From: Roseithermus sacchariphilus
GTDB lineage: Bacteria; Bacteroidota; Rhodothermia; Rhodothermales; MEBIC09517
NCBI GenBank assembly: GCA_003285105.1
Contig: CP030158.1
Location: forward strand, 248,001-312,000
Length of the DNA stretch: 64,000 nt
Direction of reading: 5' to 3'
Shown: piece after piece, positions 1 through 64,000 of the stretch
Numbering within the stretch: the stretch's first letter is position 1
Layout of the letters: every line of letters begins with the position of its first letter
The notes under the pieces: generated by a model
Databases searched by the model: none
What the model was told of the DNA's origin: nothing
The model's input: the letters and a program-made list of their open reading frames with translations, nothing else
Made by a program: the position numbers and the translations under genes

Positions 1-645
1 GGCCAGCACCTCCAGCGGCGCCAGCCCCTCCCGCTCGACCCGTATCGAGTAGCTGTGCAGGTCCTGCCCCACCGCCTCCCCTCGCATCTGCTCCGCCTCG
101 GCCGCGTAGTCGACCTTCCAGAGGTGCTGCATCAGCACGATGGCGAGGATCATCCCGACGACCCCCATGGGATAGGCGATGGAGTACCCCACGACCGCCG
201 CGTCGCGGAGCGCCGGACGGCCCTCCCCCAGGAACTCCAGCACGGCCGCCAGCGCCGGCGTGTTGGTCAGGCTTCCGGCAAACATCCCGGCGACCGTTGC
301 CCCGTCGAGCCTGAAGACGGCGTAGGCGGCCAGGGCAAGCCCGAAGGCGCCGAGCAACACCCCGACCACGAGCAGGTTGTCCCGCAGCCCCTTCCGGCGC
401 AGCGCCGCGAAGAAGCCGGGGCCGCTGCTGAGTCCGACGGCATACACGAACAGCACCAGCCCCAGCAGGGTGGTGAACTCGGGCAGCTTCAGGTCCGGGT
501 GCAGGGCGCCGACGCCGAGCCCGGCGAACAGCACGGCGGCCACCCCCAGGCTGCTCCCTTTGATCCGAACCTGCCCCAGCAGATAGCCGAGCGCCGAGAC
601 GACGACCAGCAACAGGATCGGGTGTGCGATGAGCAGGTCGATCAT
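1..645 (-). CDS. AspT/YidE-family transporter, N-terminal half (partial)
   Basis: The gene starts with ATG at 645 and runs off the left edge; 215 codons are visible. The translation opens MIDLLIAHPILLLVVVSALGY and shows about five hydrophobic helices up to residue 165. It contains the stretch SLTNTPALAAVLEFLGEG, typical of the first AspT-AL membrane repeat of putative transport proteins (aspartate/alanine antiporter-like, YidE, YbjL). After residue 170 it becomes hydrophilic, where TrkA-C/RCK domains follow in this family. Members are inner-membrane antiporters or of unknown substrate; the substrate cannot be read here. The complete gene would be expected to exceed 500 codons. Confidence 0.8.
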   Translation of the reverse strand, partial: MIDLLIAHPILLLVVVSALGYLLGQVRIKGSSLGVAAVLFAGLGVGALHPDLKLPEFTTLLGLVLFVYAVGLSSGPGFFAALRRKGLRDNLLVVGVLLGAFGLALAAYAVFRLDGATVAGMFAGSLTNTPALAAVLEFLGEGRPALRDAAVVGYSIAYPMGVVGMILAIVLMQHLWKVDYAAEAEQMRGEAVGQDLHSYSIRVEREGLAPLEVLA

Positions 646-791
646 GACGGGTCGGCCGAACCGTTACGGGCACCGCAAACCGGCCGGGAGCGGACCGGCG
701 GGACGGCAAGGTAACGGCGCACGACCCGGGGCGCACGGCGGCCGCGTGAATTCTTCCCGCATCCCCACCCCGCGCCGGCCATCCGGCCGCC

Positions 792-1775
792 CTACTGCAC
801 GCCGACGGCCTTCAGCGCCGCGATCACCTGATCGTGGAGAGGGCCGTTGGTGACGATGACGCCCCGGTTCTGCTGCAGGCCCCAGCCCTGGTCGAAGGCC
901 AGCGGCTTGCCGTGTATGTCCGTCACCCGCCCCCCAGCTTCGGTCACCACGAGCGAGCCGGCGGCGTGATCCCAGATCTTCTCGACGTAGCCCGGACGGG
1001 TGGGCAGGCGCATGTAGATGTCCGCCTCGCCCCGCGCCACGACGGCATACTTGGCCTGGCTGTCGAGGCGGACGGGGTCGGCGGTGATGCCGAGCCGGGC
1101 CGCCACCTCGGCGGCGTCGTTGTGCGAGGTATGGCCGGCTTCCACCGACTCGCAGAAGCGGGCGTGCGCGGGCACCCGCAGGTCGCTCGTCCGCACCGGC
1201 ATCGGCTCGCCGTCGCCGTCGAGGGGGACGCGGAAGGCCCCCTGCCCCCGCACGGCGACGTAGACCACCCCGGTCTCCTCGGCGTCCGGCGTCGGCGGCA
1301 GGTTCGGACAGGCCAGCACCGCCACCTGCACCTCTCCGCCCACGATGAGCGCCAGCGCGATGGCGTATTGCTCACGCCGGAGGAAGCCTTTCGTGCCGTC
1401 GATGGGGTCGAGCGTCCAGAAGCGTTCGCTGTAGTCCTGCGCGCCGCCGTAGTCGATCCAGGCACGGACCGTCTCCGCATCGACGCCGGGCCGCTGCGCC
1501 GCCACGTGGGAGACGACCTGGTCCAGAATCGCCGGGTTTTCGCGGAGCGCCGCGCTGTCCTCTTCCGCAATGATGGGGTCGTCCGGGAACGCCTCCCGAA
1601 TCGCCCGGCATACCAGCGCCTGACTGCCGAAGTCGGCCACCGTCACGGGGCTACGGTCCTTTTTGCTGAGGATGTCCGGCGTGATCTGTGCCTGGACCGC
1701 CCGGCAGAGTGCCGTGGCTTCGCGCACCGCCTGAAGCGCCACGCTCCGCTCGCGCGAGTACCCGGTATGCGTCAT
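792..1775 (-). CDS. cysQ: 3'(2'),5'-bisphosphate nucleotidase, CysQ/HAL2-type inositol monophosphatase family
   Basis: This 327-residue protein belongs to the Mg-dependent, Li-sensitive phosphatase superfamily. The metal-binding motifs are visible: AEEDS near residue 70, LDPIDGTKGF near residue 122 and WDHAAGSLVVTEAGG near residue 277. Length and motif spacing fit the eukaryotic-like HAL2/SAL1 branch, which hydrolyses PAP (3'-phosphoadenosine 5'-phosphate) or PAPS from sulfate assimilation; an inositol or sugar phosphatase role cannot be excluded. The frame stays open about 110 codons upstream, but the family N-terminus begins at MTHTGYSRER, so the start at 1775 is preferred. No sulfate genes are adjacent. 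Confidence 0.85.
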   Translation of the reverse strand: MTHTGYSRERSVALQAVREATALCRAVQAQITPDILSKKDRSPVTVADFGSQALVCRAIREAFPDDPIIAEEDSAALRENPAILDQVVSHVAAQRPGVDAETVRAWIDYGGAQDYSERFWTLDPIDGTKGFLRREQYAIALALIVGGEVQVAVLACPNLPPTPDAEETGVVYVAVRGQGAFRVPLDGDGEPMPVRTSDLRVPAHARFCESVEAGHTSHNDAAEVAARLGITADPVRLDSQAKYAVVARGEADIYMRLPTRPGYVEKIWDHAAGSLVVTEAGGRVTDIHGKPLAFDQGWGLQQNRGVIVTNGPLHDQVIAALKAVGVQ

Positions 1776-2194
1776 CGTGATCGTCGTCGAATGAGGTCGA
1801 ATGAGAAGGGGAAGCAGGTCCGCATGACGAGCCCGACGAACGTAGCCGGCTCTGTCGATGCCGGCCGCGTCGTTCCGGCGCATCCGGCCCTCACCTATGG
1901 CGAGCCGCCCCAAACGTTCCCGGTATGCCGCGATCCACTGGAGACGTGACCAACTCGTTCGGCTACGAGAGAAGAGAATACACCGCACAAAAAACCATCG
2001 CCCCCTCGGCACGGCCGGCAGAGATGAGGCGATGGCTCGTACATGATGCACGAGTTTCCATAACTCGTGCGATGTCAGAGGGCCGTCAGAGGGCAATCCG
2101 GACACCTTTTCGCCCGATGCACCAGCTCAAATGAACTCGTATCAGACGAACGGTATCCCCTTCCAATGAGGACAAGAACCAGGCCCTGGAACCG
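1776..2194. other. Intergenic region with a 9-bp inverted repeat
   Basis: About 420 bases lie between cysQ and the downstream end of the Tat-repeat protein gene. The open frame continuing upstream from cysQ has no family similarity I recognise and is treated as non-coding. The one clear structure is a perfect inverted repeat, gcacgagtt at 2048-2056 and aactcgtgc at 2062-2070, with a 5-base loop and no T-tract. It may be an operator or an RNA hairpin. No tRNA or other RNA gene is seen. Confidence 0.4.
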
Positions 2195-2575
2195 CTATCT
2201 GCGGGAACGTCTCCACCTGTCGTCTTTCCCCTTCTTGCCCCCATCCCTGTCGTCTTCTTTCCCCTTCTTGTCCCACTTCTTGTCGTCGTCTTTCCACTTC
2301 TTATCCCACTTCTTGTCGTCGTCCTTTCCCTTCTTATCCCACTTCTTGTCGTCGTCTTTCCACTTCTTATCCCAATCCTCGCGGTGCTTCCACCTCTTCC
2401 CATGGCCTGTGCCACTGCCCCCCGCAACGGCATCATCCACGATGACACCATGAGCCATGAGTACCGGCACCACCCATGCCGTTTTGCGCAAAACATCGCG
2501 CCGGGTCAGCGCGGGCCCCCGTTCTTCCGATGCCTGCTGTTCCAGGTCGGTCTGTGACTGCTTCATGTCACTCAT
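2195..2575 (-). CDS. Small Tat-exported protein with Lys/Asp/Trp repeats
   Basis: This 126-residue protein has a twin-arginine signal (TRRDVLRKTAW, residues 24-34) followed by a short hydrophobic segment to about residue 50. The mature part is almost entirely charged. Residues 69-112 are four copies of an 11-residue unit, DKK(W/G)KDDDKKW, the last one degenerate, ending in an Arg-rich tail. A good ribosome binding site (ggagg, 7 bases before ATG) supports the start at 2575. No enzymatic domain is recognisable. The alternating acidic and basic residues with regular Trp could bind metal, polyanions or wall polymers, but that is a guess. It is a single gene between an intergenic region and an HsdR_N-like gene. 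Confidence 0.7.
   Translation of the reverse strand: MSDMKQSQTDLEQQASEERGPALTRRDVLRKTAWVVPVLMAHGVIVDDAVAGGSGTGHGKRWKHREDWDKKWKDDDKKWDKKGKDDDKKWDKKWKDDDKKWDKKGKEDDRDGGKKGKDDRWRRSRR
2240..2371 (-). repeat. 33-bp in-frame tandem repeat (four copies)
   Basis: This is the DNA of the 11-residue repeat in the Tat protein. Copies 1 and 3 carry Trp and copies 2 and 4 Gly at position 4, so the array also reads as two copies of a 66-bp unit, which implies duplication of a duplicated unit. Copy number could vary between strains by slippage. Confidence 0.8.
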
Positions 2576-2718
2576 GGCGGGACCTCCAAGTCGTGTCTGG
2601 TTTGCTCGGGATCGAGAGTCCTGTCCTTGAAAGCTATCTGAATTTTATTTCACGTGGACCCACCTTTAACACCTATCACCATACTCCAAACCTCCCTCTA
2701 TACCCGGTTCGTTGTCCC

Positions 2719-3168
2719 TCACAGCGCATCGTAGGGCGGCAGATCGTCGAGGAAGCGGTAAGTGTGCGCCTCGTGGTCCAGCGCGCAGCAATAGTGCACG
2801 AGGCCGTTGGTGACGACCAGATAGGGCGCCTGCACGACCTTGTTGTACCGCGCCACCTGATCGAAGGCGGCCTGCGTGATCTCCACCTCCGGGGCCTTGC
2901 ACTCGACCAGCACGAGCGGCCGGCCCTGCCGGTCGTGCACGACCACGTCGGCCCGGCGCCGCATCCGCTGGTACGTGAAGGCCATCTCGACGGCGATCAG
3001 CGCCCGGGGCACTCCGCGCTCCCGAATCAGGAACTGTATGAAGTGCTGGCGCACCCATTCCTCCGGCGTCAGCTTGACGTACTTCTTCCGCAACGGATCG
3101 AAGATCATGCGCGTCTCGCCGACCCGCTGAAGGTGTACGTCGCACGGAGGCAGGTTGAGGGGGCGCAT
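2719..3168 (-). CDS. HsdR N-terminal-like (PD-(D/E)xK) domain protein
   Basis: This 149-residue stand-alone protein matches the type I restriction enzyme R-subunit N-terminal domain family (HSDR_N_2) common in Bacteroidetes. The nuclease-fold signature is visible as RADVVVHD followed by LVLVECKAPEVEI, giving the D...ExK arrangement. The opening residues, MIFDPLRKKYVKLTPEEWVRQ from about position 21, are typical of this family. There is no helicase, methylase or specificity subunit nearby, so it is not a restriction system. The role of such orphan proteins is unknown. The frame extends upstream, but the family N-terminus fits ATG at 3168. Confidence 0.8.
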   Translation of the reverse strand: MRPLNLPPCDVHLQRVGETRMIFDPLRKKYVKLTPEEWVRQHFIQFLIRERGVPRALIAVEMAFTYQRMRRRADVVVHDRQGRPLVLVECKAPEVEITQAAFDQVARYNKVVQAPYLVVTNGLVHYCCALDHEAHTYRFLDDLPPYDAL

Positions 3169-3266
3169 GGGGGATGAACCGGATCGGAGGCGTGAGCCGA
3201 CAGGGGCCAACATACGACATGCGAAGGTCGGGCGGAAGGCAGGACGCGCGTCCCGCCCCTCGCCCT

Positions 3267-4451
3267 TCACGAAGCCGGCATCGCCGCCTCGTCGCCGTAG
3301 CCGGTCATCTCGACGTAGCCGCGGCCGGTGACGGGCTCGCCGCGGACGGTGCCGTCGATCTGCACCGCCCCCTCCCAGTAGCGCACGGACACGTCCATCT
3401 CCTGATCGGCCAGCAGCGGCTCGATGGTGAGGTCGACGGCCCGGTCCGGGATGACGAGCCGCCAGCCGGCCGGGTAGGTCGCCCCGCTGACGGGGCTCGT
3501 CCACATGTCGGTCACCCACAGGCGGACGGCCTCCCGTCCGAAGTCCGTCTTACGGCCATCCGGGTCGACGAGGACGCCGCTGGAGTAGGGGCCGGGCGTG
3601 CCGTCGGCCTCGCGGATCTGGTAGTACATGAGGTCGTCGCCGTTGGATAGCTGGAGCGCAAACCAGTCCCACCCCTGCTGTCCGTCGGCCAGGGCGCTGG
3701 TGCTCCACTCGCGGTCCATCCAGCTCAGCCCCGTCACCGCCACCGGCTCGCCGTCGAGGAGCACCGTGCCGGTGGTTGCGAGGCGGGTGAAGGAGTAGTA
3801 ATAGGAGGCATTGCCCGGGCCGGGGCCTTTGGGGTCGAGGCCGCGGTCGCCCTGGAGCACGGGCGGTTTGGCCGGCGTCAGCAACAGGTCGAAGCCCACG
3901 CCGTCCTCCATTGCACGGACGCGCATGGGCGGGAACGCCTCGGTGGAATCGCCGGCCGCGGCGGCCTCCCAGTCCTCCAGCCACACCCGGAACGGCACGC
4001 CGCGGGCCCCGGCCAGCCCGGCGGCCCCCCGGCTGAAGCGCTCGAAATCGTAGAACCGCCCGCCGTCGATGTCGCTCACGCCGACGTGCCCCATGTAGAA
4101 CTGGTTCGCCGCCCAGCCGGACGTCCGCGCGGCCAGGACCGAATCGGACGGCGTGAGGGCGACGCGAAACAGGGTGAACTGGTAGCCGAAGCGGCGCCCG
4201 TCGGCCGCGGTCAGGTTGCCGGTGTAGTACCACCACTCCACCCGGTACTCCGGGTGCGGGCCGTGGTCGGCGGGAAAGACGAACTCGCGCACCTCCGTGG
4301 CGCGGGCGAACCCGGTGGTGTCTCCGCCCATGGCCTCGGCCACGCGGACGGATGTGTCCATGATCGCCGGCTCGTCACACCCGATGAGCCCCACCACGAC
4401 CAGCCCCACGGCCGCGATCAGCATGATCCTTCGACGCATACGATGCCCCAT
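3267..4451 (-). CDS. AttH/CrtC-like lipocalin-fold lipoprotein of an ABC export module
   Basis: This 394-residue lipoprotein has lipobox LIGC with Cys at residue 25 (ATG at 4439 is an alternative start). The body has the hallmarks of the AttH/carotenoid 1,2-hydratase-like family: VEWWYYTGNL, the repeated YYYS and W-rich strands, and LSWMDREWS near the middle. It is likely anchored in the periplasm. It follows an FtsX-like permease and an ATPase on the same strand, reproducing the AttE-F/G-H set of Agrobacterium, where AttH homologues pair with such transporters. A true carotenoid hydratase is unlikely because no carotenoid genes are nearby. The ligand is unknown. Confidence 0.8.
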   Translation of the reverse strand: MGHRMRRRIMLIAAVGLVVVGLIGCDEPAIMDTSVRVAEAMGGDTTGFARATEVREFVFPADHGPHPEYRVEWWYYTGNLTAADGRRFGYQFTLFRVALTPSDSVLAARTSGWAANQFYMGHVGVSDIDGGRFYDFERFSRGAAGLAGARGVPFRVWLEDWEAAAAGDSTEAFPPMRVRAMEDGVGFDLLLTPAKPPVLQGDRGLDPKGPGPGNASYYYSFTRLATTGTVLLDGEPVAVTGLSWMDREWSTSALADGQQGWDWFALQLSNGDDLMYYQIREADGTPGPYSSGVLVDPDGRKTDFGREAVRLWVTDMWTSPVSGATYPAGWRLVIPDRAVDLTIEPLLADQEMDVSVRYWEGAVQIDGTVRGEPVTGRGYVEMTGYGDEAAMPAS

Positions 4452-4486
4452 TCGTCTGTCTTTCGTCCTTCGAGATTCGTCACAGG
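4452..4486 (-). repeat. Heptamer-periodic leader of the AttH-like gene
   Basis: Five consecutive 7-base units end directly at the ATG; on the plus strand two successive units read tctttcg tccttcg. The 7-base period is the same as in the leaders of other genes in this window. Confidence 0.55.
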
Positions 4487-4489
4487 CGC

Positions 4490-4672
4490 TCGCGCCGCGA
4501 CGGAGGGGTAGCCCCGGCGATGGCGGCGCAGCGACGCGGTTGACCCCCTTCCCCCTGCGGGGACTTCCCCCTGTGCGGCCTGCGGCCAGGGGGAAGAGCG
4601 TACCTGGATCCCAACCACCCAGATCCTCCCCGTGCGAAGGGGCGGTGTCGCGCCGTGACGGAGGGGTAGCCC
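4490..4672. repeat. Intergenic element with 25-bp direct repeats and a 10-bp hairpin
   Basis: A 25-base sequence (core gacggaggggtagccc) occurs at 4490-4514 and again at 4648-4672 with one mismatch, 158 bases apart. Between them lies a perfect hairpin, cttccccctg at 4564-4573 pairing with cagggggaag at 4587-4596. No protein is supported here. It looks like a dispersed non-coding repeat. Confidence 0.5.
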
Positions 4673-4737
4673 TGCGGGGTAGACCCGCATCGCACCGGCC
4701 TCGTACCAGGCGTTCGTGCTTCGCCATCGGCCCTCCG

Positions 4738-7278
4738 TCATTCGTCCCGCAGCGCCAGGGCCGGGTTGGCGCGGGCCATCTTCCAGGCCGGATAGAGCCC
4801 GGCCAGGACGGCGGCGACGAGGGCCACGACCACGGCCTGGCCGAGGAGGGCCGGAGGCACCTCGAACTGGAGCGTCCAGCCGAAGGAGCGCTTGTTGATG
4901 ACAAAGACCAGCACGTAGGCCAGCACGAGCCCGAGCGGCAGCGACAGCAGCCCGGCGACGAGCCCCATCAGGCCGGTCTGGAGCGTCACGTAGCGCCAGA
5001 GCTGCCCGGGCGTCAGGCCGTTGACGCGCAGCACGGCCAGCTCGCGGGCGCGCTCGAGTTGCAGCGCCATCAGCGCGCTCAGCACGCCGATGAAGGCCAC
5101 CACCACGGCCAGCAGCCGCAGCACGGCGGTGATGGTGAAGGTGCGGTCGAACACCTCCATCGACGCCTCGCGCAGCGCCCGGTTCGAGCGGATCAGCAGC
5201 GCCTGCCGCCCCCCGACGCGCTCCCGCAGCCGCTCCACGAGGGCGTCGACGTCCTGCCCGGGCGCGGCGTAGATGGCCAGCCCGGACAGGCCGCGGTCGT
5301 CGAAGAACCGCTCGTAGGCAGCGCGGCTCATCATCACCACCCCCCGGTCGTCCCCGTAGTCGTAGAAGATGCCGGCGATGACGAACGACCGTTCGCCCCG
5401 GTCCGTCTGGAGGCGCAGGGTGTCCCCCACGCCGAGGCCGTGCCGGTAGCTGTAGGGCTCGGAGACGATGACGGTCCGGCCCTCGTCGAAGGCCGGCCAG
5501 ATCCGCTCGGGGTCGCCGCGCTGGAAACGGAACGTGCGGTACGTGTCCGCCGCACGGCTGATGGCGACCAGGTGCGTCGGGCCTTCGGACGAGCGCACGT
5601 CGCGGCTGCGCACGGAATAGGCGGCCTGCACGCCCGGCGTGCGCTGCAGCACCCCGGCCACCGGCGGCGAGATGGTGGCATCGCCCCGGCGAAAGACCAG
5701 GCTCGGCGGCTGCACGTAGACGTCCGCCTGCAACGAATAGCCCAGCCACGTCTCGACCGTCGCCCGGAAGCTGTCGACCATCACGCCGACGCCCACGGTG
5801 GCGGCGATGGCGATCATCAGCGCCGCGATGGCGACGGCGGTGCGGCTCAGCGTGGCGACGATGCCTCGGGCCGCCATCCGCCCCAGCAGGCCGAAGAGCC
5901 GCCCCATCCCCGGCCGCAGGACGTGCGCGAGGACCAGGATGACCGCCGGCGTGACGAGGGCGAAGGCGATGATCACCGACAGCAACGCCACGTAGCTCAG
6001 CACGATGCGCTGCCCGGGCACGAGCAACAGCCCGACCCCGAGCACCGCCAGCACGACGCCCGCCGTCACCAGCCGGGGGAGGCGGTCGCGCAGGTTCGTC
6101 TCCTCCTGCGAGCGCCGCAGCGCCGCCTGCGGGGCGGCGTGCGTGGCCTCCCGCGCCGGCGGGAGGGCCGCCAGCAGCGTCGCGCCCAGCCCCAGCCCGA
6201 CGCCCTTCGCCAGCGTCAGCGGCGCCAGCGTCAGCTCGCGCACGGTCAGCACGTAGTACAGGTCGTTGATCGTCCGCGTGACGAGTTGGACGAGGCCCTG
6301 CGCCAGCACGAGGCCGGCGCCCAGCCCCAGCACCGTCCCCACCGCCCCGATGAGCAGGACCTCCCCCGTGATCATGCGGAAGACCTCCCGGCGCGTCACC
6401 CCGAGCGCCCGCATCCGCCCGATCAGAAACCGCCGCTGCACCACCGAAAACGTGATCGTGTTGTAGATCAGAAACATCCCGACGACGAGCGCCAGCAGGC
6501 TCAGCGCCGTCAGGTTCAGCGTGAAGGCCCGCGTCATCTGCCGGATCGTCTCGGTGCGGCCGGCGGAGCGGATGATCTCCGTGCCCGGCGGCAGCGCGGC
6601 CCGGAGGCGCTCCAGTTCCGCCTCTCCGGCCGGCGTGTCCGGCAGGATCAGGTCGATGCGGCTGAGGCGGCCCACCCGGCCGAAGAGTTCCTGCGCGGTG
6701 CCGACGTCCATGACGAGCAGGTTCTCCAGCGCCCGCGTGCCGTAGGCATCGTCCGGCCGGAGGATCCCGGCCACCCGCAGCGTCCGCGTGATGCCCTCGA
6801 CCTGCACGACCAGCGTATCGCCCACCGTCCGGCCCAGCGCTGCCTGCGCCGGCTCCGGCAGCAGCACCGTGCCGGGCGTCGCCATGAACGTCGCCAGGTC
6901 CACGCCCGTGCCGGCGCCGACGTACGGCCGGAACGGCGCCTCGGCGAACGGATCGACCCCGAGCACCTGGTACGTCCGCCCGGCCGACGGCACGGTGACG
7001 TAGCCCTCCACGACGGGCGCCGCCGGCCGCACGCCGAGATCCACCCGCAGGTGCCGGTAGACGCGCTCGTCTAGATCCGTCCCCGCCCCGACGACGTGAT
7101 GCGTCGCCCGGCCCGTGACCCGCTCGGCCGACTGCTCGAAGGCCCGCTGCGCGCTGACGTTGGCCAGGTCGATGGCGACGACCACCGCCACCCCGAGCGC
7201 CACGCCCAGCACGCTCAACCCCGCCAGCCACGGATGCCGACGCAGGTAACGCATGCTGGATCGGGTGAGGAGGGACAT
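4738..7278 (-). CDS. FtsX-like ABC transporter permease (AttF/G-type fused, 846 aa)
   Basis: This inner-membrane permease has two FtsX-type halves in one chain. It has an N-terminal membrane helix (residues 15-35), a periplasmic MacB-like domain to about residue 250, clusters of helices around 265-400 and 430-500, a second periplasmic domain, and three final helices after about 715 ending with [22 protein letters not shown]. This duplicated layout is that of lipoprotein/large-substrate permeases of the LolCE/MacB/AttFG type. It lies between the ATPase gene (53 bases upstream in transcription order) and the AttH-like lipoprotein. ATG at 7278 is preferred over a frame extension. The substrate is unknown. 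Confidence 0.9.
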
Positions 7279-7320
7279 GGGAGCAGGGGGATGGGGAATG
7301 AGGAGCAAAGGAGAGCAGGC
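7279..7320 (-). repeat. Heptamer-periodic leader of the permease gene
   Basis: Six 7-base units abut the start codon; plus-strand examples are gggggat ggggaat. The coding strand is pyrimidine-rich. No clear Shine-Dalgarno sequence is present here. Confidence 0.4.
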
Positions 7321-7331
7321 CGGGGCCTCGC

Positions 7332-8072
<741 letters not shown>

Positions 8073-8217
8073 CGCGTCGGGCGGGCTGGTACCCGCCGGT
8101 GGTTCATGATAGGGCCTGTGGGACGACCGGCCGCCGCCGAAGGTTCGGCCGGACGGGGGCGTCGAATGTGGAAACGTTGCAACGTAGACGCCTGTTCGTG
8201 GCCTCCTCATACCCGCC

Positions 8218-9516
8218 TCATCCCCCGGTGGCCCAGGCCAGGAGCAGCGCCCGGACGGGGGGCAGGCCGACGGCCAGCGCACTCAGCGCCGCCATCAGCG
8301 CGAAGGCCACGCCCGAGACGGCCGCTGCCGGCGGGTCCTCCGTCACCAGCGCCGCCGTGCCGATGCCGTGCGCACTCGCCCCGATGGCCAGGCCCCGCGC
8401 CACCGGCCCACGGACGCCCAGCGCGTCCAGCACCGGCGGGCCGAAGACGGCCCCCAGCACGCCGGTCAGCACCACGATGGCGGCGGTGATGCCGGGGTGG
8501 GCTCCGAGCATCTCGGCGATGGGGATGGCGATGGGGGTGGTGACGGAACGCGGGATGACGGCCCGCGCATAGTCGGCGCTGAGGCCGAGCAGGCCCGCCC
8601 CGAGGGCCGCCGTCGCCAGCGCCAGCGGGGCCGCCACGGCCAGCGTGCCCAGGAGCGGAGCGGCGCAGGCCCGCAGCAACGCCCGCTGCCGGTAGAGCAG
8701 TACGCCGAGGGCCGCCACGGCGGGGTCCAGCAGCGCCATCAGCAGATCCCCCGCGCCGGGATGCAGCAGGTCGCCGGTGCGGTAGGCGGGCAGGGGCGCA
8801 TCGGCCAGCCGCAGCGCGCCGAGGGTGACCAGCGCGCCGAAGAGCACGGGATGGAACAGACTCACCGCCGCCCGCCGCCCGAACGCGCCGAGCCCCGCCG
8901 GCAGCCTCGCGCCGAGCCGGGCCTGGAGCCACGCTCCGGCGGCAAAGGCCGCCACCGTCACCCCCAGCCACAGCAGCACCGACGCCGGGCGCAGCCCCGC
9001 CCACGCCCCCGGGACGGCACCCAGCGCCACGGCTCCCCAGCACACCGCGACCCGCCCCGGCGGCCGGCCTCGCGGTGCCGCCGCGCGAGGCGGCACCGGC
9101 CCGGCATCCGCCCTCCGCCGGGCCAGCACCTGCGCCAGCCAGCCCGTCGTGCTCAAGGTGACGAGCAGCCCCAGCCCCACCAGCAGCGCCACCCGCCCCA
9201 GTTCCCCCGCCTGCGGCGCCGGCGCCTGCGGCAGCATCACCAGCGGCGGTACGAAGAACAGCGCCATCCACCGCCCCAGAAAGCCCACGGCCGGGTCCAG
9301 CGCCGCCGCCCACCCGCGCGCGAGCGGCGGCCGCCACCACTCCAGACCGAGCAGCCCGGCCCACACCAGCAGCATCGCCACGACGGAAGCCGGCAGCGGC
9401 ACGGCCAGACCACGCAGGCCGGCCGCCAGCGCGGCCGTCAGCCCCCCCAGCACGCCGACGCCGGCAACCACCCGGACCGCGCGCCCCCCGCGGCCGGCGG
9501 TCAGACGCACGGGCAT
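8218..9516 (-). CDS. LrgA-LrgB fusion membrane protein
   Basis: A single 432-residue polytopic membrane protein combines both halves of the CidAB/LrgAB family. The N-terminal third (about residues 15-125) has the LrgA-type four-helix pattern with [17 protein letters not shown]. The C-terminal part (about 185-430) is LrgB, with [14 protein letters not shown] and [13 protein letters not shown]. Bacterial LrgAB modulate murein hydrolase activity or transport pyruvate. The plant chloroplast fusion PLGG1 carries glycolate and glycerate. The gene begins 16 bases after pyrB ends, so it is probably co-transcribed. Transport of a small organic acid is an inference from the family. Confidence 0.88.
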
Positions 9517-9532
9517 CTCTTCCCCGGCGGCC

Positions 9533-10531
9533 TCAACCCGCCCCCTCCCCGTCCGGCAGACCGGCCAGCAGGTAGAGCACCGCCATCCGCACCGCCACGC
9601 CGTTCGTGACCTGATCGAGGATGACCGCCCGCTCGTGGTCGACGACCTCGCTCGCCAGCTCGACGCCGCGGTTGACGGGACCGGGATGCATGATGATCAG
9701 GTCCGGGTGCTGCTCCAGATGCTCCAGCCGGATCCCGAAGCGCTCGTGGTACTCCCGCAGGCTGGGGAACAGCCCCGCCTCCTGCCGCTCCAGCTGGATC
9801 CGCAGCGCCATCGCCACGTCACAGCCCTCCAGTGCCTCCTCCAGCCGGTGCGTCACCCGCACGCGCCCGCCCTCCACCATCTCCTCGATGCCGTAGGGGA
9901 TCAGCGTCCGCGGCCCGCAGAGGGTGACGTGCGCCCCCAGCGCCGTCAGCGCGTAGAGGTTGGACCGGGCCACCCGGCTGTGCGTGATGTCCCCGATGAT
10001 CGACACGTTCAGCCCCTCGAAGGAGGGCTTCAGATCGGCGATGGTGAGCAGGTCCAGCAGCGCCTGCGTCGGATGCTCGTGCGCTCCGTCCCCGGCGTTG
10101 ATGATGACCGCATCGACGCATTGCGTCAGGAAGTGCGGCGCACCGGGCGATTTGTGGCGCACCACCACCATGTCGATCTTCATCGCCTCGATGTTCCGCG
10201 CGGTGTCCTTCAGCGTCTCCCCCTTTGATACCGACGAGGTCGAGACGGAGAAGTTGACCGTGTCGGCCGAGAGGCGTTTCTCGGCGAGTTCGAAGGAGAT
10301 GCGCGTACGCGTGGAGGGCTCGAAGAAGAGGTTGACGACGGTGATGCCGCGCAGCGTCGGGACGCGCTTGATCCGGCGGCCCAGCACGTCCCGGAATTGC
10401 CGGGCCGTCTCCAGGATGAGGCGGATCTCCGCGGCGCTGTAGGTGGCCAGCCCGAGCAGATGCCGGTGCTGCAGCGCCGGCAGGCCCGGCTCCGTCGGGT
10501 CCGTGTGTGCCGTGTCGAGCGTGTCTGCCAT
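9533..10531 (-). CDS. pyrB: Aspartate carbamoyltransferase catalytic subunit
   Basis: This 332-residue cytoplasmic enzyme condenses carbamoyl phosphate and L-aspartate to N-carbamoyl-L-aspartate, the committed step of pyrimidine synthesis. Carbamoyl-phosphate binding motif [12 protein letters not shown] (near residue 70), the [11 protein letters not shown] loop and the [12 protein letters not shown] and HPGPVNRG motifs are all intact. No pyrI regulatory subunit is adjacent. It lies downstream of pyrR in the same direction, and carA-carB, supplying carbamoyl phosphate, lie about 17 kb away. The start [10 protein letters not shown] at 10531 is chosen; the longer frame is unlikely. Confidence 0.95.
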
Positions 10532-10676
10532 CAGAGAAACGAGCAGTCTGAGTGGGGACCGGCCCGGCCTCCGTGGGCGGCACCAGGCCACCCCGGGAAG
10601 CGAGCCGCACGAAAAGAACCGTCGAAACGAGAACGGGCAACCCGGCCGGGCGCGCGCCGGGCGAGGGCCGAGCGGC

Positions 10677-11279
10677 CTACAGGGGCACCCGCCCCGGCGC
10701 CTGGGGCCGGGCCGTCTCGACGAGCCAGACGCCCTCGCGGTCGTCGATCTCCCGGAGGCGGACGCGCACCTCCTCGCCGGGGATCGTCGGCACCCGGCGC
10801 CCCACGAAGTCGGCCGTGATGGGCAGCTCGCGCAGGCCGCGGTCCACGATGACGAGGAAGTGCACCGTGGCCGGGCGGCCCAGGTCCATCAACGCGTCCA
10901 GGGCGGAGCGCGCCGTGCGGCCCGTGTAGAGCACGTCGTCGACCAGCACCAGATGCCGCCGCGACACATCGAAGGGGATGTGGGTGGCCCGCACGACGGG
11001 ATGCTTCATCCGCACCCGGAAGTCGTCCCGGTACATCGTCGCATCGAGCACGCCGAGGTCGAGGTCGATCCCCTCGATCGCACGGATTCGCGCCTGCAGG
11101 CGCCGCGCCAGGTGGACCCCGCGGGTCTGCATCCCGATCAGGGCAAACTGATCGGCCGAGGCCCCGCCGGGAGCGGCGGGGTCGATCAGCTCGACGATCT
11201 GCTGCGCCATCCGGTTCAGCGTCCGATCCAGATCGCGCGCATCCATCAACTGGGCCTTGATGCGGTCTTGCGGTTCCAT
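10677..11279 (-). CDS. pyrR: Bifunctional pyr operon regulator/uracil phosphoribosyltransferase
   Basis: This 200-residue protein has the PRPP-binding motif [18 protein letters not shown] and the type I phosphoribosyltransferase fold. [12 protein letters not shown] and [12 protein letters not shown] are typical PyrR signatures. PyrR binds pyr mRNA leaders in response to UMP and also converts uracil to UMP. It is the first gene of a run pyrR-pyrB-LrgAB. I could not find a convincing PyrR binding loop in the 145-base pyrR-pyrB gap. The carA leader does contain a terminator, so car is a plausible target. Confidence 0.93.
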
Positions 11280-11468
11280 GCGGGGAAACTACGAACGCGG
11301 CGGGACGATTGCCGGGGCGTTTTTTTCGATTTTCGGTGGACGTTTCGAGAAGGACGGCACCCGGGGCCGCGCCCGGCACGGACGGCGCCGAGGCGGACGC
11401 CGGAACCCCGGGCAAGCCGGATACTCTAACTGATCCGCCCCGTCGTCCCGCACAGCCCCTGCCTGCCC

Positions 11469-12401
11469 GTGCCCTCGCCCGACCCCGCCCTGCGCTACCT
11501 CGATCCCGCCATCGTCTCGCGGCTCAACAACATGGAGTTGCGGGCCCGCCTGATCGTCGAGGGCTTCATCACCGGCCTGCACAAGAGCCCGTACCACGGC
11601 TTCTCGGTCGAGTTCGCCGAGCATCGGCCCTACAACCCCGGCGACGAACTGCGCAGCGTCGACTGGAAGGTGTACGCCAAAACGGACCGGTACTACGTCA
11701 AGCAGTACGAGGAGGAGACGAACCTGCGGCACTACGTGGTGCTGGACACCTCGCCGTCGATGCGCTACCGGCACAGCGGGCCGCTGACGAAGCTGGAGTA
11801 CGGTGCCTACCTGGCCGCGGCCCTGCACTTCCTGATGATCCGGCAGCGGGACGCGACGGGGCTGATCGCCTTCGACGAGCGCGTCCACACGATGCTGCGG
11901 CCCCGGAGCACCCCGGGCTTCCTGCGCCAGATCCTGACGACGCTCCAGCGGCTGACCGACGAGCCGGGCGGAGGCTCTCGCACCGCCGCCGCGGCGGCGC
12001 TGAACGAGGTGGCCGAGCGCATCGGCCGCCGCTCGCTCGTGGTGCTCATCACGGACCTCTTCGAAAACATCGCCGCGCACGATCAGCTCCTCAAGGCGCT
12101 GCGGCACCTGCGCTATCGCGGGCACGAGGTGCTCGTCTTCCACGTCCTCGAGAGCGACACCGAACGCCGCTTCCGCTTCCCCGACGTGCCGATGCTGTTC
12201 CGGGACATGGAGACGGGCGAGGAGATGACCCTGCAGCCCGCCCAGCTCCGGGCCAACTACGAGGAGGCCGTCCGGCACTTCAGCGAACGCTTCCGCCGGC
12301 GCTGCCTCGAGAACAACGTGGACTTCGTCGAGCTGGATACGGCCGCCGCCTACGACACGGCGCTGCTCTCCTACCTGAACAAACGCCGCCGGCTGTTGTA
12401 G
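11469..12401 (+). CDS. DUF58 domain protein
   Basis: This 310-residue protein carries the DUF58 signature YNPGDELRSVDWKVYAKT (residues 55-72) followed by a von Willebrand factor A-like fold, with the DTSPSMR metal-site motif near residue 95. DUF58 proteins usually accompany MoxR AAA ATPases and VWA membrane proteins, but none is adjacent here. GTG at 11469 is used because it is the only start preceding the conserved N-terminus. It is divergent from pyrR across 189 bases. The function is unknown; a chaperone-like or envelope role is assumed for the family. Confidence 0.85.
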   Translation: MPSPDPALRYLDPAIVSRLNNMELRARLIVEGFITGLHKSPYHGFSVEFAEHRPYNPGDELRSVDWKVYAKTDRYYVKQYEEETNLRHYVVLDTSPSMRYRHSGPLTKLEYGAYLAAALHFLMIRQRDATGLIAFDERVHTMLRPRSTPGFLRQILTTLQRLTDEPGGGSRTAAAAALNEVAERIGRRSLVVLITDLFENIAAHDQLLKALRHLRYRGHEVLVFHVLESDTERRFRFPDVPMLFRDMETGEEMTLQPAQLRANYEEAVRHFSERFRRRCLENNVDFVELDTAAAYDTALLSYLNKRRRLL

Positions 12402-12542
12402 CGGCCCCGATGGCGGCCCGTCGGCACGGCCGCGGCACGGCCGCGGCGCAACCCCCGGACCGCCGGCCGGTACAACCGGTTCCGCCGGGCGGCCCCGGGC
12501 CAGCCCGGCTGCTTCGTTGTCGAAACTGACGTGCCCTCCCCC

Positions 12543-14321
12543 ATGACCACACGCCACGCCCTCCGGACCGGGGTGCTGCTGATCGCCCTGCTGGGCGCCC
12601 CGACGCTCCCCCCGTCCGCCCTCGCCCAGAGCGCCGACGTCGCCCCCGAGCTGAAACGCCCCGCCGTCACGCCGACGGCCTTCGAAGCGCCGGACGTCGT
12701 CGCCCGCTACCAGGCCACCATCACCCCGGACGACCTGGCCGCACACCTCTACTTCTTTGCCTCCGACTTCTTCGAAGGGCGCGAGACGGCCACCCGGGGC
12801 CAGAAGCTCGCGGCGGCCTACCTGGCGAGCCAGTACCGCAAGATGGGGTTGAAGCCCGCAGGAACGGCGGCCACCGACGACCCCTACACCCCGGCGGCCT
12901 ATCTGCAACCGTTCACGGTCTACGGCGATCAACTCCGCTCCGCCCGCCTGACCTTCCAGGTCGCCGACGACACCGTGGCGGCCAGCGTCTTCGGCCCGAC
13001 GCACTACGACGGGCAGATGTACCTGTCCTACGGCAACACTCCGTCCGCCGAGGGCGGCGTGGTCTTTGCCGGCTACGGCATCCGCGACCCGCAGCTGGGC
13101 TACAACGACTACGCCGCGCTCCGCGAGCAGGGCATCTCCACGACCGGCAAGTGGCTCCTGATGCTCCGCGCCGAGCCCATGGCCGATGACGGCACCTCGC
13201 TGCTGCCGACGGCCGAGGGCCGGCTCTCGCGCTGGTCCTCGGGCACCGACAAGATCATGACGGCGCTGCAGGGGCAGGGACTCCCGCTGGGCATCCTGAT
13301 CATCGGCGATGCCGGCCCCGGCGTCACGCGCTCGCTGCCCGAACGGACGGCGCTGGCGGCCCAGCAGGCCCAGTCCGTCAGCCGCCTCTCCCTGCGGCCC
13401 AACCTGACAACGCGCCCCTACCCGCCCATCTACGTCATCTCCTCGGCCATGGCAGACCGCCTGCTGGCCGCCTCGGGCCATACCACCGAGGGCCTCCGCC
13501 GGCAGATCAACGCCTCGCTCAAACCGGTGGTCTTCGAACTCGAGAACGCCCGCGTCTCCAGCACCATCGAACGCGCCGTCGAGCCGCTGCAGACGGAAAA
13601 CGTGATCGCCTTCATCGAAGGTACCGACCCGGACCTCAAGGACGAGGCTGTCGTCCTCTCCTCCCATTACGACCATATCGGGATCAACTACGGGCAGGAA
13701 GGGGACGTCATCAACAACGGGGCCGACGACGACGGATCGGGCACGGTGACCATCCTGGAGATCGCCGAGGCCTTCATGAAGGCCCGGCAGGACGGCTACG
13801 GCCCGCGCCGCTCGATCCTGTTCCTGAACGTCTCCGGCGAAGAAAAGGGGCTGCTCGGCTCGGCCTACTACGCCGACGTCGAACCCGTCTGGCCGCTCGA
13901 AAAGACGGTGGCGAACCTGAACCTGGACATGGTCGGGCGCTTCGACCCGGAACACCCGAAGGGCAGCGAAAACTATGTCTACATCATCGGCTCGAACCTG
14001 ATCTCCCAGGAACTGCACGACATCAACCAGCGCGTCAATGCGATCACCGGGGTCAACCTGGAGCTGGACGAGCGCTTCAACTCTCGGGACGATCCGAACC
14101 GGTTCTATGCCCGCTCGGACCACTGGAACTTCGGGAAGCACGGCATCCCGTTCATCTTCTTCTTCACCGGAACCCACGAGGACTACCACCAGCCGGGGGA
14201 CGAAGCGCACAAGATCGCCTACGACCGCATGGCCCGCATCGCCCGGCTCGTCTTCGCCACCGCCTGGCAGGTCGCCAACCAGGACACCCCGCCGGCGGTG
14301 ACCGGGACGGGCTTCAACTGA
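12543..14321 (+). CDS. Secreted M28 family metallopeptidase with PA domain
   Basis: This 592-residue exported di-zinc aminopeptidase-type protein has a signal peptide (residues 1-27, ending at SALAQ). A protease-associated insert lies near residues 150-300, with VVFAGYGIRDPQLGYNDYAAL. The metal ligands are present in order: SSHYDHIG (His about 375), GADDDGSG, SGEEKGLLGS, NLNLDMVGRFD and the final EDYHQPGD. ATG at 12543 is preferred to GTG at 12531 because it starts the charged n-region. It is probably followed on the same transcript by the M20 peptidase. The substrate is likely peptides outside the inner membrane. Confidence 0.9.
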   Translation: MTTRHALRTGVLLIALLGAPTLPPSALAQSADVAPELKRPAVTPTAFEAPDVVARYQATITPDDLAAHLYFFASDFFEGRETATRGQKLAAAYLASQYRKMGLKPAGTAATDDPYTPAAYLQPFTVYGDQLRSARLTFQVADDTVAASVFGPTHYDGQMYLSYGNTPSAEGGVVFAGYGIRDPQLGYNDYAALREQGISTTGKWLLMLRAEPMADDGTSLLPTAEGRLSRWSSGTDKIMTALQGQGLPLGILIIGDAGPGVTRSLPERTALAAQQAQSVSRLSLRPNLTTRPYPPIYVISSAMADRLLAASGHTTEGLRRQINASLKPVVFELENARVSSTIERAVEPLQTENVIAFIEGTDPDLKDEAVVLSSHYDHIGINYGQEGDVINNGADDDGSGTVTILEIAEAFMKARQDGYGPRRSILFLNVSGEEKGLLGSAYYADVEPVWPLEKTVANLNLDMVGRFDPEHPKGSENYVYIIGSNLISQELHDINQRVNAITGVNLELDERFNSRDDPNRFYARSDHWNFGKHGIPFIFFFTGTHEDYHQPGDEAHKIAYDRMARIARLVFATAWQVANQDTPPAVTGTGFN

Positions 14322-14393
14322 TCCGACCGGCCTCCCATCGAGCCGTGACGCAAGGGGCTCAGGGACACGACTGGTCCGGCGGCGTGCGGCTCC

Positions 14394-14428
14394 GTTCGTC
14401 CCTCGCTCCCCTTCCTTCGTCCTTCCCC
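14394..14428 (+). repeat. Heptamer-periodic leader of the M20 peptidase gene
   Basis: Five pyrimidine-rich 7-base units end at the ATG; two examples are gttcgtc and cttcgtc. Periodicity is visible but less exact than at carB or galU. Confidence 0.4.
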
Positions 14429-15655
14429 ATGCTCGACCAGATCAAAGCCCTCAACGACGAGCTGTTCGACGAGATCGTGCGGCTGCGTCGCACCATCCAC
14501 CAGCACCCGGAGCTGGCCTTCGAAGAAGAGCAGACGGCCCGGCTCGTCGCCGATACGCTGCGGCCGCTCGGGCTCGAACTGCAGACCGGCGTGGCCCGGA
14601 CCGGCGTGGTGGCCACGCTGCAGGGCGCGCACCCCGGCCCCACACGCCTGCTCCGGGCGGACATGGACGCGCTGCCCATCCAGGAGGCCACCGGCCTGCC
14701 CTTTGCCTCGGCATACCCCGGCAAGATGCACGCCTGCGGGCACGACGTGCACACGGCCTCGCTCCTCGGGGCGGCGATGATCCTGCACCGGCTCCGGGAT
14801 ACCCTGCACGGGGCCGTCCGCTTCCTCTTTCAGCCGAGCGAGGAGGTCGTCCCCGGGGGCGCCCGGCTCATGATCGAGGAAGGCGCGCTGGCCGACCACC
14901 CGGCCAGCCCGGCCCCGACGACGGTCTTCGGCCAGCACGTCATGCCGGAGCTGCCTGCCGGGTGGATCGGCGTGCGCAGCGGGCTGTACATGGCCTCCGC
15001 CGACGAGATCGCCATCACCGTGCGCGCCCGCGGCGGCCACGGCGCGGCGCCGCACGAGATCGGCGCCGACACGGTGCTGACGGCGGCCCACATCGTCGTG
15101 GCCCTGCAGAGCATCGTCAGCCGCAATTGTCCCCCGGACGTGCCCAGCGTGCTCTCCATCGGCCGGGTCGTCGCGGACGGCGCCCACAACGTGATCCCCC
15201 CGGTGGTGAACCTCTGGGGCACCTTCCGCGCCATGGATGAAACCTGGCGCTTCCGCGCCCACGACCTGATCCGGCAGGTGGCCGAGCAGACGGCGGCCGC
15301 CTTCGGCGCCTCGGCACAGGTGGACGTCCGCGTCGGCTATCCCTCGCTCTACAACCACGAGGAACCGACGGCCTTCGTCCGGGAAGCCGCCGTCGAATAC
15401 GTCGGCGCCGAGCGCGTCGTCGACCTCGACCGCTGGTTTGCCGCCGAGGACTTCGCGTGGTACCTGCGCGAGGTGCCGGGCTCGTTTTACCGCCTCGGTG
15501 TGGGCAACGAGGCCCGCGGCATCGTCCACGGCCTGCACACGCCGCAGATGGACAGCGACGAGGAGGCCCTGCGCGTCGGCCCCGGCTTCATGGCGTACCT
15601 GGCCTGGAAACGGGGGCTGGACAAGACGGAACGGGAAGCATCAGGGGACGATTGA
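14429..15655 (+). CDS. M20 family amidohydrolase (peptidase M20D)
   Basis: This 408-residue enzyme has the motifs of the N-acyl-L-amino acid / hippurate amidohydrolase group: RRTIHQHPELAFEE near residue 20, RADMDALPI, HACGHDVHTASLLG, FQPSEEVVPGGARLMIEEG, GGHGAAPH and a C-terminal GLHTPQMD. The Cys of HACGHD and the His residues bind the two metals. The start MLDQIKALND at 14429 matches the family; the longer frame is rejected. It may cleave acylated or aromatic amino acid conjugates released by the preceding peptidase, which is inference only. Confidence 0.9.
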   Translation: MLDQIKALNDELFDEIVRLRRTIHQHPELAFEEEQTARLVADTLRPLGLELQTGVARTGVVATLQGAHPGPTRLLRADMDALPIQEATGLPFASAYPGKMHACGHDVHTASLLGAAMILHRLRDTLHGAVRFLFQPSEEVVPGGARLMIEEGALADHPASPAPTTVFGQHVMPELPAGWIGVRSGLYMASADEIAITVRARGGHGAAPHEIGADTVLTAAHIVVALQSIVSRNCPPDVPSVLSIGRVVADGAHNVIPPVVNLWGTFRAMDETWRFRAHDLIRQVAEQTAAAFGASAQVDVRVGYPSLYNHEEPTAFVREAAVEYVGAERVVDLDRWFAAEDFAWYLREVPGSFYRLGVGNEARGIVHGLHTPQMDSDEEALRVGPGFMAYLAWKRGLDKTEREASGDD

Positions 15656-15658
15656 CCG

Positions 15659-15700
15659 CCCTTCGACCTTTGCCCTTCGACCCTCGACCTTCCCTCTAAT
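15659..15700 (+). repeat. Heptamer-periodic leader of the DUF2461 gene
   Basis: Six 7-base units run from the end of the M20 gene to one base before the ATG at 15702. Example units are cccttcg and accctcg. The periodicity is exact. Confidence 0.6.
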
Positions 15701-15701
15701 C

Positions 15702-16388
15702 ATGGATTTCCCTCCGTTCCCCGGCTTCCGCGATGCGGCGTTCGACCTGCTGCGCGGGCTGAAGCAGCACAACCGCCGGGACTGGTTCCAGCCCCGGAAG
15801 GCGGTGTTCAAGGACGAGGTGGAGTGGCCCCTGCAATGCCTGGTGGTCGATGCGGCGCGCGAGGCGCAGCGCCGGCACCTGCCGCTCTCGGGCGACCCGT
15901 CGCGGTCGCTGTTCCGCATCTACCGCGACACCCGCTTCTCGAAGAACAAGCAGCCCTACAAGATCCACGCCGGCGCCGTGCTCTCGCGCTCGGGCGCGCG
16001 GAAAGACCCGGGTGTCGTCTACATCCACGTCGAGCCCGGGGCCTCGTTTCTGGGAGCGGGCTTCTGGCGCCCGCCCATGGCGTTGTTGCGTCCGTGGCGC
16101 CTCCGCATCACGGACGACCCGGCGGGGTTCCGCCAGGTGCTCGCCGCCCTCGAAGACCGCGGCCTCACGCTGGACCCCGGCACCCCGCTCACCCGGATGC
16201 CGCGTGGCTTCGAGGCCTATGCCGGCACCGAGATCGCGCCGCTGCTGCAATGGACCTCGTTCACCGTCAGCCGGCCGGTGGCGGACGCGGCGCTGCGCAC
16301 GCCGGCGTTCACGCAGGAGGTCGTGCGCCTGGCCGAAGACGCCCTGCCGCTGCTGACCTACGGATGGGCGATCCTGGACCGTTCCTGA
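15702..16388 (+). CDS. DUF2461/TIGR02453 family protein
   Basis: This 228-residue cytoplasmic protein matches the conserved TIGR02453 family throughout: LKQHNRRDWFQPRKAVFKDE near the start, then FRIYRDTRFSKNKQPYKIHAG and YIHVEPGASFLGAGFW. No catalytic residues have been defined for the family. It is compact and single-domain with the normal length. It follows the M20 peptidase by 46 bases, nearly all heptamer repeat. The function is unknown. Confidence 0.85.
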   Translation: MDFPPFPGFRDAAFDLLRGLKQHNRRDWFQPRKAVFKDEVEWPLQCLVVDAAREAQRRHLPLSGDPSRSLFRIYRDTRFSKNKQPYKIHAGAVLSRSGARKDPGVVYIHVEPGASFLGAGFWRPPMALLRPWRLRITDDPAGFRQVLAALEDRGLTLDPGTPLTRMPRGFEAYAGTEIAPLLQWTSFTVSRPVADAALRTPAFTQEVVRLAEDALPLLTYGWAILDRS

Positions 16389-16401
16389 ACGTCGTGCCCC
16401 C

Positions 16402-16991
16402 ATGAACCGCCTGCCTCCCGCCTGCTGCACCCGGCTCCTGGCGATCCCGCTCCTGCTGCTGGGCGGGCTCGGGTGCGGAGGGACACGCCCGATCGAAACG
16501 GCACCGCCACGCCCGGCCCCCTCCATCGCCCCCCCCGGCCGCCCGACACCGGCCGCGCAACCCTGGTGATCCAGGTCGCCACGGGCGGCACTCCGTTGCC
16601 GGCGGACGTGCAGGCCCTCCGCTTCCGCCTGGCGGAAGTCCGCCTGAAGGCCCGCGGCGGCGCCTGGACGAGCTACCCGGCCGACGCCGGCCGCTTCCAG
16701 ATCACCGCCGAGGCACGCCCCCGCAAGACGGTGCTCTCGACCCGGCTGCCGCCGGTGCCGTACGACTCGCTCGCCCTCGTGCTGGAAGACGTGTTCGTGC
16801 AGTATGGCCCCAACGCGGGCGGGCCGCTGACCCTGACCCGCGGCGAACCCCTGCGCCTGGCGCACCCCCTCGCGCCGCTCCCCGACCAGACGACGACCCT
16901 GCACCTGACCTTCGAGCCGGGCGCCTCGCTCAGCCGCGATGCCGCCTGCCGCTGGTTCTTCCTCCCCTTCATCACCGCCCGGGTCGAATAG
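16402..16991 (+). pseudogene. DUF4382-like lipoprotein split by a frameshift at a C8 tract
   Basis: ATG at 16402 begins a lipoprotein signal, MNRLPPACCTRLLAIPL with lipobox LGLGC (Cys 25), but that frame stops at a TGA near 16569. The conserved body is in another frame and ends at 16991. It has beta-rich segments LVIQVATGG, RFRLAEVRLK and LALVLEDVFVQYG typical of DUF4382-like carbohydrate-binding domains. The frames would join if one base were added within the run of eight C at 16529-16536. Either the gene is inactivated, is phase-variable by slippage, or the sequence has a homopolymer error. A GTG at 16473 could start an unexported version. Confidence 0.65.
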
Positions 16992-17008
16992 CCCCGGCTA
17001 CCCACACG

Positions 17009-17043
17009 CCGGCCCCGGCTCCCACGCAGGGAACCGGGGCCGG
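17009..17043. terminator. Convergent hairpin terminator
   Basis: A perfect 10-base inverted repeat (ccggccccgg at 17009-17018, ccggggccgg at 17034-17043) with further pairing inside it lies between the stops of a plus-strand gene and the minus-strand nfu gene. No strong T-tract follows, so it probably acts as a bidirectional hairpin. Confidence 0.55.
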
Positions 17044-17071
17044 AGGGGACGAACGGCCTGGACCGCCGCGC

Positions 17072-17386
17072 TCAGTAGGCGGCGGCGTTGACGGCTTCCA
17101 CGCGGGTGATCTCGGGGACGGCCCGCTTCAGCGCCTGCTCGATGCCGGCCCGGAGCGTCATCGTGCTCATCGGGCAGGTCCCACAGGCCCCCATCAGTTC
17201 CAGCTCGACCACGAGGTCCTCCGTGATGTTGAGCACGCGCACGGACCCGCCATCGGCCATGAGGTAGGGCCGGATCAGGTCCAGCGCCTCCTCGATCTTG
17301 CGCATGAGTTCCGGATCGTGCCCGGGCTGCCCGGCAGGCTGGCCCTCGGCCGTCGGTCCGCTGATTCGGTGCGTGTTCTCCGGCAT
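17072..17386 (-). CDS. Nfu/NifU C-terminal domain Fe-S scaffold protein
   Basis: This 104-residue cytoplasmic protein is a stand-alone NifU C-terminal domain. It has IRPYLMADGGSVRVLNI (from about residue 38) and the cluster-binding GACGTCPMSTMTLRAGIE, with the CxxC pair intact. Such proteins hold and transfer [4Fe-4S] clusters. It sits directly downstream of the Mrp/ApbC ATPase gene (129 bases), another Fe-S carrier, which supports a joint role in Fe-S delivery. The first 25 residues are low-complexity and variable. Confidence 0.9.
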   Translation of the reverse strand: MPENTHRISGPTAEGQPAGQPGHDPELMRKIEEALDLIRPYLMADGGSVRVLNITEDLVVELELMGACGTCPMSTMTLRAGIEQALKRAVPEITRVEAVNAAAY

Positions 17387-17515
17387 AATCGTAACGGTGC
17401 GATGGGACGCGTCGGTTCTACGGGATGGAAAGAGAGGAACGCCGGGGAGGCGAAAAAGATCTGTCCTGCACGGAAGACGCGCGGGAGCGTCGTGCGGCCA
17501 TCCGTCGTGCGGCGA

Positions 17516-18637
17516 TCAGCGATGCAGGATCTCCACCTTCTGGGTCGGCGGGGCCATGGCATTGCGGAGGGTCACCTGGCGGACCGTCTCCTCGGCCAGG
17601 CGGTGGAAGGCCCGGGCCGAGACGCTCTCCGGCTCGGCCAGCACGACCGGCGTGCCCGTGTCGCCCGTCTCGCGGACGACCTGCTCGATGGGAATCTCGC
17701 CGAGGAACGGCACGCCCAGTTCGCCCGCCAGCTTCCGGGCTCCGCCCCGCCCGAACAGGTAGTACTTGCGATCCGGCAGATCCGGCGGGGTGAAGTAGGC
17801 CATGTTCTCCACAATGCCGAGCACCGGCACCTGGACGTTCTCGAACATGGCCACCCCCTTGCGGGCATCGGCCAGCGCCACATCCTGGGGCGTCGAGACG
17901 ACGATGGCGGCCGTGAGCGGGATGGTCTGGACGATGGTGAGTTGAATGTCCCCCGTGCCGGGAGGCAGGTCCAGGATCAGGTAGTCGAGCTCGCCCCAGT
18001 CGGCATCGCCGAGGAACTGGCGGACGGCGCTCGAGACCATCGGGCCGCGCCAGATGACGGCACGGGCCGGGTCGACCATGAAGCCCATCGACAGGAGCCT
18101 GACGCCGTGGCGCTCCAGCGGGATGATCTTGCGCCGGTCGTTGACGCGGGGCTTCTCGTCCCGGACGCCGAACATGGTAGGCACCGACGGCCCGTAGATG
18201 TCCGTATCGACGAGGCCCACGTCGTATCCCTGCCGGGCCAGCGCCACCGCCAGGTTGGCCGCCACGGTGCTCTTCCCGACGCCCCCCTTGCCGGAGGCGA
18301 CGGCGACAAAGTTCAGCACGCCCGGCGGCGGTCCCGGCGGCTCCGACGCCCCACCCCCGCTGATCTGGATGTCATCGCCCAGCCCGATCATCTCCGCATC
18401 GGTCTCGACCCGCACGTCCAGGTCGGGGCCGACGTGTTCGTGGATGGCCTGCCGGCACGCCGCGACGACGCCCCGGGCAAACGCCGTCCCGGGGTGTTTC
18501 AGCATCACGGTGAACGACACCGTGGCGCCGTCCACGGTCAGGCCCTTGACCATGTTGAGCCGCACGATGCTCTTGCCCCGCTCCGGCTCGACGACGGTGG
18601 ACAGGGCCTGTAGGATCTGCTCGGACGTCACGCGCAT
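17516..18637 (-). CDS. Mrp/ApbC family Fe-S carrier ATPase (DUF59 + P-loop)
   Basis: This 373-residue protein has an N-terminal MIP18/DUF59 domain (residues 1-90) and a MinD-like ATPase. The deviant Walker A is ASGKGGVGKST (near residue 120), then LVDTDIYGPSVP and LDLPPGTGD. The family loads and transfers Fe-S clusters. The CPxC pair that follows ENMAYF in proteobacterial ApbC is absent; here the sequence is ENMAYFTPPDLPDRKYYLFG. To my knowledge this is usual in Bacteroidetes-type Mrp proteins, so it need not mean loss of function. The neighbour is nfu. The start at 18637 is set by MRVTSEQILQAL. Confidence 0.9.
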   Translation of the reverse strand: MRVTSEQILQALSTVVEPERGKSIVRLNMVKGLTVDGATVSFTVMLKHPGTAFARGVVAACRQAIHEHVGPDLDVRVETDAEMIGLGDDIQISGGGASEPPGPPPGVLNFVAVASGKGGVGKSTVAANLAVALARQGYDVGLVDTDIYGPSVPTMFGVRDEKPRVNDRRKIIPLERHGVRLLSMGFMVDPARAVIWRGPMVSSAVRQFLGDADWGELDYLILDLPPGTGDIQLTIVQTIPLTAAIVVSTPQDVALADARKGVAMFENVQVPVLGIVENMAYFTPPDLPDRKYYLFGRGGARKLAGELGVPFLGEIPIEQVVRETGDTGTPVVLAEPESVSARAFHRLAEETVRQVTLRNAMAPPTQKVEILHR

Positions 18638-18739
18638 GGGACCGAAGGAATAGGCTGGCGGGACCGGGGGGCAGTAGACCGTAGCGTCCGGGCTTTGTTC
18701 CGTCCCCGGGCGGCCCCGGCACCGGGGCACGTCGGCCGT

Positions 18740-19681
18740 TCAGCGCGGCCACGCCCGGGCCCACCGCAGGGCCAGGCCATGCCGCACACCCCACGGGCTG
18801 ACGCGGCAGATCGGCACGCCGGCCACCCGCATCACGGTTTCCAGGATCAGCACCCCCGCCGGGAAGACGTCCGCGCGGCCCTGCATGAGCGCCGGGTCGA
18901 GGGCGAGCACTTCCGCGCAGGTCATCCGCAGCAGGCGCTCCCGCCAGGTGCGCACGGCGGCATACGGCAGCAGGGCCTGCTCGGCGGACAGATCGCCCCG
19001 GACCGAGACGCCGGCATGCAACCGCGCCAGCACCAGCACCGTCCCGGCCGCCCCGATGAACGGCACGTCCGCCGTCAGAGGCGGGGCCGCCGCCGCCAGG
19101 GCTTCCTCCACCGTCCGCTCAGCCGCCACGACGGACTCGGGTGGCGGGGGCTGGACGTCAAGGTGCCGCTCGGCCAGCCGCACCGCTCCGACGGCCAGGC
19201 TACACCGGTAGGCCAGGGCCTCCGCCACCGTCGCCCCCGCCGGCCCGAGGACCAGTTCCGTGGACCCGCCGCCGATGTCGATGACGGCACAGGGGCCGTG
19301 CAGGTCGGGCAGCGCCGCCGTGGCCCCGGCGAAGCTCAGCGCGGCTTCCTCCTCGCCGGTGAGCACCTCGTAATCCAGCCCGGTTTCGCGCCGCACGAAG
19401 TCGATCAACTCGGCCCGGTTGCGGACATCCCGGGAGGCGCTCGTCGCACCTACCAGCACCCGCTCCGCCCCCCACCGCCCGGCGGTGGCCCGGTAGTCGA
19501 GCAGGGCCTCCCGCAGGCGTGCCATCGCCGGGACAGACACCCGGCCCGTGGCATCCACCCCTTCCCCGAGCCGCACGAACCGGCGCTCCTCGTGCAGGGG
19601 CGTCACCCGCCCCCCCGGCGCCACCTCCGCGATCAGCAACAGCGCCGTGTTGGTCCCGACGTCTATCGTCGCGATGCGCAC
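18740..19681 (-). CDS. Ppx/GppA-family phosphatase
   Basis: This 313-residue protein has the actin-like ATPase fold: IATIDVGTNTALLLIAEV at the N-terminus (phosphate 1 motif), VGATSASRDVRN, and the phosphate 2 motif VIDIGGGSTELVLG near residue 125. The family hydrolyses inorganic polyphosphate or pppGpp. The length of about 310 fits the short two-subdomain form without the HD domain. The GTG start at 19681 lies one base after the prmA stop codon, so translation is probably coupled to prmA. The choice between exopolyphosphatase and GppA activity cannot be made from sequence. Confidence 0.9.
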   Translation of the reverse strand: MRIATIDVGTNTALLLIAEVAPGGRVTPLHEERRFVRLGEGVDATGRVSVPAMARLREALLDYRATAGRWGAERVLVGATSASRDVRNRAELIDFVRRETGLDYEVLTGEEEAALSFAGATAALPDLHGPCAVIDIGGGSTELVLGPAGATVAEALAYRCSLAVGAVRLAERHLDVQPPPPESVVAAERTVEEALAAAAPPLTADVPFIGAAGTVLVLARLHAGVSVRGDLSAEQALLPYAAVRTWRERLLRMTCAEVLALDPALMQGRADVFPAGVLILETVMRVAGVPICRVSPWGVRHGLALRWARAWPR

Positions 19682-19682
19682 G

Positions 19683-20531
19683 TCAGCCCTCCTCGCCGGG
19701 CCGGGCGAGCACGACGGACCACCACTCGTTCTCCGACGCCTCGCGGACGGCCGCCAGGGCGTGCCGGCGGGCCGCCGCAAGTAGGTCGTCCCGATCTTCC
19801 AGCAACACACCGGCCAGCACGATGTGGCCGCCGGGAGCCAGCCGCGCGACGAACGCCGGCAACAGGTCGAGCAACACCGATCGGTTGATGTTCGCCAGGA
19901 TCAGGTCGAACGCCTCTTCGGGAACGACCTCGATGGATCCGGCCCGAAAGTCCACCTGCTCGGCCACGCCGTTCTGCTCGATGTTCTCCACGGCATTTTG
20001 CTGCGCCCACTCGTCGATGTCGAACGCGACGGCCGAGGCCGCCCCGAGCTTGACGGCGGCGATGGCGAGGATAGCCGTTCCCGCGCCGGCGTCGAGGACG
20101 CGGTCGCCCGGCATGACGAGCACCTCCAGGAAGCGGAGCACGAGCCGGGTGCTCTCGTGGAAGCCCGTCCCGAAGCTCATCTTTGGGTCGATGGTCAGGA
20201 CGATATGGTGCCGGTACTCGGGCGGCACGTCGGCCCAGGTGGGAGCGATGAGGAACGGCCCGACGGCGATCGGCTGGATGCTGGCTTCCCAGAGCTTGTT
20301 CCAGTTTTGCGGCTCCAGCAGGCGTTCCTCGATGGGATCCGTCACGCCGCGCTCGGCCAGCCACTGCTCGATGTAGGCGCGTTTGCTGTCCGTCCACCGG
20401 GCCGCCGGCGCATACGCTTTGAGGAGGGCGGTGTCCTGCTCGAAGGCATCGAAGTCCAGGTCGGCCAGCTCGGCGATGAGCAGGTCTTGCAGCAGGCCGT
20501 CCACGTAGAGGGTCAGTTCAACGGTATGCAT
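19683..20531 (-). CDS. prmA: Ribosomal protein L11 methyltransferase
   Basis: This 282-residue SAM-dependent enzyme trimethylates ribosomal protein L11. It has an N-terminal L11-recognition domain, then FGTGFHESTRLVLRFLE (near 120), the SAM motif VLDAGAGTAILAIAAVKLGA and the catalytic-loop motif LILANINRSVLLDLLP, all typical of PrmA. A ribosome binding site (aggag, 8 bases before ATG) supports the start. It is followed, with a one-base gap, by the Ppx/GppA gene. Confidence 0.92.
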   Translation of the reverse strand: MHTVELTLYVDGLLQDLLIAELADLDFDAFEQDTALLKAYAPAARWTDSKRAYIEQWLAERGVTDPIEERLLEPQNWNKLWEASIQPIAVGPFLIAPTWADVPPEYRHHIVLTIDPKMSFGTGFHESTRLVLRFLEVLVMPGDRVLDAGAGTAILAIAAVKLGAASAVAFDIDEWAQQNAVENIEQNGVAEQVDFRAGSIEVVPEEAFDLILANINRSVLLDLLPAFVARLAPGGHIVLAGVLLEDRDDLLAAARRHALAAVREASENEWWSVVLARPGEEG

Positions 20532-20622
20532 CGAGGCGATCTCCTGGAGGGGCGGAAAGGGGCGGGAAGATCGCGTGCCGGCGTGCTCCGCGCAACCGGG
20601 GTCGGCCCCACGGCGCGGCGGC

Positions 20623-22461
20623 TCAGGGCGTCACCCGCTCGATGGTCAGGCCCCAGCGCTCCGGGTAGGCGGGCGCCTCGCCGCCGAAGTCGCCGTAGGC
20701 GTGCGACCAGTCGGTGCGGAAATGGACGACGTACGTGCCGGGCTCCAGCCGGATCGTCCCTTCGAAGAAGCGGTTGCGGTCATCGCCACCGGCGGGGCGG
20801 GTGTTTTCCCAGGTCATTTCCCAGACGATGTCACCGGTGTCGGCTCGCTCGATCCAGCCGTAGTCGTACCGGCCGCTCAGCGAGAGTTCTCCGAGCGCAT
20901 AGAGGCGATAGGTCGTCGGCTCGGACACCACGAGGCGTTCATCGCGGCGCACCTCGTTGCCCAGGGGGGCCATCTGCAGCACGAGGCGCTCCGGGTCGGG
21001 CGGGGTGGGGGCGGGCGGCGGTGGTGCCGCCGTCGGCATGCCGGCCATCGGTCCGGCCTCGCCGGGCGCTTCGTCCGGTTGCTGCTGGATGACCCCGGGC
21101 TCGACGGACGCCGGCAGCGGGAAAAGGGTGACGCCCCAGCGTTCGGGGTGCGTCGGCGCGCCGTTGCTCCAGTTGCCGAAGGCGTGGGACCCGTCGGTTT
21201 CGTAGTGGACCGTGTACGTGCCGGGTTGCAGGGGCAAGAAAGCGATCTCGACGCGGTTGTTCTCATGCCCGCCGGCCGGGCGCGAGGCGGCCCGGCTCAT
21301 GCGCCAGACGACGTCCGACCCCGGAGCGCGGGTGATCCAGGCATGGTCGTAGCGATCGTCTCCACGGCCGATTTCACCGACGGCATAGACCACGACGGTC
21401 AGCGGCTCGGTGAGGGTGAAGGTGGCGCTGCGCGCCGTGTTGTTGGGCACCGAGGTGATCCGCAGCAGCGGCGTGCGCATCGTCCAGGGATCGAAGGGCG
21501 TCACGGCCCGGGCCTGACGGGGCTGTGCCACCGACAGCGTCATGCCCCACGCGGCCGGGTCCAGCGGCGGGTTGGCGCGCCAGCTACCGTAATGGTGCCC
21601 GGCATCGGTGCGAAACACGGCCCGGTAGATGCCCGGCGCCAGCCGCAGCGGGACACGCGCCAGGCGATTGGCTTCCGCGCCGCCCGCCGGCTCCGTCGTG
21701 TCCATCGTCATGGTCCAGATCCGCCGGCCGGCGACGGCATCCTCCACCCATCCGTAGTCCATCTCGGGCAGCTCGCCACAGGCATAGAGGTCGAGCACCA
21801 CCGGCTCGTCTACCTCGAACAGGTGACTCGCCTCGCTCCGCCCCTCCGCCATCGGGGCCGACGTCCAGACCAGGGCCGGCGGCTGTGGCGCGAGTGCCCC
21901 GGCGAGCGACCCGGCGAGCGACCCGGCTTCGGCCTCCTCGACCGCGATCACGCCGGCGGCGTCATCCAGCGGCTGCACGGCCACGGCCCAGCGATCGGCA
22001 TCGTCCCGCCAGTTCGCCCCGACCAGCCGCTGCACCACGGACGACCCCGACCGCCCGAACGACGCCCCGTACGAGGCAAAGTACAGGTCGTAGGTCCCCG
22101 GATCGAGCCCGAGCGTGTCGATGGACCGGGCCAGGGTGCCCCGCTCCGATGCGGCCGTGCCCGGCTCCATCCGCCAGACCACCGCCCGGTCCTCCCGGCG
22201 CAGGAGCCAGCCGTAGGCGGCCAGGGGGGGGCGATCCCGCCCGGCCTCTACCGGCCCATGAAACGAACCGATCCCTTCGAGACGCACCACCACCGGGCGC
22301 TCCACGGCAAAGCCGGCACGGGCCAGCGCATCCGGCTCCAGGTCGGCCAGGACGACGAGCCCGTCGGGCGCCGGAGGACCCGACAGGGTCCGCACGACGA
22401 GCAGGACGACGAGCAGGCCCAGCAGCACCAGCTGCAGACGGATGACATGGCGTTTGTTCAT
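20623..22461 (-). CDS. Membrane-anchored protein of four tandem repeat modules, unknown function
   Basis: This 612-residue protein has one N-terminal hydrophobic segment (residues 8-25) that should anchor it facing the periplasm. The rest is four diverged copies of a module of about 80-85 residues, near 80-165, 232-310, 365-445 and 528-610. Each copy has the pattern YxYGWI(E/T)...VWxM...RPAGG..NR....(R/L)LxPGTYxVxFxTDxSHxYGxW...P..WG(V/M)TL. The first is the most diverged. A Pro/Ala-rich linker of about 30 residues precedes module 4. The modules look beta-rich. I recognise no named domain. Its own -7 promoter element is suggested upstream at 22512-22519. Confidence 0.75.
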   Translation of the reverse strand: MNKRHVIRLQLVLLGLLVVLLVVRTLSGPPAPDGLVVLADLEPDALARAGFAVERPVVVRLEGIGSFHGPVEAGRDRPPLAAYGWLLRREDRAVVWRMEPGTAASERGTLARSIDTLGLDPGTYDLYFASYGASFGRSGSSVVQRLVGANWRDDADRWAVAVQPLDDAAGVIAVEEAEAGSLAGSLAGALAPQPPALVWTSAPMAEGRSEASHLFEVDEPVVLDLYACGELPEMDYGWVEDAVAGRRIWTMTMDTTEPAGGAEANRLARVPLRLAPGIYRAVFRTDAGHHYGSWRANPPLDPAAWGMTLSVAQPRQARAVTPFDPWTMRTPLLRITSVPNNTARSATFTLTEPLTVVVYAVGEIGRGDDRYDHAWITRAPGSDVVWRMSRAASRPAGGHENNRVEIAFLPLQPGTYTVHYETDGSHAFGNWSNGAPTHPERWGVTLFPLPASVEPGVIQQQPDEAPGEAGPMAGMPTAAPPPPAPTPPDPERLVLQMAPLGNEVRRDERLVVSEPTTYRLYALGELSLSGRYDYGWIERADTGDIVWEMTWENTRPAGGDDRNRFFEGTIRLEPGTYVVHFRTDWSHAYGDFGGEAPAYPERWGLTIERVTP

Positions 22462-22511
22462 GGGGGAACCGGCTTCGATGGAGCGTGCGGGCGTCTACGC
22501 GTACCCTCGCA

Positions 22512-22519
22512 CAAAGTTA
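22512..22519 (-). promoter_or_regulatory. Candidate -7 element TAACTTTG
   Basis: On the minus strand the octamer TAACTTTG matches the Bacteroidetes primary-sigma -7 consensus TAnnTTTG and lies about 50 bases upstream of the four-module gene. No good -33 TTTG is seen at the expected distance, so this is tentative. The rest of the 300-base divergent region (22462-22762) shows no further recognisable feature. Confidence 0.35.
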
Positions 22520-22762
22520 CTACGGACCGCCCCGGCCGCCCCGTTCCCTGCACGAGCGCGCTCGGCCGTCCGCCCTGCATCCGCCCTGCCGTCCGAGGTG
22601 AAGGGAAACGCGTGTCGATTCCGGGAGGACAGGCGGCGCACGAATGCGCCTAAAGTCCATAGCCGGTAGGCCGCCGGAGCGCAAGGCGATCATCTCGCAG
22701 CCCCGTTTCTTGGTGCCCAGGCTACGCCCTTCCTCCCGACCACGGCATCCGGACCCACTCTC

Positions 22763-23011
22763 ATGAACAAGCCGAACCTGAACGTCTATCAGCGTGCTGC
22801 TGCCCGGGAAAGCCTCGCTGGAGAAATCGCCCTCGGCCTGGCGGTGCTGAAAACGTCCACGGCGGAGCTGGCCCGCTGGCGCAAGCGGTTTGCGCGCCGC
22901 CTGGCCGGGGAGCCCCTCCCGCCGATCCGGCAGGCCAGGCCCATCGCTCCGACGGTGTTTACCTGGCATGCCCGCACCAGCGGCACCTGGCAACCGCTCT
23001 ACATGAATTGA
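22763..23011 (+). CDS. Small hypothetical protein (82 aa)
   Basis: ATG at 22763 opens an 82-residue frame, basic and Ala/Arg-rich, with a helical middle (LAGEIALGLAVLKTSTAELARW) and a Pro-rich centre. There is no signal peptide or known domain. Its TGA stop (23009-23011) coincides exactly with the left target duplication of the adjacent MITE. The original C-terminus may therefore have been cut by the insertion. Coding status is uncertain. Confidence 0.4.
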   Translation: MNKPNLNVYQRAAARESLAGEIALGLAVLKTSTAELARWRKRFARRLAGEPLPPIRQARPIAPTVFTWHARTSGTWQPLYMN

Positions 23012-23172
23012 GAGGCTGTAAAAAATCCATATTCGGGCTACGCGCGGCGATCTGGCGGTCCATTCGGGCTTCTTTTCCGCGCCCGTAGCGCTGCTACGAG
23101 CGCGAAAAACGCCCCCGCCTGTCCGCGCCATCTCACCACGCTCGCCCGCGAATCTGAACTTTACACAGCCTC
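23012..23172. mobile_element. MITE-like element, 161 bp, with TGA target duplication
   Basis: The ends are inverted copies of gaggctgt and remain alignable for about 50 bases inward. The flanks carry a 3-base direct repeat TGA (23009-23011 and 23173-23175), a TNA-type target typical of IS5-family groups. There is no transposase frame. An internal hairpin (23078-23104, cgcgcccgtagc against gctacgagcgcg) matches at 11 of 12 positions. It is probably a non-autonomous derivative of an IS elsewhere in the genome. Confidence 0.65.
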
Positions 23173-23310
23173 TGAGGCCGTCGTAGCCGCCTCGCCCCCC
23201 ATCGCCGGACGCTGTAACGACTCCGTACCGCACATGCCGAGCGGGAAACGATCCCGACGCCCGGGCGTTCATCGGAGCATTCCCCGTTTCCGTCGTAGCG
23301 GTTTCCCTTC

Positions 23311-23958
23311 ATGTCCCTCAGCCTGCCGGTCCAGACGCGCGGCGAAGAGCTGGCCAACAGCCTGACCCACGGATTCGGGCTGCTCCTGAGCACGGTGGGC
23401 CTCGGCCTGCTCCTGACGCTGGCCATCCTCTACGGCGAGGCGCGCCACGTCGTCAGCTCCGCGATCTACGGGGCGTCCCTCGTCTTCCTCTACGGCGCCT
23501 CCACGCTCTACCACAGCATCCGGACGCCGCGCCTCAAGTTCATCTTTCGGATCCTGGACCACGTCGGCATTCTGACGTTGATCGCGGGCACCTACACGCC
23601 GTTCGCGCTGGTGCTGCTGCGCGACGGGATCGGCTGGGCCGTGCTGAGCACCATCTGGGGCCTGGCGCTGGTGGGGGTGTTCTTCAAGGTCTTCTCCACC
23701 CACCGCTTCCGGGCCATCTCGGTGCTGTTCTACGTGGGCATGGGCTGGGCCGGCGTCTTCGTCATCCATCGCCTGATGGAGGCCCTCCCGCTCGCCGGCA
23801 TCCTGTGGATCGTCGCCGGCGGCCTGTGCTACACCCTCGGGCTGATCTTCTTCGCCTGGGAACGCCTGCCCTACAGCCACGCCGTGTGGCACCTGTTCGT
23901 GCTGGCCGGCAGCATCTGCCACTACCTGGCCGTGGTGCTCTACGTGATCCCCACCTGA
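23311..23958 (+). CDS. Hemolysin III family (PAQR-like) membrane protein
   Basis: This 215-residue protein has seven predicted helices and the conserved family pattern: NSLTHGFG near residue 15, GASTLYHS (near 60), LDHVGILTLIAGTYTP (near 82) and the C-terminal SHAVWHLFVLAGSICHYLAV. The His and Asp residues of these motifs form the presumed zinc site of PAQR-fold hydrolases. Bacterial members such as YqfA affect membrane lipid balance; haemolysis is a historical name. It is a single gene, downstream of the MITE and convergent with the HDOD gene. Confidence 0.9.
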   Translation: MSLSLPVQTRGEELANSLTHGFGLLLSTVGLGLLLTLAILYGEARHVVSSAIYGASLVFLYGASTLYHSIRTPRLKFIFRILDHVGILTLIAGTYTPFALVLLRDGIGWAVLSTIWGLALVGVFFKVFSTHRFRAISVLFYVGMGWAGVFVIHRLMEALPLAGILWIVAGGLCYTLGLIFFAWERLPYSHAVWHLFVLAGSICHYLAVVLYVIPT

Positions 23959-23989
23959 GGCCGAGGCGCCCGATCCCCCGGCACCCTTC

Positions 23990-24889
23990 CTATCCCTCTG
24001 TCGCTGCCACGGCAAACGCGCGCACGACGGCACGCCGCCCGTCCATAAACGCGCTCAGCCCCTCACTCTCCACGTTGCGCAGGCGGGCCAGCGCCGTCAG
24101 CATCGGCCGGGCCGGAGCCGTGGAGGCGGTCTCCTCGAAGAGCGCGCACCCGTAGATGCTGCCGATCCCGACGGCCAGCGTCAACGCCCGCAGATGGGCA
24201 TCGCCCACGCTGCCGGGATGCCGGTGCGCCCGGATGAGCGTGCCCAGCTTGTCCGGCAGCTTCCACCGGGTAACGGCCGTCGCCCCGACCTTCACGTAGT
24301 CCGTCCCGAAATACGCCCGCTCCTGATCCACCGTGGGCGTGGTGATCGTGAGCCGGTCATCGACCGGGGAGCGCTCGCACCAGAGGGGGGCATAGACTTC
24401 CGGGGCTGTGTACAACAGAATCATGCGGCCGATCTGATGCAGCAGCCCCCCGCTGAAGGCGGTCTCCGGGAGCGGCAACGCCAGATGCTCCACCAGATCC
24501 CGGGCATAGACGGCAGCGGCCACGCTGGTTTGCATGATGTGCTCCATGATCTGCTCCTCTTCCCGCCCCTCAAACCCCTGGAACGTCTGACGCAGCCCGA
24601 CGGACAGCACCAGGTTGCTGACGTTCGTGAACCCGAGCAATACGACCGCCCGCTCCACATGCGTGACCTGCCGGCTCAGCCCGAAATAGGCCGAATTGAC
24701 CCGCCGCAGCACATACGCCGCCGTGATCGGATCCCGCTGGACGATGGCAACCAGCCGCTCCGGATGCTGCTCGGATTTGGGAAGCGAGAGGAGCTCGAGC
24801 ACATCGGAGAGGGTCGTGGGCATCGGGGGGTACTTGTACTCCCCGTCCAACGTCCCGGGCGTATCGGGCCGTGCCGCAGGTGACGTCAT
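23990..24889 (-). CDS. HDOD domain protein
   Basis: This 299-residue protein is almost wholly one HDOD domain: LPSLPKSEQHPERLVAIVQRDP-like opening near residue 33, RRVNSAYFGL, the VERAVVLLGF helix and FSGGLLHQIGRMILL. HDOD proteins are catalytically inactive relatives of HD phosphohydrolases that act as scaffolds in signalling. No output or receiver domain is attached. It is divergent from folK across a 364-base region containing two terminator-like hairpins. The partner is unknown. Confidence 0.85.
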   Translation of the reverse strand: MTSPAARPDTPGTLDGEYKYPPMPTTLSDVLELLSLPKSEQHPERLVAIVQRDPITAAYVLRRVNSAYFGLSRQVTHVERAVVLLGFTNVSNLVLSVGLRQTFQGFEGREEEQIMEHIMQTSVAAAVYARDLVEHLALPLPETAFSGGLLHQIGRMILLYTAPEVYAPLWCERSPVDDRLTITTPTVDQERAYFGTDYVKVGATAVTRWKLPDKLGTLIRAHRHPGSVGDAHLRALTLAVGIGSIYGCALFEETASTAPARPMLTALARLRNVESEGLSAFMDGRRAVVRAFAVAATEG

Positions 24890-24961
24890 GGGCCTACCGG
24901 ATGCTCTGTCTACGATCGCGTATCGAGAAACGGTATCGGCCGGAGGACGTCGCGCTTTAGA

Positions 24962-25002
24962 GACGGCGGCACCCCGGAGCCGCCCGCCGTCGATTTTTTT
25001 TC
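24962..25002 (+). terminator. Intrinsic terminator in the HDOD-folK gap (first)
   Basis: Stem gacggcgg (24962-24969) pairs with ccgccgtc (24984-24991), followed by nine T (24994-25002) on the plus strand. No plus-strand gene precedes it, so it must end a leader or a small RNA starting in the 70 or so bases after the HDOD start codon. Confidence 0.6.
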
Positions 25003-25065
25003 ACCGCCCGGCTTTAGTCCGGACCCGACCCGTCGATATTCCCGGCGTCGGTCGATCGTGACCTC

Positions 25066-25120
25066 GGGACGCACTGCCCTGTCGGAGTTTGGCATGAGTG
25101 GGTGGTGCGTCCCATTTTTT
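25066..25120 (+). terminator. Structured hairpin with T-tract upstream of folK (second)
   Basis: Stem gggacgcac (25066-25074) pairs perfectly with gtgcgtccc (25105-25113). The 30-base loop has its own tgcc/ggca pairing, and six T follow at 25115-25120. It lies 134 bases before the folK start and could be an attenuator in the folK leader or the end of a second small RNA. It matches no riboswitch class that I recognise. Confidence 0.5.
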
Positions 25121-25253
25121 ATTCCGCTCTCATGCCGCCTTTTCACGAGGCCTCCCCGGGTTCGGGGTGAACGAAAGCGCGGTTGCGGGGTATGGTACCG
25201 CGAACCCCGGCCCCCGGCGATCCGCGCCGTGCCCACGTCGTCCCCACACCGGC

Positions 25254-25802
25254 ATGCCTCGGCCCCCGCATCCTCCCGCCACCGCGTACATCGGCCTCGG
25301 TGCCAACCTCGGCGACCGGGCCGCTGCGCTGCGTCAGGCCGTCCTTGGCCTGGCCGCCCACCCGGAGGTGACGGTCGCCGGCACCTCGTCGATCTACGAG
25401 ACGGCCCCGCACACGCTCCGGCCGGGAGAACGCCAGCCGGCTTATCTGAACGCCGTCGTGCAAGTGCGCACGACCCTCCCCCCCCGCGACCTGCTGGCCC
25501 TCTGCCACGACCTGGAACAACGGGCCGGGCGCCGACGCCCCGAGGCGCGCCGCTGGGCCCCCCGCCCGCTCGACCTGGACCTGCTGCTCTATGACGAGCG
25601 GACCTGTGCCACCCCCGGGCTGACGCTGCCTCACCCCCGCCTCCACGAACGCCGGTTCGTCCTCGCGCCGCTGGCCGAGCTGGCCCCGGACGTCCGGGTG
25701 CCCCCGCCGCCGGCCGCTTCGGCCGCCGAGCTGCTGGCCCGCTGCCCGGACCCGGACGTACCGGTCCGCCTCACCCCCCTGCTCACCCCGGCCTCCCCGT
25801 AA
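25254..25802 (+). CDS. folK: 2-amino-4-hydroxy-6-hydroxymethyldihydropteridine diphosphokinase
   Basis: This 182-residue enzyme transfers pyrophosphate from ATP to 6-hydroxymethyl-dihydropterin in folate synthesis. The motifs AYIGLGANLGDR (residue 10), SSIYETAP, and the Mg-binding RRWAPRPLDLDLLLYD, with HPRLHERRFVLAPL, are intact. The C-terminus is slightly extended and Pro/Ala-rich. ATG at 25254 is chosen; a longer open frame upstream is not conserved. It ends 7 bases before the deoxynucleoside kinase gene, an arrangement common in Bacteroidetes. Confidence 0.93.
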   Translation: MPRPPHPPATAYIGLGANLGDRAAALRQAVLGLAAHPEVTVAGTSSIYETAPHTLRPGERQPAYLNAVVQVRTTLPPRDLLALCHDLEQRAGRRRPEARRWAPRPLDLDLLLYDERTCATPGLTLPHPRLHERRFVLAPLAELAPDVRVPPPPAASAAELLARCPDPDVPVRLTPLLTPASP

Positions 25803-25809
25803 TCCCGCC

Positions 25810-26520
25810 ATGCCGCCCTCTCCTCCGGATCCTCCGCGGCTCCGCGACGACCTCCGCTACATCGTGATCGAGGGGGTCATCGGCGCGGGCAAGACGACCC
25901 TGGCCCACCTGCTGGCCGAACGCTTCAGGGCCAAGCTGGTGCTGGAGGAGTTCGAAGAAAACCCCTTCCTGCCCCGCTTCTACCAGGACCCGGACCGCTG
26001 GGCCTTTCAGACCCAGCTCGCCTTCCTGGCCAGTCGCTTCCGCCAGCAAAAACGTCTGCTGGAACGCGACCTGTTTCACCAGATCGTCATCAGCGACTAC
26101 AGCTTCGACAAGGACCGGATCTTCGCCCACGTGAACCTCCAGGGGGACGAGTTGCAGCTCTACGAGTCGCTCTACACGCTGATGGAGCCGACCACGCTCA
26201 CGCCCGACCTGATCGTGTATCTGCAATCGACCACCGAGCGGCTGATGCAGCACATTGCCCGGCGGGGGCGCAGCTACGAGCAGGACATGGACCCGGCCTA
26301 CATCGCTGCCCTCAACGAGGCCTACAACTACTATTTCTTCCGCTACCGCAAAAGCCCGCTGCTCATCATCAACACCGCCGAGATCGACTTCGTGGCGAAC
26401 CCGGACGACCTGGAAGAGTTGATTCGCCAGATCACCACCACCACGCATCCCGGCACGACGTACTTCAAGCCGGTGCCGTCTCAGACGGCGCCCCCGCCGC
26501 CGCACGCGGACGACGGCTAG
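25810..26520 (+). CDS. Deoxynucleoside kinase (dGK/dAK family)
   Basis: This 236-residue P-loop kinase salvages deoxynucleosides. Walker A is EGVIGAGKTTLAHLLAERF (from residue 21), the ISDYSFDKDRIFA motif is near residue 97, and the lid is ARRGRSYEQDMD. The family phosphorylates deoxyadenosine, deoxyguanosine or deoxycytidine; the base preference cannot be deduced. It is cotranscribed with folK (gap of 7 bases). The Thr/Pro-rich tail after about residue 210 is not conserved. Confidence 0.92.
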   Translation: MPPSPPDPPRLRDDLRYIVIEGVIGAGKTTLAHLLAERFRAKLVLEEFEENPFLPRFYQDPDRWAFQTQLAFLASRFRQQKRLLERDLFHQIVISDYSFDKDRIFAHVNLQGDELQLYESLYTLMEPTTLTPDLIVYLQSTTERLMQHIARRGRSYEQDMDPAYIAALNEAYNYYFFRYRKSPLLIINTAEIDFVANPDDLEELIRQITTTTHPGTTYFKPVPSQTAPPPPHADDG

Positions 26521-26556
26521 CCACCCACCCGTGCTCGCCCGGCCCGACCCGCCGCC

Positions 26557-26769
26557 ATGCTCCTGAAGACCCTCCTCATCGTGGCCCTGCTGTACATGGC
26601 CTTCCGGGCCGTGCGCAACATGCTGCGTGCCGTGGCGCACGATCCGCAACGCCCCCTGGCATCGGCCCCGCCGGAGTCGGCCCCCATGCCGCCGCCCCCG
26701 CGCCGCCGCCCGGCACGCCCCCGGCGAACCGAACCGGACATCGAGGACGCGCGCTGGGAAGACCTCTGA
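26557..26769 (+). CDS. Small membrane protein (DUF4834-like)
   Basis: This 70-residue protein has one N-terminal helix (MLLKTLLIVALLYMAF), then a Pro/Arg-rich basic segment and an acidic end, DIEDARWEDL. This layout recurs in short Bacteroidetes membrane proteins of unknown function such as DUF4834. It is 36 bases behind the deoxynucleoside kinase and probably in the same transcript. Coding is supported by the conserved-looking acidic tail and the helix, not by a named motif. Confidence 0.6.
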   Translation: MLLKTLLIVALLYMAFRAVRNMLRAVAHDPQRPLASAPPESAPMPPPPRRRPARPRRTEPDIEDARWEDL

Positions 26770-26792
26770 CCCGCGGCCGCGCGCCGGTGCCG

Positions 26793-27518
26793 TCACACGC
26801 CGAAGCTGAACGTCAGGGTCGTGTAGCTCGGCACGGGCTGGCCGTTGCGGCGAGCCGGGCGGAACAGCCAGCGCTCGGCGGCGGCCACGGCGGCCTCCTC
26901 CAGGCCGTACCCGAGCGTCTCCACCCGCTCACGCCCGCCCCGGTTCTCCGAGAGCAGATAGCGCTCCACCACCTCCGTGCGCCGCACGCGGCCCTGCTCG
27001 TCCACGAACACCTCCACCACGACTTCCGCCCGCACCTTCCGGCGCCGCGCCTCCCGCGTGTATTCCGGCTCGACGAACCGCACCGGCTTCGGGCCGACCT
27101 CGACCACAGCCTGCGTGCTCGCCCCCGCGTCCGCCCCTTCGGCCATCCGCTCGTCGTCACCCGGCTCCTCGACCGGCAGGTAGTTCTCGGCGATGTCGAG
27201 CACGATCTCTTCGACGAGCACGTCGTTGGGCACCAGCACCGGCGGCAGCGGGGCCGGCGGCGGCGGGGCCATGCGGCGCGCCTGCTGCGTCGGGGTGATC
27301 TCCTCGATCTCGATGAGATCCGGCCCGAGGGCATAGGGGATCTCCGGCTCGTCGGCGTCCGGTGCCGGCGGCGGCCACCACTTCACCGCCGCGATCACCA
27401 GCAGCAGACTCACCGCCACCCCCGTCATGACGCGGCGGTGGTACCCTTCCCGGTGCTGAACGTTGCGATGACGAGCCACGGCGTGCAGGAATCGACGGCG
27501 GGAACGAAGCGCGCGCAT
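26793..27518 (-). CDS. Energy transducer TonB family protein
   Basis: This 241-residue protein has a cytoplasmic Arg-rich tail (MRALRSRRRFLHAVARHR), one membrane helix (residues 31-46), a short Pro-rich spacer (PPPPAPLPP near 83) and a C-terminal TonB domain (from about 140) with PEYTREARRRKVRAEVVVEV and WLFRPARRNGQPVPSYTTL. TonB couples the proton-motive force to outer-membrane receptors. No ExbB/ExbD or receptor is adjacent. The start at 27518 is chosen because the frame extension upstream runs into the carA promoter region. Confidence 0.85.
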   Translation of the reverse strand: MRALRSRRRFLHAVARHRNVQHREGYHRRVMTGVAVSLLLVIAAVKWWPPPAPDADEPEIPYALGPDLIEIEEITPTQQARRMAPPPPAPLPPVLVPNDVLVEEIVLDIAENYLPVEEPGDDERMAEGADAGASTQAVVEVGPKPVRFVEPEYTREARRRKVRAEVVVEVFVDEQGRVRRTEVVERYLLSENRGGRERVETLGYGLEEAAVAAAERWLFRPARRNGQPVPSYTTLTFSFGV

Positions 27519-27632
27519 CCGGGTCTTGGACCGCCGCCGCAATCGCCTTGTTTCCCGGCACGCCCCGGTCACGTCCGGGCCACGGCCTCTGGCTGCCGCC
27601 CCCGGCGGCCGTGTGAATCCGCTGCGAACGGC

Positions 27633-27662
27633 TTGATGCCCTCCCCCTCGTGCCGTACCTTG
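27633..27662 (+). promoter_or_regulatory. Candidate promoter of carA-carB
   Basis: TTG at 27633-27635 and TACCTTG at 27656-27662, separated by 20 bases, resemble the Bacteroidetes -33/-7 pair. The predicted transcript would start about 85-90 bases before the leader terminator. The match is partial, so confidence is low. Confidence 0.3.
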
Positions 27663-27753
27663 TACGAGTTTGAAACGTGAACGCCCCACCCCGCTGACCC
27701 TTGCCCCTGGGACCCGACACGTTGCTTTCCGTCGAGGCCGCCTTCCGCGGTTC

Positions 27754-27781
27754 AACCTTCCCATTTCGGGGAGGTTTTTTT
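27754..27781 (+). terminator. carA leader attenuator (intrinsic terminator)
   Basis: Stem aaccttccc (27754-27762) pairs with ggggaggtt (27768-27776) with one T-G wobble; seven T end at 27781. It lies 41 bases before the carA start and nothing is transcribed into it except the leader, so it should attenuate car expression. Upstream, aacgtg and cacgtt, about 40 bases apart, could form a competing structure. PyrR is encoded in the window, but no PyrR-site consensus is evident. Confidence 0.65.
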
Positions 27782-27822
27782 GTATCCGTTCGCCCCGCCG
27801 ACCTTTCCCACGCCGTGCTACC

Positions 27823-28953
27823 ATGACCGAACCGACCCACCCCTCCGCTGCTCCCTGCAAACTCGCACTGGCCGACGGCACCGTGGTCAAGGGCCTGGCC
27901 ATCGGGCACCGCGGCGAAACCGGCGGCGAGTTGTGCTTCAACACCAGCATGACGGGCTATCAGGAGATCTTCACCGACCCCTCCTACCACGGCCAGATCA
28001 TGATGATGACGTACCCGCACATCGGCAACTACGGGGCGTCTGACGAAGACATGGAAGCCGACCGCCCGATGATCGCCGGCCTGGTGGTCCGCCAGTTTAC
28101 CCACCGCTACTCGAACCAGCTCGCCGACGAGAGCCTGGAACGCTTCCTCAAACGCCACAAGCTCGTCGGCATCACCGGCGTCGACACCCGCCGCCTGGTG
28201 CGCCACATCCGCACGAAAGGCGTCATGAACGCCGTCATATCCTCGATCGACCTGGACGACGAGAGCCTGGTCGAGAAGGCCCGCCGGTGGCCGTCGATGG
28301 AGGGGCTGGAACTGGCCTCGCGGGTGACGACGGGCACCGCCTACGACTTCAGCACCGGCCCCGGCCCGCGCATCGCCGTCTACGACTACGGCGTCAAGCG
28401 GAACATCCTCCGCATGTTCCGCGACCGCGGCTGCACCGTGCGCGTCTTCCCGGCTTCGACCCCGCTCGCCGGCGTCCTCGGCTGGCAGCCGGACGGGCTG
28501 TTCTTCTCCAACGGCCCGGGCGACCCCCGCGCCATGCCGGACGCCATCGACACCGCCCGCCAGGCCATGACCACGGGCCTGCCGATCTTCGGCATCTGCC
28601 TGGGCCACCAGTTGATGTCGCTCGCCGCCGGCCTGGACGTCTACAAGATGTACGTCGGCCACCGGGGCGCCAACCACCCCGTGCAGAACCTCGCCACACG
28701 CCGCGTGGAGGTGACCACCCAGAACCACGGCTTCGCCGTCGATCCGAAATCGCTCCGGGACGACGTCGCCGTGCTGACCCACCGGAACCTCAACGACGAC
28801 ACCGTCGAAGGCCTCCGCTTCAAGCAGTTCGTCGGCTTCTCGGTGCAGTACCACCCCGAAGCCTCCCCCGGCCCGCACGACAGCCGCTACCTGTTCGACA
28901 CCTTCCTGCAGGACATCGCCGAGCACCGCGGCGTCCGTGTCAAGGCCGGGTGA
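27823..28953 (+). CDS. carA: Carbamoyl-phosphate synthase small subunit
   Basis: This 376-residue glutamine amidotransferase subunit supplies ammonia for carbamoyl phosphate, used for pyrimidines and arginine. The N-terminal domain has GELCFNTSMTGYQEIFTDPSY. The class I glutaminase has the nucleophile in FGICLGHQLMSLA (near 250) and the His/Glu of FSVQYHPEASPGPHD. All the catalytic triad residues are present. ATG at 27823 follows the leader attenuator. A broken nucleotidyltransferase gene and a heptamer repeat separate it from carB by 382 bases; these genes are usually closer. Confidence 0.96.
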   Translation: MTEPTHPSAAPCKLALADGTVVKGLAIGHRGETGGELCFNTSMTGYQEIFTDPSYHGQIMMMTYPHIGNYGASDEDMEADRPMIAGLVVRQFTHRYSNQLADESLERFLKRHKLVGITGVDTRRLVRHIRTKGVMNAVISSIDLDDESLVEKARRWPSMEGLELASRVTTGTAYDFSTGPGPRIAVYDYGVKRNILRMFRDRGCTVRVFPASTPLAGVLGWQPDGLFFSNGPGDPRAMPDAIDTARQAMTTGLPIFGICLGHQLMSLAAGLDVYKMYVGHRGANHPVQNLATRRVEVTTQNHGFAVDPKSLRDDVAVLTHRNLNDDTVEGLRFKQFVGFSVQYHPEASPGPHDSRYLFDTFLQDIAEHRGVRVKAG

Positions 28954-28980
28954 CGAGTGTCGAATGACACGTGATGGTCT

Positions 28981-29169
28981 ATGCCGGATGCACCAGACGA
29001 CCCGAGGGAGCGGATTCGGAAGCAGGTCGGGCAGCCCCGCACGAAGCGGCCGCTGGAGGTGGCCTGGGAGCTGCGTGAGCGCACCCTGGCCCTGACCGGC
29101 GGCACCTGGCCCCGGAACGACGACCATGACCGCATTCGAAAAGTTGTTGGTAGACCTCAGCCGAGATGA
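28981..29169 (+). CDS. Hypothetical 62-residue ORF between carA and carB
   Basis: This small, strongly basic frame starts with ATG at 28981 and overlaps the nucleotidyltransferase fragment. It contains no recognised domain. It may be a remnant carried in with the fragment, or not coding. Confidence 0.25.
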   Translation: MPDAPDDPRERIRKQVGQPRTKRPLEVAWELRERTLALTGGTWPRNDDHDRIRKVVGRPQPR

Positions 29170-29290
29170 CGTGGCGTACATGCTCGTCGGTGGGCTTGCC
29201 GTCACCCTGAACGGCGCCGACTTCGGCCACTCGCCGACGACCCGGACCCCGGTCCTCCGCCCTGGCCTGACTGCCGGCTCCTACCGCTGA
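29126..29290 (+). pseudogene. Truncated nucleotidyltransferase-fold gene fragment
   Basis: The 54-codon frame begins MTAFEKLLVDLSRDDVAYML followed by VGGLAVTLNG, matching the first strand and G-rich turn of stand-alone AbiEii/MNT-like nucleotidyltransferases. After that glycine the sequence no longer fits the family, and the catalytic DxD is missing. It is interpreted as the 5' remnant of a mobile nucleotidyltransferase gene, perhaps the antitoxin of a lost pair. It lies between carA and carB. Confidence 0.5.
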
Positions 29291-29332
29291 CACCCTGCAC
29301 TCCACCTTCCGCCTTCCACCTTCCGCCTTCGA
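29291..29332 (+). repeat. Heptamer-periodic leader of carB
   Basis: Six 7-base units lead to three bases before the carB ATG. Typical units are ccttccg and ccttcca, alternating almost perfectly. Confidence 0.65.
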
Positions 29333-29335
29333 ACG

Positions 29336-32164
29336 ATGCCCAAGCGCACCGACATCCACAAGATCCTCCTCATCGGCTCCGGCCCGATCGTCATCGGGCA
29401 GGCGTGCGAGTTCGACTACTCCGGCAGCCAGGCCGCGCGCGCGCTGCGGGCCGAGGGCTACGAGGTCGTCCTCGTCAACTCCAACCCCGCCACCATCATG
29501 ACCGACCCGGTCACGGCGGACAAGATCTACCTGCGCGACCTGACGCCGGCCTCCATCCACCAGATCGTCGAGATCGAGCGGCCGGACGCCGTGTTGCCGA
29601 CGATGGGCGGGCAGACGGCGCTGAACCTGGCCCAGACGCTCCACGAGCAGGGCTTCTGGCAGGAACGCGGCATCCACGTGATCGGCGTGGACATCGACGC
29701 GATCCGCATCACGGAGGACCGCCAGGAGTTCCGCGACCTGATGGAGCGCATCGGCATCGACCAGGCCCGCAGCCGCACGGCCAAGAGCCTGCTCGAAGCG
29801 AAGGAGATCGCCCAGGAGCTGGGCGGCCTGCCGGTGGTCATCCGCCCCAGCTACACCCTCGGCGGCTCCGGCGGCGGCATTGTCTGGCATCCGGACGAGT
29901 TCGACCGCAAGGTGATGCGCGGCCTGGAGCTCTCGCCCGTCCACCAGGTGCTCATCGAGGAATGCCTCTTCGGGTGGAAGGAGTACGAGCTGGAGCTGCT
30001 GCGCGACGCCAACGACAACGTCATCATCATCTGCTCCATCGAAAACCTCGACCCGATGGGCGTCCACACCGGCGACAGCGTGACCGTCGCCCCCCAGCAG
30101 ACGCTCACCGACAAGCAGTTCCAGCAGATGCGCGACGCGGCCATCCGGGCCATGCGCTCCATCGGCACCTTCGCCGGCGGCTGCAACATCCAGTTCGCCT
30201 TCGACCCCGTCTCCGGCCGCATGATCGTCATCGAGATCAACCCGCGCGTGAGCCGGTCGTCGGCGCTGGCCTCGAAGGCCACCGGCTACCCCATCGCCAA
30301 GGTCGCCGCCCGCCTGGCCGTCGGCTACACGCTCGACGAGCTGCCCAACGAGATCACCGGCACCACGAGCGCCTGCTTCGAGCCCTCGATCGACTACGTC
30401 GTCACCAAGATCCCCCGCTGGAATTTCGAGAAGTTCGAGGGCGTCGACGAAGAGTTGACGACGCAGATGAAGGCCGTCGGCGAGGTCATGGCCATCGGGC
30501 GGACCTTCCCCGAGAGCCTCCAGAAAGCCTGGCAGAGCCTCGAACTGGGCTACGCCGGCCTCGGCGCGGACCGGGAGCCGGCCGACCGGAGCGAGGTGCG
30601 CCAGCGCCTCAAAAAGCCGTACTGGGACCGGACGCTGCAGATCCGCAACGCCCTCAAGCTCGGCGCCTCGGTCGAGGAGATTCACGACATCACCCGGGTC
30701 GATCCCTGGTTCCTCTATCAGATCCAGGACCTCGTGACGATGGAGGAGCAGATCAGCCGGCGGGCGCTCGTCCAGCTCGACCGCGACCTCCTCTGGGAGG
30801 CCAAGCGGCTCGGCTTCTCGGACGCGCAGATCGCCTTCCTGCTGGAGGACGACGTCTCCGAAGACGACGTCCGCGCTCACCGCAAGGCGCTCGGCATCAC
30901 CCCCACCTACCAGCTCGTGGACACCTGCGCGGGCGAGTTTCCGGCCCGCACGCCCTACTTCTACTCCAGCTACGAGACGGCCAGCGAGAGCGTCGTCTCG
31001 GACCGCAAGAAGGTGCTCATCCTGGGCAGCGGGCCCAACCGCATCGGGCAGGGCATCGAGTTCGACTACTCGTGCGTCCACGGCGTGCTGGCCGCCCGGG
31101 AAATGGGCTACGAAGCCCTGATGATCAACTGCAACCCCGAAACGGTGTCGACCGACTTCGACGTGGCGGACAAGCTCTACTTCGAGCCGGTCTTCTGGGA
31201 GAAGGTGCTCGACGTGATCGAGCATGAGCGGCCCGAGGGCGTCATCGTGCAGCTTGGCGGGCAGACGGCGCTGAAGCTGGCCGCGCGGCTCCACGAGGCC
31301 GGCATCCCCATCCTCGGCACGAGCTACGAGATGATGGACCTGGCCGAGGACCGTGGCAAGTTCTCCGCCATCCTGAAGGAGCTGGAGATCCCCTTCCCGC
31401 CCTACGGCATGGCCCACGACGTCGCCGAAGCCGTCCGCGTGGCCGAGCAGATCGGCTACCCGATCCTCGTGCGGCCCAGCTACGTCCTCGGCGGCCAGGG
31501 CATGCGCATCGCCATCAACAAGACGGAGGTGGAGCAGTACGTGCGCCAGATCTGGAAGCTGCTGCCCGGCAACGAGATCCTGCTGGACCTCTTCCTCGAC
31601 GGCGCCACGGAGATCGACTGCGACGCCGTGTTCGACGGCGAGGAGGTCTGGATCACCGGCATCATGCAGCACATCGAACCGGCCGGCGTCCACTCGGGCG
31701 ACTCGACGGCCGTGCTGCCGCCCTACGACCTCTCCGAGACGGTGCAGAACACCATCCGCCGCTACGTCGAGGACATCGCGCGGCGCCTGGAGGTGCGCGG
31801 GCTGATCAACGTGCAGCTCATCGTGAAGGACGAGACGGTCTACGTCATCGAGGCCAACCCGCGCGCCTCGCGCACGGTGCCGTTCGTCGCCAAAGCCACG
31901 GGCATCCCCATCTCGAACATCGCCACGAAGGTGATGCTGGGCGAGAAGCTGAAGACGTTCCGCGAGGCAGGCCTGCTGGAGTCGAAGCTGAAAGGCTATG
32001 CCATCAAGGAGCCGGTCTTCTCGTGGGACAAGTTCCCCGAGGTGCCCAAAGAGCTCGGCCCCGAGATGAAGTCCACCGGCGAGGCCATCGCCTTCGTCGA
32101 CGCGCTGACCGACGAGCACTTCAGCCGCCCCTACGCCATCCGCAACCTGTACCTGTCGCGGTAA
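29336..32164 (+). CDS. carB: Carbamoyl-phosphate synthase large subunit (no MGS domain)
   Basis: This 942-residue protein has two homologous ATP-grasp halves: [17 protein letters not shown] at residue 12 and [17 protein letters not shown] near residue 562. ATP-binding segments [13 protein letters not shown] and [11 protein letters not shown] follow in each half. It catalyses bicarbonate phosphorylation, carbamate formation and its phosphorylation. It ends at IRNLYLSR, about 130 residues before the end of E. coli CarB, so the C-terminal MGS-like allosteric domain (UMP/ornithine sensing) is absent, as in many Bacteroidetes. Its last 90 bases are duplicated downstream of the HepT gene. Confidence 0.96.
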
Positions 32165-32165
32165 G
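32075..32165 (+). repeat. 91-bp direct repeat, copy 1 (carB 3' end)
   Basis: The last 90 bases of carB plus one base after the stop codon. The same 91 bases recur without mismatch at 32974-33064, so the two copies bracket the MntA-HepT cassette. Confidence 0.95.
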
Positions 32166-32290
32166 CGACGTGCGGCATGGGGATGAGGAGGGGCAAAAGG
32201 GCGAAGGCGGACGGGCGAAGCACGGACGGGAAACCCTGTCGGGAACCCGCCCTTCGCCCTTCGCATCTCGCCCTTCGGCGGCTCGGGGCA
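32166..32290. repeat. Purine/pyrimidine heptamer arms downstream of carB
   Basis: A purine-rich stretch with 7-base period (ggcgaag, gcggacg) is followed by a pyrimidine-rich one with the same period (ttcgccc). Arms gggcgaag at 32213-32220 and cttcgccc at 32252-32259 can pair, with nested cggg/cccg pairing between them. It lies between carB and mntA and may act as a carB terminator or mntA leader. Confidence 0.45.
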
Positions 32291-32341
32291 ACCTGAACCA
32301 GGCAGGGGCCGTTGTTTGAAAACAACCCGATCCGGCACGCC

Positions 32342-32644
32342 ATGCTTCCGCTTTTCCCCTCGCACGACGTGCTTGCGCGGTTCTGCCGCCGGCACCATAT
32401 CGTACGGCTGTCGCTGTTCGGGTCGGTGCTTCACGGTACCGCCGGCCCCGATAGCGATCTGGATCTTCTGGTCGAGTTCGAACCCGGCCAGGCTCCCGGA
32501 TTCATGGGGCTCGCCGCCATCGAGCGGGAGTTGGCCGAAACGACGGGGCGCCCGGTCGACCTGCGCACTCCGCAGGAGTTGAGTGCCTACTTTCGGGACG
32601 GCATCCTGGCTGAAGCCGATGTGCTGTATGACGCCACAGGATGA
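32342..32644 (+). CDS. mntA: MntA-like minimal nucleotidyltransferase antitoxin
   Basis: This 100-residue protein has the complete minimal nucleotidyltransferase signature GSx10DxD: G27-S28 and D39-x-D41, in LSLFGSVLHG...SDLDLLVEFE. In characterised MntA-HepT systems this enzyme adds AMP units to a Tyr of the HEPN toxin and neutralises it. The gene overlaps hepT by 17 bases, so the two are translationally coupled. ATG at 32342 is preferred over a TTG further upstream. The pair is flanked by 91-bp direct repeats of the carB 3' end. Confidence 0.88.
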   Translation: MLPLFPSHDVLARFCRRHHIVRLSLFGSVLHGTAGPDSDLDLLVEFEPGQAPGFMGLAAIERELAETTGRPVDLRTPQELSAYFRDGILAEADVLYDATG

Positions 32645-32960
32645 GATCCGACTCCGGCACATGCTGGATGCCGCCCGCGAGGCCTGCTCCTTCGCGGCAG
32701 GTCACACCCGGCCTGACCTCGACACCCATCGCATGCTCGTGCTGGCGCTGCTCAAGTCGATCGAAATCATCGGGGAGGCGGCGGCCCGGGTCACCCCTGA
32801 TACCCGGGTCGCCTACCCGTCCATTCCGTGGGCGGCTATCGTAGGGATGCGAAACCGCCTGGTTCACGGCTACTTCGACGTCGATCTCGATATCGTCTGG
32901 GCGACCGTGGACCGAGAACTGCCTGCCCTGATTCGACAACTGGAAAGCGTACTCCGTTGA
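32628..32960 (+). CDS. hepT: HepT-like HEPN ribonuclease toxin (DUF86)
   Basis: This 110-residue all-helical HEPN protein has the exact Rx4HxY motif (R75, H80, Y82 in MRNRLVHGY). The Arg and His form the RNase site, and the Tyr is the residue modified by MntA in characterised systems. ALLKSIEIIGEAAARV is the family's central helix. It forms a two-gene toxin-antitoxin unit with the preceding mntA (overlap 17 bases). The unit is 13 bases upstream of the second 91-bp carB-end repeat. Confidence 0.88.
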   Translation: MTPQDEIRLRHMLDAAREACSFAAGHTRPDLDTHRMLVLALLKSIEIIGEAAARVTPDTRVAYPSIPWAAIVGMRNRLVHGYFDVDLDIVWATVDRELPALIRQLESVLR

Positions 32961-32973
32961 GCGCCACCGGCAA

Positions 32974-33064
32974 ACCGGCGAGGCCATCGCCTTCGTCGAC
33001 GCGCTGACCGACGAGCACTTCAGCCGCCCCTACGCCATCCGCAACCTGTACCTGTCGCGGTAAG
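32974..33064 (+). repeat. 91-bp direct repeat, copy 2 (orphan carB 3' end)
   Basis: An identical copy of carB positions 32075-32165, including the TAA stop codon, but with no carB frame feeding into it. Just before it, ccaccggc appears once more, separated from the repeat by aaa, like a junction scar. The convergent LysM/RlpA gene ends 8 bases later. Confidence 0.95.
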
Positions 33065-33072
33065 GGCGGGCC

Positions 33073-34098
33073 TCACCGCCCGAGGACGCGGACCTGCACC
33101 CGATCGCCCTCCTTCAGCCGCAGATGCCGGGCCACGGCCGCCGAGACGTCCATGATGAACGCGGCGTCGAGGGGGCCGCGGTCCGTCACCTCGGCCAGGG
33201 TGCTGCGCCCGGTGGCCGGATGGGTCAGGTAGACGAGCGTGCCGAGAGGCAGGCTGGGGTGGCTCACGGTGTAGCGCTCCGGGTCGTAAGGCTCTCCGTT
33301 CGCCATGAGTCGCCCGGCGAAGGTGTCCGGGTAGATGGTGACGGCCCCGCGCGCCGCGACGGGCGGCAGCCCGGCGTCGTCCTGCACGGGCGGGGGTTCG
33401 CCGACGGGCACCTGGAGCACCTGGTCGACGCGGATCTGGTCCCCGCGCAGGTCGTTGAGGCGGCGGATGGCCGCGATGCTGGTCCCGTACGCCCGGGCGA
33501 TGCGGGCGAGCGTGTCGCCCCGGCGCACGCGGTAGGTGACGGTGGCGAAGCGGGCCGGCAGGCGGACCTCCTGGCCGGGCTCCAGCGGGGCGGTGGATCG
33601 GTCGTTCAGCAGCCAGAGCGAGTCCGAGGGGAGGCCGTAGCGCGCCGCGATGGTGAGATAGGTGTCCCCCGGCCGGACCACGTAGCGGCCGAACGCGGGC
33701 GGCTCCGGGCGGGCCTCACCGCCGTCGACCTCCCCGCCGTCGTCCGATGGCGGTGCGGCCGTCTCGGCCGGCGGCAGTGTGTCCGTCTCGGTCGGCGGCA
33801 GAGCAGGAGGTTCGGCCGCGGCCGCGCCGGACGGTGGCGGGGCCGGGCGGATGATGAGCCGCTGGCCGACCTCGATGTGGTTGCTGGTCAGCCCGTTCAG
33901 CCGCTTCAGTTCGTCGACGGTGAGGCCGTTGTTGCGGGCGATGCGGTAGAGCGTCTCCCCGGGCCGCACGACGTGCACCTCGGCCCGCGGCGGCTCCTGC
34001 GCCCGGACCGCACACGGCGCCGACAGACCGGCCACCGCCGCCCCGAGCAGCATCAGCCCGATCAGCAGGCGACCCCCGCCACGGTGCCGCTCGCTCAT
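33073..34098 (-). CDS. Secreted LysM (x3) and RlpA/DPBB-domain protein
   Basis: This 341-residue protein has a signal peptide (to about residue 34, VRAQ) and LysM domains near 42-85 (VVRPGETLYRIARNNGLT), 138-180 (VVRPGDTYLTIAARYGLP) and 187-232 (RVRRGDTLARIARAYGTS). The C-terminal RlpA-like double-psi beta-barrel (about 250-341) has the features DTFAGRLMANGEPYD and the Asp of AEVTDRGPLDAAFIMDVS. LysM domains bind peptidoglycan; RlpA proteins act at or on denuded glycans. Its ATG overlaps the TPR gene stop (ATGA), so the two are coupled. Confidence 0.9.
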   Translation of the reverse strand: MSERHRGGGRLLIGLMLLGAAVAGLSAPCAVRAQEPPRAEVHVVRPGETLYRIARNNGLTVDELKRLNGLTSNHIEVGQRLIIRPAPPPSGAAAAEPPALPPTETDTLPPAETAAPPSDDGGEVDGGEARPEPPAFGRYVVRPGDTYLTIAARYGLPSDSLWLLNDRSTAPLEPGQEVRLPARFATVTYRVRRGDTLARIARAYGTSIAAIRRLNDLRGDQIRVDQVLQVPVGEPPPVQDDAGLPPVAARGAVTIYPDTFAGRLMANGEPYDPERYTVSHPSLPLGTLVYLTHPATGRSTLAEVTDRGPLDAAFIMDVSAAVARHLRLKEGDRVQVRVLGR

Positions 34099-34442
34099 GC
34101 GTCGTCGTCCTCCTCGAAGCCGACGCCCTGCGCGTGCAGCAGCGCGTCCTGCAGCTCCGACAGGTTCTTGAAGTCCCGCTGTCGCTGCGCCACCTGGATG
34201 CCCTGCCGGTAGGTCTTCACCGCCGCCTCGTGCTGCCCCAGCCGCTCCTGCAGCTTGCCCAGATGGTAGTAGGTGCCGACGTACTCCGGCTGCTGCTCGG
34301 CCAGGCGGGTGAAGAACGCCAGCGCCTGCGCCGTGTCGCCGCGTTTCAGGTACTCCTGCGCCAGCGCAAACTGGGTAAAGGCATCCTCCGGGTCTTCTTC
34401 GTAGAACTGCAAGAGCGCATCCAGGCGGTCCGGCATGGGCAT
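34095..34442 (-). CDS. Small TPR protein
   Basis: This 115-residue protein has about two and a half tetratricopeptide repeats: DAFTQFALAQEYLKRGDTAQ, then YVGTYYHLGKLQERLGQHEAAVKTYRQG. The acidic tail is EEDDDA. There is no signal peptide, so it is probably cytoplasmic and mediates protein contacts. Two close ATGs are possible (34442 or 34436). Its stop overlaps the start of the LysM/RlpA gene, which suggests linked expression. Confidence 0.8.
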   Translation of the reverse strand: MPMPDRLDALLQFYEEDPEDAFTQFALAQEYLKRGDTAQALAFFTRLAEQQPEYVGTYYHLGKLQERLGQHEAAVKTYRQGIQVAQRQRDFKNLSELQDALLHAQGVGFEEDDDA

Positions 34443-34563
34443 CTCCGTCGGTCCAGGGCACAACGACTACGTGGCTTGGACCAGCGCCGGCGGCCGGGGT
34501 TTCCCGATGCGACGGCCGCCGCCCGGAGGCCGCCGCCCGGGGGCCGCCGCCCGGAGGCCGCCC

Positions 34564-35130
34564 TCAGCCGTCCGCCCGATCGGGGGCGCGTCCGGCGTCC
34601 TCGGCCAGCACCCGCTCCAGCAGGGCCTGCAGATGCCCCTCGAAGCGCAGAATGACGAGGTCCGAGGCATCGAGCACGAAGACGCAGACATCCCGCACGG
34701 TGCCGCGTCGCTCCCGGTAGAGGATCCAGGTGGCCTCGTCGTCTTCCCGGACGCGGACGGCCACCTCCCAGCCTTCCTCCCGGAGGCGGGTCGACAGCGG
34801 GAGTGCCCGCACGGACGCCCCCGTCGGCGCCTCGACCTCGTAGACGCCCACCTTGACCCGGCGCACGTCCTCCAGGCTTTCGCCGAGGCCCGCCACCTCG
34901 TCGTCCGGCACCCGCCGCAGCAACCCGCCGACCGTCCGGAACGCCCCGGTGCCGACGCGCAGGACGAAGCGCCGCTCGAAGCGGGCTTCCGGGTAGGCCT
35001 GTTCCAGGTCCTGTTTGAGCCGGGTGATCTCGCGTGAGTAGAAACACCCCGAGAGCAGGGGCAGCATCAGCAGCAGCCCGCCGAGGGCCCACCCGCCCGG
35101 CCACCACCCCCGCCGGCCCGGATCGGTCAT
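34564..35130 (-). CDS. DUF4252 lipoprotein
   Basis: This 188-residue protein has a signal peptide with lipobox LLSGC near residue 29 (ATG at 35148 is possible). The DUF4252 pattern follows, e.g. VGVYEVEAPTG and WEVAVRVREDDEATWILYRE, then VCVFVLDASDLVILRFEG. It is the last gene of the ECF sigma operon, next to a second DUF4252 gene. DUF4252 genes commonly accompany ECF/anti-sigma pairs in Bacteroidetes. The molecular role is unknown, though an envelope sensor or output is plausible. Confidence 0.85.
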   Translation of the reverse strand: MTDPGRRGWWPGGWALGGLLLMLPLLSGCFYSREITRLKQDLEQAYPEARFERRFVLRVGTGAFRTVGGLLRRVPDDEVAGLGESLEDVRRVKVGVYEVEAPTGASVRALPLSTRLREEGWEVAVRVREDDEATWILYRERRGTVRDVCVFVLDASDLVILRFEGHLQALLERVLAEDAGRAPDRADG

Positions 35131-35137
35131 GCTCGCT

Positions 35138-35722
35138 TCAATGCGCATCATCCGCCACCCCGTCGAGCGAGCCGATGTTGAACGTGCGGCCGATGCGACC
35201 GATCTCCTCCGGGTCGATCTCCCCGACGATGTTGATGAACACGCTTTCGTCGTCGTTGGTATCGACCACGAACACGACCAGGCCGGCGATGGCATCGTCA
35301 TCGCGGGTTCGCACGTACATGTCCACCCGCTCGCCGGCGTCCCGCACGCGCATGACCGCGTCCCAGCCGTGGCCTTCCAGGCGCCGCCCGAGCCGGTCGG
35401 CGTTGCGTTCGGCGGCCCGGGCATCCTCGGCCGACGCCAGCGGGAAGCCGCGCACCTGAATCGCCTTCAACCGCCGCAGCAGCCGCGCCAGGTCCGGGTC
35501 CTCGTGTTCCGACGCGCTCGCGACGAGCCGCAGCAGCGCGCCCCGGATGTTGACCTCGATGCTCGCCGGCCGGCCCAGCCCTTCCTCGACGAGGCGGACA
35601 TCGACGTAGCCGGGGTCCTGCTCCAGGGCCTCCTGGGCCCGGGCTGGAGGGGCGAAGAGCGACAGGGCCACGCCCGGCACGAGCAGGGCGACCCACAGGG
35701 TTCGTTTCATGGTCGGACTCAT
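35138..35722 (-). CDS. DUF4252 exported protein
   Basis: This 194-residue protein has a cleavable signal peptide (ending at ARAQ, near residue 30) but no lipobox. The core is DUF4252: LKAIQVRGFPL, then WDAVMRVRDAGERVDMYVR and IAGLVVFVVDTNDDESVFINIVGEID. A ribosome binding site (aggag, 8 bases upstream) selects ATG at 35722, which also overlaps the anti-sigma stop (ATGA). It pairs with the lipoprotein version immediately downstream, so one operon has soluble and lipidated forms. Confidence 0.87.
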   Translation of the reverse strand: MSPTMKRTLWVALLVPGVALSLFAPPARAQEALEQDPGYVDVRLVEEGLGRPASIEVNIRGALLRLVASASEHEDPDLARLLRRLKAIQVRGFPLASAEDARAAERNADRLGRRLEGHGWDAVMRVRDAGERVDMYVRTRDDDAIAGLVVFVVDTNDDESVFINIVGEIDPEEIGRIGRTFNIGSLDGVADDAH

Positions 35723-36300
35723 CTCGATGGCTCCTTGAAAATCGCTTGTAGCGCGTCCTGCATGGGCAGGACGACGTGGTCCTCCAGCACCTCGTCGCGC
35801 ACGGTGTGCCCGGTGCCGCGACCGAGGCGGGAGAGGTAGGCGAGCGTCCACTGCACCTCCTCCAGCGCAGCCGCCACCTGCGGATCCGGGGTGCGGGGGG
35901 GCTGCTGCACCCGCCCCACGACCGTCGCCACGACGACCAGCGCCGCCAGCGCCGCCATGGCCAGGGAGGGGCGCATCACGCGGGCCCAGAGGCGCGCCGG
36001 GCGGCGGGGCCGCGCCGGACGGTCGGCGGCGGGCCGGCGGGCCTCCGCGCGCCGCACCTGCTCCAGGACGGCCTGCGTCACGGCCGGGGGGCAGGACGGC
36101 CGTGGCCACCCGCGCAAGCCGTCCCGCACCAGGCGAGCCAGGCGCAGCTCTTCCGCCCAGCGCGGGTCGGCCGCCAGGCGACGCTCGAAGGCTGTCCGCT
36201 CCGGGCCGGTCAGCAGCCCGTCGAGGTACGCTTCGATCTGCTCGTCCATCCAGGCCTCGGACGAGGCCGGTACGGCAAACGGTTCATCAGGCCGTTTCAC
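35719..36300 (-). CDS. Anti-sigma factor-like membrane protein
   Basis: This 193-residue protein has an N-terminal helical region resembling anti-sigma domains (IEAYLDGLLTGPERTAFERRL, residues 22-42) but without the zinc-ligand HxxxCxxC motif. A basic Pro/Arg linker, one membrane helix (about 112-128) and a short periplasmic part follow. It overlaps the sigma gene by 14 bases and the DUF4252 gene by 4, so all four genes form one operon. It probably holds the ECF sigma factor at the membrane until a signal arrives. Confidence 0.8.
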   Translation of the reverse strand: MKRPDEPFAVPASSEAWMDEQIEAYLDGLLTGPERTAFERRLAADPRWAEELRLARLVRDGLRGWPRPSCPPAVTQAVLEQVRRAEARRPAADRPARPRRPARLWARVMRPSLAMAALAALVVVATVVGRVQQPPRTPDPQVAAALEEVQWTLAYLSRLGRGTGHTVRDEVLEDHVVLPMQDALQAIFKEPSR

Positions 36301-36808
36301 GGTCCAACACCTCGGCTATGTGTTTGCGGAGCATCTTGCGCGCCCGGTGGAGGTACACCTTCACCGTGTTCAGCGGCAGGTCCAGCGCCCCGCTGATGTC
36401 TTCGTAGGTCATCTCCTGCACCTCGCGGAGGTACACGATGCTGCGATACGGCTCGGCCAGCCGGTCGAAGGCCCGCTCCAGGTGCGCCCGGATGTCGGCG
36501 GCTTCGGCGGCGGCGGCCGGCGACCGTTCGCCCGCCACCGCGTGCGCCAGGCCGTCGGCCCCCTCCTGCTCCACGCGGCGGCGCGCCTGCCGCCGGCGGG
36601 CCACGTCGATGCAGGCGTTGCGCGTGACGTGCAGCAACCAGCCCAGCACCCGGCCGGGGTCGATCTCGTCGCGGTGCTGCCACAGCCGCACGAAGACCTC
36701 CTGCGTCACGTCCGCCGCCGCGTCCCGATCCCGCAGGAACGCACAGGCATAGGCGTACACCCGGTCCTGGTGCCGATGGACTTGTTGCTCGAACTGGGCT
36801 AGATTCAC
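36287..36808 (-). CDS. ECF-family RNA polymerase sigma factor
   Basis: This 173-residue protein has region 2 (residues 10-75: RVYAYACAFLRDRDAAADVTQEVFVRLW) and region 4 (about 115-165: YRSIVYLREVQEMTYEDISGALDLPLNTVKVYLHRARKML). Both are complete. GTG at 36808 is chosen. An ATG at 36883 in the same frame lies upstream of the -10 element of the candidate autoregulatory promoter, so it could not be translated from that transcript. It is the first gene of sigma/anti-sigma/DUF4252/DUF4252. Confidence 0.9.
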   Translation of the reverse strand: MNLAQFEQQVHRHQDRVYAYACAFLRDRDAAADVTQEVFVRLWQHRDEIDPGRVLGWLLHVTRNACIDVARRRQARRRVEQEGADGLAHAVAGERSPAAAAEAADIRAHLERAFDRLAEPYRSIVYLREVQEMTYEDISGALDLPLNTVKVYLHRARKMLRKHIAEVLDRETA

Positions 36809-36876
36809 GCGTGCCGTCCCGGAGCCGGCTCCGGCCTTCGCCGGCGTTGAACATCGTCTGGATGGTTCGGCCGAGA

Positions 36877-36903
36877 GACGCATCTCCCATCGGAAAGGTT
36901 ACA
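36877..36903 (-). promoter_or_regulatory. ECF-type promoter TGTAAC-N17-CGTC
   Basis: On the minus strand TGTAAC (36903-36898) and CGTC (36880-36877) are separated by 17 bases, the spacing and sequences of group ECF promoters such as Bacillus SigX/SigM sites. It lies 69 bases upstream of the sigma gene start, as expected for autoregulation. Confidence 0.55.
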
Positions 36904-36904
36904 C

Positions 36905-36942
36905 CCGGCCCAACCCACGCAGGCCGGCTTTTTTTGCCGGCC
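36905..36942 (+). terminator. Overlapping terminator / T-loop hairpin before the S41 gene
   Basis: ccggcc (36905-36910) pairs with ggccgg (36922-36927), followed by C and seven T, forming a plus-strand terminator. The same ggccggc can instead pair with gccggcc (36936-36942) around the T7 loop. The two are mutually exclusive. The remainder of the 318-base divergent gap shows only a small gctccg/cggagc hairpin near 36954. Confidence 0.4.
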
Positions 36943-37126
36943 GATACCGACGCGCTCCGCCGGAGCGAACCTTTTGCGAACTGGAGACATAGTAAGAGTC
37001 TGGCACCCGTCCGCCGCGTTCCGGCACGGCCCGGCGAAACGACGCCTGGCATCCTCCCTGGCCGCGGCGTGCCCCTCTCCAGGAGTCCGGACATCCGTTC
37101 ACGCAGCCTCTGGTCGATCCTGCCCC

Positions 37127-38845
37127 ATGAAGCATTTCAAGAAGCGTTACATCCTCCCGGCCCTCCTGCTGCTCGTGCTGGGCACCGTGCTGGGGATGAA
37201 GATCGATGCGGTGATCTCCAGCACCGACACCTACGAGCAACTGCGGAAGCTGGAGGAGGCCTTCCTCATCATCAACCAGCGGTACGTCGATGAGGTCGAA
37301 GCCGAGAAGATCACGGAAGAAGCCATCGTCAGCATGCTGGCCGAGCTGGACCCGCACTCCAGCTACATCAGCGCCGAGGAGATCGCCCAGATCCAGGAAA
37401 GCTACCGGGGGTCCTTCGGCGGCATCGGCATCTGGTTCGAAGTGCCGCGCCTGGAAGACGGGGACGACGACGCGCCCTACGATACCGCCCGCGTGATCTC
37501 CACCATCGCCGGCGGCCCCAGCGAAGCGGCCGGCGTCATGGGCGGCGACCGCATCGTGGCCGTCGACGGCAAGCCGGTCATCGGCTTCTCCGACCGCGAG
37601 ATCCAGAACGTCCTCAAAGGCCCCATCGGAACCCGGGTGACGATGACGGTCGAACGCTTCGGCGGCAAGAAGATCGACTTCGAGCTGACGCGCGACCGCA
37701 TCCCGATCTACAGCGTCACCAGCTCGTACATGGTGGACGACAAGACGGGCTACATGCGCATCGACCGCTTTGCCGTGACCACCTACGACGAGTTCGTCGA
37801 GCACCTGAAGGAACTCAACCAGCAGGGCATGGAGCGGCTCGTCATCGACCTGCGCGACAACGGCGGCGGCGTGATGCAGTCGGCCGTGAAGATCGTCGAC
37901 GAATTGCTCGACGGCGGGCGGACCATCGTCTACACGAAGAGCCGCAATGCCCAGTACAACGCGATAGAGCGCTCGCGGGACGGCGGCATGTTCGAGCATG
38001 CGCCGGTGATCGTGCTGGTCAATGAATCGTCCGCCTCGGCCAGCGAGATCGTCGCCGGCGCCCTGCAAGACCACGACCGCGCCCTCATCGTCGGGCGGCG
38101 CACCTTCGGCAAGGGGCTCGTGCAGAACCAGTTCCCGCTGGCCGACGGCAGCGTGCTGCAGATGACCGTCTCTCGCTACTACACCCCGTCGGGCCGGCTC
38201 ATCCAGACTCCGTACAAAAACGGGGACCTGGAGGACTACTACGAGCAGAAGTACGCGTCGCTCAACCAGGCTCGCCTCAACCTGAACGACTACATCGAGA
38301 GCATCCCGGACTCGATGAAGTTCCAGACCGATCACGGCCGCACCGTCTTCGGCGGTGGGGGCATCCTGCCGGACTACATCGTCAACCCGGAGATCCCGGA
38401 GGTCGTCCGCGGCATCACGCGCAAGGGCACGGCCTTCCGCTATGCCCGCCAGTGGTTCCTGTCCGACGAACAGGCCATTCGCGACGCCTGGAACGGCCGG
38501 GAGGCCGACTTCCGCACGGCCTTCGTCGTCGATGAGGCCATGTGGCAGGACTTCTGGGCCTTCGCCGAGGCCGAGGACGGCATCACGCTCACGGACGACG
38601 CCGAGGCCGTCGACCCCGAGGCGTTCGTCTTCGCTCGGTCCAGCGCCGAGGCCGAACGGGCGACGTTCGAGACGATGCTGAAGGCCTACATCGCCCGCCA
38701 GATCTACGGCAGCGAGGCCGTCCCGCCGATCATCAACACCATCGACCCGGTCTTCCAGGAAGCCCTTCAGCTCTGGGACCGGGCCGAGGCGCTGGCCGAG
38801 TACCATCGGCCCGGTCGTGCCAGCAGCAACCGATCGAGCTACTGA
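37127..38845 (+). CDS. S41 family C-terminal processing peptidase
   Basis: This 572-residue protein has an N-terminal signal anchor (residues 8-24), a helical segment, a PDZ domain (about 90-175, GIGIWFEVP...AAGVMGGDRIVAVDGKPV) and the protease domain. Catalytic Ser lies in NESSASASEIVAGAL (about residue 304) and Lys in FGKGLVQNQ (about 329). It has a long C-terminal extension after about 430, as in Bacteroidetes Tsp-like proteins. Periplasmic proteases of this family trim or degrade tagged proteins. ATG at 37127 gives a normal signal anchor; the upstream frame extension is rejected. The next gene, an M1 peptidase, is also exported. Confidence 0.92.
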   Translation: MKHFKKRYILPALLLLVLGTVLGMKIDAVISSTDTYEQLRKLEEAFLIINQRYVDEVEAEKITEEAIVSMLAELDPHSSYISAEEIAQIQESYRGSFGGIGIWFEVPRLEDGDDDAPYDTARVISTIAGGPSEAAGVMGGDRIVAVDGKPVIGFSDREIQNVLKGPIGTRVTMTVERFGGKKIDFELTRDRIPIYSVTSSYMVDDKTGYMRIDRFAVTTYDEFVEHLKELNQQGMERLVIDLRDNGGGVMQSAVKIVDELLDGGRTIVYTKSRNAQYNAIERSRDGGMFEHAPVIVLVNESSASASEIVAGALQDHDRALIVGRRTFGKGLVQNQFPLADGSVLQMTVSRYYTPSGRLIQTPYKNGDLEDYYEQKYASLNQARLNLNDYIESIPDSMKFQTDHGRTVFGGGGILPDYIVNPEIPEVVRGITRKGTAFRYARQWFLSDEQAIRDAWNGREADFRTAFVVDEAMWQDFWAFAEAEDGITLTDDAEAVDPEAFVFARSSAEAERATFETMLKAYIARQIYGSEAVPPIINTIDPVFQEALQLWDRAEALAEYHRPGRASSNRSSY

Positions 38846-38986
38846 CCCCGGCGTCGGACCGGGTCTGGCGCCCGGCGATTCGCCATCGGGCCGGGCCACC
38901 GCGGGAGGGATCCCCGGCGGCCCGGCCCTCCGTTTTCCCGTTCCGTCCACGGTTTCCCCGTTCCGTCCACCTGCCTGCTCTGGTCC

Positions 38987-41008
38987 ATGTCCTGTCCGAT
39001 GCGAGGCCGGCATCTGGCCCTGCCGCTTCTGATCGTCCTGATCCTGGCCGGCTGTGCCGGCAGCCGTCCGCACCCGCCGGCCCCCGGCACCCCGGCAACC
39101 GCTTCGACGGTCTCCCCGCAGACCCGCCTGCCCGAGCGGCCGCTGCCCTACCCGGTCGACCTCCCGCTGGAGTTCCTCGGGGCCATCGAGCGGGGCACGC
39201 GTACTACGGACGGCCTTCCCGGCCCCGACTACTGGCAGCAGCACGCCGCCTACCGGCTCACCGCCCGGCTCTTCCCGGACGCCCGGCGGCTGGAGGGCAC
39301 CGCGCGCATCACGTACACCAACAACGCCCCGATCGCCCTCAGCGTCGTCTTCCTGGAGCTGACGCAGAACCTCCACGCGCCCGGCGTGCCGCGCAACGAG
39401 TCCGCCGAGGTCACCGGCGGCGTCACGCTGACCCGTGTCGCCGCCGGCGGTCAGGTGCTCTCTGATGACGCCCGGCAGGGCCCCCGCTACGGCGTCGACG
39501 GCACGCTGATGGGCATCGTCCTGCCCACGCCCCTGTCCCCCGGCGCCTCCGTCGACCTGGAGATCGACTGGACGCTGCCCATCCCGCAGGCGGGCGCCGG
39601 CGAGCGCATGGGCTACTCGGGAGACAATCTGTTCTTCCTCGCCTACTGGTACCCCCGCATGCGCGTCTTCGACGACGTCATCGGCTGGCACCTGGAGCCC
39701 TTCCTCGGACAGGCCGAGTTCTACCACGGCTTCGACGACTTCGACGTCACCATCGAGGCCCCGGAGGGCTGGATCGTGATGGCGACGGGCAGCCTCCAGA
39801 ACGCCCACGAGGTGCTCGCCCCGCCGATCCTGGAACGCCTCATGGCCGCCCAGCAGAGCGACGAGCCGATGCCCGTCCTCACCCCCACCGACGCCTTCGA
39901 CGAGGCCACCCGCACCAGCGAAAACGGCTACCTCCGCTGGCACTTCACCGCCGAACAGGTGCGCGACGTCGCCTTCACCGCCACGCGAGACACCCACTGG
40001 GAAACCGCCCGCACGCCGGTCGGCGACCTCGACGGCGACGGCACGACGGACCATACCGTCATCCACACCTTCTACCGCGACCTCGCCCCGCGCTGGAAGC
40101 ACGTCACCCGCTACCAGCAGCACGCCATCTCGTTTCTCTCGGCCTACACCGGCTTCCCCTATCCGTGGCCCCACATGACGGCCGTGGAGGGCAGCGCGAT
40201 CATCGGCGGCGGCATGGAGTTCCCGATGATGACGCTCATGGGCGACTACAATGCCCGGGGCGACAGCGCCCTCTACTACGTCACCGCCCACGAGCTCGCG
40301 CACATGTGGATCCCCATGATCGTCGGCTCCAACGAGCGGGCCTTCAGCTGGATCGACGAGGGCAGCACCACCTTCGCCGAAAACCAGGCCCGGGCGGACT
40401 TCTTCCCCGGCCCGCTCCATTTCCTGGGCGATCAGAACAACTACATCCAGACGGCCCTCTCCGGCATGGAGGGCGAGATCATGCGGCCCTCGAACTACCA
40501 TGCCTCCTCCGTGGCTTTCCTCACGGCCTCCTACACCAAACCGGCCTCGCTGCTGCGCGCGCTGCGCGGCGTCCTGGGCGATGAGGTCTTCCTGGAGGCC
40601 TACCGCGCCTTCATCCACACCTGGGCCTTCAAACACCCCTACCCCTACGACCTGTTCAACACGTTCGAACGCGTCAGCGGGCAGGACCTCGACTGGTTCT
40701 GGCGCACCTGGTATTTCGACACCTGGACCCTCGACCAGGCCATCGGCGATGTCGTGACCGACGAGACCGGCGTCACGGTGACCATCGACGACTTCGGGCG
40801 CGTGCCGATGCCGGTGCGGCTACGGGCAACCTATGCCGGCGGCCGGCAGGAGGAGGTCACGCTCCCCGTCGAGGTCTGGCTGGAGGAAGGCCGCGTGCGG
40901 GCGACGGCGACGCTGCCGCCCGGCCCGGTGACGCGCGTCGAGATCGACCCGGACCGGTTCTTCCCGGACGTCGACCGCAGCAACAACGTCTGGGAGCCCG
41001 GCGACTGA
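38987..41008 (+). CDS. M1 family metallopeptidase lipoprotein
   Basis: This 673-residue protein has lipobox ILAGC (Cys 23). The zinc motif HELAHMW begins at about residue 435, with the second Glu in WIDEGSTTFAE about 18 residues later. GGGMEFPMM takes the place of the GAMEN exopeptidase loop. A DLDGDGTTD segment near 345 resembles a calcium-binding loop. The protein is probably on the periplasmic side of a membrane and trims peptides. A duplicated cccgttccgtccac motif precedes the gene. The predicted catalytic site is complete. Confidence 0.9.
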   Translation: MSCPMRGRHLALPLLIVLILAGCAGSRPHPPAPGTPATASTVSPQTRLPERPLPYPVDLPLEFLGAIERGTRTTDGLPGPDYWQQHAAYRLTARLFPDARRLEGTARITYTNNAPIALSVVFLELTQNLHAPGVPRNESAEVTGGVTLTRVAAGGQVLSDDARQGPRYGVDGTLMGIVLPTPLSPGASVDLEIDWTLPIPQAGAGERMGYSGDNLFFLAYWYPRMRVFDDVIGWHLEPFLGQAEFYHGFDDFDVTIEAPEGWIVMATGSLQNAHEVLAPPILERLMAAQQSDEPMPVLTPTDAFDEATRTSENGYLRWHFTAEQVRDVAFTATRDTHWETARTPVGDLDGDGTTDHTVIHTFYRDLAPRWKHVTRYQQHAISFLSAYTGFPYPWPHMTAVEGSAIIGGGMEFPMMTLMGDYNARGDSALYYVTAHELAHMWIPMIVGSNERAFSWIDEGSTTFAENQARADFFPGPLHFLGDQNNYIQTALSGMEGEIMRPSNYHASSVAFLTASYTKPASLLRALRGVLGDEVFLEAYRAFIHTWAFKHPYPYDLFNTFERVSGQDLDWFWRTWYFDTWTLDQAIGDVVTDETGVTVTIDDFGRVPMPVRLRATYAGGRQEEVTLPVEVWLEEGRVRATATLPPGPVTRVEIDPDRFFPDVDRSNNVWEPGD

Positions 41009-41022
41009 CGGGGCCGGACACG

Positions 41023-41041
41023 CCGGCGGGCACGCCGCCGG
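41023..41041. terminator. Convergent hairpin
   Basis: ccggcgg (41023-41029) pairs perfectly with ccgccgg (41035-41041) around a 5-base loop, between the stops of the M1 peptidase and the convergent FAD oxidoreductase. Confidence 0.5.
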
Positions 41042-41044
41042 GCC

Positions 41045-42742
41045 TCACCGCGGCGTGTGGCGGGGGTCGGGCCAGGCCAGCTCGATGCCGTCCTGCACGA
41101 GCAGGCGCTGGAAGTCCGCCCGGTGCGCCGCGTCGGCATGGACCTCGTGGGGGCGCCGCCCCTGCCGGTGGCAGAACACGGCCAGCAGCCCGGCCGCCTC
41201 GCCGATGTTCCACTCCACCGGATGCAGCCGGTAGCAGCCGTTGGTGATGTGGGTGGTGCCGATGTTCTTGGCCGCCGGCAGCAGGTTCGTCATCCGCTGC
41301 GGCAGCAACGCCCCCAGCGGGATCTGGAACGGCAGCGAGGCGATGTCGACGTAGTTGTCGCCGCCCGTGGTCGGGTGCAGGTCGATGCGGTAGCTGCCGA
41401 TGCCGACGCTGTCCGGGAAGGGCGCGGCGGTGACCTCCCCTTCGGGCAGGCCCGTGACGGCCCGGCGGGCCTCCAGCCCCACGTGGACTTCGGTGACGGT
41501 GAAGACGGCCCGGATGCGCCGGGCCTCACGGATGTAGGGTCGCTTGGCCAGCCCGTGGTCGGTTCCCATCAGATCGCCGCGCAGGCGCAGGCCCGGCCAG
41601 CCGGTGCCGCCGTCTGGGCGGGGCGCCTCGGTCTGGAGCCAGTAGCACAGGCTGAGGCTGAGCCGCCGCGCCGCCTCGGCATGACGCGCCGCCACCTCCG
41701 GGGCGACGTCGACGAGGTTGCCGCCCAGGTAGTCGTTCTGCGGCCAGTTGACGAGCGTGGTGCCGCCCGGCTGGGCACCGGCACGGAAGCGCGCCGGGTC
41801 GGCGAGGCGGCGGTAGGCCCACAGGCCGGGCCGTTCGGCCCCGGGGCGCGGGTCGAAGGGCTGGGTGGTCGGCTCCAGCGTGATCGGGTGGGAGTAGGTC
41901 AGGCTGAGCAGCGGCCCGGGCCACGGCGGCGTCAGCGCCGGCACGTAGGCCCGCCAGGCCGCATAATCCGGCGGCGGCTCGATGGTATGGTCGGCCCCGG
42001 GCTCGTAGCTCAGCGCGAAGCACCAGGTCGGCGCCTGCACGTTGTCCGGGCGGGCCACGGACGCGGCGTGCGGCTCGCCCGTGGCGGCCTGCGCCTCGCT
42101 GCCGATCACGTATTCCGTGCCCGTCATCGGCAGCAGGTCGCCCTGCTCGGTCGCATCCAGCACGAACGGGGCCGTCAGCACCCGTTCCGCGCCGCTCCGC
42201 TCGTCCCGGACCGTCACGGCGCGCACGCGGTCGCCGTCGACCTCGGCACGGACCGGGCGGTGCTCCAGCAACACCCGGAGCCGCCCCGCGGCCCGGTACG
42301 GCGCCATCATCGCCTCCAGCACCGCCAGCGCCACACGCGGCTCGTGGCACAGCGAGGACACCCAGCACGAGCCCGGGTTCAGGACGGGGTCGGCCAGGGC
42401 CTCGGCGGTCAGCGGGTACCAGGCCCGGTAGTAGTCGCGTACGGCCTGGCGGAAGCGCCGGTAGCTGCGCGTCGCCCCGAACTGCTCGACCCACGGGTGC
42501 TCGTCCGGCGGCACGCCCTGCTGCGTGAGCTGCCCGCCGATCCAGTCGGTTTCCTCCGTCAGGATCACCCGCAGCCCGTGTCGCGCGGCCGCCAGCGCCG
42601 CCGCACAGCCCCCCACCCCACCGCCGACGACGAGCACGTCCGCTGCCGCCTCACCCCGCACCGCCGGCCCGAGCGGCCGGCCACGCAGGGACAGGCCGAA
42701 GCCTCCGGCCGCCAGGTGTTTCAGGAAGCGACGTCGATGCAT
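41045..42742 (-). CDS. FAD-dependent oxidoreductase (FAD_oxidored family, Tat-like signal)
   Basis: This 565-residue protein starts MHRRRFLKHLAAGGFGL, a twin-arginine-type export signal, then a Rossmann FAD site, DVLVVGGGVGGCAAALAAARHG (in two parts, from residue 35). WIGGQLTQQGVPPDEH, FVLDATEQGDLLPMTGTEYV and a C-terminal LLPAAKNIGTTHITNGCYRLHP are typical of the FAD_oxidored (PF12831) group found in polysaccharide-related loci of Bacteroidetes and Planctomycetes. The substrate is unknown. It follows galU in transcription order, with a 41-base gap. Confidence 0.85.
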   Translation of the reverse strand: MHRRRFLKHLAAGGFGLSLRGRPLGPAVRGEAAADVLVVGGGVGGCAAALAAARHGLRVILTEETDWIGGQLTQQGVPPDEHPWVEQFGATRSYRRFRQAVRDYYRAWYPLTAEALADPVLNPGSCWVSSLCHEPRVALAVLEAMMAPYRAAGRLRVLLEHRPVRAEVDGDRVRAVTVRDERSGAERVLTAPFVLDATEQGDLLPMTGTEYVIGSEAQAATGEPHAASVARPDNVQAPTWCFALSYEPGADHTIEPPPDYAAWRAYVPALTPPWPGPLLSLTYSHPITLEPTTQPFDPRPGAERPGLWAYRRLADPARFRAGAQPGGTTLVNWPQNDYLGGNLVDVAPEVAARHAEAARRLSLSLCYWLQTEAPRPDGGTGWPGLRLRGDLMGTDHGLAKRPYIREARRIRAVFTVTEVHVGLEARRAVTGLPEGEVTAAPFPDSVGIGSYRIDLHPTTGGDNYVDIASLPFQIPLGALLPQRMTNLLPAAKNIGTTHITNGCYRLHPVEWNIGEAAGLLAVFCHRQGRRPHEVHADAAHRADFQRLLVQDGIELAWPDPRHTPR

Positions 42743-42783
42743 GGGAGCGTGCGGATGGCGGCATGAACACGGTACGGGGCAGG

Positions 42784-43674
42784 TCAGGCCATCTCCCCCA
42801 GGCGGGCCTGCAGGTGGGCCAGCACCGCCTCGCGCGTGTCCTCGCGGCGGAGCGCGTAGTCGATGAAGCAACGGGCGTACTCGACGCGGTTGCCGATGTC
42901 GTACCGGCGCGCCTGCCAGGCCAGCGCGTACATCGGCTGCTGCTGCGCCAGCAGGTTCATCGCGTCGGTCAGCTGGATCTCGCCGCCGACGCCCTCCCTC
43001 GTCCGATCGAGGCAGGCGAAGATCTCCGGCGTGAAGATGTAGCGCCCGGCGATGGCCAGGTTGCTCGGCGCCGCCTCGGGCGCGGGCTTCTCGACGAGCT
43101 GATGCAGGCGGTAGAGGTCCGGGTAGTCCGGGTCCGGGGTGCCGTCGACGATCCCGTAGCGCTGCACCCACTCGCGGGGGACGCGGTGGACGGCCACGAC
43201 GCTGGCCTGCCGGGCCTCGTAGGCGTCTATGAGCTGCCGCAGCCCGGGCCGCTCGTCCCCGATCGGGTCGATGATGGTGTCCCCGAGCAGCACGGCGAAG
43301 GGCTCCTCCCCGATGTGCCGGCGGCCGATGCGGATGGCATCGCCCAGGCCGCGCTGCTCCTTCTGGCGGATGTAAAAGATCCGCACCTGATCCCCGATGC
43401 CGCGCACCTGGTCGATGAGATCCCCCTTGCCGGCCTCCTTCAGGAAGACCTCCAGCTCCGGCGCGTAGTCGAAGTGGTTCTCGATGGCCCGCTTGCCGCG
43501 GCCGGTGATGATCAGGATGTCTTCGATCCCGCTCGCCACGGCCTCCTCGATGACGTACTGGAGCACCGGCTTGTCGATGATGGGCAGCATCTCCTTCGGC
43601 ATCGACTTCGTGGCCGGGAGAAACCGCGTGCCCATGCCGGCGGCGGGAATGATGGCTTTGGTGACGGGCTTCAC
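42784..43674 (-). CDS. galU: UTP-glucose-1-phosphate uridylyltransferase
   Basis: This 296-residue nucleotidyltransferase makes UDP-glucose from UTP and glucose-1-phosphate. IIPAAGMGTRFLPATKSMPKE at the N-terminus, LLGDTIID and VEKPAPEAAPSNLAIAGRYIF are intact. The start codon is GTG at 43674, directly preceded by nine heptamer units. It neighbours a GHMP kinase of the glucuronokinase type, which raises the question of whether it also accepts glucuronic acid-1-phosphate. Confidence 0.93.
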   Translation of the reverse strand: MKPVTKAIIPAAGMGTRFLPATKSMPKEMLPIIDKPVLQYVIEEAVASGIEDILIITGRGKRAIENHFDYAPELEVFLKEAGKGDLIDQVRGIGDQVRIFYIRQKEQRGLGDAIRIGRRHIGEEPFAVLLGDTIIDPIGDERPGLRQLIDAYEARQASVVAVHRVPREWVQRYGIVDGTPDPDYPDLYRLHQLVEKPAPEAAPSNLAIAGRYIFTPEIFACLDRTREGVGGEIQLTDAMNLLAQQQPMYALAWQARRYDIGNRVEYARCFIDYALRREDTREAVLAHLQARLGEMA

Positions 43675-43737
43675 GATGCAGCGAATGGGTTGGGGAAAGA
43701 GGTCGGAGGGTGAGGGTCGGAGGATGAGGGACGCGGG
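43675..43737 (-). repeat. Heptamer-periodic leader of galU
   Basis: Nine 7-base units abut the GTG start without a phase slip. On the plus strand the best units are tcggagg and gtgaggg, alternating. Confidence 0.65.
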
Positions 43738-43761
43738 TCGTTTTCTGCCGGGCCGTTCTCG

Positions 43762-44763
43762 CTACGCCTCGATCTGCGGGACGATGAGCCGGGCCCCGAA
43801 CTCGGCATAGGCGTTCTCGAGCGCCGCGAGCCGGTCCGGGTCGCCGTCGTAGACCCCGATGACGGCCCCGCCGGAGCCGGCGAATTTGACGTGCGCCCCG
43901 CCACGCCGGCCGATGTCGATGAGTTGCTGGTTGCGGGGGCTGATCTGCGTGATCCGGGCGCGCAGGTCGAAGTTGGCGTCCATCAGCGGCCCGATCTCGT
44001 CGCCCCGGCCGGCCACGATCAGGTCCCGGGCCTCCTGGGCGTAGGCCGCGAACGTCTGCATGGCCTCCCGCACGACCGGGTCGCCCCGCCGGAAGCGGCT
44101 GCGCAGGTCGTTGTGCGTGACCTCGGAGCCCTCGGAGTTACCGTCGTGGTAGGCCACGAAGAGGGGCGGGAGGTTTTCCACCGGCAGCGGCTCGTACCGG
44201 CCGAAGCCCTGCCGTTCCATCGTCTCCCGGTCGAAGTCCATGAACACCACGCCCTCGTAGACCTGGATGACGCGGTCCTGCAGGCCGGCGCCCAGGCCGA
44301 GTTCATCCACCTCGACGCTCAGGATCAGGTTGGGAAGCTGCGGTTGGGGAATGACGACGCCGTAGAAGTTCATCAGCGCCCGCATCGTGGCGGTGATGAT
44401 GCCGCTGGACCCGGCCAGGCCGATGCGGACCGGGATGTCGGTGGCATACTCGATGGTGAAGTTGCGGCGGTCGAGGTGGATGCCCTGCCGCTCGCAGTAG
44501 TCGCTGAAGGCTTTGATCGTCGCCTTGATGAGGCGGATGCCGCCGTAGTAGCCGTTGAGGCGCACGTCCTCGACCAGCGCCTCGCGGCTCTCGAACTCGA
44601 GATGGTCGCGCCGCCCCGGGCGGATGGCCACGCGGGGCGACTCGTAGCAGGTCACCCGCGCGGCGAAGTTGCGGACGATCAGCGAGATGGTCTTACCGAA
44701 GTACCCGTCCGACGGATTGCCGATGAGGCCCGCGCGGGCGTAGGCGCTGGTGTGGATGATCAT
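43762..44763 (-). CDS. GHMP kinase, glucuronokinase-like
   Basis: This 333-residue sugar kinase has the GHMP ATP loop PVRIGLAGSSGIIT (residues 111-124) and a C-terminal HVKFAGSGGAVIGVYDG. The N-terminal motif LIGNPSDGYFGKTISL, NGYYGGIRLIKA and AGLQDRVIQVYEGVVFMDF closely parallel plant glucuronokinase (D-glucuronate + ATP to glucuronate-1-phosphate) as I recall that sequence. It is transcribed just ahead of galU, a UTP-sugar-1-phosphate uridylyltransferase. The two could salvage a free sugar acid to a UDP-sugar. Other C1 sugar kinases (e.g. mannose or heptose types) remain possible. Confidence 0.8.
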   Translation of the reverse strand: MIIHTSAYARAGLIGNPSDGYFGKTISLIVRNFAARVTCYESPRVAIRPGRRDHLEFESREALVEDVRLNGYYGGIRLIKATIKAFSDYCERQGIHLDRRNFTIEYATDIPVRIGLAGSSGIITATMRALMNFYGVVIPQPQLPNLILSVEVDELGLGAGLQDRVIQVYEGVVFMDFDRETMERQGFGRYEPLPVENLPPLFVAYHDGNSEGSEVTHNDLRSRFRRGDPVVREAMQTFAAYAQEARDLIVAGRGDEIGPLMDANFDLRARITQISPRNQQLIDIGRRGGAHVKFAGSGGAVIGVYDGDPDRLAALENAYAEFGARLIVPQIEA

Positions 44764-44791
44764 ACGGCTGTGGGTGGTTGGCTGTGGGGAG
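44764..44791 (-). repeat. Heptamer-periodic leader of the GHMP kinase gene
   Basis: Four 7-base units immediately upstream of the ATG; on the plus strand two are tgggtgg and ttggctg. Confidence 0.5.
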
Positions 44792-44807
44792 GGCCGGACC
44801 GGCCCGA

Positions 44808-47732
44808 TTACCCCGCCAGCGCGTCCAGCAGGATCTGCGCCGGGTGCAGGGCCGTGCGGCCGGCGGCATCTTCGATCTGGGCGCGGCAGGACGTGCCGGC
44901 GGCGGCCACCAGCGTGTCCGCCCCCGCGGCGCGCACGGCGGGCGCCAGGCGGCGCTCGGCCATCGCCAGCGAGACGTCCACGTGCTCGGCCTCGTAGCCG
45001 AAGGCCCCGGCCATGCCGCAGCAGCTCGTGTCCAGCACCTCGACGCGGTAGTTTGGCGGCAGGCTCAGGCAGCGCACGGCCGGCCCGGTCCCGACCAGCG
45101 CCTTCTGGTGGCAGTGCCCGTGCAGCAGCACCGTGCGCGCCGCCTCGGTCCACGCCACCCCGTCGAGCCGCCCCTCGGCGGCGAGGCGAGCGACGTACTC
45201 CTCGAAGGTGACGGCCACCTCGGCCAGATCGCGGGCATAGGCATCACCGGGCAGCAGGTTCAGAAACTCGTCGCGGAAGGTCAGGATGCAGCTCGGCTCC
45301 AGGCCGATGATCGGCAGGCCCTCGGCCGCGTAGGGGTGCAGCGCCTCGACCGTCCGCAGCGCCTGCTGCTGGGCCTCGGTGACGAGCCCTTTCGAGAGCA
45401 ACGGACGCCCGCAGCAGACCGGCTCCGGGTCCGGCACCACCACCTGCAGGCCGATCCGGTCCAGGAACCGGGCCGCGGCGCGGGCCACCTCCGGGTGGTG
45501 GTAGTTGCTGAACGTGTCGGCATACAGGACCACCTGCGGGCCGTCGGCCCGCCAGGTCTGCTTGCGGAACCACACGTGGAACGGCTCCGCGGCGAAGGCC
45601 GGCAGCGACCGGCGGCGGCTGATGCCCAGCGTGCGATCCAGCATCCACCGCACCGGCGCCAGGCGGTTCACCGTGTTGGCCAGCCGGGCCAGGGTCCCCG
45701 TCATCCGCCGGCTCAGCTGCGGCAGGTGCGCGAAGAGCTTCGTCCGCAGCGGCATCTCGTGGACCTGCCAGTACTGATGCAGCCACTCCGTCTTCATCTT
45801 CGCCATGTCCACGTTGGACGGGCACTCCGTCTTGCAGGCCTTGCACTGCACGCAGAGGTCCAGCACCTCGTACAGCTCCGGCCCCGTCCAGGCCTCCGGC
45901 GGCAGTTCGCCGGAGAGCGCGGCGCGGAGGGCGTTGGCCCGGCCCCGCGTGGAGTGCGCCTCCTCCCGCGTCGCCATGAAGCTCGGGCACATCGCCCCGC
46001 TCTGCAGCTTGCGGCAGGCCCCGTTGCCGTTGCACAGCTCCACCGACGCCGCAAAGCCCCCGTCCTCCGACCAGTCGAGGGCCGTCAGCACCGGGATCGT
46101 GCGGTAGGTCGGCCCCATGCGCAGGTTCTCCGTCATCGGCGGCGTGTCCAGCACCTTGCCGGGGTTGAGCAGGCCCTGCGGGTCGAAGAGGCGTTTGACC
46201 TCGCGGTAGACGCCAGTCAGTTCCGGCCCGAGGAACCGCTCGAGCAGCCAGCCGCGCACGATGCCGTCGCCGTGCTCGGACGAGACGGAGCCGCCGTACT
46301 TGGCGACCAGCTCCATCGAGCCGAGGCTGATCTCCCGCATCTTCTCCACCTCGCGCGCGTCCTTCGTGTTGATGAAAGGCCGCACGTGCAGGCATCCCGC
46401 CGAGGCATGGGCGTAGTAGACCACCGGCGTCTGCGTCTCCTGCAGGAGCCGGTCCAGGTCCTCGATGTAATCGGCCAGGTGCTCGACCGGCACGGAGGCA
46501 TCCTCGATCACCGCGACGGGCTTGTAGTCGCCCTTGACGCCCATGATGAGGCCGAGGCCCTCCTTGCGCACGTTCCAGACGTTGGCGATGGCCTCGGGCG
46601 TCGTCGCCCGCACGACGGCATACCCCTCGCCGGCCTGCCGCAGCGTGCGCTCCAGGTCGTCCAGGCGGGCGGTCAGCTCGGCGTCGGTGCGGCCGAAGTA
46701 CTCGGTCAGCAACACGGCACCGGGCTCGCCCTCGATGAACGAGGCCAGCATCCCCGCAAACCCGGGCGCCCGGCGCGTCTGTGCGATGGCGACCCCGTCG
46801 AACAGCTCCACGGCCGACGGCTCGGTCCCCAAGATCGTCGTGACGCTGCGCAGCGCCTCGGCCCGCGTGCGGTAGTGGACGACGCCCACAACGGTGCGCT
46901 CGGGGCGGCGGACCAGGTTCAGTTCGATCTCGGTGGTGACGGCGAGCGTGCCTTCGCTGCCGCACAGGAGCTGGGCCACGTTGCGTGTCGCGGCCCCGTC
47001 GCCCGCCGTCAGCAGGCGTTCGAGGCGGTAGCCGCTGTTGCGCCGCCAGTGGCGGGGCGTGAACTGCTCGATGACACCGGCCTGCTCGCGCAGCAGCTCG
47101 TCGAGGCCCCGGTAGAGACGGCCGACCGCTCCGTCCTCCCGTATCCGAGCCTGCCAGCCCGCCGCGTCGAGGGGGCCAAAGGACGCCTCCACCCCGCCGG
47201 CGAGCAACACCCGCAGGCGATGGATGTGGTCGACGACGTTCCCGTAGAGGATGGAGTGCGTGCCCGTGGCGTTGGTGGCCACCATGCCCCCGAGGGTGGC
47301 CCGGTTGCCACTCGACGGGTCCGGCCCGACCATCCAGCCGTGGGGGTGCAGCGCCGCGTTGAGCCGGTCCAGCGTCAGCCCCGGCTCGACGCGCACCCGC
47401 CCGGCCTCGGCGTCGATCTCATGGATGGCGTCGAGGTGCTTCGTAAAGTCGATCACAAGCGCGGCCCCGACGGCCTGCCCGGCCAGCGACGACCCGCCGC
47501 CGCGCGGCAGCACCGGCACGCCGTAGCGGGCCGCCGCCTCCATCGCCGCCTGCACGTCGTCCGGGTGTTTCGGAATCAGCACCCCCACCGGGGAGATCTG
47601 GTACAGGCTGGCATCGGTGGCATAGAGGGCGCGGGACACGGCATCCATGCGGAGATCCCCGGACAGACGGGGCCGCAACGCCGCTTCGAAGTCGGCCAGC
47701 AGTTCGGCAGATACGGCCAGAGCGGAAGACAT
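44808..47732 (-). CDS. FAD-binding and Fe-S fusion dehydrogenase (YdiJ/D-2-hydroxyacid type)
   Basis: This 974-residue fusion has an FAD_binding_4 domain (about 40-190: VLPRGGGSSLAGQAVG, DPSSGNRATLGGMVATNA), an FAD-oxidase C domain (to about 500: VSSEHGDGIVRGWL), a ferredoxin-like segment (LCVQCKACKTECP near 627) and two CCG-type cysteine domains (EPVCCGRP, then HGHCHQKAL and DTSCCGMAGAFGYE). The order matches E. coli YdiJ, a D-2-hydroxyglutarate dehydrogenase, and related D-lactate/glycolate oxidases. It passes electrons to the quinone pool or another carrier. The exact substrate is not determined. Confidence 0.9.
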   Translation of the reverse strand: MSSALAVSAELLADFEAALRPRLSGDLRMDAVSRALYATDASLYQISPVGVLIPKHPDDVQAAMEAAARYGVPVLPRGGGSSLAGQAVGAALVIDFTKHLDAIHEIDAEAGRVRVEPGLTLDRLNAALHPHGWMVGPDPSSGNRATLGGMVATNATGTHSILYGNVVDHIHRLRVLLAGGVEASFGPLDAAGWQARIREDGAVGRLYRGLDELLREQAGVIEQFTPRHWRRNSGYRLERLLTAGDGAATRNVAQLLCGSEGTLAVTTEIELNLVRRPERTVVGVVHYRTRAEALRSVTTILGTEPSAVELFDGVAIAQTRRAPGFAGMLASFIEGEPGAVLLTEYFGRTDAELTARLDDLERTLRQAGEGYAVVRATTPEAIANVWNVRKEGLGLIMGVKGDYKPVAVIEDASVPVEHLADYIEDLDRLLQETQTPVVYYAHASAGCLHVRPFINTKDAREVEKMREISLGSMELVAKYGGSVSSEHGDGIVRGWLLERFLGPELTGVYREVKRLFDPQGLLNPGKVLDTPPMTENLRMGPTYRTIPVLTALDWSEDGGFAASVELCNGNGACRKLQSGAMCPSFMATREEAHSTRGRANALRAALSGELPPEAWTGPELYEVLDLCVQCKACKTECPSNVDMAKMKTEWLHQYWQVHEMPLRTKLFAHLPQLSRRMTGTLARLANTVNRLAPVRWMLDRTLGISRRRSLPAFAAEPFHVWFRKQTWRADGPQVVLYADTFSNYHHPEVARAAARFLDRIGLQVVVPDPEPVCCGRPLLSKGLVTEAQQQALRTVEALHPYAAEGLPIIGLEPSCILTFRDEFLNLLPGDAYARDLAEVAVTFEEYVARLAAEGRLDGVAWTEAARTVLLHGHCHQKALVGTGPAVRCLSLPPNYRVEVLDTSCCGMAGAFGYEAEHVDVSLAMAERRLAPAVRAAGADTLVAAAGTSCRAQIEDAAGRTALHPAQILLDALAG

Positions 47733-47927
47733 ACGAGGGTGGTGAGCAACGGAACGAGAAACGGGTGGACGGGCCCCGGCGACGAGCCCCCCAAACTTGC
47801 AACCCCGGCCGACACTTGCAACCGTGCACGGCGCGCAAACGCCGTGTGCGAAACGGTCGGAGGACGTCCGGCTACGGACACGTGGTGTACCGGCGCCGGC
47901 ACCGGGCTGAACCGCCTCCTGAGGGCC

Positions 47928-47951
47928 GGATTCCCGCTTGCGCGGGATGGA
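47928..47951. repeat. Short REP-like hairpin
   Basis: tcccgc (47932-47937) pairs with gcggga (47942-47947) inside ggattcccgcttgcgcggga, a motif resembling the widespread ggattcccgc...gcgggaatgac intergenic repeats. It lies in the 295-base gap between two minus-strand genes. Confidence 0.35.
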
Positions 47952-47955
47952 CGGT

Positions 47956-47985
47956 CAAAGAAAAGGCCCCGGAGGTTCGGGGCTT
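47956..47985 (-). terminator. Intrinsic terminator of the beta-CASP gene
   Basis: On the minus strand gccccg and cggggc form an 8-bp stem (with flanking pairs), followed by TTTTCTTT. It lies 43 bases beyond the stop codon of the beta-CASP hydrolase gene. Confidence 0.65.
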
Positions 47986-48027
47986 CTGGCGCGTTCTCTC
48001 GACAGGTCAGGTCGCCGGAGCGGGGCG

Positions 48028-49425
48028 TCACACCTCCAGCGGCTCCCCGGAGGAGGGGCGCAGCACCTCGATCTCCGGGTAGAAGAACCGGAGGTTGTCC
48101 GCCATCCATTCACGGGCCTCTTCCTCGCCGTGCACCAGGATCACCTTCTTCGGGCGGAGCTGCCCGACGAGGTGGATCAGGTCGCGGCGGTGGCTGTGTC
48201 CGCTGAAGCGGAAGCGCTCGACCTCGCAGCGGACCGGCTGCGGCCCCCGGTGCGCGTCCAGCACGACCTCCGTGCCGGGGCCCTCGGCGGCGGCCGCCAT
48301 CAGCCGCGCCGCCGGTGAATCCTCCTTGGCGAAGCCGACGAAGAAGATGCCGTGGCGCTCGTGCTCCACGAGGTCCTGCGCCAGGCGGTTCGAGAGGGTC
48401 CGTTCGAACATCATCCCGCTGCTGACCACGTGGATGCCGGGCTCGGCGAGGGCGTTGGTCTTGGCCGCCTGGCTGCGCGGCAACCGCCGCTGGGGCACCC
48501 CGAAGACCTGAAAGCCCGGATCGAGACGGGGCGTGACGAAGCGCGTCTTGTCGTAGAGGTCCGAGATGGCGCGCAGGGCGCCGGCCGTGTAGATCGGCGT
48601 TTCTTCCGGGATGAGGCCGCGTTTCTTGAAGCGATCCAGGAGGGCCAGGATCTCCTGTGCCCGTCCCAGCGCGAACGAGGGCACCAGCACGGTTCCGCCG
48701 CGGGCGAGCACCCGCTGTAGCGCCTCGGCGAACTTCTGCTCCTCGGTCCGCCGCGTGGTGCGCTCGGCCTCCGGGTCGGCCCCGGCCGTGCTTTCCAGGA
48801 TGAGCACGTCGACGGGCTCCTCCGGGTAGGTCCCGCCCGGCAGGATGGTCTGCGGCCGCAGGTTGGTGTCGCTCGTGTAGAAGACCCGCCGCTCGCGCCC
48901 GTCCTCCTCGAAGCGCAGCAACACCCCGGCCGAACCGAGGATGTGGCCCGAATGCAGCAGCTCAGCCTGGATCGGCACCTCGGCCCGGATGCCGGTCAGG
49001 TCGAAGGGCTGGCCCAGCTCGTGCGTCAGGTAGAGGTAGCTGTAGAGCGACAGTTCCTCCTCGCCGAAGAGCGGCTCGGCCGACGTCGTGCCCTCGCGCA
49101 GCTTCCGTCGCTGCAAGCGGGCCGAGGCAGGCAGCAGCAGCTCGGCCAGATCCCGCGTGGCCCGCGTCATGTGCACGAGCACGTGCGGAAACTCCCGGAT
49201 CAGCACGGGCAGCGAGCCGATGTGGTCGTGATGGGCGTGCGTCACGACCGCGTGGTCCACGTACCAGTCCGGGTGATCCCGCACCAGGTCGAACCGCGGC
49301 AAGCTTTCCTCTCCCTCCTGATTGGGATCTGCGCCGGCATCCAGGACGATGCCGGTGCCGTCGATCTTCAGAAAATGGCAACTGGCACCGATGGCCTCGG
49401 TGTCCCCCAGCGCGACAAACAGCAT
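48028..49425 (-). CDS. Beta-CASP metallo-beta-lactamase fold hydrolase
   Basis: This 465-residue protein has the metal motif THAHHDHIGSLP (near residue 63), SGHILGSAGVLL, the SDTN motif, and a beta-CASP insert (about 210-330, VLVPSFALGRAQEILALL). A C-terminal FSGHSHRRDL supplies the last ligand, followed by LVHGEEEAREWM. This is the architecture of CPSF-73-like and RNase J-related nucleases acting on RNA. ATG at 49425 begins MLFVALGDTEAIGAS, where the fold starts. No RNA partner gene is adjacent. Confidence 0.87.
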   Translation of the reverse strand: MLFVALGDTEAIGASCHFLKIDGTGIVLDAGADPNQEGEESLPRFDLVRDHPDWYVDHAVVTHAHHDHIGSLPVLIREFPHVLVHMTRATRDLAELLLPASARLQRRKLREGTTSAEPLFGEEELSLYSYLYLTHELGQPFDLTGIRAEVPIQAELLHSGHILGSAGVLLRFEEDGRERRVFYTSDTNLRPQTILPGGTYPEEPVDVLILESTAGADPEAERTTRRTEEQKFAEALQRVLARGGTVLVPSFALGRAQEILALLDRFKKRGLIPEETPIYTAGALRAISDLYDKTRFVTPRLDPGFQVFGVPQRRLPRSQAAKTNALAEPGIHVVSSGMMFERTLSNRLAQDLVEHERHGIFFVGFAKEDSPAARLMAAAAEGPGTEVVLDAHRGPQPVRCEVERFRFSGHSHRRDLIHLVGQLRPKKVILVHGEEEAREWMADNLRFFYPEIEVLRPSSGEPLEV

Positions 49426-49750
49426 ACGAGACGGCGGTAACGATACGATGGCATGTGGCAACGACACCCGGCTCCCGGCGGGTCGAACAGGCCGTCGGCA
49501 CAACCGCCGAGGCGGAACATTTGTTTCACGGATCGTATCGAGCCCACGGTCTTCGTGCGTTCTTTGCCCTTCGCACGGCGCCCTTCGCGCCCGTGCCTTT
49601 CGCGCCAGCGCCTTTCGCACCGATTCCGCAGGGCGTGCCCTCACCGATCCACCTGCAGGACGGATACGGCCGTCGGAGGCGACGTCGTCCTGAACGGTCC
49701 TGAACGATCCTGAACGGCGTTCCGATGCCCGCGCGGTCGGCGCCGGGGGG
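49426..49750. other. Intergenic region with short tandem repeats
   Basis: No convincing gene is seen in these 325 bases. Degenerate 14-15-base units containing gcccttcgc or gcctttcgc run from about 49566 to 49620, and tcctgaacg repeats three times at an 11-base period near 49688-49720. Short plus-strand open frames here are repeat-derived and rejected as genes. Confidence 0.4.
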
Positions 49751-51553
49751 TCACCCGGCCAGCGCGTCGTCCGCGTCGCCGGCCTGTTCCCGCACGGCGT
49801 GCCGCAGCCGCTCCGTCTCCTGCCGGAGCGCGGCGTGCTCGGCCTCCAGCCGGTCCGTCTCCGAGCGTTCGCGCTCGATCAGGCGAGTGTAGGGTTCGAG
49901 CGTCGCTTCGAGCTTGCCGAGCGTCTCCGCGATCTGCTGGTCGAACTGCCGGGTCAGCGCCTGCTCCACGTCGCTCCGCAGCCCTTCGATGCGGTCGCGC
50001 AGCTCGGCGATGGCCTTGCGGCGTTGCCGGGGCAGCACCGTCAGCCCCGCCGCCGCCAGCACCGCCGAGGAGGCCAGCCCGAAGCCGCCGACGGCGTCGA
50101 GCGTGGTGGCCGCCAGCAGCACGCCCGAGAGGACGCCGAGGCTGGCCGCACCGGCCCCGGCCATCTGGACCGTATCCACCCCGCTCTGCACGTTGCTCAG
50201 GATCCGCCGGGCCTCCTCGGACAGGTCGTGCGTCTCCAGGCGGCGGCTCGTCTCGCGCATGATGGCGTCGAAGACTTCCTGGCGGTTGTACGCAAAACCG
50301 GCCTGCGCCGCCGTGGCGGCCGCGCCGCCGGCCGCCTGCATCTTCTCGTGGAACTCGGTCAGCGTCTGCGTCCACAGCGCCAGCGCCCGCTTGAGCAGCC
50401 AGTCCACCGCCGCCGTCACGGTCTGCTCGATCTGGTGGTCGGTCGTGCGCAGGACCTGCCGCGCGAACTCCTCCCGGAACCGGTCGCGGTCCCGCAGCAG
50501 CCCGATCTGGCTGACGCGGATCGTATCGGTGAGGAACTGCACGCCGCGGCGTTCCACCTCTAGCAGCAGCGTGTCGACCTCGGCGATATAGCGCCGGTAG
50601 CCGTCGGCCAGTTCGGCGCGGGTGGCCGCCAGCCGTTCCCGCAGCGCCGCCAGCCGCCGCTCGTCCTCGGCCAGCACGGTGCGGCGCTGGTGCAGGCGCG
50701 CCTCCAGCGCCGCCAGGAGGCGAGCCGCCGTGTCCAGCGGGCTCATGAGCTTGAGCCGGAGCTGGTCCGGGCCGGCCAGCGTCTGCGTGATGAAGGTTTC
50801 GAGCGGCTCGAAACGGCTCTGCGCCCACCATTCGGCCCGCCGGGCCGGGTCGTCGGTCGTCTTGGCCCGGAAGGCCAGGTCGGCGCTGACGGGGAAGATG
50901 CGGGGCTCCAGGTCCATCAGCTCGCGGCAGCCGCTGCGGATGTGCTCGAGCACCTGCGCCAGCGCCTCGTCGCTGCGCGCCAGGTCCGCCTTGTTGAGCA
51001 CGAAGACGAGCCGCTTGCCCCACGCTTCCCGGATGAACGTCAGGAACTGCCGCTCCGACTCGGTCAGCGGGCGGTCGTACGACGTCACGAACAGCACCAG
51101 GTCCGCCCGCGGGATGAACTGCTCGGTGATCTCCTGATGCCGCCGGATGATGGAGTTGGTGCCGGGGGTGTCCACCAGGTGCAAGGCGCGCAGCAGCGGC
51201 GACGGATAGCGGCGCTCGACCAGATACTCCGACAGCTGCCGGTCCATGCGCTCCTCGCCGTAGCGCAGGATCGTCACCTTCGCCGTCGTCGGGATCGGCC
51301 CTTCCTCCATCACCGGCTCGCCGAAGAGGGCGTTGAGGACGCTCGACTTCCCGGCGTTGAATTCCCCGACGACCACCACGAGAAACAGGGCGTCGAGGTG
51401 GCGCGCCACGTCCTCGACGGACGCGACCGTAGCCGCCTCGACGCCCGCGTCCTCCAGCACCTGGCGCAACCGGTTCAGCAGCGCCCGCTCGTCATCCCGC
51501 ACCCGGATCAGGCCGGGATGCAGCAGGGCCTCCATCGGCTCCGGCATGGTCAT
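49751..51553 (-). CDS. Bacterial dynamin-like GTPase
   Basis: This 600-residue protein has a dynamin-family GTPase domain: P-loop VGEFNAGKSSVLNAL (63-77), switch region GPIPTTAKVTILR, DTPGTNSI and G4 NKAD. Long coiled-coil stalk helices follow (about 280-430 and 530-600) with a hydrophobic Ala/Gly-rich hairpin near 455-500 that may insert into the membrane. Such proteins remodel or protect membranes. The ATG overlaps the transaldolase stop codon by one base (TGATG), so the two are translationally coupled. No second dynamin partner gene is adjacent. Confidence 0.87.
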   Translation of the reverse strand: MTMPEPMEALLHPGLIRVRDDERALLNRLRQVLEDAGVEAATVASVEDVARHLDALFLVVVVGEFNAGKSSVLNALFGEPVMEEGPIPTTAKVTILRYGEERMDRQLSEYLVERRYPSPLLRALHLVDTPGTNSIIRRHQEITEQFIPRADLVLFVTSYDRPLTESERQFLTFIREAWGKRLVFVLNKADLARSDEALAQVLEHIRSGCRELMDLEPRIFPVSADLAFRAKTTDDPARRAEWWAQSRFEPLETFITQTLAGPDQLRLKLMSPLDTAARLLAALEARLHQRRTVLAEDERRLAALRERLAATRAELADGYRRYIAEVDTLLLEVERRGVQFLTDTIRVSQIGLLRDRDRFREEFARQVLRTTDHQIEQTVTAAVDWLLKRALALWTQTLTEFHEKMQAAGGAAATAAQAGFAYNRQEVFDAIMRETSRRLETHDLSEEARRILSNVQSGVDTVQMAGAGAASLGVLSGVLLAATTLDAVGGFGLASSAVLAAAGLTVLPRQRRKAIAELRDRIEGLRSDVEQALTRQFDQQIAETLGKLEATLEPYTRLIERERSETDRLEAEHAALRQETERLRHAVREQAGDADDALAG

Positions 51554-52218
51554 CAGGCGACGGCCGCCTTCTGCGCCTTGTAGGCCTCCCAGTCGCTCAG
51601 GAATTTCTCCAGGCCGATGTCCGTCAGGGGGTGCTTGATGAGCTGCTTGATGACGCTGAACGGAATGGTGGCGACGTCGGCGCCGGCCAGGGCGGCTTCC
51701 ACAACGTGCATCGGATGGCGGATCGAGGCGGCCAGGACTTCCGTCTCGTAGCCGTAGTTGGCGTAGATCTGCACGATCTGCTCGATCAGCTCCATCCCGT
51801 TCGTCGAGATGTCGTCCAGCCGGCCGATGAAGGGGCTGATGTAGGCGGCGCCCGCCTTGGCGGCGATCAGCGCCTGCGTGGGCGAGAAGCAGAGCGTGCA
51901 GTTCGTCCGGATGCCCTCTTCCCGCAGGGCCTTGATCGCCTTGATGCCGTCGAGGATCAGGGGCACCTTCACCACGACGTTCTCGTGGATCTTCGCCAGC
52001 GCCCGCCCCTCTTCCATGATGCCGTCGAAGTCGGTCGCCGTCACCTCGGCAGACACGTCGCCGTCGACGATCTCGCAGATCTTGTAGATGTGCTCGTGGA
52101 AATCCGCCCCTCCCGCCTTCTTCATGAGCGACGGATTGGTGGTGACGCCGTCGAGGACGCCCATATCGTTGGCCTCGCGGATTTCGTCGAGATCGGCGGT
52201 GTCGATGAAAAATTTCAT
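51553..52218 (-). CDS. Transaldolase, FSA/TalC type
   Basis: This 221-residue short transaldolase has [18 protein letters not shown] at the N-terminus, [11 protein letters not shown], the Schiff-base Lys in NVVVKVPL (near residue 86) and [29 protein letters not shown]-type strands. It transfers a dihydroxyacetone unit in the non-oxidative pentose phosphate pathway, or cleaves fructose-6-phosphate in the FSA subgroup. ATG at 52218 is the conserved start. Its stop codon overlaps the dynamin start. Confidence 0.92.
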
Positions 52219-52302
52219 GGCGTGACAGGTGCGGATTGGGTGGAAGGGAATGCGTGCACGGGGTGCAACGCCCGAACGGCGCACGGGGTTGCCGTGCGGC
52301 GA

Positions 52303-53640
52303 TCAGCGCAGGCGGACGACGGTGTGGGAGGACGCCCGGCCGCCGGCCTGGAGGCGGCACAGGTAGGTGCCGGCCGGCAGCCCGGCGGCGTCGAAGGGCA
52401 CCTCGTGTCGCCCGGGGGGCTGCGGTCCGTCGACGAGGCGGGCCACCTCGCGGCCCAGCAGGTCGTAGACGGACAGCCGCACCGGCTGCGTCTCGGGGAG
52501 GAAGTAGGCAACGAGGGTGGCGCGGCCGAACGGGTTCGGGTAGGCGCCTTCGATCCGGGCCGTGGCGGGCAGGGCCTCGCCGCCCGGCGCGTAGGTGCTC
52601 AGGTCCTGGTAGCGACTGACCCAGCCGCCCAGCCAGAGCTCGCTGATGCGCTCGACCTCGCGGCCGCGGGCGTCGTAGGCATACCGGTGGCGGTCGTAGT
52701 TTTGCCAGAACGATGCGGTATGCGTCTGCCCGATGCGCTCCACGACGTGCCCGCGCGTGTCGATGGCATACTGCTCACGGGCCAGGTCGACCCACGTGCC
52801 GATCCAGTACTGCACGTGCTCCTCGACGAGGCGGCCGCGGGCGTCGTAGGTATACCGGCTGCGCCGGCAGTTCAGGCAGGGCACCCACTCCGAACCGCTC
52901 CAGACCTGCCGTATCCGCTCGACGGGCCGGTCGGCGTCGTTGTAGACGGTGTAGTCCCGCACCCGGCCCACCCAGTCGCTGCCGTTCCAGCGCAGCAGCC
53001 GGCGCTCGACGAGGTTGCCCCGTGCGTCATAGACGAGCCGGTCCGCCTCCTCGGGCTCCCACCGGCCGTCGATCCAGCGGTCGATCCGGCCCGTCTCGCG
53101 CCGGTCGTCCGGGCCGTAGGTGTTCTGCAGGCGCAGCACGGGGCTCCAGGCCCCGGCCGCCCATTGTTGCAGTTCCTGTTCGACGAGGTGGCCGCGCGCG
53201 TCGTAGGCCAGCAGGCTCCGTTCGAGGGGCTGCCAGGCGCCGTCGCTCCAGACCTGCGTGGTTTCCTCGATGCGCTGCCCGCGGGCATCGTGGACGAAGA
53301 CCTGGCGCTGCTGCGGCACCCAGGCCGTCGTATCCCATCGCTCCAGGACCCAGCCCTGCGGCACCCCGCCGGCGTCGTAGGCGAAGCGCACCCGCACCTC
53401 GTCCACCCAGCCTCCGTCCCGGCGTCCGCGGCGGAGGAACTCGATCAGCGGCCCCTCCTCGGCGGCCGAGGCCGGCACGAGGCCGTCGAGGGCCGTGTGG
53501 CGCAGCACGCCGCGCGCGGGCCGCTCCGTCTGCAGGAGCACCCCCGGCTCGGCCGTCGCCGGACGGGCGTGCTGGGCGCGGCCGGGCAGCACCACGGCCA
53601 GCAGCCCGCCGACCGCCAGGATGATCCGTAGCCAACGCAT
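52303..53640 (-). CDS. Secreted YD-like repeat protein with T9SS sorting domain
   Basis: This 445-residue protein has a signal peptide (to GRAQ, residue 23) and then about nine diverged repeats of 32-37 residues with the pattern YxYDARGRxVE...W...W. They resemble RHS/YD repeats but carry two regular Trp. The last 85 residues are a type IX sorting domain: AYPNPFGRATLVAYFLPE, VRLSVYDLLGREVARLVDG and AGLPAGTYLCRLQAGG. It should pass the outer membrane and stay at the surface or be released. The function is unknown. Confidence 0.82.
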   Translation of the reverse strand: MRWLRIILAVGGLLAVVLPGRAQHARPATAEPGVLLQTERPARGVLRHTALDGLVPASAAEEGPLIEFLRRGRRDGGWVDEVRVRFAYDAGGVPQGWVLERWDTTAWVPQQRQVFVHDARGQRIEETTQVWSDGAWQPLERSLLAYDARGHLVEQELQQWAAGAWSPVLRLQNTYGPDDRRETGRIDRWIDGRWEPEEADRLVYDARGNLVERRLLRWNGSDWVGRVRDYTVYNDADRPVERIRQVWSGSEWVPCLNCRRSRYTYDARGRLVEEHVQYWIGTWVDLAREQYAIDTRGHVVERIGQTHTASFWQNYDRHRYAYDARGREVERISELWLGGWVSRYQDLSTYAPGGEALPATARIEGAYPNPFGRATLVAYFLPETQPVRLSVYDLLGREVARLVDGPQPPGRHEVPFDAAGLPAGTYLCRLQAGGRASSHTVVRLR

Positions 53641-53667
53641 CGCGCTCCCTCGTCTGAGGCCCCGCTC

Positions 53668-55425
53668 CTACGCGACGACCTTCATCACGATCATGGTCAG
53701 GTCGTCGCTGAGCAGGGCCGGGTTCCCGGTAAAGGCCCGGAGGTCGGCCCGGACGGCTTCGAGGATGGCCTCGGCCGACTCCGTGCGGTGGGCCATCAGC
53801 CGGTCCCTCAGCCGCGCCTCGCCATACTCCTCCTCCTGCGGGCTCATCGCCTCCGTGACCCCGTCGGTGAACAGCGCCAGGACGTCTCCGGGGTGCAGGA
53901 AGACGCGCCCACGCTCGTAGGTGACTCCGCTCATCACCCCCAGCAGCAAGCCGCCCACGTCCAGCTCCTCCACCGACCCGTCGGCGCGGATGAGCATCGG
54001 CGGGTTGTGGCCGGCGTTGACGTAATCGAGGCGGCGATCCTGCGGATGATAGATGGCGTGGAAATAGGTGATGAACCGATCGTAGCCGGTGTTCCCGCAG
54101 ATGACGCGGTTGATGTGCGCCGTCGCCTCTTCGAGCGTCAGATCCATGGGGATGAGCACGTGGAGGCAGGCCTGCACGTTGGCCATCAGCAGCGCGGCGG
54201 GCACCCCCTTGCCGGTGACGTCGGCCACGGCGGCCAGCAAGCGCCCGTCCTCCAGGGCGATGACGTCGAAGTAGTCGCCGCCGACCTCGCGGCTGGGCAG
54301 CGCCAGCGCGGCCACCTCCAGGCCGGGTACGCTCGGGATCTCGCGCGGCAACAGCCCCTCCTGGATCTGCCGGGCCAGGCGCATCTCCTCCTCCAGCCGC
54401 TCCTTCTCGATCTGCTCTTCGACCAGGTACGCGTTCTGAATGGACACGAAGGCGAGGTTGCCGAGCGCCTGCAGAAACTCCAGGTCGCCCGGGGTATAGG
54501 GCCGGCCCGTCATCTTCGGCCCGAGGCAGAGCATCCCGCAATTCTCGCCATGATGCCGGATGGGCAGGGCCAGCACCAGCCCGCGCTGCTTGAGCTGCTG
54601 CCAGGCGGCGGCGGTCTCCTCGTCCTCATTCTGCAACAAGAGGGGGTCTTCCAGCTTGCACAGCCGGCGAATCAGATCCGGCTCCAGCGCGGGCTCGCGC
54701 AGACCCTTCGCCGCGACGACCTCGAAGTCGACCTCCGCCCCCTCCTGCTCCGAGGCGCCCTCGTCGGCCCGCGTACGCCGCAGCAGGAAGAGGTGCTTGC
54801 CCACGAGCATCTGCCCCATCAGCGCGAACGACAACAACTTGACGAGCCGGTCCCGGTCGACCGTCGCGTTGAACTCCTGCGAGAGGTCGAACAGGGTATT
54901 GAGTTCCTGGACGCGGGCGTCGAGGTCGCGGTTGGCCTGGCGCAGCTCCTGCACCATGAGGGAGTTCTGCACCGCCGCCGAGGACATGTGCACGAGCGAC
55001 TGGACGAACTCCAGCTCGCGTTCCTGGTAGGGCTCCCGGGTGGCTCTGGGGCCCAGCCCGATCACGCCGATGTGGCGCTGCGCCGTGGCAATCGGGATCA
55101 CCAGCCGGATGTTCATCTCCTGCAGCGGAAGGGGCACCTCATCGCCCTGCATCGGGTGCTCGCCGGCGGCCAGGTCCAGCGCGAGCCGGGCGCCGGGCTT
55201 CAGGCGGGGCAGGCCCTTGACCGTGGCCACGCGGTATGCCGTCTCCGGCGGGTCGTGGAGCAGCACCAGCCCGCGGGTCACGAGCAGCTTGCTCATGGCC
55301 GTGAGCAGCAGGTTGTTGAGCACGAACTCCAGATCGAGCGACGCACTCAGCAGGCGGCTCGTCTCGTAGAGGGCCCGCAGGTCGAAGCGCTCGGTGCGCT
55401 GTACGTGGTTGGTGGAGTCGGACAT
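53668..55425 (-). CDS. GAF-GAF-SpoIIE PP2C-type serine phosphatase
   Basis: This 585-residue cytoplasmic signalling protein has two GAF domains (about 15-160 and 185-345), a coiled linker (EKERLEEEMRLARQIQEGLLP) and a SpoIIE/RsbU PP2C domain (about 370-585). The metal-binding residues lie in GGDYFDVIAL, ADVTGKGVPAALLMA, FTDGVTEA and LSDDLTMIV. Such phosphatases usually act on STAS-domain anti-anti-sigma factors. No STAS or anti-sigma gene is adjacent. The start at 55425 is taken at MSDSTNHVQR. Confidence 0.9.
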   Translation of the reverse strand: MSDSTNHVQRTERFDLRALYETSRLLSASLDLEFVLNNLLLTAMSKLLVTRGLVLLHDPPETAYRVATVKGLPRLKPGARLALDLAAGEHPMQGDEVPLPLQEMNIRLVIPIATAQRHIGVIGLGPRATREPYQERELEFVQSLVHMSSAAVQNSLMVQELRQANRDLDARVQELNTLFDLSQEFNATVDRDRLVKLLSFALMGQMLVGKHLFLLRRTRADEGASEQEGAEVDFEVVAAKGLREPALEPDLIRRLCKLEDPLLLQNEDEETAAAWQQLKQRGLVLALPIRHHGENCGMLCLGPKMTGRPYTPGDLEFLQALGNLAFVSIQNAYLVEEQIEKERLEEEMRLARQIQEGLLPREIPSVPGLEVAALALPSREVGGDYFDVIALEDGRLLAAVADVTGKGVPAALLMANVQACLHVLIPMDLTLEEATAHINRVICGNTGYDRFITYFHAIYHPQDRRLDYVNAGHNPPMLIRADGSVEELDVGGLLLGVMSGVTYERGRVFLHPGDVLALFTDGVTEAMSPQEEEYGEARLRDRLMAHRTESAEAILEAVRADLRAFTGNPALLSDDLTMIVMKVVA

Positions 55426-55549
55426 CTCGGGAGCGCCGGAGCAGCGGGAAAGGGACCGGAGCGGCCGGAACCGGGCCGGGGCGGCAGGGCCATGGGCCGC
55501 GCGCGGAGCCGCGCGGGACGCTACAACATCGGCAATCCTGCGGCGAAAG

Positions 55550-56035
55550 TCACAGGTGGACGACCTCGGCCCGTTCCGGCCGGCCGTCGGCCAAGTGCAG
55601 GCGCACGCACGTCTGGACCTGGTGGAACCCCTGACGCCCGGCCGCGCCGGGGTTGAGGTAGAGCATCCCGCCCAGGGCTTCCACCCGCTCGATGCGCAGG
55701 ATGTGGCTGTGCCCACAGATGAACACATCCGGCGGATCCGCCCGCAGCGCCGGGCCGATGCCCCGGGCCCATCGCCCCGGCCGGCCGCCGATGTGCGTCA
55801 TCCAGAAGCGGCACCCGTCGATCTCGAAGCGCTGGTGCTCGGGCACCCGCCGGCGCAGCACCGCACCGTCGATGTTGCCCCAGACGGCCCGCGTCGGGGC
55901 CAGCGCTTCGAGCCGGTCCAGCACCTCCGGCGGGCCGATGTCGCCCGCGTGCAGGATCAGGTCGACGTCGGCCAGGTACGTCGGCAGATCGGGGTGGAGG
56001 TAGCCGTGCGTGTCGGACAGGATACCGAGGATCAT
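55550..56035 (-). CDS. YfcE/MJ0936-type phosphodiesterase
   Basis: This 161-residue calcineurin-like phosphoesterase has all metal motifs: GILSDTHG at the N-terminus, ILHAGDIG, WGNID (GNxD), MTHIGG and CGHSHIL. Length and order match small YfcE-type phosphodiesterases. The physiological substrate is unknown. It starts at 56035, 4 bases before the stop of the upstream beta-barrel gene, so the two genes may share a transcript. Confidence 0.92.
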   Translation of the reverse strand: MILGILSDTHGYLHPDLPTYLADVDLILHAGDIGPPEVLDRLEALAPTRAVWGNIDGAVLRRRVPEHQRFEIDGCRFWMTHIGGRPGRWARGIGPALRADPPDVFICGHSHILRIERVEALGGMLYLNPGAAGRQGFHQVQTCVRLHLADGRPERAEVVHL

Positions 56036-56039
56036 CCGC

Positions 56040-57068
56040 TCAGCGCAGCGTAAACCGGAAGCCCAGTTGGAGCCGCGCCTCCTGTCCGGCGGCATGGCGG
56101 GGCGCCCATTGCTGCAGCGGCACGCCCATGAAGGGAGAGAGGCGGTAGCTCGGGCGGTTGAACTGCAACCCCGTCCGCAGCCAGAAGGCCCCGCCCCGGT
56201 ACGTCGACGTCATGGACGCCGGCGCCGTATCCTCCGCGGCATCCTCCGCGGCATCCTCCGCGCCCGCCTTGCCGGCCGCCTCCGCGTCGCGGCGGAGGTC
56301 CGTCTCGATGAGCTCGTACTGCCCGCCCTGTACCTGGAAGACCAGAAAGACGTTGCTGCCGGCCGGGTCGAAGTGGACGTTGTAGCCCAGCGCCAGGTTC
56401 AGCTCTGCCCCCAGCGCCCGCGTGTACCGCACGTCGAAGCGCGGCCCCTCGTCGGCGGCCCCGGACGGAAGCGGCTGCGCGGTGACGTCGCGCGGAACCC
56501 ACTGCTCGTAGCCCATCCGCACCCGGCGCACGCCCAGGACGAAGTCGTTCGAGAAGACGGGCGAGAGGTACGAGGTCGAGATGAACGCCAGGTCGAGCTG
56601 CGGGAAGCCGACGCGGCCGTCCGAGGAGGGGTCGACAGCGAGGCGGACGGCGATGCAGTCCTCGTTTTCGACGCAGTCGTAATACTTCAGCACGAGCCAG
56701 CTCACCGAGAGCGTGCGCCCCGTGTTGCCGGCCGACGCATCGACGATGGCGCTGAGGTCGATCTGCGAGGAGAGCTGATAGTCGAACCGGAGGCTCAGGC
56801 CGAGCGGGTCCGGGTTGGCCCGGCGCAGGCCGTCGTTCTGCACCGTACCGGCGGCACGGTACGAGATCTCGGCGGTGAGGGCATAGCCGTCGAAGAACGT
56901 CCGCCGCGCCGTCTCGCCCTGGTAGAAGGGGTCGTAGACCCGGAAGGGGCGCTGCGCGGCGGCCTCTCCGGCCGGGCTCAGGACGGCGGCCAGCGTGACG
57001 AGGCCGCCGAGCCAGGTGATCAGGCGCGGAGCCGGCCACGCGGCGTCGGTGTGCGTCAGCAAGCTCAT
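56040..57068 (-). CDS. Probable outer-membrane beta-barrel protein
   Basis: This 342-residue protein has a signal peptide (cleavage after AAAQ near residue 39), alternating amphipathic strands through the chain and a C-terminal strand ending FRFTLR. An Ala/Glu/Asp-rich insert near 275-295 is made of a short imperfect repeat (AEDAAEDAAEDT). It is likely an integral outer-membrane protein. I recognise no named family. ATG at 57068 is preferred to the longer frame because it starts the signal peptide. Confidence 0.65.
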   Translation of the reverse strand: MSLLTHTDAAWPAPRLITWLGGLVTLAAVLSPAGEAAAQRPFRVYDPFYQGETARRTFFDGYALTAEISYRAAGTVQNDGLRRANPDPLGLSLRFDYQLSSQIDLSAIVDASAGNTGRTLSVSWLVLKYYDCVENEDCIAVRLAVDPSSDGRVGFPQLDLAFISTSYLSPVFSNDFVLGVRRVRMGYEQWVPRDVTAQPLPSGAADEGPRFDVRYTRALGAELNLALGYNVHFDPAGSNVFLVFQVQGGQYELIETDLRRDAEAAGKAGAEDAAEDAAEDTAPASMTSTYRGGAFWLRTGLQFNRPSYRLSPFMGVPLQQWAPRHAAGQEARLQLGFRFTLR

Positions 57069-57175
57069 GGGATGGGATCTCCTGCGGTTCGCGCCCCTGC
57101 AACCCGGTGCCGGGCACCCTGGCCCGCTCCCGGCTGCGACCGCATTCGGAGGCCGCGAACGCCTCTGATACCCGG

Positions 57176-57862
57176 CTAGAGGACCAACGTTTCCCCCGGC
57201 GCCAGAACGGCCGGCTCGAATCCGGCCTGCTCCATGCGCCGGGCCCAGGCCGCCGTGTCGACCTGGATCAGGGGGAAGGTGTTGTAGTGCAACGGCACGA
57301 CCCGCTTCGGCCGGAGCATCTGCGCGGCACGGACGGACTCCTCCGGCCCCATCGTGAAGCAATCGCCCACCGGCATCAGGCACAGGTCGATGTCATGATC
57401 CTCGCCGTACCAGGCCATCTCGGCGAAGGGGGCGGTGTCTCCGGTGTTGTAGAGGCAGCGACCTTCGAGGTGGAGGATGTAGCCGGCCGGGAAGCCCCCG
57501 TAGGTGCCGTCCGGGAAGGAGGAGGAATGCCGGGCATAGGTCATGAACACGCGGCCCCAGTCGAACGTCCACCACCCGCCGATGTTGAGCGGCTGCACGT
57601 TGTCGTGACCGTGCCGGCGGCTGATGTACTGGGTGATCTCGTAGATGCCGACGACCTGCGCGCCGGTGCGCTGCGCGATGTCGACCGTATCGCCCCAGTG
57701 ATCGCCGTGGGCGTGGGTCAGCAGGATCACATCCGGCTCGAGGTCGGCCGCCGTCACGATGCCTTCCGTGTGCGGGTTGCCGGTGATGAACGGATCGAAC
57801 AGCAACGTCGTGCCGTTCGTCTCGATCTGAAAGGCGGAATGGCCGAAGTACGTCAGCTTCAT
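57176..57862 (-). CDS. UPF0173 metal-dependent hydrolase (MBL fold)
   Basis: This 228-residue protein matches the UPF0173 family: KLTYFGHSAFQIETNG at the start, FDPFITGNP, LLTHAHGDHWGDTV (metal site) and TGDTAPFAEMAWYG, ending VVPLHYNTFPLIQVD. The length is typical. No substrate is established for the family. The preceding sequence contains two copies of cacccgttccc 17 bases apart. Confidence 0.9.
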   Translation of the reverse strand: MKLTYFGHSAFQIETNGTTLLFDPFITGNPHTEGIVTAADLEPDVILLTHAHGDHWGDTVDIAQRTGAQVVGIYEITQYISRRHGHDNVQPLNIGGWWTFDWGRVFMTYARHSSSFPDGTYGGFPAGYILHLEGRCLYNTGDTAPFAEMAWYGEDHDIDLCLMPVGDCFTMGPEESVRAAQMLRPKRVVPLHYNTFPLIQVDTAAWARRMEQAGFEPAVLAPGETLVL

Positions 57863-58001
57863 GGCGCGTCGGGAACGGGTGAATCCGGGGAACGGGTGGA
57901 GCGCCGGCGGCCGAGGCGGCGTGCCGGCCCCTCCAAGGTAATCGTCCACATGCAGGGAGGAAAGCCCGCCGGCGCCCCGCCGGCGCCCCGCCGCCCGGGG
58001 C

Positions 58002-60053
58002 TCAGCGGCTGGCCACGCGGTAGAGCCAGAGGCCGAAGAGCAGGAAAGCCGCCACGCCGAAGGCCTCCGTCAGGCCCACCAGGCCCTCCGGCATGAGCCG
58101 CAGCACGTCGGTGTCCTGCGCGGCGGCGAAGGGGATGGCCAGCAGGATGCCGACGAGCGCCTCGCCGGTGATGAGGCCCGAGGCGAAGAGCAGCCCGTGC
58201 CGGCCCGCCTTCTGCCGCACCTCGGGCGGCGCGCCCTGCCGCCGGAGCGTGCGCCCGGCGAAGAACGCCACGAGCCCGCCGGCAAAGATCGGCACGGACA
58301 GCTCCAGCGGCAGGTAGATGCCGACGGCCACGGCCAGCACCGGCATCCGAAAGGTCGCGCCGCGCGCCGCCAGCACCCGGTCGGCGGCGATGATGGCGAC
58401 GGCGATGAGCGCGCCGATGAGCACCATGTCCCACGGCAGGCCGCCCCGCAGCACCCCGTCGGCCACCGAGCTCATCAGCGTCGCCTGCGGCGCCTGGAGC
58501 GCTTCGGAGAGGTCCATCCCCTCCCGCGGGAGCACCGTGCCGAGGCCGTAGGCGCTGAAGAGCAGCTGCAGGATCGGGGCGATCGCCAGCGCCGCCGCCG
58601 CCACGCCGACGACCTGCATGATCTGCTGCTTGTACGGCGTCGCCCCGACGATCTGCCCGGCCTTGAGGTCCTGCATGTTGTCGCCCGCGATGGCCGCCGC
58701 ACAGCAGACCACCGCCCCCACGAGGATGGCCGTCGCCGCCGCGGCGGTCGCCCGCGTGGTATCCACCACGAAGTCGATCTCCGCACCGAGCAGCGCGAGC
58801 AGGATCAGCGAAATGGTCAGCACCGTGGCGATGGTCACGCCGGAGATCGGGTTGTTCGACGAGCCCACGAGCCCGGCCATGTACCCGGCCACCGAGGCAA
58901 ACAGAAAGCCCGCCACCAGGGCAAAGACGACGCCGAAGACGACGGTCGCCCCGTAGAGCCCGTCCGAGATGCCGAGGGTGTCCTGGTCGACGACGAACAG
59001 GAAGACGATGAAGATCGGGATGGCCATGGCGACGGTCCCGGCCAGCACGAGGGTGATGGGCGTGTCCTGCTCGGTACGCGGCACGTCGACCGCCTTCCCG
59101 GACCGGGCCGCCCGCACGGCTGCCAGGGAGGAGCGCACCCCGTCGCGGATCGGCCGGACGAGCGAGACGAGCGCCCACACCCCGCCGACGGCCATCGCCC
59201 CGACGCCCAGGTAGCGGATCTCTCCGCTCCACACGGCCAGCGCGGCCGCGTAGCCCTCGGCCTCGCCGACGATCTGCGCCAGCGAGGCCGGGTCGGCCAG
59301 GGCCATGTAGATCGGAATGCCGAACACCCAGGAGATGACCCCACCGGCAAAGACGAGCGTGGCGATGTTGAGCCCGACGATGTAGCCCACGGCCAGCAGC
59401 GCCACGCCCAGGTCGCTCCCGAAGCCGAAGACCGACCGCCCCACCTGCATCGACGTATCCACCGCCGAGGCGACGGCCTTGAAGCCGGTCTGGCACAGCT
59501 TCAGCAGCGCTCCGGCCACGCCGGCCAGGGCAATGTACTTCGCCCCCTCGCCGCCTTCGGTGCCGGCCTTGAGCACCTCGCCGGTAGCCACGCCCTCGGG
59601 AAACGTCAGCCCCGCCTCCAGGATGAGCGCCCGCCGCAGCGGAATGGTGAACAGCACGCCGAGCACCCCGCCACAGAGCGCCACCGCCATCGTCGGCAGG
59701 AATTCGAAGCCCTGCCAGTACTGAAGCATGATGAGCGCGGGCAACGTGAAGATGACGCCGGCCGCCAGACTCTCACCGGCCGAGGCCGACGTCTGCACGA
59801 TGTTGTTCTCCAGGATGTTCGACGTCCGAAACAGCCGCAGGATCGCCATGGAGATGACCGCCGCCGGGATCGAGGCGGAAACGGTCATGCCCACCTTCAG
59901 GCCCAGGTAGGCGTTGGCCCCGGCCAGCACGGCGGAGAGGAGTACGCCCAGCACGACGGCCTTCGCCGTGATCTCCGGCAGCGTCTGCGAAGCGGGAATG
60001 TAGGGCGTGAAGGAAGCGTCCGGCGTGTCGAGGTCCATGCGTGGGGGCTCCAT
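58002..60053 (-). CDS. OPT family oligopeptide transporter
   Basis: This 683-residue polytopic membrane protein (about 16 helices) belongs to the prokaryotic OPT family. Signature stretches include YLGLKVGMTVSASIPAAVIS near residue 55, NIVQTSASAGESLAAGVIFT, and LTFPEGVATGEVLKAG, with NNPISGVTIATVL and AGDNMQDLKAGQIVGATP in the middle. Family members carry peptides or metal chelates by proton symport. An ATG at 60038 is an alternative start. It stands alone in operon terms, downstream of the LamG/T9SS gene. Confidence 0.92.
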   Translation of the reverse strand: MEPPRMDLDTPDASFTPYIPASQTLPEITAKAVVLGVLLSAVLAGANAYLGLKVGMTVSASIPAAVISMAILRLFRTSNILENNIVQTSASAGESLAAGVIFTLPALIMLQYWQGFEFLPTMAVALCGGVLGVLFTIPLRRALILEAGLTFPEGVATGEVLKAGTEGGEGAKYIALAGVAGALLKLCQTGFKAVASAVDTSMQVGRSVFGFGSDLGVALLAVGYIVGLNIATLVFAGGVISWVFGIPIYMALADPASLAQIVGEAEGYAAALAVWSGEIRYLGVGAMAVGGVWALVSLVRPIRDGVRSSLAAVRAARSGKAVDVPRTEQDTPITLVLAGTVAMAIPIFIVFLFVVDQDTLGISDGLYGATVVFGVVFALVAGFLFASVAGYMAGLVGSSNNPISGVTIATVLTISLILLALLGAEIDFVVDTTRATAAAATAILVGAVVCCAAAIAGDNMQDLKAGQIVGATPYKQQIMQVVGVAAAALAIAPILQLLFSAYGLGTVLPREGMDLSEALQAPQATLMSSVADGVLRGGLPWDMVLIGALIAVAIIAADRVLAARGATFRMPVLAVAVGIYLPLELSVPIFAGGLVAFFAGRTLRRQGAPPEVRQKAGRHGLLFASGLITGEALVGILLAIPFAAAQDTDVLRLMPEGLVGLTEAFGVAAFLLFGLWLYRVASR

Positions 60054-60129
60054 GGGTGAGAGAGGAAACGAGGCGGGTCGTGGCGTCGGGCGCGGGGTGC
60101 GGCCCACGTATGCGGGGCCGGCCGGGCGA

Positions 60130-61899
60130 TCACTTTGCCAGCATGATCTTGTGCGTGGTGCTCCCCGTGGCCGTGCGCACGCGCACCAGGTAAGGCCCGC
60201 TGGGCAGGTCGGCCCCGTCGAAGACGACCTGGTAGCGGCCGGGCTCGCGGTAGGCATCGACGAGCTGGGCCACCTGCTGCCCGGCGAGGTTGGTCACGGT
60301 GATCTGCACGTGCTGCCCCTCCTCTACCTCGTAGGCAATCGTGGTGACCGGGTTGAAGGGGTTGGGATACGCGCTCAGATGCACGGCCGGCGCCGACCGT
60401 GCGGCGGCCTCGGCCGCTCCCAGGCCGACCTTGACGATGCTGGACGTGCGCTCGACCCCGCCCTCGAAGCGCTGGCGCACCCGGTAGTAGGCCACCGGCC
60501 CGTCCACGTCGGCATCGCGGTACACGAACCGTCCGGCCTCCCCGCCGGCGGTCCTGCCGGCGACCCCTCCGGCCTCCCCGCCGGAGCCGGCCTCGACCTC
60601 CGCGACCACCTCGAAGGCGATGCCGTCGGCCGATCGCTCGACGAAGAACGCCGTCGTCCGGGGATCCGCCGACGTCCAGGTGACGACTACGGCGCCGTCC
60701 TCGGGCACGGCCTGCACGCGGCGGACGGGCTGGTAGAAGGCCAGGTCGGACGGCACCCGCCGGAGCCCGGCGGCCGGCTGCGCCAGCACGTCGGCGGGCA
60801 CCGGCTCTTCGAAGCCGAGCGTGAGGCGCCGCGAATCGGACGGGGCGGCAGGGCGGGTAGTGCCCAGCGGCTGGCGCATCGTCTGCCGCAGGACGTCGGC
60901 GGGGCGCGCTTCCGGCCAGAAGCGCACCTCGTCCAGCAGCCCCGTGTAGTGCAGCGCAGGGGCCGCGGCCGCCTCCGGGCCGTCCTGCGGCCGGCCACCC
61001 AGCCCGACGACGGCGGGCATCTCCACCGGCAGGGGGGTCGTTTCGTAGAGCGAGTCGGCCGCCGTTCCGTCCAGGTAGAGCCGGGTCCACCCGGCATCCG
61101 GGTCGTGCGTGAGCGCCACGTGGTGCCAGCGGCCGTCGGCCACGGGCCGGTGCGCGGTCATCGCCTGGTGCCGGCCGGGCCGCCCGCGGTAGAAGTACAG
61201 GCGCCCGTCGGGGCCGACCATGAACTCGAAGGGGTACGGCCGCTGCTCGTCACCGTCCCAGGCCGAGAGGATCACCTCATCCAGCCCCGTCGTGCGCATC
61301 CAGAACTCGATCGTGTGGGGAGCGCGAGGGCCGAGGTCGGGCAGGGCCTGCCGGCGCAGCCCCAGCGGCCGTCGTGCGGCGCGCTCGAACGACAGCACCC
61401 GGTTCTCCGAGCGCGGCTCCGGGACGGCCACCCGGACCGCGCCGTCCAGTTGCAGGTCGGTCTGTTCCTCGATCCGGGGCGCCGGTTCGTTCGGCGCCCG
61501 CGTGAACGGCGTCACCCGCCACCGGGCCGGCCCCGGCGCGGCTCCGGCCTGCACCTGCAGCACGACGTCGTAGGTCGTCCGCAGCGCCCGGTCCGGCAGG
61601 ACGACGTAGCGGTTGACGCCCTCGGCCAGGCGATGCGTCCGGGCCGGCTCCGGCACGTACCCGTTCCGCAACAGCCGCACCCGCCGCAGCGCCCATCCCT
61701 CCGGCAGATCCACGAACAGCCCGTCACAGGCATACCGGCCGTCCCACGTGGCGAACAGGTTCACAACCTGCTGCGGCTCCAGGTGGTCGGGCGCCGCCAC
61801 CTCGCGGAACTGCGCCGGCGCCGGCACCGCGGCCGACAGCGCCAGCAGCAACGCGCCCGCGACGCGGACCCACGTACGCCGTGGGATCGTCCTGTCCAT
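60130..61899 (-). CDS. Secreted LamG-like protein with T9SS sorting domain
   Basis: This 589-residue protein has a signal peptide (to APAQ, residue 30) and an N-terminal beta domain. A LamG/concanavalin-like domain follows (about 190-330), with IEFWMRTTGLDEVILSAW, WHHVALTHDP and LHYTGLLDEVRFW. Then come a fibronectin-like stretch (TSADPRTTAFFVERSADG) with a Gly/Glu/Ala linker, and a type IX sorting domain (about 505-589: AYPNPFNPVTTIAYEV, ending HKIMLAK). It is probably a surface glycan-binding or adhesive protein. Confidence 0.87.
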   Translation of the reverse strand: MDRTIPRRTWVRVAGALLLALSAAVPAPAQFREVAAPDHLEPQQVVNLFATWDGRYACDGLFVDLPEGWALRRVRLLRNGYVPEPARTHRLAEGVNRYVVLPDRALRTTYDVVLQVQAGAAPGPARWRVTPFTRAPNEPAPRIEEQTDLQLDGAVRVAVPEPRSENRVLSFERAARRPLGLRRQALPDLGPRAPHTIEFWMRTTGLDEVILSAWDGDEQRPYPFEFMVGPDGRLYFYRGRPGRHQAMTAHRPVADGRWHHVALTHDPDAGWTRLYLDGTAADSLYETTPLPVEMPAVVGLGGRPQDGPEAAAAPALHYTGLLDEVRFWPEARPADVLRQTMRQPLGTTRPAAPSDSRRLTLGFEEPVPADVLAQPAAGLRRVPSDLAFYQPVRRVQAVPEDGAVVVTWTSADPRTTAFFVERSADGIAFEVVAEVEAGSGGEAGGVAGRTAGGEAGRFVYRDADVDGPVAYYRVRQRFEGGVERTSSIVKVGLGAAEAAARSAPAVHLSAYPNPFNPVTTIAYEVEEGQHVQITVTNLAGQQVAQLVDAYREPGRYQVVFDGADLPSGPYLVRVRTATGSTTHKIMLAK

Positions 61900-62131
61900 C
61901 CAGAGAACCTGTGAACGGTGACTCGATACGCACAGAGAGACGCTGCGGGTCTCAGGGCCCCCCCGGCCGGTGGGACAGACCGGGGCGGCATGGACCGAAA
62001 AAGATAGCCGCCGCCTCCCGGTGAGTCAATCGGATGCGCCGGGCGCAGGGAGCGGAGCACCGTCCGGAAGGGCGATGGCGGGTTCGTTACGCGGTGTCCC
62101 GTCACCCCCCCTCGCCCCTCGGGCCGTCGCG

Positions 62132-63334
62132 CTACGGCCGCGAGACGATCGGGGGATGGGCGAGGTCCCGGTACCGCGCCTCGACGGTGTCCCGGGGCAC
62201 ATCACGGCCGGCTCTGACCCACCAGCGGTAGTGTACGTCCAGCGGCCGGGACCGGGTCAGGTCGAACGGGAAAAACTCCCCGAAGCGCCCGTAGCGCCGC
62301 TCCGAGAACGGCGCGTACCCGCCGTCGGGGTTGGCCGGGTCGCTCAGGCAGGCGACGGTGAAGCCCTCGCCGCCGACGTCGAACTGCATGGCGTTCCAGG
62401 GGAGGTTGACGTGGGTGCTGTCGTTGACGTCGAGGTCGGGTGGCCGATGGGCCCAGGCTGCCGGGCGCAGGAACGTCGTGCCGTCTGCGTGCTCGGCCAC
62501 CTCCTGGGCCGCACGGAACTGCACCCCGGCATGGTGCCGGTCGCCGTCGAGCCGGATCGAGCCCCGACGCGTCTCGAGGTGCGTGCGCCAGTCGATCAGC
62601 GTCTGCCCGGCGGGCTGCCGGAACACCCGCACGGTGCGTCGCTCCTCGGCGACCGGCTCGCCCTGCCGGTCGGTCCACCGGATGCGCACCGTGTGCCCCC
62701 CGAAGACGGGGCCACCGACTTCCTCCTCGAAGGCCACGTGGGCCTGGTGCTCGCCGTCGTTGGCCCACCACAGGTTCAGCGTGTCGTCCTCGACGATGAC
62801 CTCGGTGTAGCCGAAGAACAGCCCACGGTGGTGCTCGTGCAGCCCGCCCACGCCCTTCGTGATCCGGGGCGTGCCGTCGACCGGGTCGAAGACGTGGTGG
62901 AACGGCTTGTTGGTGGCCTGGACGTGCGCCGGGTTGAAGACGGGATGGACGTACTGCAGGACCGGCCGCCCGGCCAGCAACAGCGTCCGGGCCGTGTCCG
63001 CATCGACCCGCCACGTGAACGAGGCCGCCACGGCGCACGCCTCCCCGAGGTGCAGGGTGTAGTGCCGGGACGCCCCGGCCGGCTGCGTCACCGTCCACCA
63101 GATGCGGCGGCGGCGCCCCTCCAGCGGCTCCACCTGCCCCGGCATCCCGGTGGTGCCGTCCCGGACGCACACGGGCGTCGCCCCGGTCACATCCGGCGCC
63201 TCGACGTCGAGGTAGACGGGGGTGGACACGCGATCGACGGTGCCGGACAGCACCGTCACCTCAAAGGTCGACGCGTCCGGGCCACAGGCTCCGAGCACCC
63301 AGGCCAGACCAAGTACCCACACGATACGTAGCAT
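62132..63334 (-). CDS. PmoA-like (DUF6807) lipoprotein
   Basis: This 400-residue protein has lipobox LGAC (Cys 17). Its body has the strings typical of the so-called PmoA family of Bacteroidetes and Planctomycetes: GRPVLQYVHPVFNP, GGLHEHHRGLFFGY with conserved His residues, and WNAMQFDVGGEGFTVACLSDP, ending with FPFDLTRSRPLDVHYRWWV. The family name derives from similarity to a methane oxygenase annotation, not from demonstrated activity. A role in sugar-acid or polysaccharide metabolism is likelier from usual contexts. Thirteen heptamer units abut its ATG. Confidence 0.82.
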   Translation of the reverse strand: MLRIVWVLGLAWVLGACGPDASTFEVTVLSGTVDRVSTPVYLDVEAPDVTGATPVCVRDGTTGMPGQVEPLEGRRRRIWWTVTQPAGASRHYTLHLGEACAVAASFTWRVDADTARTLLLAGRPVLQYVHPVFNPAHVQATNKPFHHVFDPVDGTPRITKGVGGLHEHHRGLFFGYTEVIVEDDTLNLWWANDGEHQAHVAFEEEVGGPVFGGHTVRIRWTDRQGEPVAEERRTVRVFRQPAGQTLIDWRTHLETRRGSIRLDGDRHHAGVQFRAAQEVAEHADGTTFLRPAAWAHRPPDLDVNDSTHVNLPWNAMQFDVGGEGFTVACLSDPANPDGGYAPFSERRYGRFGEFFPFDLTRSRPLDVHYRWWVRAGRDVPRDTVEARYRDLAHPPIVSRP

Positions 63335-63425
63335 TCAGCTTTCAGCGGTCAGCGGTCAGCGATTAGCCGGCAGCCAGCAGCCAGAAGCCAGCAGCCAGCA
63401 GCCAGCAGCCAGCAGCCAGCAGCAT
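63335..63425 (-). repeat. Thirteen-unit heptamer array before the PmoA-like gene
   Basis: Thirteen consecutive 7-base units begin directly at the ATG. The near units are tcagcgg-like and the far ones gcagcca, several identical. It is the longest such array in the window and has no CRISPR-like spacers. Confidence 0.8.
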
Positions 63426-63496
63426 GAATATATCGCATAACCCGGGGCGATGTGGGCCGGGGCGGTTGGTGGCCTTGAACCCGCCCCATCCGGCGT

Positions 63497-63524
63497 GCTA
63501 TCATGCCTCTGCTATCATGCCTCG
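63497..63524 (+). repeat. 14-bp tandem duplication upstream of pfkA
   Basis: gctatcatgcctct is followed at once by gctatcatgcctcg. Each copy contains a TATCAT that could serve as a -10 element for pfkA. The unit length is twice seven. Confidence 0.5.
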
Positions 63525-63645
63525 GGGACCGGGATCGGGGAGGGGGATGGGAACGCGAAGCGCGCTGCCCGTCGGCCCGTCCTCCCGCCCGGCCGCGTCC
63601 CCGCCTCCATGCCCGCACGACCTGCTCGCCTGATCTTCCTGCTCC

Positions 63646-64000
63646 ATGCCCAAAGCCTTTCGCGTAGGCGTCCTGACCGGCGGCGGCGATGCCCCCGGCC
63701 TGAACGCCGTCATCCGCGCCGTCACCAAAAGCCTGATCCTGCAACACAACGCCGAGGTCGTCGGCATCGAAGACGGCTTCCAGGGCCTGATCGAGCAAGA
63801 CGTGCGGCCGCTGACCTATCGCGACGTCAGCGGCATCCTCACCCGGGGCGGGACGATCCTCGGCACCAGCAACAAAGCCAACCCGTTCAGCTACCACCGC
63901 CGCGGCGGGGCCGACGTCTCGGCCGAGGTGCTGCACTTCATTCACGACCTCGGCCTGGATGCGCTCGTCGTCATCGGCGGCGACGGGTCGATGTCTATCT
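63646..64000 (+). CDS. pfkA: 6-phosphofructokinase (partial)
   Basis: The first 118 codons are visible before the window ends. VGVLTGGGDAPGLNAVIRAV at the N-terminus and LVVIGGDGSM near residue 111 are the ATP/substrate-binding motifs. Gly in GGDGS, rather than Asp, points to ATP rather than pyrophosphate as phosphate donor. TRGGTILGTSNKANPF is typical of the longer group that includes mixed-donor bacterial enzymes, so donor specificity is not certain. It is the control step of glycolysis. Confidence 0.93.
   Translation, partial: MPKAFRVGVLTGGGDAPGLNAVIRAVTKSLILQHNAEVVGIEDGFQGLIEQDVRPLTYRDVSGILTRGGTILGTSNKANPFSYHRRGGADVSAEVLHFIHDLGLDALVVIGGDGSMSI

Follow-up and report, generated by a model that had tools for sequence, protein, structure and literature searches.

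Does the pairing of a sugar kinase gene with galU allow a bacterium to turn free glucuronate back into UDP-glucuronate? Free glucuronate is usually seen as bacterial food, degraded through UxaC, and to our knowledge descriptions of glucuronokinase and of UDP-glucuronate salvage come solely from plants and lower animals. The locus that raises the question lies in a window of 64,000 nt from Roseithermus sacchariphilus (the window being the whole stretch of DNA analysed; all positions below count from its first letter), which belongs to one contig of 4.8 Mb. An initial annotation, made from the sequence alone, proposed that a glucuronokinase-like GHMP kinase and the neighbouring GalU could together convert glucuronate or a related sugar to a UDP-sugar. 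We consider it probable that the two genes make up one unit, in transcription and in metabolism, that serves UDP-glucuronate salvage, and for this salvage we infer the substrate, both reactions and the direction of flux.

The kinase gene runs from 43762 to 44763 on the minus strand and encodes, from an ATG start, a protein of 333 aa (P0001). It had originally been placed at 43675-44763; the upper end is right, while the lower end lies 87 bp beyond the stop codon, in the spacer before galU (43675 to 43761, minus strand). That the product is a GHMP kinase is borne out, as both GHMP domains score above their Pfam cut-offs (PF00288, 40.7 bits against 22.3; PF08544, 24.3 bits against 21) and LIGNPSDGYFGKTISL, NGYYGGIRLIKA and AGLQDRVIQVYEG, the motifs said to parallel plant glucuronokinase, are all present in P0001. 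Across 36 homologues that span many phyla, residues R10, G15-D19, G71-G74, G118-S120, Q162-D163-R164 and G296-A300 do not vary; these positions include the named motifs GSS (118-120), QDR (162-164) and GSGGA (296-300). Because of this invariance and a confident AlphaFold2 model (pLDDT 91.7), the motifs are not a matter of chance. Compared with the PDB, the model matches mevalonate, galacto- and heptokinases, with E values of about 1e-18 for the GHMP kinase fold, and the ATP-binding and catalytic motifs of that fold are intact. No NCBIfam equivalog names the protein.

The kinase is a member of a bacterial family that is highly conserved. When one genome per species was scanned, 568 relatives came up, and the best 80 of these share 54-73% identity and come from Rhodothermaceae, Planctomycetota, Acidobacteriota, Verrucomicrobiota, Hydrogenedentota, Sumerlaeota, Omnitrophota, Lentisphaerota, KSB1 and others. 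Carriers account for 126/388 genomes of Verrucomicrobiota (a set taken from the phylum to which a Verrucomicrobiales locus belongs) and for only 18/245 genomes of the window's class, the latter count pointing to horizontal spread within that class. In the tree, the window kinase groups with those of Rhodothermaceae, its nearest relatives, inside a Planctomycetota/Acidobacteriota clade. Annotated phage genomes yielded no kinase match, and IMG/VR contigs contained two relatives. One of these, 45% identical, lies on a putative viral contig (L182, IMGVR_UViG_3300009034_002981) among recA-, queC-, PTPS (queD-like) and radical-SAM genes, a setting like that of 7-deazaguanine gene sets; galU was not found near it on that contig.

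The best PDB sequence matches of the window kinase are the HddA-like chains 3k85 and 4n3o, but membership among the HddA heptose-7-phosphate kinases is rejected. The protein scores 28.3 bits against the NCBIfam HddA model (NF049969), for which the cut-off is 600 bits, and at the catalytic Asp it has QDR where HddA has QDQ. In a tree that set the family against HddA-like kinases as the representatives of other sugar kinases, the two sets are split by roughly 4-5 changes per site (support 100/100), each forming a separate clade on very long branches; the clustering with heptose kinases that the initial annotation had held out against its own reading did not appear. In sequence comparisons the family groups tentatively with a sequence that we take to be that of Arabidopsis GLCAK1 and use as a lead, not a test. 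This putative AtGLCAK1 scores 359 bits with the kinase-family profile, against 48-70 for HddA-like kinases, aligns over almost its full length at 38-47% identity, and matches 53/59 family-invariant residues, including 31/37 that are absent from HddA-like kinases. The basic residues K24, R77, R164 and R223 are among those invariant in this family only.

The second half of the proposal concerned the neighbour, and the gene is indeed galU (42784 to 43674, minus strand), on the same strand as the kinase and 87 bp downstream of it; in many relatives the two genes overlap or almost abut. Its 296-aa product, a GalU-type UTP--sugar-1-phosphate uridylyltransferase with a GLGDAI / GDT signature, scores 349.5 bits against the TIGR01099 equivalog (cut-off 326.8), which is also passed by five other kinase-linked GalUs.

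The pairing is not incidental: it is met again in many bacterial phyla, with either gene first. When the genes around the kinases were clustered, a single dominant partner emerged, GalU. It lies directly downstream and on the same strand in 36/72 kinase loci from many phyla, counting those with at least 400 bp downstream of the kinase, and in 20 of the 30 best Verrucomicrobiota kinase loci. Within the window's class galU adjoins the kinase in 18/18 carriers, four with the kinase first (two with 4-bp overlaps) and 14 with galU first, nearly all of these overlapping by 1-20 bp. Since both orders occur, the linkage must have arisen, or survived rearrangement, more than once. In the cultured Rufibacter tibetensis, a mobilizable plasmid carries the pair, and the annotations of the two genes read 'GHMP kinase' and 'galU'. 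GalU is otherwise scarce in the window's taxonomic order: it is present in 5/99 genomes, and the kinase carriers make up four of these five (Fisher p=1.3e-6, uncorrected for kinship; three of the four carriers share a family, so that there are fewer independent events). Two of the four (G161, G162) have a PF01704 UDP-glucose pyrophosphorylase besides the pair, and their GalU therefore need not serve UDP-glucose. Sequence and gene context together give strong support both to the identity of the kinase and to its functional pairing with galU.

Other neighbours and arrangements were seen around these kinases. In the window, a 974-aa FAD/FeS fusion (44808-47732, minus strand), with a part like the D-2-hydroxyglutarate dehydrogenase YdiJ and a GlpC-like domain, lies 44 bp upstream of the kinase, and an FAD-dependent oxidoreductase (41045-42766) follows galU; no YdiJ-like gene was found beside other kinases in the clustering of neighbour genes. 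Two Planctomycetota loci (L179 in G268, L180 in G265) encode a 640-650-aa protein made of a galactokinase-like GHMP kinase followed by a GalU-like nucleotidyltransferase, a candidate bifunctional sugar kinase/pyrophosphorylase with its halves in the opposite order to the fused zebrafish enzyme DrGKUP. The transferase half resembles a divergent GYGHA-type nucleotidyltransferase found in L167-L174, mostly Hydrogenedentota, where the kinase is unlinked and a close GalU is absent; this GYGHA-type enzyme may be the alternative partner of the kinase. In two Sumerlaeota loci (L032:4987-5988, L034:4999-5988) a GalT-like uridylyltransferase gene, with PF01087/PF02744 in the domain scan of L032, directly precedes the kinase, which suggests a Leloir-like transfer route for the sugar-1-phosphate. 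A gene judged from its sequence to be rsmI-like follows the kinase in 11 galU-less loci (L031, L045, L055 and eight more, mainly Hydrogenedentota), with an SSF-type sodium symporter upstream in three of them. Fusion of the kinase itself to galU was not found among about 130 kinase loci; long open frames of 593-615 aa around the kinase (L211, L213, L214) are not such fusions, and the window has separate ORFs with an 87-bp gap rather than a single bifunctional polypeptide of the DrGKUP type.

Where galU follows the kinase, its product has GLGDA and GDT in place of the GLGHA with GDD or ADD of aligned GalU structures, a few of these products deviating in the second motif (GDA, GDC or ADT). The same combination occurs in 13/15 close GalUs that lie elsewhere in 30 kinase-bearing genomes without an adjacent galU; the group with galU first has canonical GLGHA GalUs. 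We rejected the idea that GLGDA with GDT is exclusive to kinase-linked GalUs: among GalUs from plasmids, an archaeal one (Halolamina) has both motifs with no kinase gene in the stretch analysed, and those of the Firmicutes Listeria, Aerococcus and Lentilactobacillus combine GLGDA with GDD. Being enriched but not exclusive, the signature marks a GalU subfamily associated with the kinase and is no proof of a new specificity.

The kinase would use ATP to phosphorylate D-glucuronate at C1, a step that is well supported by homology and context. From the resulting glucuronate-1-phosphate and UTP, the adjacent GalU-subfamily enzyme would make UDP-glucuronate and pyrophosphate, a step that we infer from the linkage. 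Several observations go against salvage: half of the testable loci have no adjacent galU, and the window's galU encodes the sole TIGR01099 member of its own genome (G000), in which a PF01704 enzyme was likewise not found; the cell may therefore depend on this galU for UDP-glucose. Glc-1-P is the preferred substrate of characterised UDP-glucose pyrophosphorylases, two plant enzymes being quoted at <10% activity on GlcA-1-P (PMC12203929), and the pyrophosphorylase of DrGKUP itself was almost inactive (PMC3938481).

The lack of a second such enzyme in G000 and the preference for Glc-1-P lend some weight to an alternative in which the glucuronokinase is real and GalU is an ordinary UDP-glucose pyrophosphorylase, linked to it through shared UDP-sugar pools, while glucuronate-1-phosphate passes to another enzyme such as a GalT-like or RmlA-like transferase. 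The GalT-like gene directly upstream of the kinase in the two Sumerlaeota loci and the canonical GLGHA GalUs of the galU-first group would fit as well. However, this account sits poorly with genes that are linked in either order and overlap at their ends, with the near-absence of GalU from relatives that have no kinase, with a GLGDA/GDT signature that is common even where kinase and galU lie apart, and with the separate PF01704 enzyme that accompanies the pair in two genomes. We regard it as unlikely, although it survives better than the other alternatives. A more ambitious form of the salvage proposal is itself tentative and, in our judgement, doubtful: that the glucuronokinase works with a specialised GLGDA/GDT GalU that is a true UDP-glucuronate pyrophosphorylase, that the system is widespread in PVC and related bacteria, that it is the unfused counterpart of the animal/fungal GKUP fusion and of plant glucuronokinase and may have given rise to both, and that it completes an inositol-to-UDP-glucuronate pathway here.

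If the pair salvages glucuronate, the substrate in R. sacchariphilus could come from myo-inositol or from polysaccharide breakdown. The genome encodes a myo-inositol oxygenase (MIOX; G000:C1:1093576-1094298, minus strand, L146:7568-8461; PF05153, 364 bits), an enzyme whose product is glucuronate, so that the plant-type route from inositol through glucuronate and GlcA-1-P to UDP-glucuronate appears to be encoded, with MIOX unlinked to the kinase-galU pair. It is the only MIOX among the 245 genomes of the class and is also absent from 14 control genomes; its co-occurrence with the kinase (1/245 against 18/245 genomes) rests on one genome and is suggestive only. The MIOX gene adjoins genes for a TonB receptor, a periplasmic sugar-binding protein and an ABC ATPase. 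The genome also has two UxaC uronate isomerase genes, one near a GH88 unsaturated glucuronyl hydrolase, and salvage would compete with UxaC catabolism for the glucuronate released from polysaccharides. Two UGD-like dehydrogenases, which offer the usual route, are present in addition, and salvage is therefore not the sole source of UDP-glucuronate in this organism.

Further support for uronate chemistry comes from two Phycisphaerales loci (L023, L046), the only ones in which a TRAP transporter lies directly downstream of the pair, in the order kinase-galU-DctP-DctQ-DctM. The best PDB relatives of both DctP proteins include 4X8R, 4N8Y, 4N91 and 4MHF, of which the first is glucuronate-bound and the second galacturonate-bound (PMC11668362), and the last two are glucuronate and glucuronate/galacturonate binders (PMC7660916). 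The L023 protein keeps the ligand-holding Arg/Arg/Asn (FRSFYT, KIRVQESPT, AENN), and the transporter is probably of hexuronate type.

This transporter bears on a second alternative, that the substrate of the kinase is a neutral sugar, glucose being turned into Glc-1-P for instance, so that the pair makes UDP-glucose from free glucose. The known specificity of GalU would then fit unchanged, but a hexuronate transporter in the operon of two loci would be out of place, the invariant residues found only in the family match the putative AtGLCAK1 sequence, and the animal homologue is inactive on neutral sugars, glucose and galactose among them (PMC3938481); we find it improbable. No better placed is the idea that a different hexuronate, D-galacturonate for example, is the specific substrate of the kinase and that the pair makes the matching UDP-uronate. 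The galacturonate-bound 4N8Y does stand beside the glucuronate-bound relatives of the TRAP proteins, yet the galacturonokinase of Arabidopsis is described as very divergent from glucuronokinase (PMC3938481), and the MIOX of G000 would yield glucuronate. Finally, a place in the heptose (HddA/WcbL) or fucose kinase group, with the HddA-like PDB matches in its favour, is very improbable given the bit score, the branch lengths and the QDR motif described above, each of them a comparison with HddA or HddA-like kinases.

For glucuronate salvage, the initial annotation had called the route best known in plants. A closer precedent was overlooked: zebrafish DrGKUP fuses a glucuronokinase to a putative uridyl pyrophosphorylase, and this fused form occurs in fish and frogs (PMC3938481). 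The zebrafish kinase has a Km of 31 µM for glucuronate, and activity could not be detected with glucose, galactose, galacturonate or any of five further sugars; the authors of that work reported the prokaryotic homologues as lone pyrophosphorylases, described no bacterial glucuronokinase partner, and lacked a fully functional homologous enzyme as a positive control for the pyrophosphorylase half (PMC3938481). For bacteria, KEGG-type 'glucuronokinase' assignments appear in two papers on metagenomes (PMC8571626, PMC10687571), and our search of the openly accessible literature found no characterised bacterial enzyme of the kinase family. What appears to be new here is the operonic, GalU-linked bacterial form; glucuronokinase and UDP-glucuronate salvage themselves were already known. 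Databases list the two genes as 'GHMP kinase' and 'GalU'. If our reading is correct, many bacteria would re-activate glucuronate for polysaccharide or glycoconjugate synthesis, bypassing UDP-glucose, and the pair would provide a bacterial set of enzymes for making UDP-glucuronate, as well as a candidate functional control for the zebrafish pyrophosphorylase half.

Among known systems, the HddA/WcbL heptose kinases belong to the same superfamily and supply the nearest PDB sequence matches, but the window kinase falls far below their family cut-off, on a separate long branch and with other residues after the catalytic Asp. The Leloir pathway (GalK, GalT, GalU) likewise joins an anomeric GHMP kinase to a uridylylation; here, however, the kinase is probably not a galactokinase, and galT is absent beside it except for the GalT-like gene of the two Sumerlaeota loci. 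The plant MIOX pathway, with GLCAK and UDP-sugar pyrophosphorylase, would share the kinase motifs, judging by the putative AtGLCAK1 sequence, and the window's genome has a MIOX as well. The plant second step is carried out by a separate promiscuous USP without resemblance to GalU, whereas the bacterial second enzyme is of GalU type, with the domain PF00483 rather than the PF01704 of plant-type UDP-sugar pyrophosphorylase and UGPase, and is encoded next to the kinase. DrGKUP of zebrafish and Xenopus combines a GHMP kinase of glucuronokinase type with a pyrophosphorylase of the bacterial nucleotidyltransferase kind; the two partners are fused in animals and encoded by separate, often overlapping genes in bacteria. 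The best reading of the bacterial pair is that it represents the unfused counterpart of zebrafish DrGKUP.
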